Origin: Oceanidesulfovibrio indonesiensis
GTDB taxonomy: Bacteria > Desulfobacterota > Desulfovibrionia > Desulfovibrionales > Desulfovibrionaceae
Direction of reading: 5' to 3'
DNA length: 64,000 nt
NCBI RefSeq assembly: GCF_007625075.1
Contig: NZ_QMIE01000007.1
Span: forward strand, 338 to 64,337
Part shown: positions 1-64,000 of the stretch, one piece after another
How the letters are laid out: every line of letters begins with the position of its first letter
Numbering within the stretch: the first letter of the stretch is position 1
Made by a program: the position numbers and the translations under genes
Notes under the pieces: generated by a model
Told to the model about the DNA's origin: nothing
The model's input: the letters and a program-made list of their open reading frames with translations, nothing else
Databases searched by the model: none

Positions 1-13
1 GCCGGGGTTTTTT

Positions 14-1327
<1,314 letters not shown>

Positions 1328-1380
1328 TGTCGCAATCGATATGGGCCGCTCTGACGCTCGGACCCCGGTGGTCGGACAAA

Positions 1381-1424
1381 CCCTGCCCGGCCACCCGATT
1401 GTTGTTTCGGGCGGCCAGGCAGGG
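1381..1424 (-). terminator. Stem-loop after pilC/mshG gene
   Basis: Inverted repeat just downstream of the stop codon at 1429. The 12-base arms are 1381-1392 and 1413-1424, with one internal mismatch and a roughly 20-base loop. The T-rich stretch that follows on the minus strand is short, so it may attenuate rather than fully terminate before the sigma-54 activator gene. Confidence 0.45.
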
Positions 1425-1428
1425 CCGA

Positions 1429-2643
1429 TCACTTGACCATCTTGGTCAGGTCGAAGATGGGGAAGAGGATGGCCGCCGCAAAGAAGCCGACGATGCCGGC
1501 CAGGGCCACGATGAGGATGGGGCCGATAAGCTCGGACATTCTGCCGACCTGGTATTCGACCTCGTAGTCGTAATGCTTGGCCACCTCGCGCATCATGAGG
1601 TCCAGTTCACCGGTTTCCTCGCCGATGGCGATCATATTGATGATCATGGGCGTGAAGGTGCGCGAGTTGCGCAACGGACCGGATATGCCGCGGCCCTCCT
1701 GCAGTTTCTCGCGGAGGTTGTCGAATTCCAGGGAGATGGCTGCGTTTCCGATGGTGTCCGAGACGATGCCCACGGATTCCAGCACGGAGACGCCGGAGGA
1801 CTGGAGCAGGGAGAAAATGGAGGCGAACCGGGCCATGGCGCCTTTCTGGAACACGGGGCCCACGATGGGCATGCGCAGCAGGAAGCGGTCCTTGACCAGT
1901 TGGCCGCTATCCGTACGCAGATACAGCCACAAAAGGACGATGACGCCGGCGACGACGCCGATCAACAAGTACCAGTATGCATCGAGAAACTCGTACATGA
2001 CGATGCACACTTTGGTGGGCAGGGGCAGCTCGATACCGGCGTTCCGGAAAGTCGACACGAACTGCGGAATGACGAACGTGAGCAGGAAAAGGAACGCGCC
2101 GATAAGCATGACGATGACGATCTGCGGATACAGCAGCGCGGACTTGATCTGCTTCTTCACCTTGTATTCGTGCTCGATGATGTAGATGAGGCGGTCCAGA
2201 ACGTCCGGCAGGGTACCGGAGACCTCGCCGGCGCGGAGCATGCTGCAGTACAGTTCGGAAAATATGTCATCGTGCTTGCTGAAGGCGTTGTACAGCGACG
2301 AGCCCTGTTTGATGTCCTGAGCTATTTCGGCAACCGCGGATTTGAGCTTCGGGTTCTCGCACTGCTGCTCCAGGACATCGAGCAGGGCGATGATGGACAG
2401 GCCCGCGTTGAACATGGTGCGGAACTGTTTGGTGAAGAGGATGAGGTCCGGCACCGAAACGGTGCTCAGTTTGTCGTTGAGCGCTTTGAGGAAATTGCCG
2501 CCGGACTCGCTGCGCACGACCCTGGACGGAATGAGGCCGCGCGCGGCCAGTATCTGCCGGGCATCTTCCACGGAATCCGCTTCTATATTGCCGGACACCT
2601 GGGTGCCGGCTTCCGTTACAGCCTGGTATGAGTAATTCGGCAT
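1429..2643 (-). CDS. Type IV pilus/MSHA-type inner-membrane platform protein (PilC/MshG/GspF family)
   Basis: A 404-residue polytopic platform protein that would link the assembly ATPase to pilin polymerisation at the inner membrane. It carries two repeated GspF domains, with motifs such as FTKQFRTMFNAGLSI (about residues 68-82) and FASIFSLLQSSGVSVLES in the second half. Three hydrophobic membrane segments are visible (about 170-192, 220-240 and 375-398). Length matches the family. The ATG at 2643 follows an AAGGAG ribosome site with 6-base spacing. It lies downstream of the ATPase and secretin genes in the position held by mshG in MSHA loci. The usual extension ATPase gene (mshE/pilB) is not present next to it in this window. 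Confidence 0.93.
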   Translation of the reverse strand: MPNYSYQAVTEAGTQVSGNIEADSVEDARQILAARGLIPSRVVRSESGGNFLKALNDKLSTVSVPDLILFTKQFRTMFNAGLSIIALLDVLEQQCENPKLKSAVAEIAQDIKQGSSLYNAFSKHDDIFSELYCSMLRAGEVSGTLPDVLDRLIYIIEHEYKVKKQIKSALLYPQIVIVMLIGAFLFLLTFVIPQFVSTFRNAGIELPLPTKVCIVMYEFLDAYWYLLIGVVAGVIVLLWLYLRTDSGQLVKDRFLLRMPIVGPVFQKGAMARFASIFSLLQSSGVSVLESVGIVSDTIGNAAISLEFDNLREKLQEGRGISGPLRNSRTFTPMIINMIAIGEETGELDLMMREVAKHYDYEVEYQVGRMSELIGPILIVALAGIVGFFAAAILFPIFDLTKMVK

Positions 2644-2806
2644 GCTGAACTCCTTGCCCGGTCAGGGGAGGATCGATCGCCTGATGTGTTTGATGAATCG
2701 CTTTCAGTTCAAATTTTCGGCGGCAACACCATACGCCGCGGCAACAAAAAAACAATGGAGGTTTCCGCACCATCCGGCGCAGTTCGCTCACGGACCCCTT
2801 GCCGCC

Positions 2807-4636
2807 CTACTCGTCTATCGGTCCCGGCGGGGGGAACAGGTCTTTCGCAGTGGTTTCGGGTTGCTGCTGCGGTTTCCAGGCTCCGAGATCCGCGAGCAGC
2901 ACGGCATCCTTCTCCCAGGACGCCAGGATTTCCGGAGTCCGGGCTTCGGCATGCCCGCGGCTGCGCATGGCGCGTAAGGCTTCGCTTTCATCAGAATATT
3001 TCGTTGCATGCACGAGGAAGAAGACCAGTCCGCCTTCCCCGCTCCACTGCGGCAGGATCGCCATGCCCGGCGCGTCCTGCCCCGCGCCGCCGTAGGCGGA
3101 TATCGCGTCGTAGGCAGCGTTGAGGGTCTCGTAGCGACCGACCTGGACGACATACCCAGTATCAGCCTGGTCCGGCGTTAACGTCGCTCCCCGGGCCACG
3201 GGAAAGATGACTGACGCGCCTGAAGGCACGACGCTGTCCGTGTCCAATGAATCGTTTGCGGCGACGACCAGTGCGACCAGATCATCCCCGGCGCGGCCAT
3301 ATATGCGCCGAACAAGCGCAGCAAGCGGCACGTCTTCCGCAACCGTGACGGCGCCAAGGGTTTCCGGCGGCGCAGCCGGGATATGCTGCGGCCTGGAATT
3401 ACCCGGAATCACGTTTCTCGCAATGATCTCGGCGCGGTAGTGCACTCCAAGGCCACTGCGCGACGAAGCATCCGAATCATTCCTGCTGCCGGCTGCGGTG
3501 AAGATGGATTCCCTTGGGGGGGACTTCGGTGTTTCGATCTTCGGTGCATCCACAACAGGCTCCGCAACGGCCTCAAGATTTGCCGCATTACCGACGATCA
3601 GGGGCGCATTCGAGGGAGTCTCGGCCCGAACAGCCACGAGCATGACGAGCAGCGCCACGGCAAGGCCGGCTGCCCAGGGATGGCGGGCGCCTTCAATATC
3701 GTCGCCGTCTGCATCCGGGGTGGAAATTTTCGCCGAGGATGTTCTGGAAGGTGCGAAGAGCGACTTGCTCGCACCGATCTCTGTCCTGGCCGCCGGGAGT
3801 TTCGCGTTCTCCGCAAGATAATTTTCCCTGGACACGGACCGCACAAGCGCCCACGTGGCGCGGTGGTCGTTGTTCAGAATCAATGTCAGGAAAACCTTGT
3901 GCGCCAGCTTGACTATCTTGCGCGGATACCCGCGTGTGGCTCCGTACATTGCCCAGTATCCGCCGCGCGTGAACAACGGAGTGCGGGACATATGCACTTT
4001 GGCGAGATTGATGCGATAGTCGATGAGCTCCCTGGTGTGGGCAAAATCAAGCGGCCCGAGCCGGATGAGGTCGTTGATGCGGTCGGCGAAGTTGGGATAC
4101 CGCCGGATGATCGGCTCGAACTCCAGCTGTGCAAAAATCACTATCTGCAGCAGCTTGGCATCGTTCGTCTCGTAGTTGAGCAGCTCGCGAAGCAGCTCCA
4201 TACAACGGTCATGGATCTTCTGGCCTTCATCGATGATGAGTACGGTCGTCTTGTTTTCGTCGACACCACGTTTGAACAACGAATTCTTGACCCGTTCCTT
4301 GAGCGACCATTCGGTGAGGCCGGCCTCTGGAGTTTCGCCCTCGAGCATCTCGCACAGAACGAGCAGGAGGTCGCGCGGGTTGTCGAAGTCCGGATCGAGG
4401 AGAAGATGCGCATCAATGGCCTCGTCTTCCGTCAAAGCGCGCAGCAGCCGGCGGCAGAGTGTGGTCTTGCCGGTGCCCACATCGCCGAGCACTACATTGA
4501 GACCGCGTTTGAGCCGGAGTGCGATCTCAAGACGATTGAGGCATTCCAGATGCTTGGGCGATTCGTAAAAGAAATCCGGATCAGGCGAATTCGAGAACGG
4601 CTCGTCCTGGAAGTTCAGGATTTCGTAGTACTTCAT
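2807..4636 (-). CDS. ExeA/MshM-type AAA+ ATPase with membrane anchor and periplasmic LysM/SPOR-like tail
   Basis: About 609 residues. The N terminus (MKYYEILNFQDEPFSNSPDP) and the AAA domain match ExeA/MshM ATPases, with Walker A GDVGTGKT (about residues 51-58) and Walker B LIIDEGQ (about 133-139). A hydrophobic segment near 319-337 should cross the inner membrane. Beyond a low-complexity linker lie a LysM-like module (about 440-490) and a SPOR-like module (about 500-575), both typical peptidoglycan-binding folds. ExeA of type II secretion uses the same design to seat the secretin through the cell wall, so that role is likely here. The gene lies between secretin and platform genes, as mshM does. 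The ATG at 4636 is chosen over a TTG at 4648, whose Shine-Dalgarno spacing is too short. The domain names of the tail are inferred by eye. Confidence 0.85.
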   Translation of the reverse strand: MKYYEILNFQDEPFSNSPDPDFFYESPKHLECLNRLEIALRLKRGLNVVLGDVGTGKTTLCRRLLRALTEDEAIDAHLLLDPDFDNPRDLLLVLCEMLEGETPEAGLTEWSLKERVKNSLFKRGVDENKTTVLIIDEGQKIHDRCMELLRELLNYETNDAKLLQIVIFAQLEFEPIIRRYPNFADRINDLIRLGPLDFAHTRELIDYRINLAKVHMSRTPLFTRGGYWAMYGATRGYPRKIVKLAHKVFLTLILNNDHRATWALVRSVSRENYLAENAKLPAARTEIGASKSLFAPSRTSSAKISTPDADGDDIEGARHPWAAGLAVALLVMLVAVRAETPSNAPLIVGNAANLEAVAEPVVDAPKIETPKSPPRESIFTAAGSRNDSDASSRSGLGVHYRAEIIARNVIPGNSRPQHIPAAPPETLGAVTVAEDVPLAALVRRIYGRAGDDLVALVVAANDSLDTDSVVPSGASVIFPVARGATLTPDQADTGYVVQVGRYETLNAAYDAISAYGGAGQDAPGMAILPQWSGEGGLVFFLVHATKYSDESEALRAMRSRGHAEARTPEILASWEKDAVLLADLGAWKPQQQPETTAKDLFPPPGPIDE

Positions 4637-4677
4637 AGTATCGCCCAAGCACCTTCTATTTCTCCGTCAGGAGGTTG

Positions 4678-6351
4678 TTACTGCTGCAACTTATCTTGCT
4701 CACGTTGCTGCTCTTCGAGCTTCTTCATTTCGACTTCTTCTTCGATCTGCTCGAGGGTCTTCTGCACCTCGCCAGGCGCCCACTGAGCAAGGATCGAAGG
4801 CGTGATGAAGATGAGGATGTCATCTTTTTCGTCAGAACGAGTCTGACTCTTGACCAGCCAGCCAAGCAGCGGAATGTCCTTGGCGCCGGGTATGCCGGCC
4901 TCGCCTTCGGAGAGGCGGCTGCGAGTCAGACCGGAAATGACGACCGTCTCGTTGTCCCTGGTTACCAACGAGGTCCTGGAGTGGCGTTTGATGATGGTGG
5001 GATAGCCATCCACCGTACGCGATGGCGTGAAGTCTACTTCGTCCTTCTGGATCAGGATCGCCAGGCGCAGGAATTCGTCGTCGATCACATGCGGGGTGAT
5101 TTCGAGCTTGAGCACGGCGTCCTCGAACTGAACCTCGGTCTGACCATCAGCATTGATGGTGACATACGGGATGCGTGTACCATTTTCCGTCACCGCCGGC
5201 TGATTATCGAGGGTCGTGATCGAGGGGCTGGAGAGGATTTCCACCTGCCCGTCTTCGGCAAGCGCCTGCAGCTGAACTTCGAGGATATCGCCGGGAATCT
5301 GCCCGAACATCAGACCGATGGCACCGCCGATCTGGTTGGTGCCCGGGAATCCGTCCGGAATAAAGTTCAGGCCGAGGCCGTCCGGGCTGTAGCCCGTGCC
5401 TAACCGCGGAGTGTACTCCAAAACGTTGTTGTCATAATCAAATTGAGAGTTCGATGCACCAGGGACCACGAAGAAACTGTCGCCGCTCGAGTTCGGGGAG
5501 CCCTGGTAGAATCCGCCCCACTGGATGCCAAGACGGCGGGCGATGTTGCTCGATGTCTCCACGATATGCGCTCTGATCCTGATCTGCTTGCGGGGCCTGT
5601 CGAGCCTGTCGATCAGGTCGTAGATCTTTTTGAGATCCTGATATGCAGCCTCCACGACGAGCGAGTTTGTGGAGTTGTCCACAGTTACGTACCCGTGCAT
5701 GTCACTTTCGCTTTCGCGGGTCCTTTCGCCAGTCCGATCGCGGATAACAAGGATCTTTTCGATGGTTTCCTTAAGGTTGTCGGCATCGGCGTACCGGACG
5801 GGAATGACGTCGCTGATGAGCGGCTCATCGCCCTTGGATTTGAGCTTTTGGGCTTTCTGGCGAGCTTCAACCTCGGCAATACGTAGGTCGTTTTCCATAT
5901 CTTCGAGAGTCAATACGCGAATGATGTCTCCCTCCCAGCGGTACGTCAGGCCATTGGTCCGCAGAATTCCCTTGAACACCTGGTCCCAGGGCTTCTTGAC
6001 GATATTGACCGTTACTTCGCCGCTCACCTCGGGGCTCAGCATCACGCTCTGGTTGGCTGCACGGGATAGGGCCTGGATAACCGCGGCCAGGCTTGCACGA
6101 TGCATGCGCAGGGTGATGAGTCGCGACGGCAGCGGACGTTCCGGCGGTTCGGGCGGCTCCACGACACGTTCGCGAGCGTCGAGAGTCCGGGGAGTGTAGC
6201 TTGGGGAGTGGCCTTGAGCGTTCTCAGCGAGAACGTGCCACTTCTCGATGAACGAATCTTTCTGCTTGTCCTCTTTCTTGCAGCCAAGGGCCGATGCAAG
6301 AACCAGGGAAAGAGCCAAAGCAGCGATGATGGGAAGAATTCGCGTATTCAT
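4678..6351 (-). CDS. Type IV pilus/MSHA secretin (PilQ/MshL-like lipoprotein)
   Basis: A 557-residue outer-membrane secretin that would form the exit pore for the pilus. It starts with a lipoprotein-like signal peptide ending in ALGC (Cys24). A secretin/TonB short N-terminal domain follows (LRMHRASLAAVIQALSR, about residues 82-150), then an N1-type domain (VIPVRYADADNLKETIEKI). The C-terminal secretin domain includes GQVEILSSPSITTLDNQPA and a closing segment near IPLLGWLVKSQTRSDEKDD. The length fits MshL better than the longer PilQ proteins, which carry AMIN domains. It is 13 bp downstream of the pilP-like gene and upstream of the ExeA-type ATPase, the MSHA order. Confidence 0.92.
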   Translation of the reverse strand: MNTRILPIIAALALSLVLASALGCKKEDKQKDSFIEKWHVLAENAQGHSPSYTPRTLDARERVVEPPEPPERPLPSRLITLRMHRASLAAVIQALSRAANQSVMLSPEVSGEVTVNIVKKPWDQVFKGILRTNGLTYRWEGDIIRVLTLEDMENDLRIAEVEARQKAQKLKSKGDEPLISDVIPVRYADADNLKETIEKILVIRDRTGERTRESESDMHGYVTVDNSTNSLVVEAAYQDLKKIYDLIDRLDRPRKQIRIRAHIVETSSNIARRLGIQWGGFYQGSPNSSGDSFFVVPGASNSQFDYDNNVLEYTPRLGTGYSPDGLGLNFIPDGFPGTNQIGGAIGLMFGQIPGDILEVQLQALAEDGQVEILSSPSITTLDNQPAVTENGTRIPYVTINADGQTEVQFEDAVLKLEITPHVIDDEFLRLAILIQKDEVDFTPSRTVDGYPTIIKRHSRTSLVTRDNETVVISGLTRSRLSEGEAGIPGAKDIPLLGWLVKSQTRSDEKDDILIFITPSILAQWAPGEVQKTLEQIEEEVEMKKLEEQQREQDKLQQ

Positions 6352-6364
6352 GGCGGCACCGTCG

Positions 6365-6892
6365 CTAATTATAAAGGTTGAGCGGATCTTCCGTGATGGG
6401 GATCACGCGTTCTTCGACTATTTCATCCGTAGCGTTCTTCTGTCCGATGATCACGTTTTCCTTCGTGATCGTGGACACGAAGAACCCTTCGGCAGTAACG
6501 ATTTCTTCGCCCCGTTCGTATTCGAAGCCGTTGATTATTGCGAGTTCGCTGTCGCCCATGACCACGTACCCCGTATAGGCAAGGTCAAGACCTTCGGCGG
6601 TTTTCAGCTCTTCCTGCTTCTGGCGTTGATCTTCGCGCGCAAACTTGACGCGGTCATAGAACGGGTTGCTCGGCCAGCTCGTTTCGGCAAGCTCCAGCTT
6701 GTATCGCTCCACCTCGGTGAACTCGTCTTTGGTCGCGAAGCTCTTGACCATGTCGACGGTGCTGTTGAGCTCCTGGTAGTCCACCTTGGCATCAGTCCCG
6801 ATGTCCTCTTGGCCTGCAAACAGATAGAAGTACGCCCCGACCAGAAGGCCAACGCCCATTAATATCAGGAGTATCGATTCTCGTTTGGACAT
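6365..6892 (-). CDS. PilP/MshK/GspC-like pilotin-linker protein
   Basis: A 175-residue protein with one N-terminal membrane segment (about residues 6-26) and a periplasmic remainder. The C-terminal half (from about LAYTGYVVMGDSELAIINGF to NVIIGQ) has the small beta-domain pattern of PilP and GspC homology-region proteins, which link the inner-membrane PilNO complex to the secretin. Position between pilO-like and secretin genes matches pilP/mshK. The identification is by pattern and position, since this family diverges quickly. One NAT sequon occurs in the periplasmic part. Confidence 0.75.
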   Translation of the reverse strand: MSKRESILLILMGVGLLVGAYFYLFAGQEDIGTDAKVDYQELNSTVDMVKSFATKDEFTEVERYKLELAETSWPSNPFYDRVKFAREDQRQKQEELKTAEGLDLAYTGYVVMGDSELAIINGFEYERGEEIVTAEGFFVSTITKENVIIGQKNATDEIVEERVIPITEDPLNLYN

Positions 6893-6963
6893 CTCGCTTC
6901 AACCTCGACCCTGTTCAGGGCTTTGTATTCAGCCGCGGGGCTCCTTGCGGCATCGACGATGCA

Positions 6964-7509
6964 TTAGACCTGCTCCGTCACAACTGACAATCGCACCTTC
7001 ATTTTTACTACGAGGCCATTGAGCGCCTCTTGCATCTGCAACATCTCGATGTGCCGCACATACGGTATGCCGCCAAGACCCTTCAGCAGATCGCGGACAT
7101 TGAAGAACGGACCGAAAAACTCGCAGTTCACGACGACCTGGCCGCTGTTTTCGGCCAGCGTTGCCGGATCCGGCACCACCTGCTGAGGCTCCATGTTGGC
7201 CTGCATGGCGGCTGCTTCGATCTGTCTCGTCACCTCATTGACCTCTTCCTGCGTCATGGCCTTGTTGGTGACAAGGGGCAGCTCTTTCAAGACTTCGGCT
7301 TCATATCGACGCTTGAGATCCAGATACACAGGGAACAGGATTTCCTGCCGCTTGATTTCGGATTTCAGCGAGACGATGTCCCCATTGAGCCTGGAGACTT
7401 TGTTTTTGCTTTGAATGTTGAAGAAGAAGGCGAAAATAATGACTACAGCAAGGCAGATCAGAATTTTCATCAAACTCTTCTGCGGAATGGGCAAAGATGA
7501 GTTCGCCAT
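6964..7509 (-). CDS. PilO/MshJ-like inner-membrane pilus assembly protein
   Basis: About 181 residues: a short cytoplasmic start, one membrane helix (MKILICLAVVIIFAFFFN), a coiled-coil segment (LNGDIVSLKSEIKRQE) and a small ferredoxin-like periplasmic domain ending in LVVKMKVRLSVV. This is the PilO layout, a partner of PilN and PilP in the alignment complex. A GTG at 7521 would overlap the pilMN stop by 4 bases, but the ATG at 7509 has a GAGGT ribosome site 5 bases upstream and is preferred. Translation is probably coupled to pilMN. Confidence 0.85.
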   Translation of the reverse strand: MANSSLPIPQKSLMKILICLAVVIIFAFFFNIQSKNKVSRLNGDIVSLKSEIKRQEILFPVYLDLKRRYEAEVLKELPLVTNKAMTQEEVNEVTRQIEAAAMQANMEPQQVVPDPATLAENSGQVVVNCEFFGPFFNVRDLLKGLGGIPYVRHIEMLQMQEALNGLVVKMKVRLSVVTEQV

Positions 7510-7517
7510 ATCGGACC

Positions 7518-9473
7518 TCACACCAGATTGATGTGGATTACGAAGTGGAGCACTTCGCCGGAGGTGGCGAAATCCTCGACCACCCGCTTGTGGATAACCG
7601 GAGTTTTGAACAACCTGGAGTTCTCGAGCTTGATCAGGTAGCTCGTCAGCATCGTATCGAACGCGTCGGAGTCGCCCAGAATGACCGCATCGAGGATCAA
7701 AACACGCTCGGGCTCTTCCCGCTGTGCGCTGCGCGCCCTGCGCCCCCTCTGCTCCTGCTGCTCCTGACCTCCCTCAGACTCACCGGGTCCCAGATCGAGC
7801 TGCATGTCCGCAATCTTGATGCCCGGAGGCGTCAGCCTTGCCAACTCGCTCACCACGGACAATCCCTCATACATCCGGCTCGCCCTTTTGAGGTCGATAT
7901 TCTTCTGGTTGACCTTTTGGGCCCACTGAATGAGCAGGTTGCGATCCACCTGCGGCTGGTATCTGTTCAACTGCACCTGCAACCCGGCAATCTCGCTCTG
8001 TTTCGCTCCGATGACCGTCTGCTGCCAAAGGTAAATACCGAAGAGGATGACGATGACGATACCGGCCGAAGCCATGATGGCATTGTCCAGACGCCGAACC
8101 TGCCGCTCCTTTTCTTTGGCCTTGTAGGTAAAAAGCAGGTTGGGCGTGATCGCGTTGTCGGAGAGGGCGAGAGCCAGCACCAGGTTGTATTCGAGACGCT
8201 CGGACTCGGTAACAGGGCCGAGCGCTCCGGGCCCCACATATTCCGGCGAGAGCGGATCGAGCAGGTGCGAGGTGATGCCGAGCTGCGTATGGATGAATTC
8301 CATGAGCATACGATTCGTGGTGATCTCGCCGGAGAAAAAGATCTTCTCCACGCGCTCCTTGCCCATGGTCGTCGTATGGTACTCGAATGTCCGCTCCACC
8401 TGGCGCACCAGACGCTCCACAGCCGGGCGGATCATGCGCAGCACATCTTCCTGGCCGAGTTCGCCCCCAGGCTGATCGAGCGACATGTCATACCCGAGCA
8501 GTTTGCTGCGAAGAACGTGCTTTGCCTGCTCCTGTGTCAGCCCCTGAGTGCTGCCGAGCTGCGGCAGCTCATCTTCCATGCTCAGAGAAATTGTGGCCTC
8601 GCCGGTGCCGCCCAGTGAGGAATAATTCTCCATGAGCGCTTCGACCATGCTGTTCGTGCCGGCCTTGATGCCCCGACTGAGCACGATGTGGTTGTCCTTG
8701 AAAATATCGATGCGCGACCAGTTGCGGCCGACGTAGAGATGCGAGTATGTCCGGGCTCCACTCTCCACCCACCGCGAACGGAACAGCGTCTGGATCGCGA
8801 TCGGAGAGATCGTCGCCCCGGCGAGCTTGACCCCCGCTTTGGAGAACAGCGTCTTGAGCTGCTCAACCTGCTTGCGGGGCGTGAGGTACACCATGATGGA
8901 GAGCTTGGGCTGCCCCTTCTCCATCACCTCTTCCTGCACCTCGAAGTCCAGGATGAACTCCCGTTCGTCGAACTGCTTTTCCTTCTTTACAGTCCAGTAG
9001 ACAGCATCCGGAATCTGGCGGCGCGGCACTTTGGGAATCTGGATATGCCAGAGCTCGGACTTGGCCGAGGAAACGAGCGACCAGACCTCATACCCCTTGA
9101 GGGATCCGCAAGTCTCGGAAAGGCTCGCCCTGAGAAACTGCGGAAAGTCTGGGCGATCCGGAGCGTCCGGGGTCTCGAAGGGTACACGGTGAAAACCGAG
9201 GAGCTTCGGCCGACCACCGGAATGATTGACCCGTGCAATGCGCAGACTGTCCGGGCCGATATCCACACCGACCACGACCTTGCTGCTGCTCTTGCGAGCC
9301 ACCCTGGCCCCGCGCGGCCCCTTTGCCGACGCAGCCGCCCTGCCCGGCCCTTTACCCTTTCCACGCTTCGCACCCGCAGCAGCGCCGCCGGCGGACCCCG
9401 CGGGTGCGTCACCTTTCCCGCGGATCACATTGAGAAGCTTGTCAGTGGATGTATCTTTTCCACCTTTGGCCAT
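7518..9473 (-). CDS. PilM-PilN fusion pilus assembly protein
   Basis: About 651 residues joining two proteins usually made separately in type IV pilus systems. After a basic, low-complexity N terminus (about residues 1-60), the first two thirds is an actin-like PilM domain beginning VVVGVDIGPDSLRIARV, with a second nucleotide-fold segment near HLYVGRNWSRIDIFKDN. The last third has a membrane helix (SAGIVIVILFGIYLW, about 445-465), a coiled coil and a PilN-like periplasmic domain. PilM normally binds the cytoplasmic tail of PilN, so the fusion fixes that contact. The ATG at 9473 follows a strong GAGGAG site with 7-base spacing. A longer version starting at 9575 lacks support. MshI of MSHA loci may be arranged similarly. 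Confidence 0.88.
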   Translation of the reverse strand: MAKGGKDTSTDKLLNVIRGKGDAPAGSAGGAAAGAKRGKGKGPGRAAASAKGPRGARVARKSSSKVVVGVDIGPDSLRIARVNHSGGRPKLLGFHRVPFETPDAPDRPDFPQFLRASLSETCGSLKGYEVWSLVSSAKSELWHIQIPKVPRRQIPDAVYWTVKKEKQFDEREFILDFEVQEEVMEKGQPKLSIMVYLTPRKQVEQLKTLFSKAGVKLAGATISPIAIQTLFRSRWVESGARTYSHLYVGRNWSRIDIFKDNHIVLSRGIKAGTNSMVEALMENYSSLGGTGEATISLSMEDELPQLGSTQGLTQEQAKHVLRSKLLGYDMSLDQPGGELGQEDVLRMIRPAVERLVRQVERTFEYHTTTMGKERVEKIFFSGEITTNRMLMEFIHTQLGITSHLLDPLSPEYVGPGALGPVTESERLEYNLVLALALSDNAITPNLLFTYKAKEKERQVRRLDNAIMASAGIVIVILFGIYLWQQTVIGAKQSEIAGLQVQLNRYQPQVDRNLLIQWAQKVNQKNIDLKRASRMYEGLSVVSELARLTPPGIKIADMQLDLGPGESEGGQEQQEQRGRRARSAQREEPERVLILDAVILGDSDAFDTMLTSYLIKLENSRLFKTPVIHKRVVEDFATSGEVLHFVIHINLV

Positions 9474-9605
9474 GCCATATCTCCTCGCCATCCTGTGGGC
9501 CGCCAGTACGTTTACCAAACACAAAACCACATGCCGGCACACACTGATGAGCCGCCTGATGAACACATGCCCCAATGGAGGCTATGCAATTCCCTTCGCA
9601 ACTCT

Positions 9606-9623
9606 GTCTGCGTAGGCGCAGAC
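9606..9623. other. Perfect stem-loop in pilMN leader
   Basis: Seven-base arms GTCTGCG (9606-9612) and CGCAGAC (9617-9623) around a 4-base loop. On the plus strand TTTT follows. On the minus strand it lies in the untranslated leader of pilMN, downstream of the predicted promoter, where it could affect transcript stability or stop antisense transcription. Confidence 0.55.
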
Positions 9624-9638
9624 TTTTCCTGTTATTGC

Positions 9639-9667
9639 TCTTTAATTGTAACCGCAATTAAAGTCAA
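9639..9667 (-). promoter_or_regulatory. Predicted sigma-70 promoter of the pilus operon with a palindromic operator
   Basis: On the minus strand a TTGACT -35 box (9662-9667) and a weak TAAAGA -10 box (9639-9644) are 17 bases apart. A perfect inverted repeat, CTTTAATTG (9640-9648) and CAATTAAAG (9655-9663) around 6 bases, fills the space between the two boxes. A dimeric regulator bound there would block or remodel polymerase. The palindrome is seen directly. The promoter and operator roles are inferred. Confidence 0.5.
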
Positions 9668-10362
9668 TAACTTTTTGTAATGTACAACATGCATCGGCTG
9701 AAAACACCCTCCGGAGGACACCCCTGGACAACATGCCGACATCATTGCCTGTGCGAATCTGCCCACCCAGAACAACCGGATCGTTTTACCCTTTTGAACC
9801 ATGCGCACACCTGAGAGTTGCGTTCCTCGGCATATCACTCAACGCAATTTCAGGACACTGCTTTGTGCTATCGGACGCAATGCGGATAAACCTTACAGAC
9901 TCCCGGCACTTCTCAAGCGGACGTCCACCAAAATCGATCGAACAAACGTCCTATTCGCTTCTCGCTTTCTCCTTGATGAAAGCGGGAGGCCAGTACTAGC
10001 CACATATTTTCGATGTAGCAACCCGAATTTGCATTTGCCAAAGCAACACTGCTACACAAAATCGCAGTCTCAACGCAACAACATCGCCACCAACTTGAGA
10101 ACACCCAACAACACGATAGAGGCGAGCCATGCAACTATAGATAACATCTATGGTTTCCATAGACAATTCAAAAAATAGAATACCCGAAATGCAACTGAAT
10201 TCGAAAACAAAGTCGCACGAATCCGCAACCGTCCCCGCAGCGCCCCACCGGAGTGCGCAACAATACGCATGTGCGCCGTAAATGCCAGGGGATTCACGGC
10301 ATTACGGTCACAACTATGTGGCAATCAGCAGGATAATGGATATAGTGTGCGAATGCACACAC
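9664..10362. other. AT-richer intergenic region, about 700 bp, no supported gene
   Basis: This stretch between the pilus operon and the amidase gene has visibly lower GC than its surroundings. Only short overlapping reading frames occur and none shows a recognisable domain or ribosome site. It holds a perfect inverted repeat, TCTATGG (10147-10153) and CCATAGA (10157-10163) around TTT, and a CCTCCGGAGG palindrome near 9710. Whether it carries a small RNA or regulatory sites cannot be decided from sequence alone. Confidence 0.5.
10345..10360 (-). terminator. Stem-loop after aguB
   Basis: GTGTGC (10345-10350) and GCACAC (10355-10360) around GAAT form a perfect 6-bp hairpin starting 3 bases beyond the aguB stop codon on the minus strand. 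There is no T-run, so intrinsic termination is uncertain. Confidence 0.4.
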
Positions 10363-11232
10363 TCAGACGACAGGCTTGCACAGCGCTCCATAGAGCTCTG
10401 GGCGGCGGTCCCCGAACAGACTCCATTCGTTGCGGAGTGCGCGAACCGCATTGAGGTCGAACGTTGCAGTCAATACGGTTTCTTCTTTTTCGTCGGCTTG
10501 AGCGACGATGTCCGTCAGGGGGCTGGCGATGAACGAGGAGCCGTAAAACGTGATCTCGCAGGAAACACCCTGCTCCGCGCCCACACGATTCGCCGCGACC
10601 AGGGGCAGCAGGTTCGCTCCGGCATGGCCCACCATCACAGCGCGCCAGTGGTCACGCGTCGAATACCCCGGCACCTCGGGTTCGGAGCCGATGGCCGTGG
10701 GGTACAGCAGCATGTCCGCCCCCATGAGCGCCAGGCTGCGGGCGCATTCCGGGAACCACTGGTCCCAGCAGATGCCCACTCCTATGCGGCCGTAGCGGCT
10801 CTCGAACACCTTGAATCCCGTGTCGCCCGGCTTGAAGTAGTATTTTTCTTCGTACCCTGGACCGTGCGGGATGTGCGATTTGCGGTACAGGCCCAGGGAG
10901 GCCCCGTCAGCGTCGTAGACCATGCAGCTGTTGTAGTAGTCGTCTCCGTCCCGTTCGAAGAAGCTCACGGGCAGCACCACCTCGAACTCTCGCGCCAGCG
11001 CAGCCATGCCCGCAAGCAAAGGGTGCCCTTCCACAGGATGCGCCAGGGAAAAGTGCTCGTCCAGCATGTCCTTGCAAAAGTACTCACCGGCGAAAAGCTC
11101 AGGCAGCAACACGACCTGCGCGCCGGCCATGGCCGCAAGGCGCACGAAATCGCTCGCCTTGGCCTGGTTTGCCTCGGCATCCGCGCTCATCGCCATCTGC
11201 ACGGCAGCGAGCGTCACAAGGGAATTCGACAT
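10363..11232 (-). CDS. aguB: N-carbamoylputrescine amidase (nitrilase superfamily)
   Basis: A 289-residue carbon-nitrogen hydrolase expected to release putrescine, CO2 and ammonia from N-carbamoylputrescine in the agmatine route. The Glu-Lys-Cys catalytic triad is visible: Glu45 in LLPELF, Lys118 in GLYRKSHIPHG and Cys155 in GVGICWDQWFPE. The C-terminal DRRPELYG and the length match AguB. It is the last gene of the ior operon, 17 bases after the sigma-54 activator. No agmatine deiminase gene (aguA) lies beside it, so the substrate could be another carbamoyl or amide compound, but AguB is the closest fit. Confidence 0.9.
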   Translation of the reverse strand: MSNSLVTLAAVQMAMSADAEANQAKASDFVRLAAMAGAQVVLLPELFAGEYFCKDMLDEHFSLAHPVEGHPLLAGMAALAREFEVVLPVSFFERDGDDYYNSCMVYDADGASLGLYRKSHIPHGPGYEEKYYFKPGDTGFKVFESRYGRIGVGICWDQWFPECARSLALMGADMLLYPTAIGSEPEVPGYSTRDHWRAVMVGHAGANLLPLVAANRVGAEQGVSCEITFYGSSFIASPLTDIVAQADEKEETVLTATFDLNAVRALRNEWSLFGDRRPELYGALCKPVV

Positions 11233-11249
11233 GGTTTGGAGGTCCCGCT

Positions 11250-12830
11250 CTATTTTTTGGAGCGCCCGCTCGAAGAAAACTTCTTCGCATCCAGGCCGTA
11301 CTTCTTCACCTTGTAATTCACAATGCGGTAGCTCACGCGCAGATCGCGCGCGGCCTGGAGCATGTTGCCCTTGGCCTTCTTCAGCGCGTCCACCAGCAGC
11401 TCCTGCTCGAACTTGGCCACGGCGTCGCAGAACGAGAGGTTCGTGTCCGTTGCGGAACTCTCCGCTGTCTGCAAAGTGGGCGGCAGGTGGTAAGTGCGGA
11501 TGACTGCTTCGTCACACAGCAGCACGGCGCGTTCCAGACAGTTCTTGAGCTCCCGCACGTTGCCCGGCCAGTCGTACTGGGTGAGCAGTTCGATGGCCGG
11601 CGTGGAGACGCGCTTGATGTCTTTGCCGTACTCCTTGGCGTACACCTTCAGGAAGTGCTCCGCCATGGGCAGAATGTCCTCGCGCCGTTCGCGCAGCGGG
11701 GGGATGAAGATGGGAAAAACATTGATGCGGTAGTAGAGATCCTCGCGAAACTGACCGTTCTCCACCTGCTCTTCGAGATTCTGGTGCGTGGCGCAGATCA
11801 CGCGAACGTCGACGTTGATGGTCTGCTCGCTGCCCAGGCGCTGGATTTCCTGCTCCTGAATGGCCCGCAACACCTTGGCCTGGGCCGACAGGGAAAGCTC
11901 GCCTATCTCGTCGAGAAAGAGCGTGCCCTGGTGCGCCAGTTCGAACATGCCCTTCTTGTTCGCCACGGCGCCGGTAAAGGCGCCTTTCTGGTGGCCGAAA
12001 AGCTCGCTCTCCACCAGTTCGGAGGGCAAAGCCGCGCAGTTGAGTTTCACGAGGGGCATTTCCGCCCGGGGACTCGCCTGGTGGATAGCCTCGGCAAAGA
12101 GTTCCTTACCGGTGCCGGATTCGCCGCGCAGCAGCACGGTGGCGCGGGAAGGCCCCACCTGCCGCACCTGATTGAGCACCAGACGCATGGGCTTGGACGT
12201 GGCCACGATGTTCGGCGCTTCGGATTCGATCTCCGAACTGCCGGCCATGAGCCCCTGCGAGATGAGATGCTTCTGCCGGGCTATCTCTTCCTGGAGATAG
12301 GCGGCCTGGTTGGCGATCATGCCGGCTACCACTTCCAGGAACCGGCAATGGGCCTCCAGCATGTCCACCGGTTCGCGCGGAATATCCACCGACAACGTGC
12401 CGATGACCTCCTGCACGCCTTCGGAATCTTTGTTCGGGCTCAGCACGGGAACGCAGACGAAGGCGAGACTTCCCAACTCTTCCTCGGTCCGGCCGAAGGC
12501 CTTGTTGAGAAATGCCGGATGCTCCTTCATCACGGGCACCACCACGGGCTGGCCGGTGGTGAACACCTGGCCGGTGATGCCCTGCCCGGGCTCGTAGGTG
12601 GCCTGAGCGTTTTTCATCTGCGCATGCGTGAGCGAGACCTTGAGGTGCTTCGTCTCTGGATCGAAGATCGAGATATGCGGACGAAGCATGCCGTGATCCT
12701 CCGCAAGCGTCTTGAGCAAAGTCTTCAGGCTCGACTGGAACGAGCTTTGCGGGCCCATGACCGAAAGTATCTTGCGGAGTGTGTGCAGATACGGACCGAT
12801 CTCCTGGGCGTGGGTCGCGACATCATCCAT
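11250..12830 (-). CDS. GAF-domain sigma-54-dependent activator (NifA-like architecture)
   Basis: A 526-residue cytoplasmic enhancer-binding protein. Residues about 20-165 form a GAF sensor domain (ISIFDPETKHLKVSLTHAQ and GQGITGQVFTTGQPVVVP). The AAA+ domain has Walker A GESGTGKE, the GAFTGA loop and Walker B GTLFLDEIGEL. The C terminus is a Fis-type DNA-binding helix-turn-helix (GNMLQAARDLRVSYRIVNYK). The ATG at 12830 has an AGGAAAG site just upstream. It lies 21 bases after iorB and 17 before aguB. It probably activates genes for aromatic amino-acid or amine use when a small molecule binds the GAF domain. The ligand and targets are unknown. Confidence 0.9.
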   Translation of the reverse strand: MDDVATHAQEIGPYLHTLRKILSVMGPQSSFQSSLKTLLKTLAEDHGMLRPHISIFDPETKHLKVSLTHAQMKNAQATYEPGQGITGQVFTTGQPVVVPVMKEHPAFLNKAFGRTEEELGSLAFVCVPVLSPNKDSEGVQEVIGTLSVDIPREPVDMLEAHCRFLEVVAGMIANQAAYLQEEIARQKHLISQGLMAGSSEIESEAPNIVATSKPMRLVLNQVRQVGPSRATVLLRGESGTGKELFAEAIHQASPRAEMPLVKLNCAALPSELVESELFGHQKGAFTGAVANKKGMFELAHQGTLFLDEIGELSLSAQAKVLRAIQEQEIQRLGSEQTINVDVRVICATHQNLEEQVENGQFREDLYYRINVFPIFIPPLRERREDILPMAEHFLKVYAKEYGKDIKRVSTPAIELLTQYDWPGNVRELKNCLERAVLLCDEAVIRTYHLPPTLQTAESSATDTNLSFCDAVAKFEQELLVDALKKAKGNMLQAARDLRVSYRIVNYKVKKYGLDAKKFSSSGRSKK

Positions 12831-12851
12831 ACTATCTTTCCTGATGGGGGG

Positions 12852-13451
12852 TTAAGCGTTCGAGGCGAGTGCGGCTTCCGCGCCTAGGTCGGCGGCCTCG
12901 AGGTTCACTCCCGCGATTTTCGGGTTCAGGTTGCGTTCGATGGTAGCCTTGAGGGCGTCCACGCCAAAAGGCAGCACATCCGCGGCCAGCATGGCCGCAA
13001 GCAACGCGATGTTGCCGCTCTGCACGGCGCCGGCTTTTTTGCCCAGGGTGCGTGCGGGCAGCATGATCGCCCTGGATGCGGCATTGCGAATCGCGTGCTC
13101 GATTGTCGTGATGTCCGGATATTCGGCCTTGCCAAGGGACACGGATACGGGCGGTACGGCCTCGGTGGAGGAGACAACGATGCCGCCGGGAGCCAGGAAC
13201 TCCAACGCACGATACGTTTCCAGAGGCTCAAAACCGATGAGGATGTCGGCTTCGCCAAGTCCGATCTTCGGGCTCAGCAGGCCGCCGAGCAGTACGGTGG
13301 AAACGACCACGCCGCCGCGCTGGGCCATGCCGTGGATCTCGCCGGAGGTCACGGGAATGCCCTGTTCCAACGCCGTCTGTGCCAGCAGATTGGTGGCGGT
13401 GAGAGTGCCCTGCCCTCCTACGCCTGTCAGAAATATGCGCGCTTTTTCCAT
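12852..13451 (-). CDS. iorB: Indolepyruvate ferredoxin oxidoreductase, beta subunit
   Basis: A 199-residue gamma-type subunit of 2-oxoacid oxidoreductases. With IorA it converts aryl pyruvates such as indolepyruvate to aryl acetyl-CoA, reducing ferredoxin, in aromatic amino-acid fermentation. Family motifs are IFLTGVGGQGTLTATNLLAQ at the N terminus and GEIHGMAQRGGVV near residue 40. The ATG at 13451 follows an AAGGA site. A longer frame to 13553 runs into iorA and is not used. It starts 4 bases after the iorA stop codon, so the pair is co-translated. Confidence 0.94.
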   Translation of the reverse strand: MEKARIFLTGVGGQGTLTATNLLAQTALEQGIPVTSGEIHGMAQRGGVVVSTVLLGGLLSPKIGLGEADILIGFEPLETYRALEFLAPGGIVVSSTEAVPPVSVSLGKAEYPDITTIEHAIRNAASRAIMLPARTLGKKAGAVQSGNIALLAAMLAADVLPFGVDALKATIERNLNPKIAGVNLEAADLGAEAALASNA

Positions 13452-13455
13452 GAGG

Positions 13456-15378
13456 CTATCCTTTCTTGCGCGCCTTGATGGCGCCGGTGTCTTCGCGTTC
13501 CTTGGTGATCTGCGCGCAGACCATGCAGCCGCTGCACTGGACAGGGTCCACATCCACGGCGCCGTCCTCGCGGAAGAACGCCGGACAGGCCAGCGTCTCC
13601 AGGCAGTACTCCACGGCCGGCCCCTGTTCGGACACTTCAGCGGCCATGGCAGTTTTTTTCTTCATGGCGCGGCGTGCATACAGCACGCAGGGTTCCTCGG
13701 CAATGAGCACCTTGACGCCCGGCAGCGCAGAAAGCTCTTCGAGCGCAGCCATGGACGAATTCAGCTTGTTGGGGTTCACCTTGCGCACGTTCTGCACGCC
13801 TATTGCGCGGCACACTGCTTCGATGTCCACCATCGACTCGTTCGGGCCGCCCAGAGTCGCATCCACGCCGGGATGCGGCTGGTGGCCGGTCATGGCCGTG
13901 GTGCGGTTGTCCAGCACAACCACGAGCACCTCGTGCTTGTTGAACACCGCGTTGATCAGACCGGTGATTCCGGAATGGAAGAAGGTGGAGTCGCCTATGA
14001 ACGCGAGAACCGGCCGCTTGTCGAACCTGGCCATGCCACAGCCGCCGGGGATGGAAGAGCCCATGCAGAAGAGGAAGTCCGCGGCGGAAAGGGGCGGCAG
14101 GATACCCAGGGTGTAGCAGCCGATATCCGAAGAGTAGATTGCGTTGTCCCCGAACTGCTGCCGCACGGCGTAGTACAGGGAGCGGTGCGAGCACCCGGCG
14201 CAGAGGTTCGGCGGCCGCATGGGCAGCTCACCCTCGGCCTTGCCGGCTGAGACCGGCTCGCTCGGCTCGAAAGACGGATCAACGAGCTTCTGCAAGGCAT
14301 TGGCCGCAATGCTGGTCTCGTACTCGCCAAACCGGGGCAGGCCGATGCCGCCCACGTGGGTGAAGTCATCGCCGACGCCATTCATCTTGCCGACGACCTC
14401 GGTACCCAGGCCGGCGCGCCGGGACAGTTCCCGCAGCTCGCGCTCCAGCACGGGCTCGCCCTCTTCCAGCACAAGCAACCGCTTCACCTCGCCCATCAGC
14501 GCGGCAATCCGCTTCTCCGGCAGCGGATACGTCAGCCCGAGTTCCAGAACGCGAACCCTGCCGGCCAGACCGGTCGTCTCAAGCGCGTCGTTCAGGTATG
14601 CGCGGCTGATACCGGTGGCGATGACGGCGACGTCGCCCTCGCCATGCTCTGCAATCCAGGGGCTCTGCTCGGATTCGCCTGCCACGGCGGCTAGATGGTC
14701 CAGCAGTTCCAGACGCATGCGACGGGCAAACGCAGGGATAGGCACGTATTTGGACGGATTCTTCACGAACGGCTTCGCGTCGGCCGAGCTCGCCGGTTCG
14801 AGACGTTCGCCGAACGTGACCGGTCCGCGGATGTGGTTGACCCGCGTGGTGGTGCGCAGGAGTACGGGACGTCCTGTACGGCGCGAGAACAGCAGCGCCT
14901 CTTTGGTCATGTCCTTGCACTCCTGGGCAGTTGCCGGCTCGAAAACCGGCAGTCCGGCGAGGCGTCCGTAATATCTGTTGTCCTGTTCGTTCTGGCTGGA
15001 ATGGCAGCCCGGGTCATCCGCCGACAGCAGCACCAGACCGCCGGGTGAGCCGACATAAGCGATGGTGCACAGCGGGTCGGCCGCCACGTTTACGCCCACG
15101 TGCTTCATGGTCACCAGGGTCAGGGCCCCGGCCAGCGAAGCGCCGCCGCCCACTTCCAGGGCGACCTTCTCGTTAGGCGAATATTCGAAGTGATAGGCCG
15201 CGCTTTCCGGAGCGGCATGCTTGATGCGGTAGAACGTATCCGGCGCCTCGGAGGATGGCGTGCCGGGATAGCAGGTCACGCAGTCGATGCCGGCTTCCAA
15301 AGCGCCCCGGACAATGGCTTCATTGCCGAGGAGGAGCCGGGTTTCTCCAGGCTTGGTGTCCATAATCGGATGAGGCAT
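13456..15378 (-). CDS. iorA: Indolepyruvate ferredoxin oxidoreductase, alpha subunit
   Basis: A 640-residue thiamine-diphosphate subunit. The N-terminal pyrimidine-binding domain begins near GNEAIVRGALEAGIDCVTCY. The diphosphate-binding domain has AFIGDSTFFHSGITGLINA and VLDNRTTAMTGHQPHPG. Near the C terminus, an upstream CP and a CSGCMVC motif give four cysteines, enough for one [4Fe-4S] cluster. The second CP motif present in many IorA tails is missing. The ATG at 15378 has an AGGAG site at good spacing. An in-frame ATG at 15363 is an alternative. It is 9 bases after the TPR gene and is the core enzyme of this operon. Confidence 0.95.
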   Translation of the reverse strand: MPHPIMDTKPGETRLLLGNEAIVRGALEAGIDCVTCYPGTPSSEAPDTFYRIKHAAPESAAYHFEYSPNEKVALEVGGGASLAGALTLVTMKHVGVNVAADPLCTIAYVGSPGGLVLLSADDPGCHSSQNEQDNRYYGRLAGLPVFEPATAQECKDMTKEALLFSRRTGRPVLLRTTTRVNHIRGPVTFGERLEPASSADAKPFVKNPSKYVPIPAFARRMRLELLDHLAAVAGESEQSPWIAEHGEGDVAVIATGISRAYLNDALETTGLAGRVRVLELGLTYPLPEKRIAALMGEVKRLLVLEEGEPVLERELRELSRRAGLGTEVVGKMNGVGDDFTHVGGIGLPRFGEYETSIAANALQKLVDPSFEPSEPVSAGKAEGELPMRPPNLCAGCSHRSLYYAVRQQFGDNAIYSSDIGCYTLGILPPLSAADFLFCMGSSIPGGCGMARFDKRPVLAFIGDSTFFHSGITGLINAVFNKHEVLVVVLDNRTTAMTGHQPHPGVDATLGGPNESMVDIEAVCRAIGVQNVRKVNPNKLNSSMAALEELSALPGVKVLIAEEPCVLYARRAMKKKTAMAAEVSEQGPAVEYCLETLACPAFFREDGAVDVDPVQCSGCMVCAQITKEREDTGAIKARKKG

Positions 15379-15387
15379 CCAGTGCTC

Positions 15388-16131
15388 CTAACTGTCGTTG
15401 TTCGTTTGCGCTTCTTGCTGCATTTTTTCCAGTCGCGCGATCTTGTCCTGCAGAAACACTTGCGGTCTGGAGGGATCGCTTTCGGCCAGTTCACGCAGGG
15501 CGTCCACAGCGCGGGAGAACCTGCCGGCCTCCTCGGCCGCGGTGGCGATCATACGATTGAGCGGAACAGCAAAGCTTTCGCCGGACATGGCCAGGGCGTT
15601 TTCCAGAATGGGCAGCGCTTCGTCGTTCTTGCCGTCGTCCATCAGGGCCTGAGCCTGTCCCATGGCGCTGATCACGCGAATGGTCTCGCCCTGGCCGGAA
15701 CCGGCGGCCTGCCACATGGCTGCGGCCTTTTCATGCTGTCCGGCGTCGGCATACGCGGTGGCAAGCTCCAGGCGCACCCCATCCTTCATGCCGGCCGGCA
15801 CATCCTGAAGAAAGGACTCCAGAGCCTCGATGCGTTTCTCGCCACCAGTCTGGACGAGAATCTCGCCGAGCTTGTTGGAGGCTTCATCCAAGGCCTTCTC
15901 CTTGCTGTACTCCCAATACCCGTACCCGGCGATAACGAGCAAAAAAACCACAAGTCCCGCAGCCAGCGGCTTGATGTGGTCGACGATGAACTGCAGCACC
16001 GGATGCAGGTCGTCGGACTCCTCAAGGCTCTCGACTGCGCCGGTGAGACCGGTATGGTGCTGCTCGGTTCCGCCTTCGGGAGTCGGCGCGCCTTGCGATG
16101 GCGTTGCAGAATTTTTCTTGCGTGCGGCCAT
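15388..16131 (-). CDS. YfgM-like membrane-anchored tetratricopeptide protein
   Basis: About 247 residues with a charged, low-complexity N-terminal tail, one membrane helix (AAGLVVFLLVIAGYGYWEY, about residues 58-76) and a tetratricopeptide C-terminal region (KALDEASNKLGEILV and later helical pairs). This is the layout of the YfgM/Tol-Pal-like TPR family, whose E. coli member works beside SecYEG chaperones. The ATG at 16131 follows a strong GAGGAGGA site. It is the first gene of the ior operon, which is unexpected for a secretion-linked protein. Its function in this setting is unknown. Confidence 0.8.
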   Translation of the reverse strand: MAARKKNSATPSQGAPTPEGGTEQHHTGLTGAVESLEESDDLHPVLQFIVDHIKPLAAGLVVFLLVIAGYGYWEYSKEKALDEASNKLGEILVQTGGEKRIEALESFLQDVPAGMKDGVRLELATAYADAGQHEKAAAMWQAAGSGQGETIRVISAMGQAQALMDDGKNDEALPILENALAMSGESFAVPLNRMIATAAEEAGRFSRAVDALRELAESDPSRPQVFLQDKIARLEKMQQEAQTNNDS

Positions 16132-16256
16132 GGAAGAGATTCCTCCTCGTCTACACATTCAAACGTCGTGATCTTGATGAAGCGAGCAATGCGAAACAGG
16201 CGGACGGGACACACCCGCCAGCCTGCCAACCCAAGGTCGCTTTGGTTTTGCGGACA

Positions 16257-16275
16257 GACTGTGCTAGAGACAGTC
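16257..16275. repeat. Inverted repeat upstream of the TPR-ior operon
   Basis: GACTGT (16257-16262) and ACAGTC (16270-16275) form a perfect 6-base inverted repeat with a 7-base spacer. It falls in the leader region of the minus-strand operon, downstream of the predicted promoter. It could be a regulator site or an RNA hairpin. Confidence 0.4.
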
Positions 16276-16310
16276 GAAGCCGTCGCCAGGAACCCCTCCC
16301 GGCGAAAAGG

Positions 16311-16340
16311 CTTGTAAGACTTCTCTTACAGGATTGTCAA
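16311..16340 (-). promoter_or_regulatory. Predicted sigma-70 promoter of the TPR-ior operon with a central palindrome
   Basis: On the minus strand a perfect TTGACA -35 box (16335-16340) is followed after 18 bases by TACAAG (16311-16316) as -10. A perfect inverted repeat, TGTAAGA (16313-16319) and TCTTACA (16324-16330) around CTTC, overlaps the -10 box and fills most of the spacer, a typical repressor position. The rest of the 16132-16466 gap shows no gene. The proA promoter on the plus strand is not clear. Confidence 0.55.
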
Positions 16341-16466
16341 AAAGATTGTAGCGCCTTTTTTCGTATTTTTCAAATAACTTTTTACAATAACTTGTCTTTT
16401 TCATTTTTGACAAAATGGACAACTCGACGCGGCCAATTCCGCAATATGGTTATGAAGGAGTGAAAC

Positions 16467-17735
16467 ATGTCTGAACAGTCCATACCCGAACTCATGCAAT
16501 CCATCGGCCGACGCGCCAAAGCCGCCTCACGGACCCTTGCCGCTGCCAGCCCGGCCGCCAAGAGCAAGGCACTGGACATCCTGGCCGACCTCATCGAACA
16601 ACGCGGCGACCAGATCACCGCAGCCAACGACAAGGACCTTGCCGCCGCCAGGGAACGCGGCCTCGACGCCGCCAGGCTGGACCGTCTCGCCCTGACGCCC
16701 GGCGTGCAGGCCGAAATGGCCAATGCCTGTCGACACGTGTCGGCAATGGACGATCCCGTGGGCGCCATGGAGGCCATGTGGCAGCGGCCCAACGGCCTGC
16801 AGGTGGGCAAGATGCGCATCCCCCTCGGCGTCATCGCCATGATCTACGAGTCCCGGCCCAACGTGACCGTGGATTCCGGCATACTCTGCCTCAAGGCCGG
16901 CAACGCCATCATCCTGCGCGGCGGGTCCGAGGCCATCCACTCCAACCTCTTTCTCGCTTCCCTGGTCCACGAGGCCCTGGAAACGGCCGGGCTGCCGGCG
17001 GACGCCGTGCAGGTGGTGCCCACCACGGACCGCGCCGCCGTGCAGGAGTTGCTGACCCTGGAGGAGTACGTCGACGTGGTCATCCCCCGCGGCGGCGAGA
17101 CCCTTATCCGCGCCGTGACCGAAGGCGCGCGCATGCCCGTGCTCAAGCACTACAAAGGGGTCTGCCATGTGTACGTGGATGCGGATGCCGACCTGGATGA
17201 GGCCCTGCCCATCGTGCACAACGGCAAGTGTCACCGTCCCGGCGTGTGCAACGCCCTGGAGGCATTGCTCGTGCATCAGGACGTGGCCAAGCGTTTCCTG
17301 CCCATGGTGGCGGACAAGCTGGGTGGCGAAGGCGTGGAACTGCGGGCCTGCCCCCGCTCGCTCGAAATCCTCGCAGACAAGGCCGTGCCCGCCACGGAAG
17401 AAGACTGGGGCCAGGAATTCCACGCCCTGATCATGGCGGTGAAGGTCGTCGGTTCCATGCAGGAGGCTCAGGACCACATCGCCGAGCACGGCTCCAACCA
17501 CACGGAAATCATCTGTACCAGCAATTACGAACGCGCCATGCGCTTTCTGCGCGAGGTGGACGCCTCCATGGTGGGGGTCAACGCGTCCTCCCGCTTCAAC
17601 GATGGCGGTCAGCTCGGACTGGGCGCGGAGATTGGCATTTCCACGTCCAAACTCCATTCTTACGGCCCCATGGGCGTGAAGGAACTGACCACCACCAAGT
17701 TCGTGGCGCTCGGCACGGGGCAGATCCGTTCGTAA
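16467..17735 (+). CDS. proA: Gamma-glutamyl phosphate reductase
   Basis: A 422-residue enzyme that reduces gamma-glutamyl phosphate to glutamate semialdehyde with NADPH, the second step of proline synthesis. Hallmarks are [20 protein letters not shown], the glycine-rich [18 protein letters not shown], and the catalytic cysteine in PGVCNALE (Cys261). Length is normal. A GAAGGAG ribosome site precedes the ATG. It is followed after 12 bases by nadD, an arrangement common in bacteria. No proB lies next to it here. Confidence 0.97.
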
Positions 17736-17747
17736 CACGCAACGCCA

Positions 17748-18554
17748 ATGAGCCACGACAGCAACGCCAGTAACCGCCTCGGCGGCCCGGGCTCGGTGTG
17801 CATCCTCGGGGGATCGTTTAATCCCATGCACGCCGCCCATGTCCGTGTCGCCGTGGCGCTGCGCGAAGCCGCCGCCATGGAGCGCGTGGACATCATCCCT
17901 GCGCCTGCGCCGCCGCACAAGCCGGGGCGGCGTCTCTTGCCCATGGAGCTTCGCATGACCATGGCCGAGGCCGTGGCGGCGCGACTCAACAGCGGCACGG
18001 CCGCCGTATCCCCCCCTGTTGCTCCCGCGTTCCGCGTGTCCGACATCGAAGCACGCCGGACGGGACCGTCCTATACTTTGGACACTTTGCGCGAGTACCG
18101 CCGAGCCGAGCCGGGCACACGCCTCTTCTTCTGTCTCGGGGCGACGGACATGGTGGTGCTGGACAGCTGGCACGAGTGGCGAGAGCTCCCGGCGCTGGCC
18201 ACATTCATCATTGTCACGCGCGGCGAAACCGACGTGGCGGATGTGCTCGCCTTCATGAATGTCTATCCGAAGGTGTTCCCGAACGTCGGCTCGTCAACGC
18301 GCTCGCTCGCAACCGGGTTCGGCGGCGAATTCCCGAACAGCGGCTGCGAATACGAACACATCGCATGGGATGGAGGCTGGGCCGCCTTCATGACCATGCC
18401 GCGGCTGGATGTGAGCGGCACGCAGATACGGGCGTTATGGCGGGCAAACCGGAGGCTGATCGGGCTGTTGCCCGATTGCGTGGAAGACGTGCTGACAGCA
18501 CACGAAAAGGACGTGGAGGCCGTGTGGGGCGCGCGCGGCTCCGAGCCGACTTAG
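17748..18554 (+). CDS. nadD: Nicotinate-nucleotide adenylyltransferase
   Basis: A 268-residue enzyme that adenylates nicotinate mononucleotide in NAD synthesis. The nucleotidyltransferase motif is ILGGSFNPMHAAHV near the N terminus, followed by the APAPPHKPG substrate loop. Next come PSYTLDTL and, near the end, DVSGTQIR, the counterpart of the family ISSTxIR motif. It is about 50 residues longer than the usual NadD. The extra length is mainly in the region after WHEWRELPALATFIIVTRG. It is co-transcribed with proA. The ribosome site is weak, suggesting coupling. Confidence 0.9.
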   Translation: MSHDSNASNRLGGPGSVCILGGSFNPMHAAHVRVAVALREAAAMERVDIIPAPAPPHKPGRRLLPMELRMTMAEAVAARLNSGTAAVSPPVAPAFRVSDIEARRTGPSYTLDTLREYRRAEPGTRLFFCLGATDMVVLDSWHEWRELPALATFIIVTRGETDVADVLAFMNVYPKVFPNVGSSTRSLATGFGGEFPNSGCEYEHIAWDGGWAAFMTMPRLDVSGTQIRALWRANRRLIGLLPDCVEDVLTAHEKDVEAVWGARGSEPT

Positions 18555-18605
18555 GATTGGCTTGAGGGCTCGCCTTCGCATGCCCACCATGGAGCACTGC
18601 TGTCT

Positions 18606-18625
18606 GGACTCCAGTTTTGGGGTCC
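18606..18625. terminator. Stem-loop between convergent genes
   Basis: GGACTCCA (18606-18613) and TGGGGTCC (18618-18625) pair over 8 bp with one G-U and a GTTT loop. It lies between nadD and the convergent small gene at 18693. There is no T-run, so this is a weak terminator candidate. Confidence 0.35.
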
Positions 18626-18692
18626 GCCCCCTGCCCCGGCTGGATGACACTTGGGCGGCGCCCCCCAATACATGCCGCCAGTCGCTCACTCT

Positions 18693-19034
18693 CTACTTCT
18701 TCTCTTTGGGCCGGCGCAGAATGCCGTGGCGTATGAAGATGGTCTCGCCTGGCCGCATGTACATGGAGTCATGTCGCTTAGGCAGTGAGATGGTGCTTGG
18801 GCTGTCGCGCAGCTCGATCTCCTGGCCTGGTTCGATAGTCCCGGTGGCTGGCGCTTCCATGTCGTCCCAGTATACCTCGTATTCGTAGGGCTGGTTGTCC
18901 TTGTTCTGAAGGATGCCGGCAAACGCAGGCGCCGCCAGAACGAACACGATCGCCCACCCTGCCATGGCTGAACGGACGACACTGCCAACTGAATGAGTTC
19001 CTCGCTTCAACGTCGACACCCGCATTGCTGTCAT
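18693..19034 (-). CDS. Small exported protein of unknown function
   Basis: About 113 residues. A hydrophobic segment ends in APAFA followed by GILQ, which looks like a signal peptide cleaved before a mature domain of roughly 70 residues. That domain contains EYEVYWDDMEAPATGTIEPGQEIELRDS and a basic tail. The sequence suggests a small beta-rich periplasmic protein. I do not recognise the family. The ATG at 19034 or 19025 are alternatives, and longer versions overlap the neighbouring gene without support. It follows a lipoprotein gene in the same direction, so the two may form one unit. Confidence 0.6.
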   Translation of the reverse strand: MTAMRVSTLKRGTHSVGSVVRSAMAGWAIVFVLAAPAFAGILQNKDNQPYEYEVYWDDMEAPATGTIEPGQEIELRDSPSTISLPKRHDSMYMRPGETIFIRHGILRRPKEKK

Positions 19035-19108
19035 GATTCCTGGCCAACTGATGCAAAGGCTCCCTGGCCAGCCCCGTGCTCCCTTCGAAATGGCATCCGA
19101 CGATCCGG

Positions 19109-19825
19109 TCATTTGGAAAACAGAGCTGCCGGCTTGATGACCGGTTTGAGGGTGACCTTTTCAAAAACGCCGTCAAGATCCTCATCGAAATATCCCGAGA
19201 CCTTGTCGTTCACGGTGTCTTCCACCACATAGCCGTAGATAACGCGGTGGTACTCCCGGCCCGGAGCGTGGAACGCGAAGAGCTTGATGCGTATGCCGGG
19301 GTTGCCCTTCTCGCGGAACACCTGGCCCACGGTATCCTCGCCCGGAATGTCCGGAAATGCGTCGAAGGATGCGATGCCGCCGACTACGCGCCCGTCAGCC
19401 AGGGCGGCGTCCGCCGCCAGCTGGAGCTCGCCGGATGTGGGGTACGGGCCTTCTCCCTGCACCATGACGGCAGGACGTGTATCCATCCCCAGAGAATCGT
19501 CCCGGGACGCACCCGACTCGTCCAGGGTGCAGGCTGCTTCGTAATCGAACTCAGGCTGCTCCAGCGCCGCGGTTTCTTCGGACTCTGGTTCGGACTCGGC
19601 CGACGCTTGCCCTGCGGCCTTCTGTTTCTCGGCAGGCTTCTGCGCAGCCTTCTTCGGCTCTTCCTGCCGGACCTCTTCCTTTTCCGCTACCGCAGGCTCG
19701 TGCGCGACCGGCTCCTGCTGCTTTCCCTGCAACAGGGCGCAGCCGTTCGCAGCCAGCAGCAGGCATGCCGCAAACGTGCAGACAGTCGCATGGAACAATT
19801 TGGACTTATTGCTTCTTTTCGTCAT
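19109..19825 (-). CDS. Lipoprotein of unknown function
   Basis: About 238 residues. The signal peptide ends in LAANGCA, giving a lipidated Cys29. A Glu/Lys/Ala-rich linker (about residues 35-80) precedes a globular C-terminal domain that includes GIRIKLFAFHAPGREYHRVIYGY and DEDLDGVFEKVTLKP, a DxDxDG-like calcium-loop pattern. The ATG at 19825 follows AAGGAA at 8 bases. An 80-residue upstream extension to 20065 is not credible and would run into the flagellin leader. The family is not recognised. It is probably anchored in the outer membrane. Confidence 0.7.
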   Translation of the reverse strand: MTKRSNKSKLFHATVCTFAACLLLAANGCALLQGKQQEPVAHEPAVAEKEEVRQEEPKKAAQKPAEKQKAAGQASAESEPESEETAALEQPEFDYEAACTLDESGASRDDSLGMDTRPAVMVQGEGPYPTSGELQLAADAALADGRVVGGIASFDAFPDIPGEDTVGQVFREKGNPGIRIKLFAFHAPGREYHRVIYGYVVEDTVNDKVSGYFDEDLDGVFEKVTLKPVIKPAALFSK

Positions 19826-19908
19826 TGGTGATTCCTTTTTGCGCTTCGCAAGCGCAGGCAAGAGGTAGCACCTCCGGGCCTGCGATGCAAAAAATAATTG
19901 CGCCTCCC

Positions 19909-19937
19909 TAAAGATCGGACAGCAAGGCGTCCGAAAA
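19909..19937 (+). promoter_or_regulatory. Possible flagellin promoter region with inverted repeat
   Basis: TAAA (19909-19912) and TCCGAAAA (19930-19937) resemble sigma-28 -35 and -10 elements, but their 17-base spacing is longer than the usual 15. An inverted repeat, TCGGAC (19915-19920) and GTCCGA (19929-19934), lies across the same site. A leader of about 140 bases follows before the flagellin start. Confidence 0.3.
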
Positions 19938-20080
19938 GACAGGCGAGTGGGGAGTAGTTTCTCTCCCACGACCGTCGACGGGAGAAGCATGCCCGCAGGC
20001 GCGAATGCGCCGAAGCGGGTCGGGCGCCGCAAAGCCCGTCCTGGCAAGGACGCCAGGAACACCATTCACGGAGGAATACT

Positions 20081-20971
20081 ATGTCACTGGTCATCAATCA
20101 CAACCTCATGGCGGCGAACGCAGCACGCAATCTGCGCTCCACGTTCGGCGACCTCGGAACCTCGGTACGCCGGCTGTCCTCGGGACTGCGTGTCGGCACT
20201 GCTGCCGACGACGCTGCCGGCCTCGCGATCCGCGAGCTCATGCGTTCGGACATTGCAGCATTGAACCAGGGCGTGCGCAACGCCAACGACGCCATTTCCA
20301 TGATCCAGACGGCGGACGGCGCCCTCGGCGTCATCGATGAAAAGCTGATCCGCATGAAAGAGCTGGCGGAACAGGCGGCCACGGGCACCTATAACTCCGA
20401 CCAGCGTCTGATCATCGACTCCGAGTATCAGGCCATGGCTTCGGAAATCACCCGTATCGCCAACGCCACGGACTTCAACGGCGTGTACCTGCTCAACGGC
20501 AACCTGTCATCGAGCAGCCACAGCGGCACCGGCCTCCAATCCACCGGCAAGATGAAGATCCACTTCGGCACGGCCAACGATTCGGCCGAGGACTACTACT
20601 ACATCCAGATCGAAAGCGCGACCGCCTCGTCTCTGGGTGTGGGCAACCAGTCCACAGACGGCGCCGGCTTCTCCATCTCCACGCAGCAGAACGCCCAACA
20701 GGCGCTCAAGGCGCTGGAAAACGCCATTATTTCCAAGGACAAGATCCGCGCCAACCTGGGTGCGATCCAGAACCGCCTCCAGAACACGATCACCAACCTG
20801 GAAATCCAGGCAGAGAATCTGCAGGCCGCCGAGTCCCGCATCTCCGACGTGGACGTCTCCCTGGAGATGACCGAGTTCGTGCGCAACCAGATTCTCACCC
20901 AATCCGCCGTGGCCATGCTCTCGCAGGCCAACTCCCTGCCGCGCATGGCGCTGCAGCTCGTCGGCGGCTAA
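20081..20971 (+). CDS. fliC: Flagellin
   Basis: A 296-residue structural protein of the flagellar filament. The conserved N-terminal D0/D1 region begins MSLVINHNLMAANAARNLR and includes LSSGLRVGTAADDAAGLAI. The C-terminal D1/D0 region includes NLGAIQNRLQNTITNLE, ESRISDVDVSLEMTEFVRNQIL and a final MLSQANSLPRMALQLV. The variable outer domain is short. A GGAGGAAT ribosome site and a strong intrinsic terminator bracket the gene. It is monocistronic, and no other filament genes are near it. Confidence 0.97.
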   Translation: MSLVINHNLMAANAARNLRSTFGDLGTSVRRLSSGLRVGTAADDAAGLAIRELMRSDIAALNQGVRNANDAISMIQTADGALGVIDEKLIRMKELAEQAATGTYNSDQRLIIDSEYQAMASEITRIANATDFNGVYLLNGNLSSSSHSGTGLQSTGKMKIHFGTANDSAEDYYYIQIESATASSLGVGNQSTDGAGFSISTQQNAQQALKALENAIISKDKIRANLGAIQNRLQNTITNLEIQAENLQAAESRISDVDVSLEMTEFVRNQILTQSAVAMLSQANSLPRMALQLVGG

Positions 20972-21080
20972 CGGCAACGGCTTTAAGCAGCATCAACGGA
21001 AAACACAAACAATCGCGGCACATCAGGGGCTCGACGCCCCGCCCGGACGCACATCTCCCGATCGATAAACGCGCCAGAGG

Positions 21081-21107
21081 AAGGCCCCGCAAGGGGCCTT
21101 CTTTTTT
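21081..21107 (+). terminator. Rho-independent terminator after flagellin
   Basis: AAGGCCCC (21081-21088) and GGGGCCTT (21093-21100) form a perfect 8-bp stem with a GCAA loop, followed by C and six T residues. Confidence 0.93.
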
Positions 21108-21170
21108 GTTCATCTTCAGTTCCGCTCTTTCAGCTTGCACAATACATTCCGTGTAGATTGAGATACATCT

Positions 21171-21199
21171 TTGACATGCCTATTGTTCCGAGTTATTGC
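21171..21199 (+). promoter_or_regulatory. Candidate promoter for the MBOAT gene pair
   Basis: TTGACA (21171-21176) matches the -35 consensus exactly. After 17 bases, TATTGC (21194-21199) is a weak -10. The DNA around it is AT-rich compared with the flanks. Confidence 0.35.
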
Positions 21200-21275
21200 C
21201 GGCCCTACCCAGGGGCAGTGGGAACATACCCGTAAACAACTGAATAGATACTGACAATCCATAGTCAGACACTCC

Positions 21276-22775
21276 ATGCTCTTCAATTCTCTCGAGTATA
21301 TCTTTCTTTTCCTGCCCATTGTCATTGCTGGTTATTTTATCATCGGGTCATGGTCCCATTCCTCGAAAGCCCAGAATCTCTGGCTCGTTTCAGCCTCCTT
21401 CTTTTTTTATTCGTATTGGAAAATAGAATATTTACCACTTCTGCTCCTGTCCATCACGATCAACTATCTGGTCAGCCAACGCATTCTTGCCAAAGGGGAA
21501 CGTTCCCGGCTGTATCTGGTCCTGGGGGTGGTGTTCAATCTGCTTTTGTTGGGTGTCTTCAAGTATACGGATTTCATACTGGAAAACGTTTTTCTGCTCA
21601 TTCGGGATCCTGACCCGCCATTACTGAATTTCATCCTCCCTCTTGGCATTTCTTTCTTTACCTTCCAGCAGATAGCCTTCCTGATCGACTGTTCCCGAAG
21701 CCAGGCCAACGAACAAAGAATCCTGCCGTATTCTTTGTTCGTGAGCTTTTTCCCGCAACTGATCGCCGGGCCCATTGTACACCATAAGGAGATGATGCCT
21801 CAGTTCGAGGCCCGATCCCGGCGTTCCATTCAGTGGGAGAATCTTTCCCTGGGGCTGTTCATTTTCAGCATGGGACTTTTTAAAAAGGTAGCCATCGCCG
21901 ACACTCTGGCGCCCTGGGTCAATCAAGGCTTCGCACAACCGGAGCAGTTGTCCTTTGTAGACGCCTGGGCCACCTGCTTCTGGTATACTTTCCAGCTGTA
22001 TTTTGATTTTTCGGGCTATTCGGACATGGCTATTGGCGCGGCCAGGATGTTGAACATCAACCTGCCTATCAACTTCAATTCCCCATACAAGGCATACAGC
22101 ATCCAGGATTTCTGGAGGCGCTGGCATATGACTCTGTCGCGCTGGCTGCGGGATTATCTGTACATTCCTCTGGGCGGAAACCGGCGGGGACCGATACGAA
22201 ACTACATCAATTTGTTTTTGACCTTTCTGCTGGCCGGCTTGTGGCACGGTGCGGCGTGGACTTTTGTGCTTTGGGGCGCGATGCATGGCGTGGCGCTGGT
22301 TCTGCACCGATTCATTTCGCGTTCGAACTGGCTTCATCTGCCCCGAGGTCTGGCTGTCGTGTTCACTTTTCTGTTCGTAGCTGTGGCCTGGGTTCCTTTT
22401 CGCGCTGAATCCCTTACCTCTGCATGGGCGATTGGGCGCGGCATGCTGGGCATGAACGGAGTTGCCGTACCACAAGCCATCGCCGACCAACTACAGACCT
22501 TGCTGGGGGTCGTGATCCCCAATATCCAAGTGGCGACAGCCGCCGAACCTTTTGGGATCTGGGCCTACCTTTTGCTTCCCATCCTGTTTGTCGTTGTATT
22601 TTTTCCAAAGAACACCATGGAAGTAGCCCACATTATTGAAGGAGGAGAAAACTCGTTCCTTGGCTACAAGCCCAACCTCCGTTGTGCGGCATGTACCGCA
22701 CTGGCCATGTTCATCAGCCTCCTGAGCTTTTTCGGGCAAGTCACCCGGTCCGAGTTTCTCTACTTCAATTTCTGA
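21276..22775 (+). CDS. MBOAT-family O-acyltransferase (AlgI-like)
   Basis: A 499-residue polytopic membrane enzyme of the AlgI/PatA group. These pass acetyl or other acyl groups across the inner membrane to a periplasmic transferase that modifies a polysaccharide. Typical segments are PLGISFFTFQQIAFLID, QLYFDFSGYSDMAIGAARML, NFNSPYKAYSIQDFWRRWHMTLSRWL and GLWHGAAWTFVLWGAMHG, which contains the catalytic His324. About 11 membrane segments are visible. GC is lower than in the neighbours, as is common for glycan-modification genes and hinting at transfer. The partner gene starts 13 bases downstream. Confidence 0.93.
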   Translation: MLFNSLEYIFLFLPIVIAGYFIIGSWSHSSKAQNLWLVSASFFFYSYWKIEYLPLLLLSITINYLVSQRILAKGERSRLYLVLGVVFNLLLLGVFKYTDFILENVFLLIRDPDPPLLNFILPLGISFFTFQQIAFLIDCSRSQANEQRILPYSLFVSFFPQLIAGPIVHHKEMMPQFEARSRRSIQWENLSLGLFIFSMGLFKKVAIADTLAPWVNQGFAQPEQLSFVDAWATCFWYTFQLYFDFSGYSDMAIGAARMLNINLPINFNSPYKAYSIQDFWRRWHMTLSRWLRDYLYIPLGGNRRGPIRNYINLFLTFLLAGLWHGAAWTFVLWGAMHGVALVLHRFISRSNWLHLPRGLAVVFTFLFVAVAWVPFRAESLTSAWAIGRGMLGMNGVAVPQAIADQLQTLLGVVIPNIQVATAAEPFGIWAYLLLPILFVVVFFPKNTMEVAHIIEGGENSFLGYKPNLRCAACTALAMFISLLSFFGQVTRSEFLYFNF

Positions 22776-22788
22776 CCCCCTGCTCCCC

Positions 22789-24279
22789 ATGAAAATTTCG
22801 CCAAAAAAGCATTTTGTGTTGCAACTGCTTCTTTTGGGAGCGCTATTCCTGCTGTATACCGCTGTCTTTTTCGCCCAGCGTGGAGCTCCGGTGAAAGCGG
22901 AGTGGTGGGTCAGGGACGTGCTGATCTGCAAGGAAGAAGTAGCCAAAACGTTTTCTCCAGATAAAAAGAAGATCATTGTCATCGCGGGCTCGAACGTGCT
23001 TCTTTCCCTGGACAGCAAGTTGATGAGCCAATTGGTCGGCATACCGGTTCTCAACCTGGCCACTCATGGCGCACTGGAAATTTCTTTTTACCGCAGGCTG
23101 CTGGAACAGCATTATAATCCTGGCGACATAGTGATCCTGCCTTTGGAGGCAAGCCACTATTTTCGAACTTCCCTGTACAGCGACTGGTTCGTCAACAACA
23201 TTCTGGCCTGGGGCGCTGCGTATTTCGACGACCTCAGCCCCCTCGAACAGTTGGAGTTCATGTTCCATACGCCACCAGAGCGTGTCTTGGACGGCGTTTT
23301 GGCTGCATTCTCTGAAGACTCCAAACTTAAGGATGCCGACAACATCCGAACGTTATTCAGAAAAAATACTGGAGACCAGAAACCAAACCATTTCCGATAC
23401 AGTTACCAGTGGCTAAATCGCCAAGGTGAATTCATTGTGGACCTGCCTCCGACCCGGCGAGTGAGGAACCTCCAGCGCGGCAAGGACTATCCTTACGGCC
23501 GTGGGTCAATCAGTGATCATTTCTTGTCGGAATACGAAAAAATCCAGGATCTCGTCAGCAAGCACGACGGCCGACTCATTCTGACCTGGCCGATCATGTT
23601 GAGAAACCCTCGATTCGATTTAGAGAAGGCCAGGGATCAGGCCAAAGTGGATGCTTTTGTGGACGATCTGAAAAAATGCGACATAGATATACTCTATCCT
23701 GCCGCTTTGTTCCAATTTGGTTTCCATTTTTTCTATGACACCGAATCCCATGCCAACCGCAAGGGCGCCATTCTTCGCACCGTCAATCTTGCAGCCTGCG
23801 TCAGCCAGGATCTGCACGGTCAGGACTGGGGTCTAGACTGGGACGAGGCCCTGGACGTCGTCAAAGTTGAAGAACTGGCCGTCGCCCCTCTGCTGAAACA
23901 GGACAAGTATCCCTTGTTCGCGATGCGGTATTACGATTTCCGCTCCATCCGCAAGGCACTGCAAGCGTACAAGGAAAAATACGGTTCCTATCCGGTCAGT
24001 TCCGGAGGCTGGGACGGAGTGAAGACACTCTGGGGAAAGGAGGGCAAGGACTGGATACCTGGTCTCGTTCCGGAATTCCTTCCAGCTCTGCCTCGCGATC
24101 CGCGTGGGAATGACAATCCCACGGAGCAATACCTCTACAAATCAGACGGCATCGATTACAAACTCCTGGCCCACAGGGCCGAAGACAGCTTTGCTGTTCG
24201 TCAAGTCCTGCCTTCCTTGGCGGACCCCAGACGAGAACTGGCTTACGGCATATGGACTTCCGGAGCGGCACATTGGTAG
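22789..24279 (+). CDS. SGNH-like periplasmic partner of the MBOAT enzyme with a pseudopilin-like C-terminal domain
   Basis: A 496-residue protein anchored by one N-terminal membrane helix. Residues about 60-330 look like an SGNH-fold O-acyltransferase: IVIAGSNVLLSLDSKLM supplies the first block, and DTESHANRKGAILRT the last Asp/His block, as in AlgX/AlgJ-type partners of MBOAT proteins. After about residue 375 the sequence changes to YYDFRSIRKALQAYKEKYGSYP, later WIPGLVPEFLPALPRDPRG and DGIDYKLLAH. That pattern resembles the globular part of type II secretion GspG pseudopilins, without the N-terminal pilin helix. The SGNH role and the tail are both judged by eye. Product and acceptor are unknown. 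Confidence 0.75.
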   Translation: MKISPKKHFVLQLLLLGALFLLYTAVFFAQRGAPVKAEWWVRDVLICKEEVAKTFSPDKKKIIVIAGSNVLLSLDSKLMSQLVGIPVLNLATHGALEISFYRRLLEQHYNPGDIVILPLEASHYFRTSLYSDWFVNNILAWGAAYFDDLSPLEQLEFMFHTPPERVLDGVLAAFSEDSKLKDADNIRTLFRKNTGDQKPNHFRYSYQWLNRQGEFIVDLPPTRRVRNLQRGKDYPYGRGSISDHFLSEYEKIQDLVSKHDGRLILTWPIMLRNPRFDLEKARDQAKVDAFVDDLKKCDIDILYPAALFQFGFHFFYDTESHANRKGAILRTVNLAACVSQDLHGQDWGLDWDEALDVVKVEELAVAPLLKQDKYPLFAMRYYDFRSIRKALQAYKEKYGSYPVSSGGWDGVKTLWGKEGKDWIPGLVPEFLPALPRDPRGNDNPTEQYLYKSDGIDYKLLAHRAEDSFAVRQVLPSLADPRRELAYGIWTSGAAHW

Positions 24280-24342
24280 GCTAAGGGCAAGGGCGGAATC
24301 TCCAGGCGTCAACCGACTTCGTTTCTTCGCTGAACACTGGAT

Positions 24343-26628
24343 TCACGCGTGCTGCCGGCCGGTTTCACTGCGCGTGGGCGCGGTCATTCGGCTGGCTTCG
24401 AGGATGTCGTCCAGGGCCGAGAGCTTTTCCAGAACCACATAGAGCATGGCCGCTTCCTTAACCTCGATGGTCAGGACGATCTCCGTGTTGCCGTCCACCG
24501 TGGAGTGGAAATGGCCGGCGTCGATGTTCACACCCTCTTGGGCCAGAAGCGAGGCCACGCGACCCAGCACGCCCCGACGGTTCTTGCAGATGAGACGGAT
24601 CTTGGCCGGATACGGCGTCTCGGTATCCCCTCCCCAGGAAACAGGGATGATGCGCTCCGGCTCCACGTTCTGCACGTTGGGGCAATCTGCCGTGTGCACG
24701 GTCACGCCACGGCCGCGGCTGATGTAGCCCACGATAGTGTCGCCGGGCAGCGGATTGCAGCAGCCGGCGAAGCGCACCAGAACGTCGTCCACGCCCTTGA
24801 TGGAGACATGCTCCGAGGCCTGGGCCCGCCTGGTCTCCTCCGGGGTCATCTCGGCCCGGGTCTCTGCGGGCTTGCCCTTTTCCCTGTGCTTCTCTTTTTC
24901 CTCGGATTTCGGCCTGGCCGGCTGAAGCTTGTTGAGCACCTTGCGCGGGGTGATGCGCGCGTACCCCACGGCGGTGAGCAGATCGTCCGTCCCCTTGAAG
25001 GAAAACTCCCTGGCCAGGTCCTCGAACACGCCTTCCTTGAGCGCCTTGGCCGCGTTGACGCCCATCTTGCGGCCTTCCTTCTCCAGCAGTTCTTTGGCCA
25101 GGGCGATGGCGCGGGCGCGTTCCTCGGTGCGCAGATAGTGGTGGATGCGGGTGCGGGCCTTGGCCGTCTTCACGAACTTGAGCCAGTCCCGGCTGGGAGT
25201 GCGCTGCTTGTCCGTGATGATCTCCACGGTGTCGCCATTTTTGAGCGGTGTGGAGAGAGGCACGAGCTTGCCGTTGACCTTGCCGCCGGCGCAGTGGTCA
25301 CCGACTTCTGAATGGATGAGATAAGCGAAGTCCACGGGCGTAGCGCCTTCGGGCAGTTCTTTCACATCGCCCCGTGGAGTGAATACGTAGACCTCGTCCT
25401 TGAAGAGGTCGAACCGCAGGGAGCGCATGAACTCGCGCGAGTCGCTCTCCTGCTTCTGCCAGTCGAGGATCTGCCGCAGCCAGGAGAACTGCTCGGCTTC
25501 CTTGGATTTGACCTTGGCCTTGTCCTTGTAGCGCCAGTGGGCGGCCACGCCGTACTCGGCCAGCTGGTGCATCTCCTCGGTGCGGATCTGTATCTCTATG
25601 CGCTCGCCGTCCGGCCCGATGACCGTTGTGTGCAGGCTCTGATACATGTTCGCCTTGGGCATGGAGATGTAGTCCTTGAACCTGCCGGGAACAGGCCGCC
25701 AGGCGGCGTGAACCAGACCGAGCATGGCGTAGCAGTCCTTGATGGACTTGAGGATCACGCGGAAGGCGATGATGTCGTAGACCTGGTCCAGCGTAAGGTT
25801 CTGCTGCACCATCTTGTGGTAGATGGAGTATACGTGCTTGGTGCGTCCCGTAACGCGGCCCGGGATTTCGTTCTCCTCGAGCATCTGGTTGAGCAGCCCG
25901 ACGACCTTCTCGATGTAGTCCTTGCCGTGAACCTGGTACTTTTCCACGCCGGCGCACAATTGATTGTACACGTCCGGCTTGAGGTATTTGAGTGCGAGGT
26001 CTTCGAGCTCCAGCTTGAGCCGGTGCAGGCCCAGCCGGTTGGCCAGGGGCGCATAGATGTCCATGGTCTCCTGGCTGATGGCTTTCTGCTTGGGCGCCGG
26101 CATGTGCTCCATGGTGCGCATGTTGTGCAGCCTGTCCGCCAGCTTCACTATCAGCACCCGCATGTTTTCCGCCATGGAGAGGATCATCTTGCGGATATTT
26201 TCGGCCTGGGCCTGCTCCTTGGTCTCGAAGGGCATCTGGCTGATCTTGGTGACGCCCTCGACGATGTCGCCGACCTCTTCGCCGAACTCCTCGTCGATTT
26301 CCTCTATGGAAACCTTGGTGTCCTCCACCGTGTCGTGCAGCAGACCGGCGGCAATGGTGGCCTCGTCCAGGCGCATGTCGGCCAGGACGTTCGCCACTTC
26401 AAGAGGATGGGAGAGATAGGGCTCGCCCGAGCGCCGGGTCTGCCCGGCATGGGCGGCCGCGGAGAAGACGTACGCCTTCTGGATGACGTCCACGCCGGAT
26501 TCGGGCAGGTACGTGCGGACCTTTTCGAGAATTTCGCCGATGCGCACGATTGGCCGTGCGGCCGGGATCTTCGCCTCGCTCGTTGTGCATGCGGCGGTCT
26601 GTGCTGAATTGGAGGTGTCGTGAGCCAT
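24343..26628 (-). CDS. rel: Bifunctional (p)ppGpp synthetase/hydrolase (Rel/SpoT)
   Basis: About 761 residues controlling the stringent response. The HD hydrolase domain is intact (HAGQTRRSGEPYLSHPLEVA and LLHDTVEDT). The synthetase domain has GRFKDYISMPKANMYQSLHTT and EIQIRTEEMHQLAEYG, where RxKD rather than ExDD fits a bifunctional enzyme. A TGS domain (VFTPRGDVKELPEGATPVDFAY), a conserved-cysteine region and a C-terminal ACT domain follow. The ATG at 26628 with a CAGGG site is preferred to a TTG at 26664. It is monocistronic here, convergent with the SGNH gene, and its upstream region holds foldable RNA elements. Confidence 0.95.
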   Translation of the reverse strand: MAHDTSNSAQTAACTTSEAKIPAARPIVRIGEILEKVRTYLPESGVDVIQKAYVFSAAAHAGQTRRSGEPYLSHPLEVANVLADMRLDEATIAAGLLHDTVEDTKVSIEEIDEEFGEEVGDIVEGVTKISQMPFETKEQAQAENIRKMILSMAENMRVLIVKLADRLHNMRTMEHMPAPKQKAISQETMDIYAPLANRLGLHRLKLELEDLALKYLKPDVYNQLCAGVEKYQVHGKDYIEKVVGLLNQMLEENEIPGRVTGRTKHVYSIYHKMVQQNLTLDQVYDIIAFRVILKSIKDCYAMLGLVHAAWRPVPGRFKDYISMPKANMYQSLHTTVIGPDGERIEIQIRTEEMHQLAEYGVAAHWRYKDKAKVKSKEAEQFSWLRQILDWQKQESDSREFMRSLRFDLFKDEVYVFTPRGDVKELPEGATPVDFAYLIHSEVGDHCAGGKVNGKLVPLSTPLKNGDTVEIITDKQRTPSRDWLKFVKTAKARTRIHHYLRTEERARAIALAKELLEKEGRKMGVNAAKALKEGVFEDLAREFSFKGTDDLLTAVGYARITPRKVLNKLQPARPKSEEKEKHREKGKPAETRAEMTPEETRRAQASEHVSIKGVDDVLVRFAGCCNPLPGDTIVGYISRGRGVTVHTADCPNVQNVEPERIIPVSWGGDTETPYPAKIRLICKNRRGVLGRVASLLAQEGVNIDAGHFHSTVDGNTEIVLTIEVKEAAMLYVVLEKLSALDDILEASRMTAPTRSETGRQHA

Positions 26629-26670
26629 GTAACCCTGATACGCGCAAAGACGCACTTTCTTCAAGTCATA

Positions 26671-26717
26671 CCGGGGAACGGCGGGGATACCCCCCCTGTA
26701 ACAGCGCCGTTTTCCGG
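26671..26717. other. Three-way-junction-like foldable element upstream of rel
   Basis: On the plus strand, 26671-26683 pairs with 26705-26717 over 13 bp with two G-U pairs. Two mini-hairpins sit inside it: GGG/CCC around 26684-26692 and CTG/CAG at 26696-26704. Transcribed from the minus strand, the same DNA would lie in the rel leader, but the two G-U pairs would become A-C mismatches. The fold is therefore better on the plus strand. Confidence 0.5.
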
Positions 26718-26722
26718 AAATG

Positions 26723-26750
26723 TTGCCAAATTGCCAAAATACAGTAGAAT
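26723..26750 (+). promoter_or_regulatory. Strong predicted sigma-70 promoter
   Basis: TTGCCA (26723-26728, five of six matches to TTGACA) and TAGAAT (26745-26750, five of six to TATAAT) are separated by 16 bases. Transcription would begin near 26757, at the start of the structured element at 26752-26829. Confidence 0.65.
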
Positions 26751-26751
26751 G

Positions 26752-26829
26752 GGCGACTGCAACCCGCTTGCCCGGAGTCTTCCCGTGGGGGACTGTGCAG
26801 AATCACACACTCGGGTTGCAAAATTCGCC
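26752..26829 (+). ncRNA. Candidate structured RNA (leader of the helicase gene or independent small RNA)
   Basis: GGCGA (26752-26756) pairs with TCGCC (26825-26829), and TGCAACCCG (26758-26766) pairs perfectly with CGGGTTGCA (26812-26820), giving a closing stem of about 14 bp. Inside are AGTC/GACT with CCC/GGG (26776-26794) and a small GTG/CAC hairpin. A good sigma-70 promoter lies directly upstream. I see no T-run terminator, so it may be the leader of the helicase gene at 26992. It matches no riboswitch or small-RNA class that I recognise. The rest of 26629-26991 shows no gene. Confidence 0.45.
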
Positions 26830-26991
26830 TTCTTCATCTACGAAGAAAAATGGCCCGATACAGTGTTTTACCCATGCCGACAAACGCAGCACACCGAACC
26901 CACGAATCCGGCAGCTCCCTGGTCTCGCGCGCATGTACGGCACTCGACAGCGTCGCACTCGTCTATGTGTACGCCTTGAAGGAGCAGTCTA

Positions 26992-29900
26992 TTGTCTATG
27001 GATAAAGGCGAAGAGAGTCTGGTCAAGAGCCTGCTCAACGATTTCGTCAGCGACTCGATCCCCGAATACCTCCTCGAAGGTTCCCAGTATATCCTGGCCA
27101 ACGGCGGCGTGCAGAAGCTCTCCCTCAAGAAGGGCGACACCTTCTGGGAAATAAACGGGAACATTCAGGGCGAGGATTTCCAGGTCTATTCTCCCGAGAT
27201 TTCGATCAATCTCAAGGAGAATCGGATCAGCTACTACTGCAATTGCCCCGATTCGTTCTCCGGGGTGTGCAGGCATATCGGCGCCACGGCGCTCAAGTTC
27301 CTGAGTTCCATGGAGTCCCGGGACGAGGACCAGGCCCCGACCAAACCCAAAACCGAATGGCGCCAGGTCTTCCGCTCGTTCTTCGCCACCGAGCCCGAGC
27401 CCGAAGCCGGCCGCCATTACCTCATCTACCGCTTCTACCCGGAACCGGGACGGTTGCAGGTCGCCTTCTTCCGTGCGCGGCAGAACAAGTCCGGCCTGTC
27501 CACGGTGCAGAACGAGGTAACCCTCGAACAGATCATCAACAACCCGGACTGGGCCGAGAACGCGCCCCTGCTCCCCAAGGTGGCCGAGCAGGTGGGCCGC
27601 TACATCGACTACTTCGGCCACAGGGTGGATATACCGGACGGCCTGCTCGCCTGGTTTTTCCGGGCACTTCGGCGCGAGTTCTATCTGTTCTGGCGCGATA
27701 CCGAGCAACCCTGCCGGGTGGAGCGCAAGACCATGCGGCTCATGCTCACCCCGCGGCTGGAAGAGGAAGGCCTGCGATTGGAGGTGCTGCTCGGACGCGA
27801 AGGCAAGCCGCCCTTCCCCATCCAGGGCCAGGAGGCCTACTTCTACGGACAGATGCCCATCTGGGTCTGCTGGAACAAGGCCTTCTACCCGGTGCAGACG
27901 GGTCTCGAACCCCAACTCATCCAGGAAATCGTGGCCGAACCGCCCATCATCGCCCATACGGATATATCCGAATTCCTGGACCGCGTCTGGACCAGGCTCC
28001 CGGCTTCCGAACTGCACGGGCAGGAAGAGTTCCTGGAGCAGATGAAGCCTATCTTCGTCCCGGCCACGTACAATCCCAAGCTTTTTCTGGACGAAGAAGG
28101 CAGCCTGCTCACTCTGCAGATAGAAAACACCTATGATACCGAGCATGGCGAAATCTCCCTGCCCGGCCCCAACCCGGATCTCCAGACCGGCAGCTATCAG
28201 AGCGAGGGCAAAGCCTACCTCATCCGCCGCAACCAGGAAGCCGAGGCGGCGCTGACCCAGAAACTCCAGGACATGAACTTCCAGCCTCGCTCCAACGCCA
28301 TCTGGTTCCTGGAGCCGGAAGAAGCCATAGCCTTCCTGCTGGACGCCTACCCCTCGCTGGTGCAGGAGTACCGCGTATACGGCGAGAAGAACCTGACCCG
28401 CTACAAGGTCCGGCTCACACAACCCGTGATTACCGCCGAGGTTGAATCCAACGAAGACGAGAAGTGGTTCGAGCTCGACCTCGCCGTGGAATACGACGAG
28501 CAGCGCGTGCCCATCGAGAAGATCTGGGAGGCCTGGACACAGGGCAAGCGCTACGTCCAGCTCAAGGACGGCTCCTATACGTCCCTGCCCGAAAGCTGGC
28601 TGGAGAAGCTGGGCCACAAGCTGCGCAGCCTGGGGCTCGATCCGGACAAGCCGCCCCAGAAGCAATTCAAGCAGTTCGAGGCGCCGGTGCTGGACAAGAT
28701 TCTGGACGACGTCCCTCACGCCGTGACAGACACGTTCTGGGACAACCTGCGCACCAAGATACACTCCTTCAAGGAAATCAAGCAGCTCACCACGCCCAAG
28801 GACCTCAACGCCGAGCTGCGTCCCTACCAGGTCCAGGGGTTGTCGTTCCTCAACTTCCTTAAGGAGTACGGATTCGGCGGCATCCTGGCGGACGAGATGG
28901 GGCTGGGAAAAACAGTGCAGACCCTCGCCTTTCTACTGCACCTCCACTCCAAAGGCGTCACCGGCCCCAACCTTATCGTTGTGCCCACGTCGGTCCTGCC
29001 CAACTGGGAGCGCGAGGCCGAGAAGTTCGCGCCGCAACTCTCGCGGCTGGTCATCTACGGCACCCGCCGGGAAGGGTTGTTCAAGAAGATCAAGAAATCG
29101 AACATCGTCGTCACCACGTACGCCCTGCTGCGGCGCGACCTGGAAGAGCTCCAGAAGTACGAATTCTCCACCATCATTCTGGACGAGGCGCAGAACATCA
29201 AGAACCCGAACACCATCACCGCGCGCAGCGTGCGCAAGCTTTCCGCCAAGCAACGCATCTGCCTTTCGGGTACGCCCATCGAGAACAACCTGTTCGAACT
29301 CTGGTCGCTTTTCGAGTTCCTCATGCCCGGCTTCCTCGGCTCCCAGCACGCCTTCCAGCGCGGCATCGTCAAACCAATCAAGGACGGTGACGCCGACACT
29401 CTGGAGTACCTGCGCCAACGCGTGAAGCCGTTCATTCTGCGACGGACCAAGGATCAGGTCGCCAAAGACCTGCCGCCCAAGATCGAGAACGTCTACTACT
29501 GCGCCCTGGCTGACGAGCAGATGGAACTCTACGCCTCCCTTGCGAAGAAGCTCAAGGAGCAGGTCCTCCAGGACGTGGACGAAAAAGGCATCGCCAAGAG
29601 CCAGATGTCCATACTCGACGCGCTGCTCAAGCTGCGCCAGATCTGTTGCCATCCGCGGCTGCTCAAGCTGGACATGCCCGGAGTCTCCACCAACTTGCCC
29701 TCGGGCAAGTTCGACGCCTTCAAGGACATGGTCACGGACATCATCGAGGAAGGCCACAAAGTTCTTGTCTTTTCCCAATTCGTCTCCATGTTGCACATCA
29801 TCCGCAGCTGGCTGCAGATCAACCAGACGCCTTTCGCCTACCTGGATGGCGCGTCCAAAGACCGCTTCGAGCAGGTGGACCGCTTCAACAACGACGAAAA

Positions 29901-30207
29901 CATCCCCATCTTCCTCATCTCGCTCAAAGCGGGCGGCACCGGCCTGAACCTCACCAGCGCGGACTACGTCATCCACTACGACCCGTGGTGGAACCCGGCT
30001 GTGGAAAGCCAGGCCACGGACCGGACGCACCGCATCGGCCAGACCAGACAGGTCTTCTCCTACAAAATGATCTGCCAGAACACGGTGGAGGAAAAAATCC
30101 TCAAACTGCAGGACCAGAAGCGCGACGTGGCCGAAGCCATCATCCCCGGGCAGGAAGCATGGAAGAGCCTGACGCGCAACGACCTGGAAATGCTCTTCGA
30201 GATATAG
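26992..30207 (+). CDS. SWIM zinc-finger SNF2-family helicase
   Basis: A 1,071-residue Swi2/Snf2-type DNA translocase. Near the N terminus YYCNCPDSFSGVCRH gives a SWIM zinc site (Cys83, Cys85, Cys93, His95). A long middle region precedes the motor. Lobe one has ILADEMGLGKTVQTLAFL (around residue 637) and DEAQNIKN (around 734). Lobe two has LVFSQFVSML, LDGASKDRF, GGTGLNLTSADYVIHYDPWW and the DRTHRIGQ motif. The TTG at 26992 has an AAGGAG site at 7 bases, while the ATG at 26998 would have 13, so TTG is preferred. Targets are unknown. Bacterial relatives are linked to RNA polymerase recycling or repair. Confidence 0.92.
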   Translation: MSMDKGEESLVKSLLNDFVSDSIPEYLLEGSQYILANGGVQKLSLKKGDTFWEINGNIQGEDFQVYSPEISINLKENRISYYCNCPDSFSGVCRHIGATALKFLSSMESRDEDQAPTKPKTEWRQVFRSFFATEPEPEAGRHYLIYRFYPEPGRLQVAFFRARQNKSGLSTVQNEVTLEQIINNPDWAENAPLLPKVAEQVGRYIDYFGHRVDIPDGLLAWFFRALRREFYLFWRDTEQPCRVERKTMRLMLTPRLEEEGLRLEVLLGREGKPPFPIQGQEAYFYGQMPIWVCWNKAFYPVQTGLEPQLIQEIVAEPPIIAHTDISEFLDRVWTRLPASELHGQEEFLEQMKPIFVPATYNPKLFLDEEGSLLTLQIENTYDTEHGEISLPGPNPDLQTGSYQSEGKAYLIRRNQEAEAALTQKLQDMNFQPRSNAIWFLEPEEAIAFLLDAYPSLVQEYRVYGEKNLTRYKVRLTQPVITAEVESNEDEKWFELDLAVEYDEQRVPIEKIWEAWTQGKRYVQLKDGSYTSLPESWLEKLGHKLRSLGLDPDKPPQKQFKQFEAPVLDKILDDVPHAVTDTFWDNLRTKIHSFKEIKQLTTPKDLNAELRPYQVQGLSFLNFLKEYGFGGILADEMGLGKTVQTLAFLLHLHSKGVTGPNLIVVPTSVLPNWEREAEKFAPQLSRLVIYGTRREGLFKKIKKSNIVVTTYALLRRDLEELQKYEFSTIILDEAQNIKNPNTITARSVRKLSAKQRICLSGTPIENNLFELWSLFEFLMPGFLGSQHAFQRGIVKPIKDGDADTLEYLRQRVKPFILRRTKDQVAKDLPPKIENVYYCALADEQMELYASLAKKLKEQVLQDVDEKGIAKSQMSILDALLKLRQICCHPRLLKLDMPGVSTNLPSGKFDAFKDMVTDIIEEGHKVLVFSQFVSMLHIIRSWLQINQTPFAYLDGASKDRFEQVDRFNNDENIPIFLISLKAGGTGLNLTSADYVIHYDPWWNPAVESQATDRTHRIGQTRQVFSYKMICQNTVEEKILKLQDQKRDVAEAIIPGQEAWKSLTRNDLEMLFEI

Positions 30208-30231
30208 AACTCCCGGAGCGTGGCTGCACCT

Positions 30232-31443
30232 ATGCCCGACCCATCCGGGAGCAATCCCCTGCCGCGAGCCATGTACTTCACCCTCGGCGTGCTCTGGCTG
30301 CTCATGTTCACCGTGCGCAGCCAGTTCATAGCCGTACTGCCGCTGTTGCCGGACATTGGCCGCCAGACCGGCGCCTCTCCTGCCGCCCTGGCCTGGCTTG
30401 TTTCCAGCTACGCCCTTGCCCTGGGGGTGACGGCGCTTTTCTGGGGACCGCTCTCGGACCGCATCGGCCGTCGCCGTATCCTGCTCATGGGTTCGTCGGC
30501 CATTGCCGTGGCCCTGCTGCTGCATGGACTCGTTCAGACCTTTGAGGAGTTCCTTCTCGTGCGCATACTCACCGGCATGGTGGCGGGCATGTGCACGTCC
30601 GGCATTCTGGCGTACATAGGCGACGCCTTCCCCTCCGGTCGCCGCGGCTGGGCAATGGGCGTGGTCATCAGCGGCTTTGCTTTCGGACAGGTGGCGGGAC
30701 TGCCTCTGGCCACCTGGGTAGCCGGCGAGACCGGCTACCACACCCCGTTCATCGCGTTCGGCGTACTCATGGCCATATGCGCTTTCGGCGTATGGCTGTT
30801 CGTTCCCCAGCCGGAGCACGTCATCCCGCAGCGGCGGAAACTCACCGAACTCCTGGCCGACTACCGCCGAATCCTCACTTCACGCGAGTTGGGCGCCGCT
30901 CTCATCGTTGGAGTGCTGGTGCTCTCGGGCATGTCGGTCTACGTGACCTATCTTCCCATGTGGATGCACGACTCACTGGGCATGACGCCTCAGCAGACGG
31001 CCTGGGCCTTCTCCCTGGCGGCCATGGCCATCCTCCTGGCTGCGCCCCGGGCCGGCAGGCTCTCGGACCGCATCGGACGGCGCTGGGTCATCGTGGGCGG
31101 CACTTCGGCCGTGGGCCTCCTCGTGCTGCTCACGCCGCTTTCCGGCACGCTGGAATACGGCGTGCACGTTCTGTACTTCATCATGATGGGATTCGGGTCG
31201 GCCCGCGCCTCCAGCTTCCGGGCCTTGCAGACCGAGCTCGTGCCGGACGTATTCCGCGGCCAGTACCTTTCACTTGCCAACGCCTGCGAACAGCTCGGCT
31301 TCGGGGTGGGCAGCGCCCTGGCCGGTCTGCTCTATGCGGAATTCGGCTTCATCGCCAACTGCGCCGCAGTCTCGATCTTTTCCGCCTGCGTCGTGGCCTT
31401 CGTTCTGCTGCGCCTGCCGGAGACGCGCTCCGCTTCGGCCTGA
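30232..31443 (+). CDS. MFS transporter, first of a tandem pair
   Basis: About 403 residues with 12 predicted membrane segments. Motif A occurs after the second helix as GPLSDRIGRRRILL and again in the second half as GRLSDRIGRRWVIV. The sequence resembles drug/H+ antiporter-type carriers. An in-frame GTG at 30220 is an alternative start, but GGAG is too close to it. It starts 24 bases after the helicase. The next gene is a clear paralogue. The substrate cannot be assigned. Confidence 0.88.
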   Translation: MPDPSGSNPLPRAMYFTLGVLWLLMFTVRSQFIAVLPLLPDIGRQTGASPAALAWLVSSYALALGVTALFWGPLSDRIGRRRILLMGSSAIAVALLLHGLVQTFEEFLLVRILTGMVAGMCTSGILAYIGDAFPSGRRGWAMGVVISGFAFGQVAGLPLATWVAGETGYHTPFIAFGVLMAICAFGVWLFVPQPEHVIPQRRKLTELLADYRRILTSRELGAALIVGVLVLSGMSVYVTYLPMWMHDSLGMTPQQTAWAFSLAAMAILLAAPRAGRLSDRIGRRWVIVGGTSAVGLLVLLTPLSGTLEYGVHVLYFIMMGFGSARASSFRALQTELVPDVFRGQYLSLANACEQLGFGVGSALAGLLYAEFGFIANCAAVSIFSACVVAFVLLRLPETRSASA

Positions 31444-31569
31444 GAACCATCCGCATCCAGCTCTTGCGTTCCGCGCACTTCCGTATATGCTTATTCACTT
31501 GCGCAACGGCATGAAGGTCCGAGTCGACTCGCCCAGCCACGCTTCACACGATCCAAGCCAGACATCCTC

Positions 31570-32802
31570 ATGCACCGTTCCGCACCGGAGGTCACCCCGC
31601 CAGGCGACGAACCAACTACGTACACGCCCACGCGACGGGACTATCTGATACTGGCCGTGCTCTGGACGGTTATTTTCGCGGTCTGGAGCCAGTTCCTCAT
31701 CGTCACGCCGTTGTTGTCGGACATTGCCCTGACGCTTGACGTTTCCAAGGGCAAGCTTGGCTGGATAGTTTCGGGCTACGCCCTGGCGCTCAGCGTGTGC
31801 ACGCTCGTGTGGGGGCCGGTCTCGGACCGTATCGGCCGCCGCAGAATCCTGCTCATCGGCACGGGCAGCATGGCCGTGGTGCTCGCGGCCCACTGGTTCG
31901 CCGACTCGTTCACCTCGTTGCTCATCATGCGCATTCTGGCCGGCTCCACGGCCGGCATGTGCGCAGTGGGCGCGGTGGCGTACATCGGCGACCATTTCCC
32001 GAAATCCCACCGCGGCTGGGCCACGGGCTGGGTGCTCAACGGTTTTGCCGTTGGCCAGGTCGTGGGCATTCCGCTGGGAGCGTTCCTTGCCTCCCTTCTG
32101 GATTATCGAATCCCTTTCGTCTTTTCCGGGCTGATCATGGTCACCGCGTTCGCGCTCGTGCTCTTTCTCTTGCCCCAACCGGATGTGGATCGTGAGCCGC
32201 GGAAGCTGTCCAGGATCGTGCTCGATTTCCGATCCATGTTCTCAACGCCTCTGTACCGCGCAACCATCGGCATAGGAGTCTCGGTTCTTGCATCCATGGG
32301 CCTGTTCGTACCTTTCTTCGCCGTATGGATGGGCGCGAACCTCGGTCACTCCACCCAGTACACCGCCTGGGTCTTCTCCCTGGGCGGCATCGCCACGGTG
32401 CTGACAGCCCCCCGCGCCGGCAGGCTCTCGGACCGCATCGGCCGCGCCCGCATCATCTTCTGGGGATCGTTCGTCGCCATGGGCTGCATGCTCGCAGCAC
32501 CGAGCGCGATCCTCTGGCCGCCGCTGGTCTTCGCCGTTTTCGCAGTCTTTATGATGGGGGTAGCGTCACGCGCGGCCGGGTACCGCGCCTTTCAGATGGA
32601 AGTGGTGGACGAGCGGCTGCGCGGGCAGTTTCTTTCCTTGTGCAACTCGCTGGAACAGCTCGGATTCGGGCTGGGCAGCGCCGCAGCCGGCCTGATCTAC
32701 GCATCTCTCGGCTTTACGGCGAACTGCATTGCCGCCGCGGCCGTCACGTGCGTTATCCTGCTGCTCACGCGACGCTATCTGTGGAATGTCGCCAAACGCT
32801 GA
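31570..32802 (+). CDS. MFS transporter, second of a tandem pair
   Basis: A 410-residue, 12-helix transporter closely similar to the upstream gene. Shared blocks include SDRIGRRRILL, RILAGSTAGMCAVG (first copy RILTGMVAGMCTSG), APRAGRLSDRIGR and LEQLGFGLGSAAAGLIYA (first copy CEQLGFGVGSALAGLLYA). The two genes arose by tandem duplication and have diverged. Convergent with the patatin gene 72 bases on. The ribosome site before ATG 31570 is weak. The substrate is unknown. Confidence 0.88.
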   Translation: MHRSAPEVTPPGDEPTTYTPTRRDYLILAVLWTVIFAVWSQFLIVTPLLSDIALTLDVSKGKLGWIVSGYALALSVCTLVWGPVSDRIGRRRILLIGTGSMAVVLAAHWFADSFTSLLIMRILAGSTAGMCAVGAVAYIGDHFPKSHRGWATGWVLNGFAVGQVVGIPLGAFLASLLDYRIPFVFSGLIMVTAFALVLFLLPQPDVDREPRKLSRIVLDFRSMFSTPLYRATIGIGVSVLASMGLFVPFFAVWMGANLGHSTQYTAWVFSLGGIATVLTAPRAGRLSDRIGRARIIFWGSFVAMGCMLAAPSAILWPPLVFAVFAVFMMGVASRAAGYRAFQMEVVDERLRGQFLSLCNSLEQLGFGLGSAAAGLIYASLGFTANCIAAAAVTCVILLLTRRYLWNVAKR

Positions 32803-32874
32803 GAAAATAAGCGGCGCTGTGGAAGAAACCCGCGACCCAAAACAAAATACGAGAATAAGCCGCCGTCAGCCTGA

Positions 32875-34092
32875 TTACGGCGTGAACCCTGGCGGGTGGT
32901 TCATCCAGAGGGAACCTTCCCGGGCCATTTCCCGGCCCATCTCGAAAAGCGTGTTCATGACCTCGGGATCGAAGAGCTCGTCCGACTGCGGCTGGAATTC
33001 GTCCGGAATGTACCCCACATTGTAGTCGAACCCGTCACGCTCTGCGATGAGGTAGAGCCGGTCCAGCGCGCCGATGCCCTGGTTGCGGATGAGGCTGGAA
33101 ATCGCCGTGCCGGCGATGTCTGGAAGATTGCGTCTGAGCGGATTGTACGTGCCGGAGACCTTGTTGTTCACGATGACGTACATCCGCTTGTCCCTGCCGT
33201 TGAAGTCATCGCTGTAGTTTTCCACGACGCTCATGGGATTCACGAACGGGCCATACAGAAAGACCTGCGTGACCACTCCGCCGTCCACGTGCATTTCATC
33301 GTACGCCTTGCCCCCGGCGACGACAGGGATGTACTCCGGCGGGAAGGCCGCGGGGATGGCGGAAGAAGCCATGAGCACCTTACGGAAGAGTTCGAGCTGG
33401 CCGGCCTTGGCGATTGCGCCCATATCCCAGACCACGGAGCGCTGAGCGTCCAGATTGGTGGTGGCGATGAAAAGCCGGCGCCCCTTGTCGTGTTCGTCGG
33501 CGATTCTCCGGAGCATCTCGCCGTCGATGTACGCCGCGGCGAGCTCTGCCAGTGGCTTGGTGTCAGCCACGGAGTCGCCGCCGATAATCGAAAATATTCT
33601 CTTGAGGATGAAGACCTTTTTGGCGTCGATGGTAGTGTACACCTCCTTGAGCTCGTCGTCGTAGTCTGAGCCCAGGAACGCGAACGGCGCGATGAGCGAC
33701 CCTGTGGACACTCCGGTAACAAGAGAGAACTCAGGCCGGTCGCCGGCCTCGGTCCAGCCGTACAGCACGCCGGCGCCGAACGCGCCGTAATCCCCGCCGC
33801 CTGAGAGCGCGAGCAGATTGATCGGTTCCTGCGGGGGCCAGACAAGTCCTTGCGCTTCGTAATATGCTTTGCGCCGCTCAATAGATTCGACAAGATTCTT
33901 CTGAAATGCCGGGCTGTACTCGTCGGCAAAGGTGCGCACGTCCGGCAGTCCGGGAATCCGGGCTTGTTCGACGTATTGTTCCGGCAGGGGGTTGCGAGGC
34001 AGAGAAGCGCAGGAAGCGAGAAGAAGCATTGCGCAGAAAAGCGCCGCGCGCTTCGAGAGTCGTCCATACCGATGGAGAAAGCGATTGCTCAC
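32875..34092 (-). CDS. Patatin-like phospholipase lipoprotein
   Basis: A 405-residue lipoprotein (signal peptide ending LLLASC, Cys28) with a patatin lipase domain. The oxyanion-hole motif ALSGGGDYGAFGAG (around residues 95-108) is followed by the nucleophile in GVSTGS (Ser129) and the catalytic Asp in MHVDGGV. These serve a Ser-Asp dyad that hydrolyses phospholipids or related esters, probably at the outer membrane. The GTG at 34092 has an AGGGGGG ribosome site. Some patatin proteins are secreted toxins, but the lipobox and the lone gene setting suggest an envelope role here. Confidence 0.9.
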   Translation of the reverse strand: MSNRFLHRYGRLSKRAALFCAMLLLASCASLPRNPLPEQYVEQARIPGLPDVRTFADEYSPAFQKNLVESIERRKAYYEAQGLVWPPQEPINLLALSGGGDYGAFGAGVLYGWTEAGDRPEFSLVTGVSTGSLIAPFAFLGSDYDDELKEVYTTIDAKKVFILKRIFSIIGGDSVADTKPLAELAAAYIDGEMLRRIADEHDKGRRLFIATTNLDAQRSVVWDMGAIAKAGQLELFRKVLMASSAIPAAFPPEYIPVVAGGKAYDEMHVDGGVVTQVFLYGPFVNPMSVVENYSDDFNGRDKRMYVIVNNKVSGTYNPLRRNLPDIAGTAISSLIRNQGIGALDRLYLIAERDGFDYNVGYIPDEFQPQSDELFDPEVMNTLFEMGREMAREGSLWMNHPPGFTP

Positions 34093-34136
34093 ATCAACCC
34101 CCCTGCCACGAACCGACCTGTGCCTGTAATGGGTAA

Positions 34137-34165
34137 GAAAAAAGCCGGGAGCGGTACTCCCGGCT
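34137..34165 (-). terminator. Rho-independent terminator of ssb
   Basis: On the minus strand AGCCGGGAG and CTCCCGGCT (plus coordinates 34157-34165 and 34143-34151) form a perfect 9-bp stem with a 5-base loop, followed by a run of T residues. Confidence 0.92.
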
Positions 34166-34179
34166 TCGCATCGCTCAGA

Positions 34180-34698
34180 TTAAAACGGCACGTCGTCCAT
34201 GCCGCTGGCTTCGGAAGGAAAGGCAGGCCCCATATCCTCGTCCGGATAGTTGGGCGGGCCCTGCTCGCGAGGACCTTGCTGGCCCTGTTGCTGAGCATGC
34301 TGCTGGGGGCGGCCGCCCTGCTGCTGCCGCGGAGCCTGCTGATAATCGCCGCCCTCGGCATCCCGCTGGCTGTCCAGGAACTGGACGTTGAAGGCCTTGA
34401 TCTCGGTGGTGTAGCGGTCCTGTCCCTGCTGGTCCTGCCACTTTCTGGTCTGCAGGCTGCCCTCCACATAGGCGAGGCGGCCCTTGCGCAGATAGTTGGC
34501 CACAGTCTCGGCCTGCCGGCCCCAGACCACCACCCGATGCCACTCGGTCTGGTCCACCTTGTTGCCGTCGCGGTCCTTGTAGGACTCGTCCGTGGCCAGG
34601 GTGAGATTGCAGACAGGCGAACCGCCCTGCGTGTAGCGGAGCTCTGGATCTCTGCCCAAGCGACCTATGATCATGACTTTATTCAGACTTCCGGCCAT
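34180..34698 (-). CDS. ssb: Single-stranded DNA-binding protein
   Basis: A 172-residue SSB. The N-terminal OB fold ([40 protein letters not shown] and [16 protein letters not shown]) is complete. A Gln/Pro/Gly-rich linker follows (about residues 120-155), then the acidic tip MDDVPF that recruits repair and replication enzymes. A GGAGG site precedes the ATG and a strong terminator follows. Confidence 0.97.
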
Positions 34699-34785
34699 GT
34701 TGTGCCTCCATGGAAGTTTTCATTGGAAAAAGATTGCTCAGAGTGACACGAGAGAAGCGTCCCGGTCAATTGATCCATCTCGCGA

Positions 34786-35148
34786 TCAATCTTCCGACTT
34801 GGGCGCCATCTTTTCGAGAGACGCCAGCGCGTCCTCTATCTCGTAGGAGAGCGAATCGGCCGTGTGCGCATCCCAGTCGGCGAGCGCCTTTTCCAGCCTG
34901 GCCTTGCGGTCCTTGGCTTTGGCCAGGACGGGCTCCATGTCGGCCACCAACTCCTTGGACCAGCCGCCGAAGCGGGCCTGGTCGGACAGAGCCTCAACAA
35001 GCTCCAGCAGGCCTGTTTTAGGCTCGGGCCCGGGCGCGCCGGTGTCGGGTTCCGGCCAGGCCAGAGCGGTGAGGCGCGGATAGCGCTCCTCCACGTCCTC
35101 GGGCCGGTAGGTGTAGGCGCTCACGCGGATTTGCAGAATCTTGCCCAC
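34786..35148 (-). CDS. Conserved small hypothetical protein
   Basis: A 120-residue soluble protein with no signal peptide. It starts MGKILQIRVSAYTYRPEDVEERYP, has a proline-rich centre, and ends in a charged helix (KDRKARLEKALADWD) and an acidic tail. The GTG start has a strong GAGGAGGT site at 5 bases. It lies between the carboxylase genes and ssb on the same strand. The family is not recognised. It may be a companion to the carboxylase genes, but the position is the only hint. Confidence 0.65.
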   Translation of the reverse strand: MGKILQIRVSAYTYRPEDVEERYPRLTALAWPEPDTGAPGPEPKTGLLELVEALSDQARFGGWSKELVADMEPVLAKAKDRKARLEKALADWDAHTADSLSYEIEDALASLEKMAPKSED

Positions 35149-35214
35149 GTCGGACCTCCTCGCCTGCTGCCATGCAGCGGTTAACGGCTTGTCAGGGAAC
35201 GGTGTTCTTCACCG

Positions 35215-35865
35215 TTACTGTCGCTCCATCCATTCCGTCTGCACGCGCACGACCACGTCTTCGATCTGCGAGAGCTGATCCGGCGGACATACGCCAAAAA
35301 GCGGTTCGCCCACGTCCACGTTTTCGTTGGGCTGGAAGTAGACCGCGTAGATGACGCCCTCCGGACCTTCGTAGAACACCGGAGACTCGCGCTTCATCCG
35401 CGACATGATGAGCAGTTCCATGCCGGGGCGGACCGTGACGGCGCTTGCGCCGGAAGCCTTGACCTTCTGGTCGATATCCGGCGTGAAATAGTACTTGGCG
35501 CGTTCCGGCGCAGGAAAGAGATACAGGGTCTGCTTCAGAATGATGGAGATGACCTCATCTTTGGAGAGGTAGTGCCGCAGCGTGGCTATCTGCTGGCCGG
35601 CCTCCACGAACTGCCCTTCCAACTCGGTGTTCAGCGCGACGATCTCGCCGGATTCCTGCGCGTTGATCGATTTCTTGTTCCGCTCCCGCTCGATATACGC
35701 GAGCGTTGTGCCAGGCTTTTCCTTGTACGTTCCCGAAACGCCCGCGACGCTGTCGCCGGGTTTGAGCTCCGGGAACGTGACTACGCCGGTGTGCGGCGTG
35801 TAGATGGCCTGTTCCTCGTACGGGGAGGCTTTGAGCTCTTCGAGGAGCTTCGTGATGTCGAGCAC
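35215..35865 (-). CDS. Biotin/lipoyl-type carrier protein of acetyl-CoA carboxylase, unusual tandem form
   Basis: A 216-residue protein 15 bases after the carboxyltransferase gene, in the place of a biotin carboxyl carrier. Two hammerhead-like half-domains can be read. In the first (about residues 20-100), the pattern IERERNKKSINAQESGEI aligns with the biotinyl motif, but Arg62 replaces the lysine. In the second (about 135-205), MSRMKRESPVFYEGPEGVI supplies an MK motif with Lys158, followed by VDVGEPLFGV. Lys158 is the likely biotin site, in RMKR rather than the usual AMKM. GTG start with GGGAGGA. This reading is by eye. Confidence 0.6.
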   Translation of the reverse strand: MLDITKLLEELKASPYEEQAIYTPHTGVVTFPELKPGDSVAGVSGTYKEKPGTTLAYIERERNKKSINAQESGEIVALNTELEGQFVEAGQQIATLRHYLSKDEVISIILKQTLYLFPAPERAKYYFTPDIDQKVKASGASAVTVRPGMELLIMSRMKRESPVFYEGPEGVIYAVYFQPNENVDVGEPLFGVCPPDQLSQIEDVVVRVQTEWMERQ

Positions 35866-35880
35866 TCGATCCTCCCGTGA

Positions 35881-38148
35881 TTAGCGGTAGTAGAGGTTGC
35901 GGCCGCCCATGGTGAGCAGGGCCTGTTGCAGATTGCCGCGGACTTCGCGGCGATCCCATATGCCTTGGATGTGCCCGCGGGACAGAGCGCTGTACGCCTT
36001 GTGATAATCCGGGGGGATGTCCATGCCGGTGGTCTCCTTGATGACGCCCGGACCGGCGAAGCCGATGTTGGCCGAGCGGATGGAAAACTGGTACGGCGAG
36101 CAGCCCAGGAAAGACGCCACCGGACCTGCGTAGGAGTTCGTGTCGTAAAGCACCAGGTAGAGGCCTCCGGCGTCTATGTAGCGGCGCACGGCCAGAGTGC
36201 AGCGAGGCATCTGGATGACGCCGTTGACGCCCTCCTGGATGCGGATGCCGGCCGTGCCGTGCACGTAGGCCAGGAAGGGGAAATGCTTCTTGCGTGCACG
36301 CTCGGCCGCGCGGAAGAACTTTTCGCCTTCGGCTGCGCCCACGGAGCCGCCGCGGAAATCCGCCGCGAGCATGGCCACCACGAGCTGAATGCCGTCGATT
36401 CGGGCCTCGAAGGTCTTGCAGGCGCTCTTGAGGCCGGTCTTTTTCTTGGCCTGTTCAAGCTTCTGGGAGAAACCCTCATAGTCCAGCGGGTTCTGTGATT
36501 CGATCTCATCGTTGAACTCGTAAATCGAGTTGGCGTCGAACACGTTGTAGAGATACCAGTGGTACTCCATGCGGAAGTGGTGGCCGCAGTAGCTGCACAC
36601 GCCGGCGAAGTCGCCGTACAGGTCCGGCGCCCACAGGTCGAGACAACCGTGGGTGGCAGCGTTGGGGCAGGTTATGGCGCGGTCCTCGCGGGCCTTTGGG
36701 CTCACGTACTTCCAGGCGCCGTCCTGCGCGCCGTTCTCCTCCTCCCAGTAGGAAAGCTGGGTGAGTTGCTGTTCCTTCTCCGGGGGAAGAGCCTTGGGCT
36801 TGGACAGCATGTTCCTGACCTTCTTCACCGGAGACAGGACCTTGTCCCAGACATACTGGACCTCGGCTCCGACTTCTTCCACTGTGTGGCGCACTTTCTT
36901 GGAGTGTTTGCGGAACATGTCGTAGCGGAAGAACGAGTACACGGACCACAGCAGATCATACGCAGAAGAATGCGCCCGCTTCCAGGTGGACCGCGGATCC
37001 AGGAAAGCCTTGCGGCTCATGTGGGCGAAACGCTGGTAACGCCGAACAAGCAGGTCCTCGCGCGCGTTGGCCGAAAGACTCCAGCGCACGAAAAGGCTTT
37101 CCGCATCCGTGCGCATGGTCTGCATGCGCTTGCGGCGGCGCAGCGCCCAGGCTCGGAAAAGCTTGATGCCGCGGACCTTGAGAACGACTTCGTCCGTAGC
37201 ACTGATGACTTCCTGCCGGAGCAGCTTGAAAAAGTCGTAGTGCTCGGGCCGGGCACCCAGCGGCGGTTCGGGCACTATGCGGTCGATGTAGCCCTGCCGC
37301 TTGTTGTCCTCGGCGGTGATCTTCAGATTTCTGGCGGCGTTCTCTATGAACTCCACGGGCGCGCGCTGCCCCTGGCGGATGCCGGACTCGATTGCCGCCG
37401 CGCCTTCCGGGGAGATGACCGAATAGTAGCCGTGGGAGAGCATGAGCCGCTTGTCCGCCATGCCGATGGCCTCGGCCCCGCCGGAGCCGCCTTCGGAAAA
37501 GATCGCGATCACCGGCACTTTGAGGGCCGCCATTTCGTAGAGGTTCCTGGCTATCTGCTGCGCAGCGCCAGGATAGTCTTCGATGGGATAGGAGCCAGGC
37601 GTGAAGATGTACGTGTGGATCGGAATGTTTTCGGTCTCGGCAACCTTCATGTAGTGCAACGCCTTTGCGTTGCCCCAGGGCTTGACCGATCCGCCATTGC
37701 GGAACTCCTGGCCGTGGCCCTTCTCCTGGCCGATGACCATGACTGGTTGGTGGTGCACGCGGCCGCGCACGCGCCGGGTGATGTAGGCCCGGGCTATGAG
37801 CATGGACGGGTCGATGGAATACTCGTCCTGGCCGCCGATTTCCGTGTAGTTGTCGTAGACGTTCTCCAGGATGTCCTTGAGACAGATGCGCTGGGGGTGT
37901 CGCACGATGCGCACCTTGTCCATGGGGGTGAGGTCGCGCTCGAGCCTGTTCTCCTGGAAGGTGAAGAGGTCTTCGAGAGATGCGAGCTCGCGCACCTTGT
38001 CCGGGTGGGACAAATTGGGTTCGCGCTTCAGGAATTCGTCGAGCTTGGCTTTCAGCAGCTCGATGTGCTCGTTTTTCCTGTGCCCGAAGATATCCTGGAT
38101 GTATCTGAGGCGCTCGCTGAGGAGCTGGAGTTTCTTTTCAATATCCAT
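35881..38148 (-). CDS. Acetyl-CoA carboxylase carboxyltransferase, fused alpha and beta subunits
   Basis: A 755-residue protein in which both halves of the carboxyltransferase are on one chain. Residues about 1-340 match AccA (VMVIGQEKGHG, IFSEGGSGGAEAIGMAD, YYSVISPEGAAAI). Residues about 470-750 match AccD, with a zinc-ribbon-like set of cysteines (CPNAATHGC and CSYCGHH) and SVGAAEGEKFFRAAERA. It moves CO2 from carboxybiotin to acetyl-CoA to make malonyl-CoA for fatty acids. In separate genes the order is usually accD then accA; here AccA comes first. It lies between accC and the carrier gene, forming one operon. Confidence 0.93.
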   Translation of the reverse strand: MDIEKKLQLLSERLRYIQDIFGHRKNEHIELLKAKLDEFLKREPNLSHPDKVRELASLEDLFTFQENRLERDLTPMDKVRIVRHPQRICLKDILENVYDNYTEIGGQDEYSIDPSMLIARAYITRRVRGRVHHQPVMVIGQEKGHGQEFRNGGSVKPWGNAKALHYMKVAETENIPIHTYIFTPGSYPIEDYPGAAQQIARNLYEMAALKVPVIAIFSEGGSGGAEAIGMADKRLMLSHGYYSVISPEGAAAIESGIRQGQRAPVEFIENAARNLKITAEDNKRQGYIDRIVPEPPLGARPEHYDFFKLLRQEVISATDEVVLKVRGIKLFRAWALRRRKRMQTMRTDAESLFVRWSLSANAREDLLVRRYQRFAHMSRKAFLDPRSTWKRAHSSAYDLLWSVYSFFRYDMFRKHSKKVRHTVEEVGAEVQYVWDKVLSPVKKVRNMLSKPKALPPEKEQQLTQLSYWEEENGAQDGAWKYVSPKAREDRAITCPNAATHGCLDLWAPDLYGDFAGVCSYCGHHFRMEYHWYLYNVFDANSIYEFNDEIESQNPLDYEGFSQKLEQAKKKTGLKSACKTFEARIDGIQLVVAMLAADFRGGSVGAAEGEKFFRAAERARKKHFPFLAYVHGTAGIRIQEGVNGVIQMPRCTLAVRRYIDAGGLYLVLYDTNSYAGPVASFLGCSPYQFSIRSANIGFAGPGVIKETTGMDIPPDYHKAYSALSRGHIQGIWDRREVRGNLQQALLTMGGRNLYYR

Positions 38149-38175
38149 GGTGAATCGTATTGGAGCGGACGCACT

Positions 38176-39597
38176 CTAGAATTCGAGTATCTCGTCCGTC
38201 TTTTCCTTGAGGAAGGCGAGGTTGGATTTGAGGGGCCGGCCTTGCACGTCCTTGCCTTCGAGGACGAACTCGTCGATGAGCTGCTTGCCGCGGGCCTTGG
38301 CCTGTTCGAGATCCTTGCCCCACACGATGGCCAGCGCGAGGTTGGGGTCGTACTCCGTGGGAATCTCGTAAGGCTCGTCCGTGGGGACCTGGGTGAAGAC
38401 CTGGAGCCAGTCGTGCTCGGGCCAGCCGTACTTCTCGATGCGTCCGATCCAGGGGGTGAACTTGTTGGCCGGATCCTCGGCGATGATACGGTATTCGATG
38501 CCCACGCCCTCGAACGCGATGTCCGACTGGGTGTAGCCCATCTCATCGCCCAGTCCCAGGCGAATCTGTTCCGCGATGAGGTCAACGACGTCCGGCTTGC
38601 CCTTGATCCTGGAGATCATGGCGGACACGCCGTTCTCCACCTGGATGCGGGTATTCACCTCCATGAGGAAGGGCTTGCCCACGGGCGTCACGATCCACTC
38701 CCAGGTGCCCACGGAATCGTACCCGACTTTTGAGGCCATTTTCAGGGAGTGATCCACGATGTCGTTCAGCACCTTGTTCGCATCGAACCGGTAGGAGATG
38801 GACTCCGGCGCAAAACCAGGCGCCACCTCGATGCGCTTCTGCCGGCCCGTGGACTGGATGGTGCAATTTCGGGTGCCGAAATGCACAGGCGGCTCGCCGG
38901 TGCGGCTGGCCAGCACCTGCACCTCAAGATGGTTGAATTCGTGGACCCGCTGTTCGATGAGCACGCCTTCGTCATTGAACTGACGCATGGCATAGTTGCG
39001 AATACGGCGGTACACGGAGCGGAACATGTCCGGGTCGTGCACTTCCTCGATGCCCATGCCGCCGCCGCCGGCCGAAGCCTTGACCAGCACCAGGGGCTTG
39101 TCGATACCCTGCTCGGCCTGGAAGGCGAAGAGGCTTTCGGCAATTTCCTCGGCTTCGAGCTCATCATAGATGGGCTTGTCAGAGCCAGGGACGGTGGGCA
39201 CCTCCAGGGTGCGCGCCAGGCGTTTGGTGTTGATCTTATCGCCCAGATCGCGGATGACGCGCCAGGACGGGCCGATGAAGATGAGTTTTCGGTTGCGCTC
39301 CGTCACACGGCGGGCAAAGCGGAAATCTTCCGCAAAGAACCCGTAGCCCGGATGCACTGCCGTAGCCTCGCTGGCGTCGGCCACAGCCATGATCTCGTTG
39401 GCGTCGTGGTAGGAGGACACCCTGTAGAGGCTCTTGTCCCCGCCTTCTTCGCGCGCCAGGCGCACGTGTCCGGACTGGGCGTCGGCCTCGGTGTACACTG
39501 CCACGAACTCGTGGCCCAGCTTCATGCAGGCGCGCATGATGCGCACAGCTATCTCGCCCCGGTTTGCCACCAGGACTTTATGTCGTGAAACACTCAC
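38176..39597 (-). CDS. accC: Biotin carboxylase subunit of acetyl-CoA carboxylase
   Basis: A 473-residue ATP-grasp enzyme that carboxylates biotin on the carrier protein. It begins HKVLVANRGEIAVRIMRAC and contains HPGYGFFAEDFRFARR, the ATP lid VKASAGGGGMGIEEVHD, the NCTIQSTGRQKRIEVAP region and FLMEVNTRIQVENGVS with the catalytic residues. GTG start with an AAGGAT site. It is the first gene of the carboxylase set, which ends with the carrier protein. Pyruvate carboxylase subunit A is closely related, but the neighbours favour AccC. Confidence 0.92.
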   Translation of the reverse strand: MSVSRHKVLVANRGEIAVRIMRACMKLGHEFVAVYTEADAQSGHVRLAREEGGDKSLYRVSSYHDANEIMAVADASEATAVHPGYGFFAEDFRFARRVTERNRKLIFIGPSWRVIRDLGDKINTKRLARTLEVPTVPGSDKPIYDELEAEEIAESLFAFQAEQGIDKPLVLVKASAGGGGMGIEEVHDPDMFRSVYRRIRNYAMRQFNDEGVLIEQRVHEFNHLEVQVLASRTGEPPVHFGTRNCTIQSTGRQKRIEVAPGFAPESISYRFDANKVLNDIVDHSLKMASKVGYDSVGTWEWIVTPVGKPFLMEVNTRIQVENGVSAMISRIKGKPDVVDLIAEQIRLGLGDEMGYTQSDIAFEGVGIEYRIIAEDPANKFTPWIGRIEKYGWPEHDWLQVFTQVPTDEPYEIPTEYDPNLALAIVWGKDLEQAKARGKQLIDEFVLEGKDVQGRPLKSNLAFLKEKTDEILEF

Positions 39598-39616
39598 AAG
39601 TCGTATCCTTAGAAGA

Positions 39617-40012
39617 TCAGTCGCTGTTGCGATCCTGGTTGGTTTCCCGAGCGCGCTTCTGGTTGATCATTCTTTTTTGGGTCTCGAGAACGAGCTTGTC
39701 CAGTTTGGCTTCGTTGCGGGGATCGAGTTCTTCGAAGCTCACGCCCACGAGCCCGTCGGGGAGAATGCGCTGGACCTTGGCGAACAGGTTGGAGATGTAG
39801 ACGCTGTCCTCCATAATGATCTCGATCTCGAAGACTTCGCCCCACTCGAACGTTCCCTCGGACGCCATAATACACATGCCCACGGCGCTCAAGTCGCGCG
39901 CAGGGTAGGCTACGTCGCGCGCAGGAATGCGAACCCGCATCCCATGGATGTTCACACGAAATGCACGCCGTTTATTGTCGCGCTTCGGGATGTCGAAATC
40001 AAATTCTTCCAC
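39617..40012 (-). CDS. PilZ-domain c-di-GMP-binding protein
   Basis: About 131 residues containing a PilZ domain. The c-di-GMP contact motifs are RRAFRVNI (RxxxR-type) and DLSAVGM (DxSxxG). The GTG at 40012 follows GAGG at 5 bases. Longer versions starting at 40153 overlap motB in another frame and are not used. The gene follows motA and motB on the same strand. A PilZ protein next to stator genes suggests a brake or adaptor that slows the flagellar motor when c-di-GMP rises, as YcgR does. That is inference. Confidence 0.82.
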   Translation of the reverse strand: MEEFDFDIPKRDNKRRAFRVNIHGMRVRIPARDVAYPARDLSAVGMCIMASEGTFEWGEVFEIEIIMEDSVYISNLFAKVQRILPDGLVGVSFEELDPRNEAKLDKLVLETQKRMINQKRARETNQDRNSD

Positions 40013-40052
40013 ACGAACCTCAGCCAGAAGAATACACACGCAGACGCCGGGG

Positions 40053-40793
40053 TCAACGCGCCCCCACACGTTTTTCCAGCACGAACTCCACGCGACGGTT
40101 CTTGGCCCTGTTTTCCGCCGTGCTGTTGGGGAAGATCGGCTCCATGTCGGCAAGTCCGGTCGCGGTCAGGCGGTTGGCCTCAACGCCTTCCTCCAGAAGT
40201 ATCCGCAGAACGTTCACGGCGCGCATGGCGGAAAGCTCCCAGTTGTCCTTGAATCGGCTGTCCTCCGGGGGCGGCGTATTGTCCGTAAAACCACGGATGT
40301 CGATGTTCTGGTCGTTACGCTGTATGAATACGTCCTTGAGTTGCGTGATGACCGTGCGGCCTTCCGGCGAAATTTCCGCCTTGCCGGGTTCGAAAAGCAC
40401 TTCGGACGGCAACCGCAGGGTTATGACGCCTTCGTCGAAAATGGCGCCTATCACGCCTTCGAGCCCCTTGCGGTTCATGAAGGTGCGCATTTCGGAGTAC
40501 ACCTTGCGCTGATCGGCGATCAACTGGCGCTGGAGCAGCACCGACTCCATGATCGCGCCTTCCTCCTGCTCGACACGCATGGGGGTCGCCCTTTTGCCGT
40601 CTTCTCCCAGGGCCTGGCGCACCGAGGTAAATGAGTCAGTGAAGCGCGTCAAGTCTATTGTGGACATGGAGTACAGCAGGATGAAGAACACAAGCAGGAG
40701 CATACACATGTCCGCATAGGTGATGATCCACTCGTCAACCCCGCCTTCTTCTTCGCCTATCTCCACGTTATCAGAGAATTCATTGTCTGCCAC
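40053..40793 (-). CDS. motB: Flagellar motor stator protein MotB
   Basis: About 246 residues. One membrane helix (DEWIITYADMCMLLLVFFILLYS) carries the ion-binding Asp28. The C-terminal OmpA-like domain binds peptidoglycan (VLFEPGKAEISPEG, IRGFTDNTPPPEDSRFKDNWELSAMRA, AENRAKNRRVEFVL). The GTG at 40793 has AAGGAG 10 bases upstream and overlaps the motA end by 14 bases. The longer start at 40838 is less likely. It forms the stator with MotA. Confidence 0.92.
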   Translation of the reverse strand: MADNEFSDNVEIGEEEGGVDEWIITYADMCMLLLVFFILLYSMSTIDLTRFTDSFTSVRQALGEDGKRATPMRVEQEEGAIMESVLLQRQLIADQRKVYSEMRTFMNRKGLEGVIGAIFDEGVITLRLPSEVLFEPGKAEISPEGRTVITQLKDVFIQRNDQNIDIRGFTDNTPPPEDSRFKDNWELSAMRAVNVLRILLEEGVEANRLTATGLADMEPIFPNSTAENRAKNRRVEFVLEKRVGAR

Positions 40794-41541
40794 TGGTACG
40801 GCGCTCCTTGGGTGGGATGAAGGAGGAAAGCTTTTCATACACCAGGCGCGGATTGTTGTTTTCCAGAATGGATTTCGCGCCTTCGAATATTATGTTCAGC
40901 TGGACTTCTTCCTGCAAGGTCCGCGCTTTGAGTTTTCCGGCAATGGGAATGAAGAGCAGGTTCGCCATGAGCGCGCCGTAGAACGTCGTGAGAATGGCGA
41001 CAGCCATGGCCGGGCCGATGGATTCTGGATTGTCCAGGTTGGTAAGCATCTGGACCAGGCCGATCAGCGTGCCGATCATGCCGAAGGCAGGGGCGTACAT
41101 GCCCAGACGTTTGAACACAGCAATGGAGATGTTGTGCCGCCGCTTCATTGTGGCTATCTCGATCATCACGGTGTCTCGTATGAGCATCGGGTCGGCGTTG
41201 TCCGCAATGAGCTGGCAGGCCTTCTTGAGCAACGCGTTTTCGGTCTTGATCTTCTCCAGGGCGACCAGGCCTTCTCGGCGGCTGATCTCGGCGATGCGCA
41301 CCATGGTGGAGACCACTTCCTGGGGCTTCACCTTCTTGACGCCGAAAGCGCGCATTCCGCCGCCGAAGGCCTGCATGACCTCTTCCAGGGGAAAGGTAAC
41401 GCAGGTGGCTGCGAATGTGCCGCCGATGACGATCATGAGTCCTGGAATGTTGACGAATACATAGATGGAACCACCAATGAGTATGGCGCCGATGACCAGC
41501 GCGAATCCGACGATGATCCCGAATAGCGTTGCAATATCCAT
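40780..41541 (-). CDS. motA: Flagellar motor stator protein MotA
   Basis: A 253-residue protein with four membrane helices, for example at the start (ATLFGIIVGFALVIGAILIGG) and around GMYAPAFGMIGTLIGLVQML and GPAMAVAILTTFYGALMANLLF. The charged cytoplasmic loop RREGLVALEKI contacts the rotor. It couples ion flow to rotation with MotB. The coupling ion cannot be told from the sequence. It is divergent from the purine nucleoside phosphorylase gene. Confidence 0.93.
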   Translation of the reverse strand: MDIATLFGIIVGFALVIGAILIGGSIYVFVNIPGLMIVIGGTFAATCVTFPLEEVMQAFGGGMRAFGVKKVKPQEVVSTMVRIAEISRREGLVALEKIKTENALLKKACQLIADNADPMLIRDTVMIEIATMKRRHNISIAVFKRLGMYAPAFGMIGTLIGLVQMLTNLDNPESIGPAMAVAILTTFYGALMANLLFIPIAGKLKARTLQEEVQLNIIFEGAKSILENNNPRLVYEKLSSFIPPKERRTSGRQ

Positions 41542-41559
41542 TATCAGTGCCTAAACTTG

Positions 41560-41576
41560 CTCCGCCTCTGGCGGAG
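41560..41576. repeat. Perfect stem-loop in the motA/punA divergent region
   Basis: CTCCGCC (41560-41566) and GGCGGAG (41570-41576) around TCT. It lies just upstream of the motA start and about 110 bases before the punA start, so it could affect either. Confidence 0.4.
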
Positions 41577-41688
41577 GACATTCGCTGGGACGCTGCATCC
41601 TTGCGCCCCCGACGACCTGTGCGTCTTCGAACACTCCCCGAAATCGCCCCCAGCACCGGGAAGAACCTTCAACGTCCGGGTGGATTGT

Positions 41689-42543
41689 ATGCAAAACCCC
41701 GAAAAAGTCCAGGAAGCCGTACAGGTTATTCGTGGCGCGCAAATCATGCGAAAAACTCCCCGCGTCGGTCTTGTTTTCGGAACGGGACTGAGCGGCGCCG
41801 CCTCTGCATTGAACGTGGAAGACTCTGTTTTGTATGAAGATATCACAGGGTTCCCAATATCCACTGTGCATAGTCACCACGGTCGGCTTGTGTTCGGAAC
41901 CCTTGCCGACGTGCCCGTTGTGTGCCTGCTCGGGCGATTCCATCTGTACGAGGGATACACGGCCGGCGAGGTCGCATTCGGCGTCCGTGTGCTCGCGGAG
42001 CTCGGCATCCACACCATCGTGACCACCAACGCGGCCGGCGCGTTGAACCCCGGCTTCGAGGTCGGATCGCTCATGGCGGTCGCCGACCACATAAATCTGA
42101 CTGGAGAAAGCCCGCTCACCGGTCGGAACCACGATCCGTGGGGGCCGCGTTTTCCGGATATGAGTCGCGCGCACGACCCGACGCTGGTGCGAGCCGCAAT
42201 GGACGCCGCATTGCGTCTCGGCTTGCGCATGGAGCGAGGCGTCTACGCCGGCATACGAGGCCCGCAGCTGGAAACGCCGGCGGAAACGCGCATGCTGCGC
42301 ATCCTCGGGGCGGACGCCGTGGGCATGTCCACAATCATGGAGGTGCTGGCGGCGCGTCATATGGGGCTCCGCGTTCTGGCAGTCTCGGCTCTGACCAACA
42401 AAAACCTCCCCGACTGCATGGAGGAGACGAGCCTCGAAAAAGTCGTGGCCGCGGCCGAAGCCTCCGCAGCCGATCTCGGCCGGTTGCTCCTCGAACTCGC
42501 TCCGGAGCTGGACCGAATCGGCTGCGGCGCTGTAGCACCCTAG
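41689..42543 (+). CDS. punA: Purine nucleoside phosphorylase (PNP-I family)
   Basis: About 284 residues that split purine nucleosides with phosphate into base and ribose-1-phosphate. The family landmarks are VGLVFGTGLSG, HHGRLVFGTLADVPVVCLLGRFHLYEGY, TTNAAGALNPGF and GPQLETPAETRMLRILGADAVGMST. Ends with ALTNKNLPDCMEE. The ATG at 41689 starts the conserved region, while an upstream start at 41557 adds unsupported sequence. The stop codon overlaps the stop codon of the next, convergent gene. Confidence 0.9.
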   Translation: MQNPEKVQEAVQVIRGAQIMRKTPRVGLVFGTGLSGAASALNVEDSVLYEDITGFPISTVHSHHGRLVFGTLADVPVVCLLGRFHLYEGYTAGEVAFGVRVLAELGIHTIVTTNAAGALNPGFEVGSLMAVADHINLTGESPLTGRNHDPWGPRFPDMSRAHDPTLVRAAMDAALRLGLRMERGVYAGIRGPQLETPAETRMLRILGADAVGMSTIMEVLAARHMGLRVLAVSALTNKNLPDCMEETSLEKVVAAAEASAADLGRLLLELAPELDRIGCGAVAP

Positions 42544-44225
42544 AATTTGGACTCCGGGACCTTGAGGATAACCAGGCCGGTCAACCCAAAGCGGTTTTGC
42601 AGCTCGACCTTGATATCCTTGCAGGATTGCAGCTTCTTTCTGGGGCCAATCATGACCCGGTACCAGAACCCCTTGCCTTCAATCTCCGAAGGCACAAGGT
42701 GGGCGCGTATGCCCTGTTTTTCGAGGTCCGCAATCCGTTTGGCGGCGTCCGGCTCGTCGCGCCAGGAGCTTTCCAGCACGGCGTAAACCATGCCTGCCTC
42801 GGCCACCCGCGTATCCCTGGGCTCCGACGGCGCAGGCGACTTGGGCTCCTCGGCTCCGCCAGAGGCAGAAGGAGCAGGCTGGACTGGTGCCGTATCGGAC
42901 ACGCCCTTTGCTGCCTCGGACTCTGCCGCTGCAACATCGGCAGTCGCCGTCGCGGTGTCGGGCTCGGTTTCGGCACTGTGCGCCGGGGCTTGAGGTGCCC
43001 TGTCCTCGTCTCTGGTTGGTTCGGGTTCCTCAACTGCGTCCTGCCGGCCATCAGCTTGCCGCGCATCCACCTCCGCAGCGATTGCGGAGGCCGGTTCGCT
43101 CCCGGCCGCGTCCGGTGTCGCATTGCCGGCGCCTGTGCCGTTGGCTGCAACGGCCGGAATCCCGTTTATCTCGTCATATCCCGGGGATTCGATGACGGTC
43201 ACGGAATCGCTGGCTGACATCAACAGACCGGATTCCTCCGTGGCGTTGGCATCGACGATCTCCCGGGTAGCATTGGCGACGACACTATCCCCGGCCGAAT
43301 GGCCACCCGACTCACTTGAACCACTTGCTGGTACCTGCGTGGCGTTGGCCTCGGGAAGCTCAGGCGAATCCGAAGCGGCGATTTCGGAAACAGTCGCATT
43401 GGCCGAACGAGTCGCATTGCCCGAAACGCTTCCATCCAGGCCCAGAATCCTGCCGGGAACACGCTTCTCTTCAACGACCTCCCAACCGCCGTCGCTTTCA
43501 GGCTCTTCGTCTGCATCCGGGACGGCCTCGGGCGTTCTGACCGGAGCGGCGGCCAGGGATTCCAGCCGGCCCAGCGGATCGTCCTCGCCACCGGTATCGG
43601 CGACGGCGCTTTTGCGAGGGTCGCCTTGCTCTTCGAATACGACAACAGCCTTGGCGTACGCCCGCTTGATGGTGGCGTCGGCGAGTATTTTGTCCTCCCC
43701 GGCCAGCTCGATCGCTTTCTGGTTGGCCTCCTGCGCCGCAGCGTTGTTGCCGAGCACATTGTTGATGACCGCAAGAAACGCGTACGGCACCCAGTTATCC
43801 GGATTGAGTTCGCTGGATCGCTGGAAGTATTCTCGCGATTTGCTGAACTCTCCCATTTCGAACGCGGCGAATCCAGCGCCCTCCTGGGCCAGTACCCAAT
43901 CAGGACGCCCGTTGATGGCCTGCCGGAAATGCACGTACGCCTCCTCCCACTTCCGTGCGGAAAAATAGGCGTTCCCCTTGCGCCAGTTGATGACGTGTTC
44001 CGGCGCGCCTTCTTCCAGAGCTCTGTCATACTCCTGCAAGGCGCCTTTAAGGGATCCGGATTTCAGGTAGGCGTCGCCGCGGCGTTCCGCACTTGTGGTC
44101 GGCTCCGGATGAGCGAGGGTATTGGTGCGCGACTTCGCCCCCTGACACCCTGACATCCCGAACGCAACGCCGATGGCCAGACACAAGACGAGAGCCGCGC
44201 CGCTGCGGCCGAGAAACGATTTCAT
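42540..44225 (-). CDS. TPR and SPOR-domain lipoprotein with sequon-rich linker
   Basis: About 561 residues. The signal peptide ends GMSGC (Cys27). Tetratricopeptide repeats cover about residues 45-200 (AYLKSGSLKGALQEYDRAL, NAYFSARKWEEAYVHFRQA and FAAFEMGEFSKSREYFQRS). A long acidic linker of about 240 residues follows. A SPOR peptidoglycan-binding domain closes the protein (MVYAVLESSWRDEPDAAKRI to GLVILKVPES). Seven N-x-T sequons lie in the linker between residues 270 and 368. The ATG at 44225 has GGAGGA 9 bases upstream, while the one at 44234 is too close to it. Probably a wall-bound scaffold. Its partners are unknown. Confidence 0.85.
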   Translation of the reverse strand: MKSFLGRSGAALVLCLAIGVAFGMSGCQGAKSRTNTLAHPEPTTSAERRGDAYLKSGSLKGALQEYDRALEEGAPEHVINWRKGNAYFSARKWEEAYVHFRQAINGRPDWVLAQEGAGFAAFEMGEFSKSREYFQRSSELNPDNWVPYAFLAVINNVLGNNAAAQEANQKAIELAGEDKILADATIKRAYAKAVVVFEEQGDPRKSAVADTGGEDDPLGRLESLAAAPVRTPEAVPDADEEPESDGGWEVVEEKRVPGRILGLDGSVSGNATRSANATVSEIAASDSPELPEANATQVPASGSSESGGHSAGDSVVANATREIVDANATEESGLLMSASDSVTVIESPGYDEINGIPAVAANGTGAGNATPDAAGSEPASAIAAEVDARQADGRQDAVEEPEPTRDEDRAPQAPAHSAETEPDTATATADVAAAESEAAKGVSDTAPVQPAPSASGGAEEPKSPAPSEPRDTRVAEAGMVYAVLESSWRDEPDAAKRIADLEKQGIRAHLVPSEIEGKGFWYRVMIGPRKKLQSCKDIKVELQNRFGLTGLVILKVPESKF

Positions 44226-44254
44226 GGACTGCATTCCTCCGGAAAAGACGAGGC

Positions 44255-44731
44255 CTACCGAGCCAGACTGGATCGCAAGTCGTCGAGAATGGTGTTCAGT
44301 TGCTGAAGGGTTTCCCCGTCGGCCTCGCCCTCCAGTTGGTCAGCCAGGATCCGGGCGCGTCCGGCCAGGTCGTCCACCATGCTTTGCAGCATGATGCTTC
44401 GGACTTCCTCGGGCAAGGCCGCCCATTCGTCAAGGCGGGCCTGCATGTCCGCCACGCTGCTTTGCGCGGCCTGCGACGCATCCCGGGCCTCGTTGCTGGC
44501 CGCGACGGCGTCCTGTGCCAGAACGGCGACCTGCTGCTGTTTGGCGTTCAGCACGTAGTAGGCGGCGCCAATGCCAAGAACAGCGATGAAGGCGACGATG
44601 AGCGCGAGCCAGCCGATGTCGCGGCGCGCCTTGGCGCGCTCTCCCGTCTTCCTCTTCTCCGCCGCTTCATCTCCGCCAGCGCTGCCCGGTTCCTTACGCA
44701 ACGACTCACCCTTCTCGATTTTGGATTCCAT
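44255..44731 (-). CDS. Membrane-anchored coiled-coil protein of unknown function
   Basis: A 158-residue protein with a charged N-terminal tail (about residues 1-38), one membrane helix (GWLALIVAFIAVLGIGAAYYVL) and a coiled-coil periplasmic tail rich in Ala, Asp, Glu and Gln, including SNEARDASQAAQSSVADMQ. The ATG has an AGGAT site. It precedes the TPR/SPOR gene in the same direction and may act with it. The family is not recognised. Confidence 0.65.
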   Translation of the reverse strand: MESKIEKGESLRKEPGSAGGDEAAEKRKTGERAKARRDIGWLALIVAFIAVLGIGAAYYVLNAKQQQVAVLAQDAVAASNEARDASQAAQSSVADMQARLDEWAALPEEVRSIMLQSMVDDLAGRARILADQLEGEADGETLQQLNTILDDLRSSLAR

Positions 44732-44747
44732 ATCCTATCCTGTCCAA

Positions 44748-44819
44748 GTAGAGGTTCATACATTTGTCGGCATGTCGGTCTACGTAGAGGTTCATACATT
44801 TGTCGGCATGTCGGTCTAC
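44748..44819. repeat. Perfect 36-bp tandem duplication in intergenic DNA
   Basis: Two identical 36-base units, 44748-44783 and 44784-44819, lie 16 bases beyond the start of the coiled-coil gene. Each unit starts GTAGAGGTTC and ends GTCGGTCTAC, so its ends are complementary. There are only two copies and no spacers. The rest of 44732-45281 shows no gene I can support. Confidence 0.85.
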
Positions 44820-44939
44820 ATAAAGAAGCTGTTCGGCCACATTTGAGATTCGCGCACAACGTACTCAAATCTCGAAATATTCTCAAGTATTTCTTCCACA
44901 GAGGGCAAGATGCATCCTGAAGCTGACTCCATCATCACG

Positions 44940-44968
44940 TTGATCTTTCACCATTTTCAATATATACA
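44940..44968 (+). promoter_or_regulatory. Predicted sigma-70 promoter for the FapA-family gene
   Basis: TTGATC (44940-44945) and TATACA (44963-44968) are separated by 17 bases in an AT-rich spot. Each hexamer matches four of six consensus bases. A leader of about 300 bases would follow before the ATG at 45282. Confidence 0.45.
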
Positions 44969-45281
44969 ACGCACATGGAGAGATCTGTGGATCTAATGCA
45001 ATGCGAAGCAACACCGTGCCAGATCGCTCATGTTGCATCGCCACCAGGAGGGGGCTTTAACAGCGCTCCAGCACTTCCAGCCCGCCTCGAAAATCTCTTC
45101 CATCCTCAGATGTGCTCGATTGAAGGCTCTACGGCCTGGCTCTTCCCGCATCGAATAGCGCCGTGCATTTGCATGGTGGAGTGTTCCGCATTCTTTTCCT
45201 TTTTGGTCGTTCTCACTTGCGGCGCAGCATCGGCTAACGCGCCCATTCCATATGGACGCATGCTCTTCGGAGGTCCCAGGC

Positions 45282-47297
45282 ATGGGTCGAAGCATCGTCT
45301 ACATTGAAGCCGACAACGAAGCTGATGCACGGCAAAAAGCTTCGGATCGACTCAAACTCCCTGGCGAATCCATCGAGATCGTCCCTTCGGACACGGGTCC
45401 CTACGAAGCCTCAGTGGAAATACCCGGCCCCCTGAACGTCCGCATCGATACCGACATGTTCGAAGCCCGTGTGGACGCCCAGGCGCCAGAACCAGGCATG
45501 CGCGCGCCTTCACGCGGCGAGATAATGGCTATTCTTGCCGCCGCCGGCATAAAGATCGCTCCGAAAGCGCACGCACTGGAGACTCTTGTACAGGAACTGG
45601 CCGCCGGCAGGGATGTTGACAATCTGCTCATCGCCGAGGGCTCCTTGCCTCAACGGGCCCGGGACGGCTCCGTGGAACCGCAGGGCGACTGGGACTACCC
45701 TGTGGTGCCGGGCGAAGACATCGGCGTGCTCATACCCGCCCAGGACGCGCAGCAGGGCGTGCTGTTGGACGGCGCGCATATCCCTGCCCAGGGACCGCCT
45801 TCGGGCGAGCCGGTGGAATTTTCCGGAAATCCCTGCTGCCGCATCGACAAAAACTCGTACACCGTGCGCAGCGAAACGTACGGCATGGTGCAACTGGACA
45901 ATAATATCCTGTCCGTCAAACCAGCCTTCCATGTGCGGGACAACGCCCTCGTGCTGGAAGCGGACATTTTCGCCCGGGACAACGAAGGGCGACCGTTCAC
46001 CACGCATCGCTACCGCGACATTTTCTCCATGCTCGGCTTCGTGGAAGGGTTTTCCGAACGCGCCGTGGAAAAGGCCATCGAGAAGGCGCAGACAACGGGC
46101 GAACCGCAACGCATGAGCCTGGTGTGCCAAGGCCGCAAGCCGGTGCACGGCATCGATGGCTGGTTCGAGATGATGTACCAGGACGAACGCAGCGCCGTGG
46201 GCTCCACCACAAAAAACGGCGCAATCGACTTTCGTGAGCGCGGCGTGGTGCGCGCCGTAAAACAGAACGAAATCCTCGGCGTTCTTCATCCTCCCGTGCC
46301 AGGAACACCGGGCAAGGACATCTTCGGCCGGATCATTCCTGCTTCCGACGGCAGACCCTTCGGCCTGGTCTGCGAAGAGCATGCGGACGTTCTGGATGAC
46401 GGCAAGACTTTCTTCGCCACGGCCGAGGGCATGGTGTTCCTCAAGGGCAACCGTCTCACCGTGACCGATGTCTTCAGAACCGAAGGCGATGTGGACCTCT
46501 CCACGGGCAACCTCAAGCTCGAAAAGGGCTCCCTCTATGTTGCCGGCTCCATCCTTTCCGGTTTCTCCGTCTCTTCTCCGGCGAACATCTTCGTGGAGGA
46601 GATCATCGAAAGCGCCCAGGTCCATGCCGCCGGCTCGGTGGAGGTCAAAGGCGGCATCATCATGGAGCGTGGAGGAGAAATCCATTCCGAGCAGGACGTT
46701 TCGGCGCTGTTCATGAAGAATGCAGTGGTGAAGGCCGGCGGCAGCGTGCAGGTGAAACACGAGATCTCCACTTCCGAGGTCATTGCAGGTCATAAAGTCT
46801 TCGCTCTCACCGGACGCGGCAAGGTGTTCGGCTCCACCATCCGCTGCGGCGAAGGCATGGAGGTTCAGGAACTGGGAAACGAAGCGGGCGTGGAAACCAC
46901 CATCCACCTCGGAAAAAAGCTGGAGGTATCCCCCGGGTTGATCGCCCGCAAAAAGGAGCTCACAACCTTGCTCGCCAAGATCTACGGCAAGCTGGGCTCC
47001 GACCCGCCCCAGGCCATTCTGGAGCGAACCAGACCGGAGTTCCGCGAGTCCATGAAGCGAATACTCGGCACTCGGCTGGAAGCCGAAAAAGAGTTGGAAA
47101 CGGTCACCAACGCCATGCGAGAGGAGCGGGCCCGCCAGCGCAAGGAAACCAACGCCCGGATCAGAATCTACAAGTTCCTTTACCCCGGGGTGGTGGTCCA
47201 TGGGTATGGTTCGCGCTTCAGTGTGACAGAAGCCGCCTCCCGCTGTTGCATTTTCTACGACCAGACCGAACGCAGGCTGACTCTCGGTAGTCTCTGA
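45282..47297 (+). CDS. FapA-family (DUF342) polymerising-fold protein
   Basis: About 671 residues. The N terminus (MGRSIVYIEADNEADARQKA) resembles the Jag-N fold. The centre has the FapA signature region (VVPGEDIGVLIPAQ, DNNILSVKPAFHV, GEVHAEI-like turns) and the C-terminal half is a beta-helix (LKLEKGSLYVAGSILSGFSV, AAGSVEVKGGIIMERGGEI). A final coiled coil ends the protein. FapA proteins affect flagellar assembly or number and cell-pole organisation in several bacteria, but the mechanism is not settled. The ATG at 45282 has GGAGGT at 7 bases. Confidence 0.85.
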   Translation: MGRSIVYIEADNEADARQKASDRLKLPGESIEIVPSDTGPYEASVEIPGPLNVRIDTDMFEARVDAQAPEPGMRAPSRGEIMAILAAAGIKIAPKAHALETLVQELAAGRDVDNLLIAEGSLPQRARDGSVEPQGDWDYPVVPGEDIGVLIPAQDAQQGVLLDGAHIPAQGPPSGEPVEFSGNPCCRIDKNSYTVRSETYGMVQLDNNILSVKPAFHVRDNALVLEADIFARDNEGRPFTTHRYRDIFSMLGFVEGFSERAVEKAIEKAQTTGEPQRMSLVCQGRKPVHGIDGWFEMMYQDERSAVGSTTKNGAIDFRERGVVRAVKQNEILGVLHPPVPGTPGKDIFGRIIPASDGRPFGLVCEEHADVLDDGKTFFATAEGMVFLKGNRLTVTDVFRTEGDVDLSTGNLKLEKGSLYVAGSILSGFSVSSPANIFVEEIIESAQVHAAGSVEVKGGIIMERGGEIHSEQDVSALFMKNAVVKAGGSVQVKHEISTSEVIAGHKVFALTGRGKVFGSTIRCGEGMEVQELGNEAGVETTIHLGKKLEVSPGLIARKKELTTLLAKIYGKLGSDPPQAILERTRPEFRESMKRILGTRLEAEKELETVTNAMREERARQRKETNARIRIYKFLYPGVVVHGYGSRFSVTEAASRCCIFYDQTERRLTLGSL

Positions 47298-47322
47298 ATC
47301 CACATCCCTGTGGTTTAAGGCT

Positions 47323-47341
47323 CAACAGGTTTGACCTGTTG
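47323..47341. terminator. Stem-loop after the FapA-family gene
   Basis: CAACAGGT (47323-47330) and ACCTGTTG (47334-47341) form a perfect 8-bp stem around TTG, 26 bases after the stop codon. No T-run follows, so it may be a pause, processing or regulator site. Confidence 0.4.
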
Positions 47342-47433
47342 CGCTGAATGCAGTATGAGCGTCTGCTTGCTTTTGTCAGCAAACAACCAACATTCATCAA
47401 CGCAACCCCTCCCTCACAAGAGAGTGTTCAATC

Positions 47434-48216
47434 ATGTTCAACGATAAGAAGGTCGTCGTGGTCATGCCGGCATACAACGCCGAGTTGACCATCGAAAAGA
47501 CCCACGCCGAGTGCATGGCGCAAGGCGTTGTCGACCAGGTCATCGTGGTCGACGACTGCAGCAAGGACGCCACCGTTTCCGTGGCGCAGGGCCTCAAGGA
47601 CACGCTCGTCCATAAGCACGAGACCAACAAGGGCTACGGCGGCAACCAGAAGACCTGCTACCGTCTGGCACTGGAGCACGGCGCCGACATCGTGATCATG
47701 GTCCACCCGGACTATCAGTACACGCCCAAGCTCATCCCGGCCATGGTCACACTCATCGGCAACGAGCTGTACGACTGCGTGCTCGCCTCGCGCATTCTGG
47801 GCGGCTACGCCTTACGCGGCGGCATGCCGCTGTACAAGTACGTGGCCAACCGCGTGCTGACCTTTGCGGAGAACGTCCTGGTCGGAGCCAAACTTTCCGA
47901 GTACCACACCGGCTACCGCGCCTTTTCCCGCCACCTGCTGGAAACGCTGGACCTCTCTCCCACATCGGACGATTTCGTGTTCGACAATCAGATGCTCGCG
48001 CAGATAATTTACGCTGGTTTCGAGGTGGGAGAGGTAAGCTGCCCCACCCGCTACGAGCCCGACTCGTCCTCCATCAACTTCAAACGCAGTTGCATCTATG
48101 GTCTGGGCTGTTTGCGCACAGGGCTGGACTTCCGTCTGTGCAAGCTCGGCTTCAAAGAGCACTCCCTTTTTCCGCCGGATCTGAAGAAAAGGAAAAATCC
48201 AAGCTGCCGGGCCTGA
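47434..48216 (+). CDS. Glycosyltransferase family 2 (polyprenyl-phosphate mannosyltransferase-like)
   Basis: A 260-residue GT-A enzyme. It begins KKVVVVMPAYNAELTIEKT, has VIVVDDCSKDAT for nucleotide-sugar binding and MVHPDYQYTPKLIP in the usual DxD place, then SEYHTGYRAFSR for acceptor binding. This is close to dolichol- or undecaprenyl-phosphate sugar transferases, but lacks the C-terminal membrane helices some carry. It is 8 bases before the SGNH gene and probably works with it. Confidence 0.88.
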   Translation: MFNDKKVVVVMPAYNAELTIEKTHAECMAQGVVDQVIVVDDCSKDATVSVAQGLKDTLVHKHETNKGYGGNQKTCYRLALEHGADIVIMVHPDYQYTPKLIPAMVTLIGNELYDCVLASRILGGYALRGGMPLYKYVANRVLTFAENVLVGAKLSEYHTGYRAFSRHLLETLDLSPTSDDFVFDNQMLAQIIYAGFEVGEVSCPTRYEPDSSSINFKRSCIYGLGCLRTGLDFRLCKLGFKEHSLFPPDLKKRKNPSCRA

Positions 48217-48224
48217 TGTAACCA

Positions 48225-49388
48225 ATGCGGTCCCTCCTGCGCGCGCTTTGCAAGCTCCTCAAATGGGGACTCATCGCCGTCGTGCTGGTCGAGCTTGGCT
48301 CGTTCGCCGTCATCTCCGTCTCGAACCTGCTGATCTACGGCGAGCTGCGCGAAGGCAGCAGAGTTCGCTACGATCCATACGCCTTGTTCCTCAACTTGCG
48401 AGGACCAAGGCCCACGACGCCGCAACCGGAGTCGCCGGAATACTCGGTCTGGTGTTTCGGCGGCTCCACCATGCGGGGGCAGACGGCCGATGACTCTGCG
48501 ACCATTCCCAGCCTGCTTTCCCGGGAGCTGACTCGGCGGAACCATTCCGTCGCCCTGCACAACTGGGGCGAGGATTCCTTCAACTCCCTGCTGGAAACGA
48601 ATTACCTGCAGAAATTGCTCATCGAGCACGGTGACACAACCGATCTGCTCCTGTTCTACGACGGCGCCAACGACAGCATCTACTTTACGCAGTACCGCAC
48701 GCCATACGGCCACCACGGCTACCGCCGCCTCTCAGGACTTATTGAAAGCTATCGCGGCAGTTTTTTCGGCATCTTCAAATCCTTCAACGCCGCTGTGCGG
48801 GCATCCTTCACCCGCGAGCTGTACGACAAACTCGGCCAAGCGGTTTCGCCGATCGATCCTGACGATCCGTATCTTGAATTGTTTACAGCACTGGTGGAGC
48901 AACGCTACGACTACCTGGCGCACGAAGCATCATTGCGCGGCGATGCCTTCATGGTGGTGTGGCAGCCCGTTTTGTGGGCCGAGAACGCAGGTGCCGTGGA
49001 CGAGAACGTCCGGGCCATGGAGGCGGACTATCTCGTCAACCGCAGGCAGTTGCAGACCATGAACGACAATTTCCGCATGGTATACGAAGCCCTGCGCTCG
49101 CGTCTGGCGGACAAACCCTATTTTGTGGACATGGGCGACGCACTCACGAACCGGAGTGAACAAGCATATCAGCCCGACGGCGTGCACCTGACCGATGTGG
49201 GCCGTCAGATGATCGCGGCTCAACTCGCGCCGCGCATCATCGAACAAAAAATGAGAGCCGAGCAACGAGCTGCGCAGATAGCGCGAGCCCTAGAGAAAAG
49301 ACAGGCCGGAAAACAAGCGTCAGCCGGAAACCGCCACAAAGCCGCACGGAAGACTTCTGCAAATCCGGCGAACGAACCGGCGCCATAG
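48225..49388 (+). CDS. SGNH/GDSL-family hydrolase or O-acyltransferase, membrane-anchored
   Basis: A 387-residue protein with an N-terminal membrane helix (about residues 15-36). The SGNH catalytic blocks are complete: FGGSTMRG (Ser81), FYDGANDS (Asn149) and the Asp/His pair in DGVHLTDVG. The C-terminal 70 residues are a Lys/Arg/Ala-rich helical tail. Such enzymes remove or add acyl groups on glycans. The preceding GT2 gene suggests that its substrate is a surface sugar. The exact substrate is unknown. Confidence 0.88.
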   Translation: MRSLLRALCKLLKWGLIAVVLVELGSFAVISVSNLLIYGELREGSRVRYDPYALFLNLRGPRPTTPQPESPEYSVWCFGGSTMRGQTADDSATIPSLLSRELTRRNHSVALHNWGEDSFNSLLETNYLQKLLIEHGDTTDLLLFYDGANDSIYFTQYRTPYGHHGYRRLSGLIESYRGSFFGIFKSFNAAVRASFTRELYDKLGQAVSPIDPDDPYLELFTALVEQRYDYLAHEASLRGDAFMVVWQPVLWAENAGAVDENVRAMEADYLVNRRQLQTMNDNFRMVYEALRSRLADKPYFVDMGDALTNRSEQAYQPDGVHLTDVGRQMIAAQLAPRIIEQKMRAEQRAAQIARALEKRQAGKQASAGNRHKAARKTSANPANEPAP

Positions 49389-49422
49389 CGGCGACCAGCT
49401 CCTTCATCACATAGAAATGCCA

Positions 49423-49437
49423 GGCTCCACTGGAGCC
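49423..49437. terminator. Short stem-loop between convergent genes
   Basis: GGCTCC (49423-49428) and GGAGCC (49432-49437) around ACT, between the SGNH gene and the convergent small secreted gene. No T-run, so weak support. Confidence 0.35.
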
Positions 49438-49448
49438 GTTCATCACGT

Positions 49449-49889
49449 TTAGTTACCGGAAGAATCCCGCCGCATGGCGCGCAGGGGCAACTCGTGGCCG
49501 CTGGCCAGAGTCAGCACGCCCTCGATGCGTGCTCCGTCGATGATCTCGCCTTTGAACGAGTGGCCGCTGCCGTGAATCCCCGTGATGGTGTTGCCGAAAA
49601 CCAGTCCGGCGATATGGTAGGTGGTCTTCTCGCCCAATGGACCGATGCTGTAGACGACACCGGAGATTCTATTGGCCCTGCCTTCGTGCACAGCCTCCTC
49701 GCCCTGTTCGATATGCGCTTCCAACCGAGCCGAGAAGAACTTGCCTTCCCAGACGCCCGTCACGTCCCAGGGGGTCGGCTTCGCGGTCGTATCCTGGGCG
49801 GCCAGCGGCGTCGCACATGTCGCGACAACAATGGCCAAAGTCAGCAACTGCACGATGAACAAACGATGTATTCGGCGTGTATGCGTCAT
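49449..49889 (-). CDS. Secreted small protein of unknown function
   Basis: A 146-residue protein with a signal peptide (cleavage after ATPLAA). The mature part is beta-rich with repeated glycine turns (GVWEGKFFSARLEAHIEQGEE, GLVFGNTITGIHGSGHSFKG). Its ATG overlaps the stop of the upstream membrane-protein gene (ATGA), so the two are translated together. The family is not recognised. The lack of cysteines and enzyme motifs suggests a structural or binding role. Confidence 0.7.
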   Translation of the reverse strand: MTHTRRIHRLFIVQLLTLAIVVATCATPLAAQDTTAKPTPWDVTGVWEGKFFSARLEAHIEQGEEAVHEGRANRISGVVYSIGPLGEKTTYHIAGLVFGNTITGIHGSGHSFKGEIIDGARIEGVLTLASGHELPLRAMRRDSSGN

Positions 49890-51757
49890 GACGCCTCCTT
49901 GGTGCCCCCGGCTTCGCCAACAGCCGAGCGCATGTCGATGATTCGTTGATGCGGCCCGATCCGCGTGCCGGGAAAACGCGTCTCGTCGAGAAGCGCGAAT
50001 CTTCCGCCTCCCTGTTCCACCACATCCGCGATGAGTTCGTCAAACGGTGCGAAGAACGGCACGCCGTCGCGATAGGTATCTGTCCGCTCGTGAGGTTTGA
50101 CGGCTGTTTCCGGTACGCCGAAAGCCCTGGCCAAGGCGGCAATGGGCTCCGCAAGCCAGGACGCCCAGCCGGGCAGACGCAACGCTTCTTTCAGCGGGAT
50201 GTACTGCTTCTCGGGTTTCAGAAACCAGGGCTCGAAATGGCGGTCGTCCACCACGATGTAGTCGATGCCCTCTGCCCGGCACCAGCGGTCCACGTCTTCT
50301 GCACTGTCAGAATAGTACGCTCTGAACGTTTTTTCCAGGCGCGGCTCGACTATGTTCCAGAGTCCGACGCACCATGGCTGGGCTATCTCGAATGTGACGT
50401 AGACTCGCCGCTGGCCGAACGTGAGCACGTTGTCCATGAGCGAAGGGTGCCCCCCAATAACAGCCTGCTTGTCAGTTTGCCGCACCGCCTCGTACAGGCT
50501 CGCATGGTCCTCGTAATGGTACAGCCCCTGCCCCTGAAGACGAACACCGGCCAGCACGGTCACTGCAACCAGAACGCCTATGCCCAGAGCGCGCCGTACA
50601 TCAGGCGCCCCAAGCCGGGAGAGCGCGTAGCCCAAAGGCAACCCGAGCAGCAGGCACCATATGACGTGCGCGCTGTATTCGATGTATCGCTCCGGCAGAA
50701 AAAGTTTGAGCAGCACCAGCCGCGCCACGGCGTAGAGCACAAGAGAAGAAGCGGCGATGGCGAAGAGAGCCCGGGATCGACTGGCAGTCTCTCTCCATGG
50801 AGCCCGGATCGCAGTGCCGAGTAGAAATGCGCCGAGGACCACGGCGCCTGCAGCGCCGAGCGCCGGCCCCCACTCCTGGAACGGCATCAACTTTTCCAGC
50901 GGATCAAGAACGGCAAGCTTGAGGACGGAAGGCGTGGGAAAAATCTCCAGCCGGCCTTTGCTTGTGAAAATGACGTTGCCGATCATGTCGGCCTTGTCAA
51001 CCAGCGGACCGAACCCGGCCGCCGTCAGCGCCCGGTTGAAGGCGAAAGTTACGGCGCCGCCCATTGCGAACGCTGCAGCGATCGACACAGTTGAAGCATC
51101 GGCGGGAAGCGCTCTGGCGGATGGCCTGACCCGCTCCCACGACCAGGCCAGTGCAAGCGAGCCGGCGCAGAGCACAAATATGTACGGAATGAACAGCGCC
51201 TGGAGCAGCAGGCAGACCAGTGCCCGGCGGCCGCGGTCCGCCGCCCATGCCCAGGCGAACCCGACAAGAAGGGGGCCGGCAAACGCGCGGGCAAGGCCGC
51301 CGGAGATGTTATGCAAAAAATACGGATGGAGAAGGAACACGGCCAGCGAAGCGAAGCCGACCCAACGGCCCGTGTTGCCGCCGCCGGCGATGCGGCGGCT
51401 GAGTCCGAAAACAGCACCGCCCATGAATGTATACAGCACGCCTGTGAGCAGCTTGCCAGCCAGTATCGGATCGAGGCCGAGAAACGCTGCTATTCGATAC
51501 AGCCCGCGAACGCCCCAGGAAACGTACTGGGCGGAAAAATCCGCAAGCACGTACTCTGGCCCGTACAGCTGGGAATCAAGCCAGGACAGCATCCAGAACA
51601 GTTGCTGGCGTACGTCGTCGTTGGCGACGTACGGATCAAACAGAAACGCGCCGTGCGCCGCCACGAAGACGAGCGCAGAGAGAAGAAGCGCTGCCGGAAG
51701 ATCGAAAGGCTTCGTTTGGAAAGGATGGCCCAGCTCTGGATTGCGAGATCCGCTCAT
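49886..51757 (-). CDS. Polytopic membrane protein, GT-C glycosyltransferase-like
   Basis: About 623 residues with 10 or more membrane segments in the first two thirds and a soluble C-terminal part. The first periplasmic loop has FDPYVANDDVRQQLFW, where Asp47-Asp48 fits the acidic site of GT-C enzymes that use lipid-linked sugars. The start at 51757 has AGGATAAT. A longer frame to 51802 is not needed. It is translationally coupled to the 146-residue secreted protein. The GT-C assignment is by topology and motif only, so an unrelated membrane protein is possible. Confidence 0.6.
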   Translation of the reverse strand: MSGSRNPELGHPFQTKPFDLPAALLLSALVFVAAHGAFLFDPYVANDDVRQQLFWMLSWLDSQLYGPEYVLADFSAQYVSWGVRGLYRIAAFLGLDPILAGKLLTGVLYTFMGGAVFGLSRRIAGGGNTGRWVGFASLAVFLLHPYFLHNISGGLARAFAGPLLVGFAWAWAADRGRRALVCLLLQALFIPYIFVLCAGSLALAWSWERVRPSARALPADASTVSIAAAFAMGGAVTFAFNRALTAAGFGPLVDKADMIGNVIFTSKGRLEIFPTPSVLKLAVLDPLEKLMPFQEWGPALGAAGAVVLGAFLLGTAIRAPWRETASRSRALFAIAASSLVLYAVARLVLLKLFLPERYIEYSAHVIWCLLLGLPLGYALSRLGAPDVRRALGIGVLVAVTVLAGVRLQGQGLYHYEDHASLYEAVRQTDKQAVIGGHPSLMDNVLTFGQRRVYVTFEIAQPWCVGLWNIVEPRLEKTFRAYYSDSAEDVDRWCRAEGIDYIVVDDRHFEPWFLKPEKQYIPLKEALRLPGWASWLAEPIAALARAFGVPETAVKPHERTDTYRDGVPFFAPFDELIADVVEQGGGRFALLDETRFPGTRIGPHQRIIDMRSAVGEAGGTKEAS

Positions 51758-51857
51758 ATTATCCTGGAGCACAAAGTTTTCAACTTCGCGTTCCCGCAAC
51801 ACTCGCCGCGCGGCCTCGACGAGCCGCGGTCATTCATAAAAAGGGAAGCGAAACAAC

Positions 51858-51891
51858 AAAAAAGTTCTGCTCCCGGTAACATGTGAGCAGA
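51858..51891 (-). terminator. Rho-independent terminator after the exporter operon
   Basis: On the minus strand, TCTGCTC and GAGCAGA (plus coordinates 51885-51891 and 51866-51872) pair over 7 bp and are followed by AC and six T residues (complement of 51858-51863). It lies about 75 bases after the membrane fusion protein stop, so the GT-C gene downstream is a separate unit. Confidence 0.8.
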
Positions 51892-51964
51892 CCATCCCGC
51901 TTCATGCCGATTCGCAGGCAGCTGCGAGATACTCGCGGGAAGATCGGGCTTTCCGGGGCCCCGA

Positions 51965-53002
51965 TTACTTCTGAATGACGACTTCGACCTTGAATCCTTC
52001 GCGGAGCAGCAGATCCGGATTGGGCGCGGAAAGTTCCACGTCGTAGTACGAAGGCTGGTCGAGCCCCGGAGAGATGGGAGTGAGCGATACGTAACTGACC
52101 TTGGCCGGGAACTGTCTGTCCGGGTAAGCGCCAAGCGTGAAGTAGCACTCCTCGCCAGGCACGATGCGGCTGGCCTCGAGCTCGAACAGATGGGCTCGGA
52201 TAACCATGGGATCAAGCACGCCGACGATGCCGATATTCATACCCTCCGGTACGTCCTGCCCGACATAGAAATCCGGATTCAGCTGCAACACATGGCCGTC
52301 GAACGGAGCGTCTACGGATACGACGCGCGGCACATGGTCGAGGTCGACATCGTCGCCAAGGATTTCTCGCAGACTTTCGATGCGATCCTGGATGGCCGTC
52401 TTTACGTTGCTGTAATTCCGTTGGATCGAATCCCGCTTGCGCTGGAGCAGATCGAGCTTCGTCTTCTGGTCGCGAACGGAGGCAGGGGCGGCAAAGTCAT
52501 TGTCTGCAAGCACCTGCAGTTCATCGAGGGTGCGTCGAGCCTCCCGAAGTTGCGCATCGACTTCCGCAAGCTGGTTCTCGATGTCGATCAAAGGTTCCGA
52601 GGATACGTCCTTTAGAAACTTTTTGTATGCCGGTTCGAGAAGCTCAATGGAGACAAGAGGCTGATCTTCCTTCACCTCGTCACCCACCGAGACGTGGATG
52701 TCCTTGATTCTTCCGGCGCCGGAGGTGGAGACCTGTTCTTTTCTGGAGCTGTAGAGTTTGCCCTGGAAGATGATGTCGTCAGGGTTGAGCGCTTTACCCG
52801 GCGTGCTTGGAGACTCCGCAGGCACGGCCTCAAGGGCCGTGCTGTTGATGGCCGATGGCGTGGCATTCTCCTTCGCGGCGCTCTGCCCCGTCTCGGTTTC
52901 TGTTACAGTCTGGTTTTGAGCGAACCCGGGAGCGCACAGTGCGAAGAGAAACGCCAGTACGCAAGCAGCACGCCACGCGCTAGTGAGAATATTTCGCAGC
53001 AT
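51965..53002 (-). CDS. HlyD/RND-type periplasmic membrane fusion protein
   Basis: A 345-residue exporter adaptor. A signal peptide (to about residue 28) is followed by a Thr/Ser/Ala-rich linker with three NxT or NxS sequons (Asn30, Asn46, Asn53). The barrel-sandwich half begins IKDIHVSVGDEVKEDQPLVSIE. A long coiled-coil hairpin (about residues 110-200) and beta-barrel segments (FDGHVLQLNPDFYVGQDV, IVGVLDPMVIRAHLFELE) follow. It bridges the inner-membrane ABC transporter and the TolC-like channel. Its ATG overlaps the end of the TolC-like gene by 23 bases. Confidence 0.88.
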   Translation of the reverse strand: MLRNILTSAWRAACVLAFLFALCAPGFAQNQTVTETETGQSAAKENATPSAINSTALEAVPAESPSTPGKALNPDDIIFQGKLYSSRKEQVSTSGAGRIKDIHVSVGDEVKEDQPLVSIELLEPAYKKFLKDVSSEPLIDIENQLAEVDAQLREARRTLDELQVLADNDFAAPASVRDQKTKLDLLQRKRDSIQRNYSNVKTAIQDRIESLREILGDDVDLDHVPRVVSVDAPFDGHVLQLNPDFYVGQDVPEGMNIGIVGVLDPMVIRAHLFELEASRIVPGEECYFTLGAYPDRQFPAKVSYVSLTPISPGLDQPSYYDVELSAPNPDLLLREGFKVEVVIQK

Positions 53003-54290
53003 CGACGTAGGATGTATAAAGATGTCCCGTGAGCTTCCGGAACTCGAAGACCTTGAGGTCATATTCAAACTCCTTGGAAAGAAGAGCCGTCCGCGCGGAG
53101 TGACTGTTCTTAAGCGCATCAATGTATTGGGGGAACTGCATGGAGCCCGATTTGAACTGAATCTCGGCTTTCTGCTTCCGGAGTGCATTGATCTCGGCTT
53201 CGCTGTGAGCGAGTTTCACTTCCTCGGCCAGCTTCAGGCAGGCATTGCGTTTTTCCAGAAAATCTGCCCGGAAATCCAGCGTGTCCGTGCGGTATTCAGC
53301 GTTGGCTTTGCGAATTTTTCTCTTTTCGCGAACAACGTTGCGGTAGCGCTCTCCCCAGTCCCACAAAGGTATGACGAAGCCGACATTGGCCAGGTAAATA
53401 TCCGTATTATCCCGAGCAGAGTATTCGCGGTTGATGCTGAAAGAGTAGTTCGGCAAATATTTGGCGTAGGCCAGTGTCAACTTGTCTTTCTGGAGTTGGA
53501 CCTCGATCCGTTTCTGCTTGAGATCGATGGAGTTTTCCATGGCGTACTCGAGCGTGGCCGAATTGAACTCGAAATTGCTGAGCAACTGGCGCCTGATATT
53601 GTTCAGATCGAGCGTGACGGCCTGCTCCGGCATAAGCCCGAGGAACCCTTTGAGACGATCCATGCTCAGAAGCTTGTCTGCGCGCGCCTGCTCGCGACGC
53701 TGCTCAGCTTCCTTCAGAGCCTTGTCCGCGATGAGAACATCGAGGGCCAGCCCCCATCCTTCATTGTAGCGTTTGGTGGCGAATGCCTTATTCTGGCGCG
53801 CCAGTTCGATGGAGTCCGCATAGCTCTGGATGAGGTCGTCCAGAAATTCCACCGTCAGATATACTTTTCCGATGCTCGCAAAAACGTCGTCTATGACGGA
53901 CAGATGCTCCAGCACGGCGTAATCTGTCATCAACTGTTTCGATTCTATGGTGAAATACGCGGCAATCGGATCGTAGCTGCCGAACGAAAAGTTAAAGGAA
54001 AACGGCTTGCTTGTCCGGCTGTCAGGATTGTTCAGCCGAATCTGGGACGTCAAATAAAAATCGGGGAGAAGGTTGGCGCGGGTGTCCCATACGTCCAGCC
54101 GTTTCACTTTGATTTCCACGGAACTGGACACCAGATGGGGCGACTGCTGCAAGGATACGCGCAACGCGTTGTCGAAATTCAACGGCTCCGTGGGGACCTG
54201 CGGCTTGACGTTTTCATCGTCTTCGGCAGCGCCCACAGGAGCGGCGCAGACGAGCAGCGCCAGAAAAATAAATGCGGCCCAGAGCTTCAT
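52980..54290 (-). CDS. TolC-family outer-membrane efflux channel
   Basis: A 436-residue protein with a signal peptide ending near APVGAA. Helical repeats typical of TolC run through the rest (LNFDNALRVSLQQSPHLVSSSVEIK near the start, LEYAMENSIDLKQKRIEVQLQKDKLTLAYAK in the middle). The region SFSINREYSARDNTDIYLANVGFVIPLWDWG marks the second repeat. It forms the outer-membrane exit tunnel. The start at 54290 is preferred to a GTG at 54323, as it begins the signal peptide. It is in an operon with the MacAB-like genes. Confidence 0.87.
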   Translation of the reverse strand: MKLWAAFIFLALLVCAAPVGAAEDDENVKPQVPTEPLNFDNALRVSLQQSPHLVSSSVEIKVKRLDVWDTRANLLPDFYLTSQIRLNNPDSRTSKPFSFNFSFGSYDPIAAYFTIESKQLMTDYAVLEHLSVIDDVFASIGKVYLTVEFLDDLIQSYADSIELARQNKAFATKRYNEGWGLALDVLIADKALKEAEQRREQARADKLLSMDRLKGFLGLMPEQAVTLDLNNIRRQLLSNFEFNSATLEYAMENSIDLKQKRIEVQLQKDKLTLAYAKYLPNYSFSINREYSARDNTDIYLANVGFVIPLWDWGERYRNVVREKRKIRKANAEYRTDTLDFRADFLEKRNACLKLAEEVKLAHSEAEINALRKQKAEIQFKSGSMQFPQYIDALKNSHSARTALLSKEFEYDLKVFEFRKLTGHLYTSYVDAAKYSH

Positions 54291-54336
54291 ACAGGGATAA
54301 GGAGTACGGGGAATAAGCGTCACGAGGGAGCCCTGC

Positions 54337-55021
54337 TCAGCCTTCTATGAGATTACCATCGCGCAGGACACACTGCCTCGTGCACTGCTCGGCGACATCG
54401 GGATCGTGCGTTACAACCACCATTGCCGTCTGGCTATCCTTCACGAATTCGCGGAAGTAGCTCATTACCAGATCGCTGTGTTTCAGGTCAAGCTGACCCG
54501 TTGGCTCGTCTGCGAAGATGATCTGCGGCTGGTTGACCAGAGAACGAGCGATGGACACGCGCTGCTGCTCGCCGCCGGAAAGCATGTTCGCCGGGTGGTG
54601 GATGCGATGCGCGAGGTTCACTCGCTTCAGCGCTTCCTCGATCATCGGTTTGCGCTTGCGCCGGGGAATGCCTCCGTACATAAGCGGAAACTCGAGATTT
54701 TCGTATACGGTCGTATGCTCGAACAGGTTGCAGCTCTGGAAGACGAAGCCGGCGAACTTGCGTCGGAATTGCGCCTGCTGGCTGCGGGTCAGCTTGGAAA
54801 CCTCCTGGCCCAATGCAATGTAGCTGCCAGACGAAGCGGACAGCAACAGACCGAGGATAAAGAGAAAGGTGGATTTGCCCATGCCGGACGGCCCCATGAT
54901 AGAGACCATCTCTCCTGGATAGACATCGAGGTTCACACCTTTCAGTATTTCGATGCTTTCCGAGCCTGTCTCGTAGCTTTTTCGCAGGTCGCGAATTTTG
55001 ATCAATGGTTCCATGGACATC
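54337..55021 (-). CDS. ABC transporter ATP-binding protein (MacB/LolD type)
   Basis: About 227 residues with all core motifs: Walker A GPSGMGKS (43-50), signature LSGGEQQR and Walker B IIFADEPTG. Located 15 bases after the permease gene. MacB/LolD proteins power exporters in which the permease acts as a mechanotransmitter. A longer frame to 55227 runs over the permease gene and is not used. The family is clear. The substrate follows from the operon context. Confidence 0.92.
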
Positions 55022-55036
55022 GTATTCTGTTTGCTC

Positions 55037-56227
55037 CTACTCGTACCGGATGGCGGCCACGACGTCCATCCGCGAAGCTGAAAGCGACGGATAGAAGCCG
55101 GCGCCGATACCGAGCACGAGCGCGAAGGCGATGCTCGCTCCTGCATATGCGTAGAACAGATCCAACGGCGGAGAGGTGTTGAGGATGTTCGCAGCCACCT
55201 GCACGCCGCCATAGCCCAGCCCCACACCGAGGATGCCCGCGGTGAGACTGAGGCATATGGATTCCGACAGGAACTGGACCATGATGTCCCAGTCCTCCGC
55301 GCCCATCGCCTTTTTCAAGCCGATCTCACGTGTCCTGGATTTCACAGCGGTCATCATGCCGTTCCAGATGCCGAAGCCGCCCAGGCCCAACGTGGCGACG
55401 ATGGAGAAATACACGAACATCTCCACCCACCAGACAATCCGCTTGATATGCTTGAGCGGCTCCCAGGCCACTTCCACAGTAAGCGTGTCGGCCTTCTGTT
55501 GACTCTTGATGACCTCGGGCAGGGCCGCGGCAACAAGGGGCACGTCGTCCCAGGTGTTGCAGCGCACGTACAGACGCCGCGGCAGCAGGTTGAACATGCG
55601 CGCGCGCAGGGTGTCCAGCGGGACATACGCCCACCTGGCGCGGTCGATCTGGTTGCCGGGGTCCAGGGTTCCCACCACGTGGTAGAGAGCCATGTTGAGC
55701 ATGACCCGTTCGCCCACGACGTCGATGCGATCGAAAACCCTCTGCGCCGCCAGTTCTCCCAGCACCACAACGCGATGACGCTTCTCCTGGGCTTCTTTCC
55801 CGAAAAGTTCGCCCTGTGTGGCTGTGATGCCCATGACATCCCAGAAATTTTCGTCCACGCCGAACATGGGCAACTCCACTTCGCGGTTGCCCTGGGATGT
55901 CTTGCCCGCTGCCAGCGTCAGCAAGGTCGTGCCGTTGACCCCGGGAATCTGGCTCACCGCGTCCACCGTGCGGTCGTGAAACCATTCGGGTCGAGTCATC
56001 CGCGACGCGTCCGTGACGCCTTCTTCGAAAAACGCTTTGATGATCGTGGCGCCGCCCAGAAGATCCAGGTCCCTGTTCAGATTGGACTTAACCTCTTCGC
56101 CCATCGTCAGAATTATAATGAAACCGGCTGTCCCCAATGCGATGGACAAGAGAACGCCCAGGTAGCGCTTATGCTGCCGTACGACTTGACGGAAGCTGAT
56201 GCGGAGAAGATCGCTGGTCTGCAGCAT
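55037..56227 (-). CDS. MacB/FtsX-type ABC transporter permease
   Basis: A 396-residue permease with one N-terminal membrane helix (RYLGVLLSIALGTAGFIIIL), a large periplasmic domain (about residues 45-265) and three C-terminal helices. This is the FtsX/MacB layout, with the conserved KSRTREIGLKKAMGAEDWDI loop before the last two helices. With the ATPase, fusion protein and TolC-like channel it makes a tripartite exporter. Confidence 0.92.
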   Translation of the reverse strand: MLQTSDLLRISFRQVVRQHKRYLGVLLSIALGTAGFIIILTMGEEVKSNLNRDLDLLGGATIIKAFFEEGVTDASRMTRPEWFHDRTVDAVSQIPGVNGTTLLTLAAGKTSQGNREVELPMFGVDENFWDVMGITATQGELFGKEAQEKRHRVVVLGELAAQRVFDRIDVVGERVMLNMALYHVVGTLDPGNQIDRARWAYVPLDTLRARMFNLLPRRLYVRCNTWDDVPLVAAALPEVIKSQQKADTLTVEVAWEPLKHIKRIVWWVEMFVYFSIVATLGLGGFGIWNGMMTAVKSRTREIGLKKAMGAEDWDIMVQFLSESICLSLTAGILGVGLGYGGVQVAANILNTSPPLDLFYAYAGASIAFALVLGIGAGFYPSLSASRMDVVAAIRYE

Positions 56228-56294
56228 ATCGGGCGACTATTCCCTGAGTTCGGTTCGTGTTCAATCGTTGACCGAAAGGTTCCATTACAATGCG

Positions 56295-56320
56295 GGGAAG
56301 CCGCCCGAAGGCGCCTTCCC
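56295..56320 (-). other. Stem-loop between alpha-oxoamine synthase and exporter genes
   Basis: GGGAAG (56295-56300) pairs with CTTCCC (56315-56320), enclosing a C-C mismatch, CGCC/GGCG and a CGAA loop. It lies in the 143-base gap before the permease gene. Without a T-run it is more likely an RNA-processing or stabilising hairpin, which could set different levels for enzyme and exporter. Confidence 0.45.
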
Positions 56321-56370
56321 TTGCTGAAAATTCACGCTGCCGTCTGCGGACGGCTCAGCCGGGACACAAA

Positions 56371-57642
56371 TCAGAGCGCTGGCGGAGAAACGTCGCCGGG
56401 CTGGTCCGACGGGGCCACTGCACCTTGGGAGTCGGCGTCCTGGGTGCAGATGCCGTACTTGTGCGCGACCTCGCCCAGGACCTCGAGCACCCTGTCGATG
56501 TGCTTGTCTTCGTGCGTGCTCATGAATGCGGTGCGGATGAGCGCATGGTTCCACGGAACCGCCGGGTACACGGCCGGCAGCGCGAAGACGCCGCGCTCGA
56601 ACAACTCGCGCGAAATTTTCATGGCTTTGAGCTCGGAGCCGACGTGGATGGGGATGATGGGCGAATCATTCTCGCCTACGGAAAGGCCGATTTCCTTGAA
56701 GCCTCTGCGCGCCCTGCGGTTCACCTCCCACAGCCGCTCCACCCGCTCTGGCTCTTTTTCCAGGATGTCGATGCAGGTGATGACCGCCGCGGCGCTCGCC
56801 GCAGGCAATGCTGCGGAAAAAATGAGCGTCTTGGAGTCGTTCTTGAGGAACGCGAGAATATCTTCGTGGTCCGAGGCAATGAACCCGCCGATGGAGGCCA
56901 TGGCCTTGCTGAACGTGCCCATGATGAAATCGACCTTGTCAGTGACGCCGAAGTGATGCGCGGTGCCGCGTCCATGGCTGCCCATGACGCCCAGGCCGTG
57001 CGCATCGTCCAGGTAGACGATGAGCTCCGGGAAGGTCTCCTTGAGCTTGACCAGTTCATCGAGCACGGCGACGTCGCCTGACATGCTGAACACACCCTCG
57101 GTGATCAGAAAGGCGGACGCTTCCGGATGTTTTTCCGTGGCGCTCGCCAGCCGGCGCGCTGCCTCGGAAGCGTCGTTGTGCGCAAAGTAGGTGATCCGAG
57201 CGCGCGAGGCCTTGCACCCTTCCATGATGGAGGCGTGATTTTCCTTGTCGAAAAGGATCAGGTCGTCGGGCTGCATCAGGCTCTTGATAGACCCCAGGTT
57301 CGTGAGAAAGCCGGTGGTGTGCACGACGGCCTTCTTCTTGCCCACGAACGCCGCGAGCCTCTCTTCGAGTTCGTCATGAAGGGTCATGTTGCCGGAAAGA
57401 AACCGGGAGCCGCCGGGGCCGGTGCCCCAACGATCGATGGCGTCCTTGGCGCGTTCTACGACGCGCGGATCGTGCGTCAGACCGAGATAGTCGTTGGAGC
57501 CCGCCATGATGAGCTCTTTGCCTCCCACCTCCACGACAGGGCCGGCCGAACGGGCCACGGGTTGGAAGTAGGCGTACAGTCCGGTCTGTTGTACGCCCTC
57601 CACTTGCTTCATGTAGGGCGCTATGCGTTCTGCTATTTTCAT
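56371..57642 (-). CDS. PLP-dependent alpha-oxoamine synthase (AONS/serine palmitoyltransferase-like)
   Basis: A 423-residue enzyme of the family that joins an acyl-CoA and an amino acid with loss of CO2. Family hallmarks are NDYLGLTHDPRV, GTGPGGSRFLSGNMTLHDELEE, the cofactor Asp in DDAHGLGVMGSHGRG (Asp213) and the PLP lysine in MGTFSKAMASIGGF (Lys246). Biotin synthesis (BioF), 2-amino-3-ketobutyrate ligase, serine palmitoyltransferase and quorum-signal CqsA all look alike. The start LYAYFQPVARSAGP is seen in lipid-type members. The exporter genes follow immediately, so the product may be an exported lipid or signal. The substrate is not established. Confidence 0.8.
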   Translation of the reverse strand: MKIAERIAPYMKQVEGVQQTGLYAYFQPVARSAGPVVEVGGKELIMAGSNDYLGLTHDPRVVERAKDAIDRWGTGPGGSRFLSGNMTLHDELEERLAAFVGKKKAVVHTTGFLTNLGSIKSLMQPDDLILFDKENHASIMEGCKASRARITYFAHNDASEAARRLASATEKHPEASAFLITEGVFSMSGDVAVLDELVKLKETFPELIVYLDDAHGLGVMGSHGRGTAHHFGVTDKVDFIMGTFSKAMASIGGFIASDHEDILAFLKNDSKTLIFSAALPAASAAAVITCIDILEKEPERVERLWEVNRRARRGFKEIGLSVGENDSPIIPIHVGSELKAMKISRELFERGVFALPAVYPAVPWNHALIRTAFMSTHEDKHIDRVLEVLGEVAHKYGICTQDADSQGAVAPSDQPGDVSPPAL

Positions 57643-58403
57643 GCTGGCGATTTATGTCCTGGTGTGGGAGTTCATACTCGCGGTGCAGGCGCGGTTCCAA
57701 AATACGCAGAGCCTCGCTGGCAACGGTCAGGCTTTCCGAGATGGATCGAAGGCTCCAAGCGAAATACAACCTGTTTGACGAGGGATGTCATATCGATCGA
57801 AGTGGTATTTCGAATGAATGATTCGCGTGCGGGAGACTGCACCCCGCCACCGACATCCTTTGTCGGGGCAGCGCGTGAAAAAACGCTACCTGCTCGAATA
57901 CGTCGCGAACGAATGTGGGTTTCTACACGCCCCTTCTTTGCCTTGTCAACAACACGTACGCGATCGGACACCGCTTCGTCCTGCCTGCAGCCCTTTATTC
58001 TTCGTATTGCCTGAAACATCAAGCTGTTCACTTTGTGCTCCCGCGACATCCGCCATGCGGCCGCCGCTCCCCTTGGGAGCAGGGTCATCCTTATGCCTGA
58101 GAAGCGAAAATATTACTGAGACCACAACATGTTAAATACTCTGCTCTGAGTAATACAGGACTTATCCCATTCCAGTAACAACCGCTCCAAGCTGTTCCCG
58201 CAAGAAAACTCTCCGCCCTGGATTGCCGGCCTGTCAGGTATCCGAGCAGTTTGCCGGAAAGGCTTCACGGCATGGTCGTATACGGCACTTGCGCACAAAG
58301 CCCCTCTGTCTGTAAGAAACACCTTCGACGACACTTGCCCCAATCCCTCGGGTAGGGTACTGCGCTCTTTCCCGTTTCGGGCACCTCCAACGTCAGGCTT
58401 TTC
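57643..58403. other. Intergenic region of about 760 bp between divergent units
   Basis: No gene is supported. Several short frames exist but none has a domain or ribosome site. It contains a perfect stem-loop, CCGACA (57850-57855) and TGTCGG (57861-57866) around TCCTT, in the probable leader of the alpha-oxoamine synthase gene. The part next to the flippase is AT-richer with no clear promoter. Confidence 0.6.
57920..57949 (-). promoter_or_regulatory. Predicted sigma-70 promoter of the alpha-oxoamine synthase/exporter operon
   Basis: On the minus strand a perfect TTGACA (57944-57949) is followed after 18 bases by TAGAAA (57920-57925, four of six matches). The leader to the ATG at 57642 would be about 270 bases. 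Confidence 0.45.
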
Positions 58404-59837
58404 ATGACAGATAATCAATCTTCCGCCGGCACATCCCACCGGATATTCCGCAAGTTCGCCTACCTCTTCAGCGCGCACTGGATACGGGAGGTCCTGCAGG
58501 CCGTATTCCTCATATATCTGGCAAGGCACTACTCGGAAACGTACGGGCAGTTCATGCTCGCCATTTCTATAGGGCAGATCATGCTCTTCGTGGCCGAGTT
58601 CGGTCTCAACCAGCATCTCGCCACATTGCTGGCCCGGAAGGCGGACTATCCTTCCACCATCCTCATGCAGGTCACGCTGGTGAAGAGCGTGCTGCTCGGC
58701 CTTTCCTGGCTGGGCATGCTCCTCTTCATCTTCTGGCAGGGCTATACCCCCGAACTGAAGATGCTGGTCATCATAATATCCACCGGCGTCGGCCTGGAGG
58801 CGCTGGCCAGTTCCTTTTACGTAGCGTGCCAGGTGCTCGACCGCCAGGACGTGGAAGGCAGATGGCGAGCCGTCGCCGCATTCCTTGGATTCGGTTACGG
58901 CATCGCCGCATTGTTCGGCGGACTGGGAGCCGTTTTCGTCGCGTTCTTCAAGCTGCTGGAGACGCTCATCGCCATTTTCGGCGCCGGCATGTCCATCCTG
59001 CGCCGCGCAAGAGCGCGCATCAAACCCGAGCATCTGCGCCTCATCTGGAAAACCTGGCGCGGCGGACTGGTTTACACTCTCATGGCCATCGCCGCCATTT
59101 TCTACAACAAGACAAACCTTTTTTTCCTTCAGAAATACGGCGGCGCCGTCGGCGTAGCTCAGTACAGCGTCACCTGGCAGATCATCGACGGCGTCTCCAT
59201 CATGGTCTCGGGCATGCTGCTGCGGCGGGTTCTCTTTCCCCTGTTCGTCAAGCTCTGGGTCTCGAACCGCGAGGAGTACTTCGCCCTGGCGCGCAACACC
59301 TCGCGCTGGCTCATCGCCACATCCCTGCCGGTCATGTTCATCCTCGCCGCGGAAAGCGACCGCATCATTCCGCTCATTTTCGGGGACGGCTACGCCGACG
59401 CTGTGTGGATGCAGCGCTATCTGGTGGGATGCATCCTCTTCGCCTTCATCCATAACCTCGCGCACTATCTCATGATCAGCATTCAGCGCGAACGGCTCCT
59501 GCTGATCTTCTACGTGCTCGGGCTTATCTTCAACCTGATCTGCTGCGCCGTGCTCATTCCCAGGTATCCGCTTCTGGGAACCGCTCTCTCCATTGTTCTC
59601 ACCAAGGCTTTTGTGGCGCTGATGACCGTAAGCTTCTGCCAGATCCGCCTGCGGATGATCCCGCTCAGCGGGCTCTTCCATATTTTCCTGGCCACTGCGG
59701 CGGGCGTTCTGCTCTATGTGGTCGGCATCAAATACCTGTTCCGTGAGGCAGGCGAACTGCTGGCGCTGGCGCCGATGATCTTCCTCGCCTGGAAATGGCG
59801 CCGCTCGCTGACACAAAAAGCCGAGCAGGTAATCTAG
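58404..59837 (+). CDS. Polysaccharide flippase (Wzx/MVF-like)
   Basis: A 477-residue membrane protein with about 12-14 hydrophobic helices, starting IFRKFAYLFSAHWIREVLQAV. Features such as YGQFMLAISIGQIMLFVAEFGLNQ and LIPRYPLLGTALSIVLTKAFVAL match Wzx and related flippases that move lipid-linked oligosaccharides across the inner membrane. The only upstream ribosome-site match is weak. Nearby glycosyltransferases support a glycan role. The exact lipid-linked substrate is not determined. Confidence 0.88.
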   Translation: MTDNQSSAGTSHRIFRKFAYLFSAHWIREVLQAVFLIYLARHYSETYGQFMLAISIGQIMLFVAEFGLNQHLATLLARKADYPSTILMQVTLVKSVLLGLSWLGMLLFIFWQGYTPELKMLVIIISTGVGLEALASSFYVACQVLDRQDVEGRWRAVAAFLGFGYGIAALFGGLGAVFVAFFKLLETLIAIFGAGMSILRRARARIKPEHLRLIWKTWRGGLVYTLMAIAAIFYNKTNLFFLQKYGGAVGVAQYSVTWQIIDGVSIMVSGMLLRRVLFPLFVKLWVSNREEYFALARNTSRWLIATSLPVMFILAAESDRIIPLIFGDGYADAVWMQRYLVGCILFAFIHNLAHYLMISIQRERLLLIFYVLGLIFNLICCAVLIPRYPLLGTALSIVLTKAFVALMTVSFCQIRLRMIPLSGLFHIFLATAAGVLLYVVGIKYLFREAGELLALAPMIFLAWKWRRSLTQKAEQVI

Positions 59838-59917
59838 GCAGTTCGAAGAACGCTCCGAAATTGCGCACGTGTTCCAGATTGCCGGCTCGACCTGGAAACC
59901 CGGCATCGCCGGATGGG

Positions 59918-60973
59918 CTATGCGCGGGGCATGAGGGATTCGAGCCGCGAGGCTATGGCCTCGTTGCCGAAGAATTGATGGGATGCGATGGTGCCGCGCA
60001 TGGCTTCGAGCTTGTCCTCGAACGGTCCGATCATCGCCGCGCCTTCTTCCATGCGCTCGGAGAACATGCCGATGCCCATGCGCTCCAGATAAAACGCGTT
60101 CACATGCTGTTCGTAAAAGAACCCGGTGGGGAATGCGAGCACAGGTTTGCCCAGAAACAGCGACTCGCTGATGAGGTTGTGCCCTCCGTTGGAGATGGCG
60201 TAGGCCGCTGTACGCAGATCTTCAAGAAACCCTGCCTGCGACGGCGCCTTGAACACGATGTTTCCGCGCGCCGGACGTTCGCCGAATCCATATACGCACA
60301 GTGGCCGGTCCACGGCCTCCAGCACGCGCTCGAGCTTTTCCAGCGAGCCGCCGCGCACGTAGACCACCACGTGATCGCCCCGCTCCGGTGAAGCCAGCTC
60401 CCGCACCGGTTTGCGCAGGATGGGCGGAAAAAGTTCCGTGGTTTGCGGGTCCTTGGGGTCCGGCCGGTAGAAGGATGAGACGAGGTAGCGGTCGGAAGCG
60501 CTGTACAGGGTTTGGACGACCACGTCCGAACTGATGCGGTTGAGCAGCTGACCTTCGGGCGCCTCGCACCGGCTGTGCGTCATCACATGCTGGTGGTCCA
60601 CGCTCACGGAAGGGATGCCCAGACGTTTCGCGGCTCTCGGGACGAAATACTCATAATCGGTGATCGCGATGTCCGCCTTGAAGTCTTCCATCAGCTTCAT
60701 GAGCCGGCGGATGTGCTCGCCGCGGCGGATCAGAATGGACGCGGCGTTGCTGAACGTAGCCCAAGGCGCCACCTGGCCGTCCCTCACCACGGTTTCCAGC
60801 ATGGGATAAGGCTCATAACGGAATCCCATGTCGGCGAAATCCCGCACTGTGCCGCCGCCCACGAAGCAGAACTCATGGTCGGGATTGCGTTCGAGCAAAG
60901 TCTGCGTCACGGCCAGGGACCGGCTCACGTGCCCTCGCGCATCGCCCATGACGCCGTAGACTATTCGCGCCAT
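59918..60973 (-). CDS. MurG-like glycosyltransferase (GT28-related)
   Basis: A 351-residue GT-B-fold enzyme. It begins MARIVYGVMGDARGHVSRSLAV, where the HVSRSLAV turn corresponds to the GGHVxPALAV loop of MurG-like enzymes, and contains the nucleotide-sugar site AISNGGHNLISESLFLGKPVLAFP. Overlaps the preceding gene by 13 bases, so translation is coupled. It is one of two glycosyltransferases that follow a radical SAM gene on the same strand. Confidence 0.85.
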   Translation of the reverse strand: MARIVYGVMGDARGHVSRSLAVTQTLLERNPDHEFCFVGGGTVRDFADMGFRYEPYPMLETVVRDGQVAPWATFSNAASILIRRGEHIRRLMKLMEDFKADIAITDYEYFVPRAAKRLGIPSVSVDHQHVMTHSRCEAPEGQLLNRISSDVVVQTLYSASDRYLVSSFYRPDPKDPQTTELFPPILRKPVRELASPERGDHVVVYVRGGSLEKLERVLEAVDRPLCVYGFGERPARGNIVFKAPSQAGFLEDLRTAAYAISNGGHNLISESLFLGKPVLAFPTGFFYEQHVNAFYLERMGIGMFSERMEEGAAMIGPFEDKLEAMRGTIASHQFFGNEAIASRLESLMPRA

Positions 60974-62148
60974 GTGCTGCCTCCGCTGAGGTCCGAATTT
61001 TCGGCGAGCGCATGCTGGTAGACCAGGGATTCCACCAGCGTGGAAAAGCGCTCCACCATGGCGCGCCAGGAGAAGGCATGCTCGGCCCGCGCCCTGCCCT
61101 GCTCGCCCATGGAACGCCGCAGTTCCGTCTCGGCGAGCAAGCGGCCAATGGCCTCGGCCATGGCTTCAGGATCGCGCACAGGCGTCAGCAGCCCGGTCAC
61201 GCCCTCGGCAACCATCTCCGGCAGGCCGCCCACGCGGGTGGCGACGACGGGCAGTCCGCAGGCCATGGCTTCCAGCACCACATTGGGCATGGCCTCGCGG
61301 ATGGAGGGGAGCACCAGCATGCTCGCACGGGCGTAAATGTCACGCAGGTCGAGCTGTCCCGGCATGAATCGGATGCGCTCGCGCGGCACGCCGGCCGCGT
61401 CAAGCAGCTTCTTCGCACGCTTGCGCAGGCTGGATTCCAGCGGGCCGTCGCCCACCAGCCACAGGGTGGCGTCCGGGTGTTCCGGTGCGATGCGGGCAAA
61501 AGCGCGCAGCAGGCTCGCCTGGTCTTTGTCTTCCACGAGACGCGCCACGCAGAGCACCACCGGACCTTCCCCGGCCTCCATGCGCTCGCGCTCGCCAACA
61601 GCCGGTGGAGTAAAGAACTTCACGTCCACCCCGTTGTGGATCACGCTGATGTGGCGATCGGGCACCCCGGAATCGGCAACGAGCCGTCGCTTGAGCTGAT
61701 GCGTATTGGTGACATGATGATGCGCCAGCCGCCAGAGAAATTTCTCGTGCTGGCGTTTGGGAGCCCCTCCGCCACGGCAGCTGCCCAGAATCATTGGCGC
61801 GCCGGCAAGCCTGCCGAGAATGCGGCCCCAGATGTTGGGGACGGCAGTGAGCGTGACGAGGCAGTCCGGCGGAGCATCCCGCAGGCGGGAATACAATCTG
61901 TAAAGGCTCTTGGGCGAAACGCGGCCGGACTCCCCCAGACGCACCAGGGGAAGCCCGTACTCCCGGGTCACCGGAACGAAGTCCTCGCCCTTCTTGAGCA
62001 CCCACAGCTCGGGCGCGAAGCGCTCCCGATCCAGACGCCGGGCAAGCTCGATGGTCTGGCGCTGCGTGCCGCCGAAATCGAGATCCTGGAGCAACAGGGC
62101 GAGGGAGAGCGGTCCGCCCTCCGGCGCCCCACTCCTGTGAACAACCAT
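60961..62148 (-). CDS. Glycosyltransferase family 4
   Basis: A 395-residue GT-B enzyme. The N-terminal domain begins LALLLQDLDFGGTQRQTIELARRL. The donor-binding domain has VIHNGVDVKFF, VVLCVARLVEDKDQASLLRAFA, and the retaining-GT motif PSIREAMPNVVLEAMACGLPVVATRVGGLPE. The start at 62148 has GAGGGCG. It is coupled to the GT28-like gene and 13 bases from the radical SAM gene. It builds a surface glycan, but the linkage is unknown. Confidence 0.92.
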   Translation of the reverse strand: MVVHRSGAPEGGPLSLALLLQDLDFGGTQRQTIELARRLDRERFAPELWVLKKGEDFVPVTREYGLPLVRLGESGRVSPKSLYRLYSRLRDAPPDCLVTLTAVPNIWGRILGRLAGAPMILGSCRGGGAPKRQHEKFLWRLAHHHVTNTHQLKRRLVADSGVPDRHISVIHNGVDVKFFTPPAVGERERMEAGEGPVVLCVARLVEDKDQASLLRAFARIAPEHPDATLWLVGDGPLESSLRKRAKKLLDAAGVPRERIRFMPGQLDLRDIYARASMLVLPSIREAMPNVVLEAMACGLPVVATRVGGLPEMVAEGVTGLLTPVRDPEAMAEAIGRLLAETELRRSMGEQGRARAEHAFSWRAMVERFSTLVESLVYQHALAENSDLSGGSTWRE

Positions 62149-62161
62149 GGAATCAGCGCCC

Positions 62162-63373
62162 TCAGTACCCCATCAAACCGCAACAGCGGCTGCACACCGG
62201 CATCAGCCCGTCCTGGGAGATGGACTTGCGGAACTGCCTGAAGCGATCCGAGTTCCAGATTTCCGTGATGGTCTGTTCCTTGATGTTGCCTACGACGTAG
62301 TCGTGGTAGTCGCGGCACGGCGAGATATCGCCGTTGGAATCGATCTCCACCACCTGGAAGATGGAAATGCACTCATCGTAGCCAAAGCGCTCGGAATGGT
62401 CGGTGTAGTATTTCTCGATGTCTTCTTCGCCGTCGAGGTTGGGGATGAAGATGACCGGCGGGTTGTTGAAGCCCTTGGAGCGCTCGCGCAACTCGGTGAA
62501 CTGCTCGGCGAGGGCTTTGTAGTCCTGCGGGGTCCAGCCGCCGATCCAGCCGCGGTGCAACTCCGGCTCGAAGCCGAAACGGCGCTCGAAATCTTTGGTG
62601 TGCAGATCGGCGCGCTCTTCCGTGATCCACCATGCCGGGTAGAACACGCAGAGGTCGACCTTGTCCTTGAATGCCTCGTAGATGTCCACGAGATGCGCGG
62701 CGTTGTCGCGGGAAACCGTGGTCAGGGAGGCGATGAGCGGCAGGGGCGACTTGGCGCGGGCGCGGGCAGCATGCAGGGCGTCGATCCCGTCGTTGATGGA
62801 CTGGAAGCTGTTGATGCCCGAGGCGCGGCGGATGGAGTTGTGCAACTCCTCGTTATGGCCGTCCACGGATATCTGGCACAGGTACATGGAGGAATCGACG
62901 ATGCGGTCCGCGTACTGCGCCAGGCGCGTGCCGTTGGTGGCGATGGACGTGGGCATCTTCAACTCTTTGGCTGTCTCCAGCAGGTCGAGCCAGCCTTCGT
63001 ACATGGTGGGCTCGCCGCCCCAGAGATACAGGATGGGCCGGTGGCCGTGCTCGGCAAGATCGTGCAACAGAGCCTGATAGCGCTCCACCGGGACCTCGCA
63101 CTTCTTGAGCTCCTTGAGGTTCTTGCCGTGGAGAAAGCCGTGCTCGCCCCACTGGCCGCACATGATGCAGCGCAGGTTGCACAGGTCCGTGATGCGGATG
63201 CTGACCTGGCGGATCTTGTTCGCCTCGCCTTCCCCGCCTTTTGGGCCCAACTGATTGAAGAACGTCTTTTCCAGCTGCAGGCTGGCGAGCTTGGAGTAAA
63301 TCCAGGGGTACTTGTACAGGCGGGATGCGAGTCTCAGTATGGAGCCGCAACCGATAGTGCTGCGTTTGGACAT
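62162..63373 (-). CDS. SPASM-domain radical SAM protein
   Basis: About 403 residues. The radical SAM cluster motif is CNLRCIMC (Cys65, Cys69, Cys72). The barrel includes YLWGGEPTMYEGWLDLLE and SIATNGTRL. The C terminus has SPASM-type cysteines (ISPCRDYHDY and VCSRCCG). Such proteins modify peptides or take part in sugar or lipid chemistry. It precedes two glycosyltransferase genes, so a role in a modified glycan or its carrier is likely, but the substrate is unknown. The start at 63373 is chosen over a longer frame to 63586. Confidence 0.85.
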   Translation of the reverse strand: MSKRSTIGCGSILRLASRLYKYPWIYSKLASLQLEKTFFNQLGPKGGEGEANKIRQVSIRITDLCNLRCIMCGQWGEHGFLHGKNLKELKKCEVPVERYQALLHDLAEHGHRPILYLWGGEPTMYEGWLDLLETAKELKMPTSIATNGTRLAQYADRIVDSSMYLCQISVDGHNEELHNSIRRASGINSFQSINDGIDALHAARARAKSPLPLIASLTTVSRDNAAHLVDIYEAFKDKVDLCVFYPAWWITEERADLHTKDFERRFGFEPELHRGWIGGWTPQDYKALAEQFTELRERSKGFNNPPVIFIPNLDGEEDIEKYYTDHSERFGYDECISIFQVVEIDSNGDISPCRDYHDYVVGNIKEQTITEIWNSDRFRQFRKSISQDGLMPVCSRCCGLMGY

Positions 63374-63719
63374 AGGTGTACTGGTATCCTTTCGGAGATT
63401 GGTGGCGCTCGGCCGCGCTTCTGCGCACGGGATGCCCGGCCAGGGCTCGGGGAACGCGGGGGAGCGCCCGTGGTTCCACAGTGTTGCTCGAAAAACGGAA
63501 CGCCGCCGTGAAACTACCATGAACGACCGCAGTGGAGTATACGGCAATCCGGCGGCGAGGGTCATGTACCGCGACCCGCCACGCACGTCAATTCATGTTC
63601 GCTTTCCGGCACACAACGACGGCTCCTTCGCGTTCCGCAGCTGTTTGGCACTTGTCGAGCCCCGCATTCATGCGTTAACGTCCCGAATTCCGCACCTGAT
63701 TCACCCACATCGAACCACC
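63374..63719. other. Intergenic region of about 345 bp
   Basis: Sits between divergent genes. I find no gene or clear promoter. An open frame in register with the alcohol dehydrogenase gene runs back to an ATG at 63519, but the added residues lack any dehydrogenase sequence. Confidence 0.5.
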
Positions 63720-64000
63720 ATGCTCGCACTCGTCTATCGTAAATCAGTCCCGCGCTATCTGGCTTCGGCCGGGGCGGGAAAGCTCATGCGCCGCCGATTC
63801 CTGCCGGCGCTGGCGCCCGTGGCGCTGAGGGACATCCCGTTCGACCGCTCCACTCTCGATACGCGCGGTCTCGGCCCGGAGTGGCTCATTCTCAAAGTGC
63901 GCATGTGCGGCATCTGCGGTTCCGACCTCAATCTGCTGCGCGGCGCCGAGTCGTATCTTATGGAACCCTACGGCTCCTTCCCCATCGGCATGGGCCACGA
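63720..64000 (+). CDS. Zinc-dependent alcohol dehydrogenase (MDR family), partial at window edge
   Basis: The first 93 codons of a medium-chain dehydrogenase, cut by the window end. It starts MLALVYRKSVPRYL and reaches the structural landmarks VRMCGICGSDLNLL (catalytic-zinc Cys63 and Ser/Asp nearby) and GMGHE (the GHE motif). Substrate preference cannot be read from this part. There is no clear ribosome site. The ATG is at 63720. Confidence 0.8.
   Translation, partial: MLALVYRKSVPRYLASAGAGKLMRRRFLPALAPVALRDIPFDRSTLDTRGLGPEWLILKVRMCGICGSDLNLLRGAESYLMEPYGSFPIGMGH

What the first reader, a model, noticed from the sequence alone, without database searches (positions are those of the whole stretch)
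26629..26991. Promoter plus two strongly foldable RNA elements between rel and the SWIM-SNF2 helicase
The sequence shows a near-consensus sigma-70 promoter on the plus strand (26723-26750). Directly downstream is a 78-base element with about 14 bp of closing stem and inner hairpins (26752-26829). Upstream of the promoter is a second fold with a 13-bp stem and two mini-hairpins (26671-26717). I recognise no known riboswitch or small-RNA class. It may be an independent small RNA, a helicase leader, or a control element of rel on the opposite strand.
Basis: partly seen in the sequence, partly recalled or inferred. Interest (0 to 1): 0.75.

Follow-up and report, generated by a model that had tools for sequence, protein, structure and literature searches.

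The report
Helicase promoter with short structured leader
The spot is an ordinary promoter for a DNA-helicase gene, facing away from the stress-signal gene rel; one of the two folds beside it may be a lineage-specific structure in the helicase messenger RNA, the other looks like a chance hairpin.

Summary
The plus promoter at 26723-26750 (TTGCCA-N16-TAGAAT) is very probably real: identical in the only congener held (G001), and the same type of site lies upstream of this SNF2 helicase in 23 of 40 loci read (window and G001 included; 6 of 16 genera; shuffle mean 0.07). Both folds exist, but their stability is only in the top 1-2% of same-sized stretches of this window. The upstream fold (26671-26717) is 38% identical in G001 and does not fold there beyond chance. 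Of the 78-base element, two blocks (26752-26768, 26794-26820) are 82% and 74% identical; G001 keeps 7 of 9 stem pairs with one double change, which random substitution gives with probability 0.15. The best inner folds differ, and the covariation signal is stronger on the minus strand. No convincing copy outside the genus in 199 genomes; no Rfam match. In 12 of 18 genomes compared about 2 kb separates rel and helicase; here 0.45 kb. Best reading: divergent promoter region with a roughly 235-nt helicase leader that starts in a possibly functional hairpin. Ordinary; low interest.

The parts
26723..26750 (+). sigma-70-type promoter, TTGCCA-N16-TAGAAT
   Evidence: identical in G001; same type of site in 23 of 40 helicase loci
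26757..26991 (+). inferred 5' leader of the helicase mRNA, about 235 nt (start site inferred from the -10 box, not measured)
   Evidence: inference; no terminator-like site in 26400-27200
26758..26766 (+). 5' arm of the 9-bp stem (TGCAACCCG)
   Evidence: G001 keeps 7 of 9 pairs
26812..26820 (+). 3' arm of the 9-bp stem (CGGGTTGCA)
26794..26811 (+). conserved block GTGCANAATCACNCAC inside the stem; role unknown, RNA or DNA level
   Evidence: 26794-26820 is 20 of 27 identical in G001
26769..26793 (+). variable inner hairpin, not shared as best fold with G001
   Evidence: 8 of 25 identical
26671..26717 (.). upstream imperfect inverted repeat, not conserved in G001
   Evidence: 18 of 47 identical; G001 stretch z -0.4
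26635..26664 (-). weak minus-strand promoter-like site facing rel, TTGAAG-N18-TATCAG, identical in G001
24343..26628 (-). rel (RelA/SpoT homologue); ATG at 26628 taken as start, TTG at 26664 possible
   Evidence: N-terminal comparison
26992..30207 (+). SNF2-family helicase (TTG 26992 or ATG 26998 as start; AAGGAG at 26979-26984)
   Evidence: SWIM only sub-threshold, 14.3 against 19.6 bits

Best explanation
The interval is a divergent promoter region between rel (minus) and an SNF2-family helicase (plus). A sigma-70-type promoter at 26723-26750 starts the helicase mRNA at about 26757 (inferred). That mRNA would begin with a 9-bp stem (26758-26766 with 26812-26820) enclosing a variable hairpin and a conserved stretch, at the head of a leader of about 235 nt. 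The stem most likely acts in cis on the helicase mRNA, for example by shielding the 5' end from decay or affecting early elongation; this role is inference, nothing here measures it. The upstream fold is a non-conserved inverted repeat in the spacer between two outward-facing promoter sites and is probably not transcribed from either.
For: Promoter at the stated place, rare in shuffles, identical in G001, same type in 23 of 40 helicase loci, 6 of 16 genera, shuffle mean 0.07. Conservation peaks on promoter (82%), 26752-26768 (82%) and 26794-26820 (74%) against 53% for the rest of the leader. Stem 9 of 9 pairs in the window, 7 of 9 with one double change in G001, and the outer stem is in the best fold of both. 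Core consensus fold on plus z -2.43, 14 of 500 column shuffles as good. Reading frame from ATG 26749 shows no coding constraint: by my hand count on the alignment, 9 and 9 changes at the three codon positions over 25 codons.
Against: Only two sequences of the element exist here, and blastn with the 81-nt element alone does not find G001 at E 1. The kept double change with at least 7 pairs has a chance of 0.15. Best inner folds differ. Core shuffle z is only -1.47 (80 of 1000) and -1.10 (132 of 1000). For the full 81 columns on plus z is -1.24, 56 of 500; covariation is stronger on minus (-3.13, -3.77). Helicase leaders of relatives are not unusually structured: mean z -0.15 against -0.03 for control stretches, 33 of 40 loci.
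Confidence: 0.45

Rival explanations
1. The conserved blocks 26752-26768 and 26794-26820 are DNA sites, such as operators of a regulator of the divergent rel/helicase region, or a derived form of the minus-strand promoter that other genera have near this place; the RNA fold is incidental.
For: Sequence identity of the blocks is better than the pairing evidence. Other genera carry a minus-strand promoter-type site TTGGC(A/T)-N17-CATA(C/A)T in this region in 11 of 40 loci, 7 of 16 genera, shuffle mean 0, which window and G001 lack.
Against: No other perfect copy of the block in G000 or G001; only four matches with 2 mismatches besides the two loci. No good -10 box in the block (my reading; the conserved-site scan lists none there). 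The one double change keeps a pair.
Confidence: 0.25
2. Chance: ordinary promoter-proximal conservation in two close species, and GC-rich stretches that fold as well as 1-2% of this window does.
For: 25 of 1278 and 20 of 1278 stretches as unusual; chance 0.15 for the stem pattern; no spread beyond the genus.
Against: Block 26794-26820 is 74% identical while its surroundings are 32-53%; minus-strand core consensus fold beats 500 of 500 shuffles, although 9 of 1624 overlapping stretches of the rel-helicase alignment reach that value.
Confidence: 0.18
3. The element is the 5' leader of rel on the minus strand.
For: Consensus fold on minus z -3.77 (core, 0 of 500) and -3.13 (2 of 500) against -2.43 and -1.24 on plus; the window's single-sequence fold is as good on minus.
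Against: No conserved minus-strand promoter-like site above 26831 in the scan of both genomes; the best conserved minus-strand site is 26664-26635, on the rel side of both folds. 26832-26975 is only 53% identical.
Confidence: 0.09
4. An independent small RNA made from the plus promoter.
For: Promoter directly in front of a folded element.
Against: No terminator-like site in 26400-27200, no second copy, no convincing homologue outside the genus at the sensitivity of a two-sequence model, no Rfam match.
Confidence: 0.03

Closest known systems
Divergent sigma-70 promoter regions of bacteria
   Same: Conserved -35/-10 with fixed 16-bp spacer on plus, and a weak conserved site on minus facing the other gene
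   Different: Nothing essential; start sites not measured
Bacterial 5' leader hairpins that stabilise mRNA (for example E. coli ompA; recalled, from no call)
   Same: A stem would begin about one base from the inferred start of the mRNA
   Different: No transcript or stability data; inner structure not conserved; relatives' helicase leaders not unusually structured
Rfam cis-regulatory families and riboswitches
   Same: Structured stretch between promoter and gene
   Different: No match at gathering score in the window; three sub-threshold matches at E 1 to 8.2 in 26600-27010; found in one genus only

Membership tests
sigma-70-type promoter | -35 and -10 hexamers close to consensus with 16-18 nt spacer | tested here: met
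   10 of 12, spacer 16
sigma-70-type promoter | conservation in relatives at the same place | tested here: met
   identical in G001; same type in 23 of 40 loci, of which 3 (g3, g56) lie nearer the gene
sigma-70-type promoter | transcript starting about 7 nt after the -10 box | not testable with these tools
   no RNA data
structured cis-regulatory RNA | stem kept by compensatory changes in relatives | tested here: inconclusive
   7 of 9 pairs, one double change, two breaks in one congener; chance 0.15
structured cis-regulatory RNA | recurrence upstream of the same gene in several genera | tested here: not met
   only G000 and G001 convincing among 199 family genomes
known Rfam families | score at or above the gathering cut-off | tested here: not met
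   0 matches in the window
independent sRNA gene | own terminator | tested here: not met
   0 terminator-like sites in 26400-27200 under the tool's definition
independent sRNA gene | discrete short transcript | not testable with these tools
   no RNA data

The most novel reading that the evidence does not exclude
A young, genus-specific structured RNA at the 5' end of the helicase mRNA (or, on the other strand, of the rel mRNA) that ties expression of an SNF2 helicase to its stringent-response neighbour, arisen after the gene that separates the two in most relatives compared was lost.
Probability: 0.1. Interest if true: 0.5.

Novelty: new member of a known kind. Interest (0 to 1): 0.15.

Why it matters
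Little as it stands: it places the helicase promoter and shows that one of the two folds is not conserved. The side result is a gene-order history (helicase, solute-binding-protein gene, rel in 12 of 18 genomes compared; rel directly divergent from the helicase in 3 of 18), so any shared control of rel and helicase here would be a recent arrangement that can be tested.

Tried and rejected
Rfam at gathering score and at E up to 10: nothing credible. Small proteins from ATG 26749 or ATG 26850: first frame shows 9/9/9 changes by codon position (hand count); the second ends after 9 codons in G001 (read). Family-wide 5' hairpin in helicase leaders: tested on 33 of 40 loci (7 had no promoter assigned) and rejected. 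Remnant of the lost solute-binding-protein gene in the interval: tblastn hits at E 0.66 or worse only; the two better blastn hits fall in the start of rel itself. Second genomic copy: only a 15-nt match and motif matches with 2 mismatches. Mobile origin: no phage match, two matches of about 38 nt on Pseudonocardia plasmids at E 0.09, 0 pattern matches in viral contigs. Inner hairpin as shared structure: can be drawn in G001 (7 of 8 pairs; 2.6% of mononucleotide and 6.7% of dinucleotide shuffles do as well; window 8 of 8, 1.3% and 3.0%), but that shared structure is worth -8.5 against -20.3 kcal/mol for the best fold of G001, so not counted. A manual alignment fitted to that structure gave z -4.66, 0 of 500; it is biased and not used. 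Against my reading of the upstream fold: its two-sequence consensus gives z -1.67 on plus (29 of 500) and -2.49 on minus (12 of 500), but the consensus holds only 4 to 7 pairs. The genome-contig scan gave three helicase loci only, 49-59% identical, not used further. Papers: listings seen (one search found none), passages of PMC11124144 seen.

Full report
Context. The window lies in G000:C7:338-64337. On the minus strand is rel, with HD_4, RelA_SpoT, TGS and ACT domains; on the plus strand a helicase with SNF2-rel_dom, SNF2_assoc and Helicase_C. The SWIM motif is only a sub-threshold Pfam match, 14.3 against 19.6 bits.

Observation. The folds are less special than they look: in this window 25 of 1278 plus-strand 81-nt stretches reach z -2.91 and 20 of 1278 55-nt stretches reach z -3.0 (the fold itself scored -3.17 and -2.85), and the boundaries of the finding sit at a favourable phase. 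The 363-nt interval as a whole has z -1.29.

Promoter. Only one congener is held (2 genomes in the genus). Its interval matches at E 7e-11, 69% identity over query 6-196. TTGCCA-N16-TAGAAT is identical there. I read up to 430 nt upstream of the helicase in 40 loci, out of 185 of 199 family genomes that hold it. These are 49 stretches less 9 second copies of the same genomes; L006 was not used because its contig ends, and its genome G078 is present as L039, which is only 246 nt long. TTGCC(A/T)-N16-TANNNT occurs in 23 of 40 loci, 6 of 16 genera, window and G001 included, against a mean of 0.07 loci in 30 shuffled sets. In g3 and g56 (3 of the 23) the site lies nearer the gene and may be a second promoter. 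Loci of one genus are not independent; g50 and g21 supply 17 of the 23. The plus promoter is therefore very probably real and belongs to the helicase side.

Upstream fold. G000 and G001 agree at 18 of 47 positions in 26671-26717, the lowest of the named segments except the inner hairpin (8 of 25). The G001 stretch does not fold beyond chance (z -0.4, against -2.85 for the window in the same run). Against this, the two-sequence consensus is somewhat better than column shuffles, 29 of 500 on plus and 12 of 500 on minus, with only a few pairs. A conserved, weak minus-strand site TTGAAG-N18-TATCAG at 26664-26635 faces rel. If it is rel's promoter, this fold lies in the spacer between two outward promoters and in neither transcript (inference).

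78-base element. Identity to G001 is 82% for 26752-26768, 32% for 26769-26793, 74% for 26794-26820, 45% for 26821-26831 and 53% for 26832-26975. The closing GGCGA/TTCGCC pairs are thus not kept, and the inferred start site would leave the 5' arm of those pairs untranscribed. The 9-bp stem keeps 7 pairs in G001 with one double change (C-G to G-C) and two breaks. Random placement of the same substitutions keeps at least 7 pairs in 25% of trials, and also a kept double change in 15%. The outer stem is in the best fold of both, but the inner folds differ. Column-shuffle tests on the unfitted alignment give z -1.24 (81 columns, 56 of 500) and -2.43 (core, 14 of 500) on plus, and -3.13 (2 of 500) and -3.77 (0 of 500) on minus. 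In about 4 kb of rel-helicase alignment 9 of 1624 overlapping stretches reach -3.77; 7 of these 9 are in coding DNA and 2 in this interval (one on minus from 26759, one on plus from 26774). The signal is suggestive and does not decide the strand. Single-sequence core z-scores are -1.47 and -1.10. blastn with the 81-nt element alone does not find G001 at E 1.

Spread. A covariance model from the two sequences, with only the outer stem as structure, finds G000 and G001 (E 7e-24 and 2e-22, the training sequences) and nothing convincing in the other 197 of 199 family genomes; five have hits at E 0.026 to 0.45, of which I read only the best. The model is narrow and the search used stricter filters, so a diverged homologue could be missed. 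Rfam gives nothing at gathering score and three chance-level matches at E 1 to 8.2.

Gene-order history. I compared rel and helicase positions in 18 of the 21 family genomes with a rel match. In 12 of 18 the two are divergent and 1.8-2.2 kb apart; in 3 of 18 (G000, G001, G015) 275-451 bp apart; in 3 of 18 far apart or on different contigs. The gene divergent from the helicase is an SBP_bac_5 protein in the one genome tested with Pfam (G088). In 9 of 10 rel loci read, an open stretch of 451-499 codons in rel's direction lies upstream of rel; G015 is the exception. A minus-strand promoter-type site (TTGGC(A/T)-N17-CATA(C/A)T) is in 11 of 40 loci, 7 of 16 genera, shuffle mean 0, including both loci of G015's genus, but not in G000 or G001. 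No remnant of the lost gene is detectable in the interval.

Mechanism. Shown: a conserved promoter site, two conserved blocks, and a stem that pairs at 9 of 9 and 7 of 9 positions in the two congeners. Inferred: transcription start at about 26757, a leader of about 235 nt, and a cis effect of the 5' stem on the helicase mRNA. Main rival: the blocks are DNA sites. The sRNA reading is unlikely. The boldest reading not excluded is a young, genus-specific structured leader linking rel and helicase control.

Literature. The searches made (listings only) showed no description of such an element. PMC11124144 (passages only) predicts Rfam-class ncRNAs in Oleidesulfovibrio alaskensis G20; the word helicase does not occur in its main text. 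Nothing beyond that library was searched.

Noticed in passing
window 24343-30207; L074-L095: rel and the SNF2 helicase are divergent neighbours about 2 kb apart in 12 of 18 genomes compared, with a solute-binding-protein gene (SBP_bac_5 in the one tested) between; window, G001 and G015 lack it.
   Followed up: partly
L007, L008, L021, L023, L031, L039, L049, L050, L051, L057, L058, upstream of the helicase: A minus-strand promoter-type site TTGGC(A/T)-N17-CATA(C/A)T recurs in 11 of 40 loci, 7 of 16 genera, shuffle mean 0; absent from window and G001.
   Followed up: partly
window 26549-26664, minus strand: rel seems to have a poorly conserved N-terminal extension in this genus: relatives start at M(I/V)RI, where window and G001 have ATC or ATT.
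   Followed up: partly
window 21709-21742: Perfect 13-bp inverted repeat with an 8-nt loop (ACGAACAAAGAAT/ATTCTTTGTTCGT) inside the open frame 21276-22775.
   Followed up: no
window 9601-9681: Most unusual 81-nt fold of the plus-strand scan (z -7.0), just beyond the start of the minus-strand frame 7518-9575; no ungapped inverted repeat of 10 nt found there.
   Followed up: no
L009-L016 (genus g50), about 100-140 nt upstream of the helicase: Just after a second promoter-like site the leaders share GCGCTTCG ... CGAAGCGC arms around a G-rich loop; folding z is not unusual.
   Followed up: no
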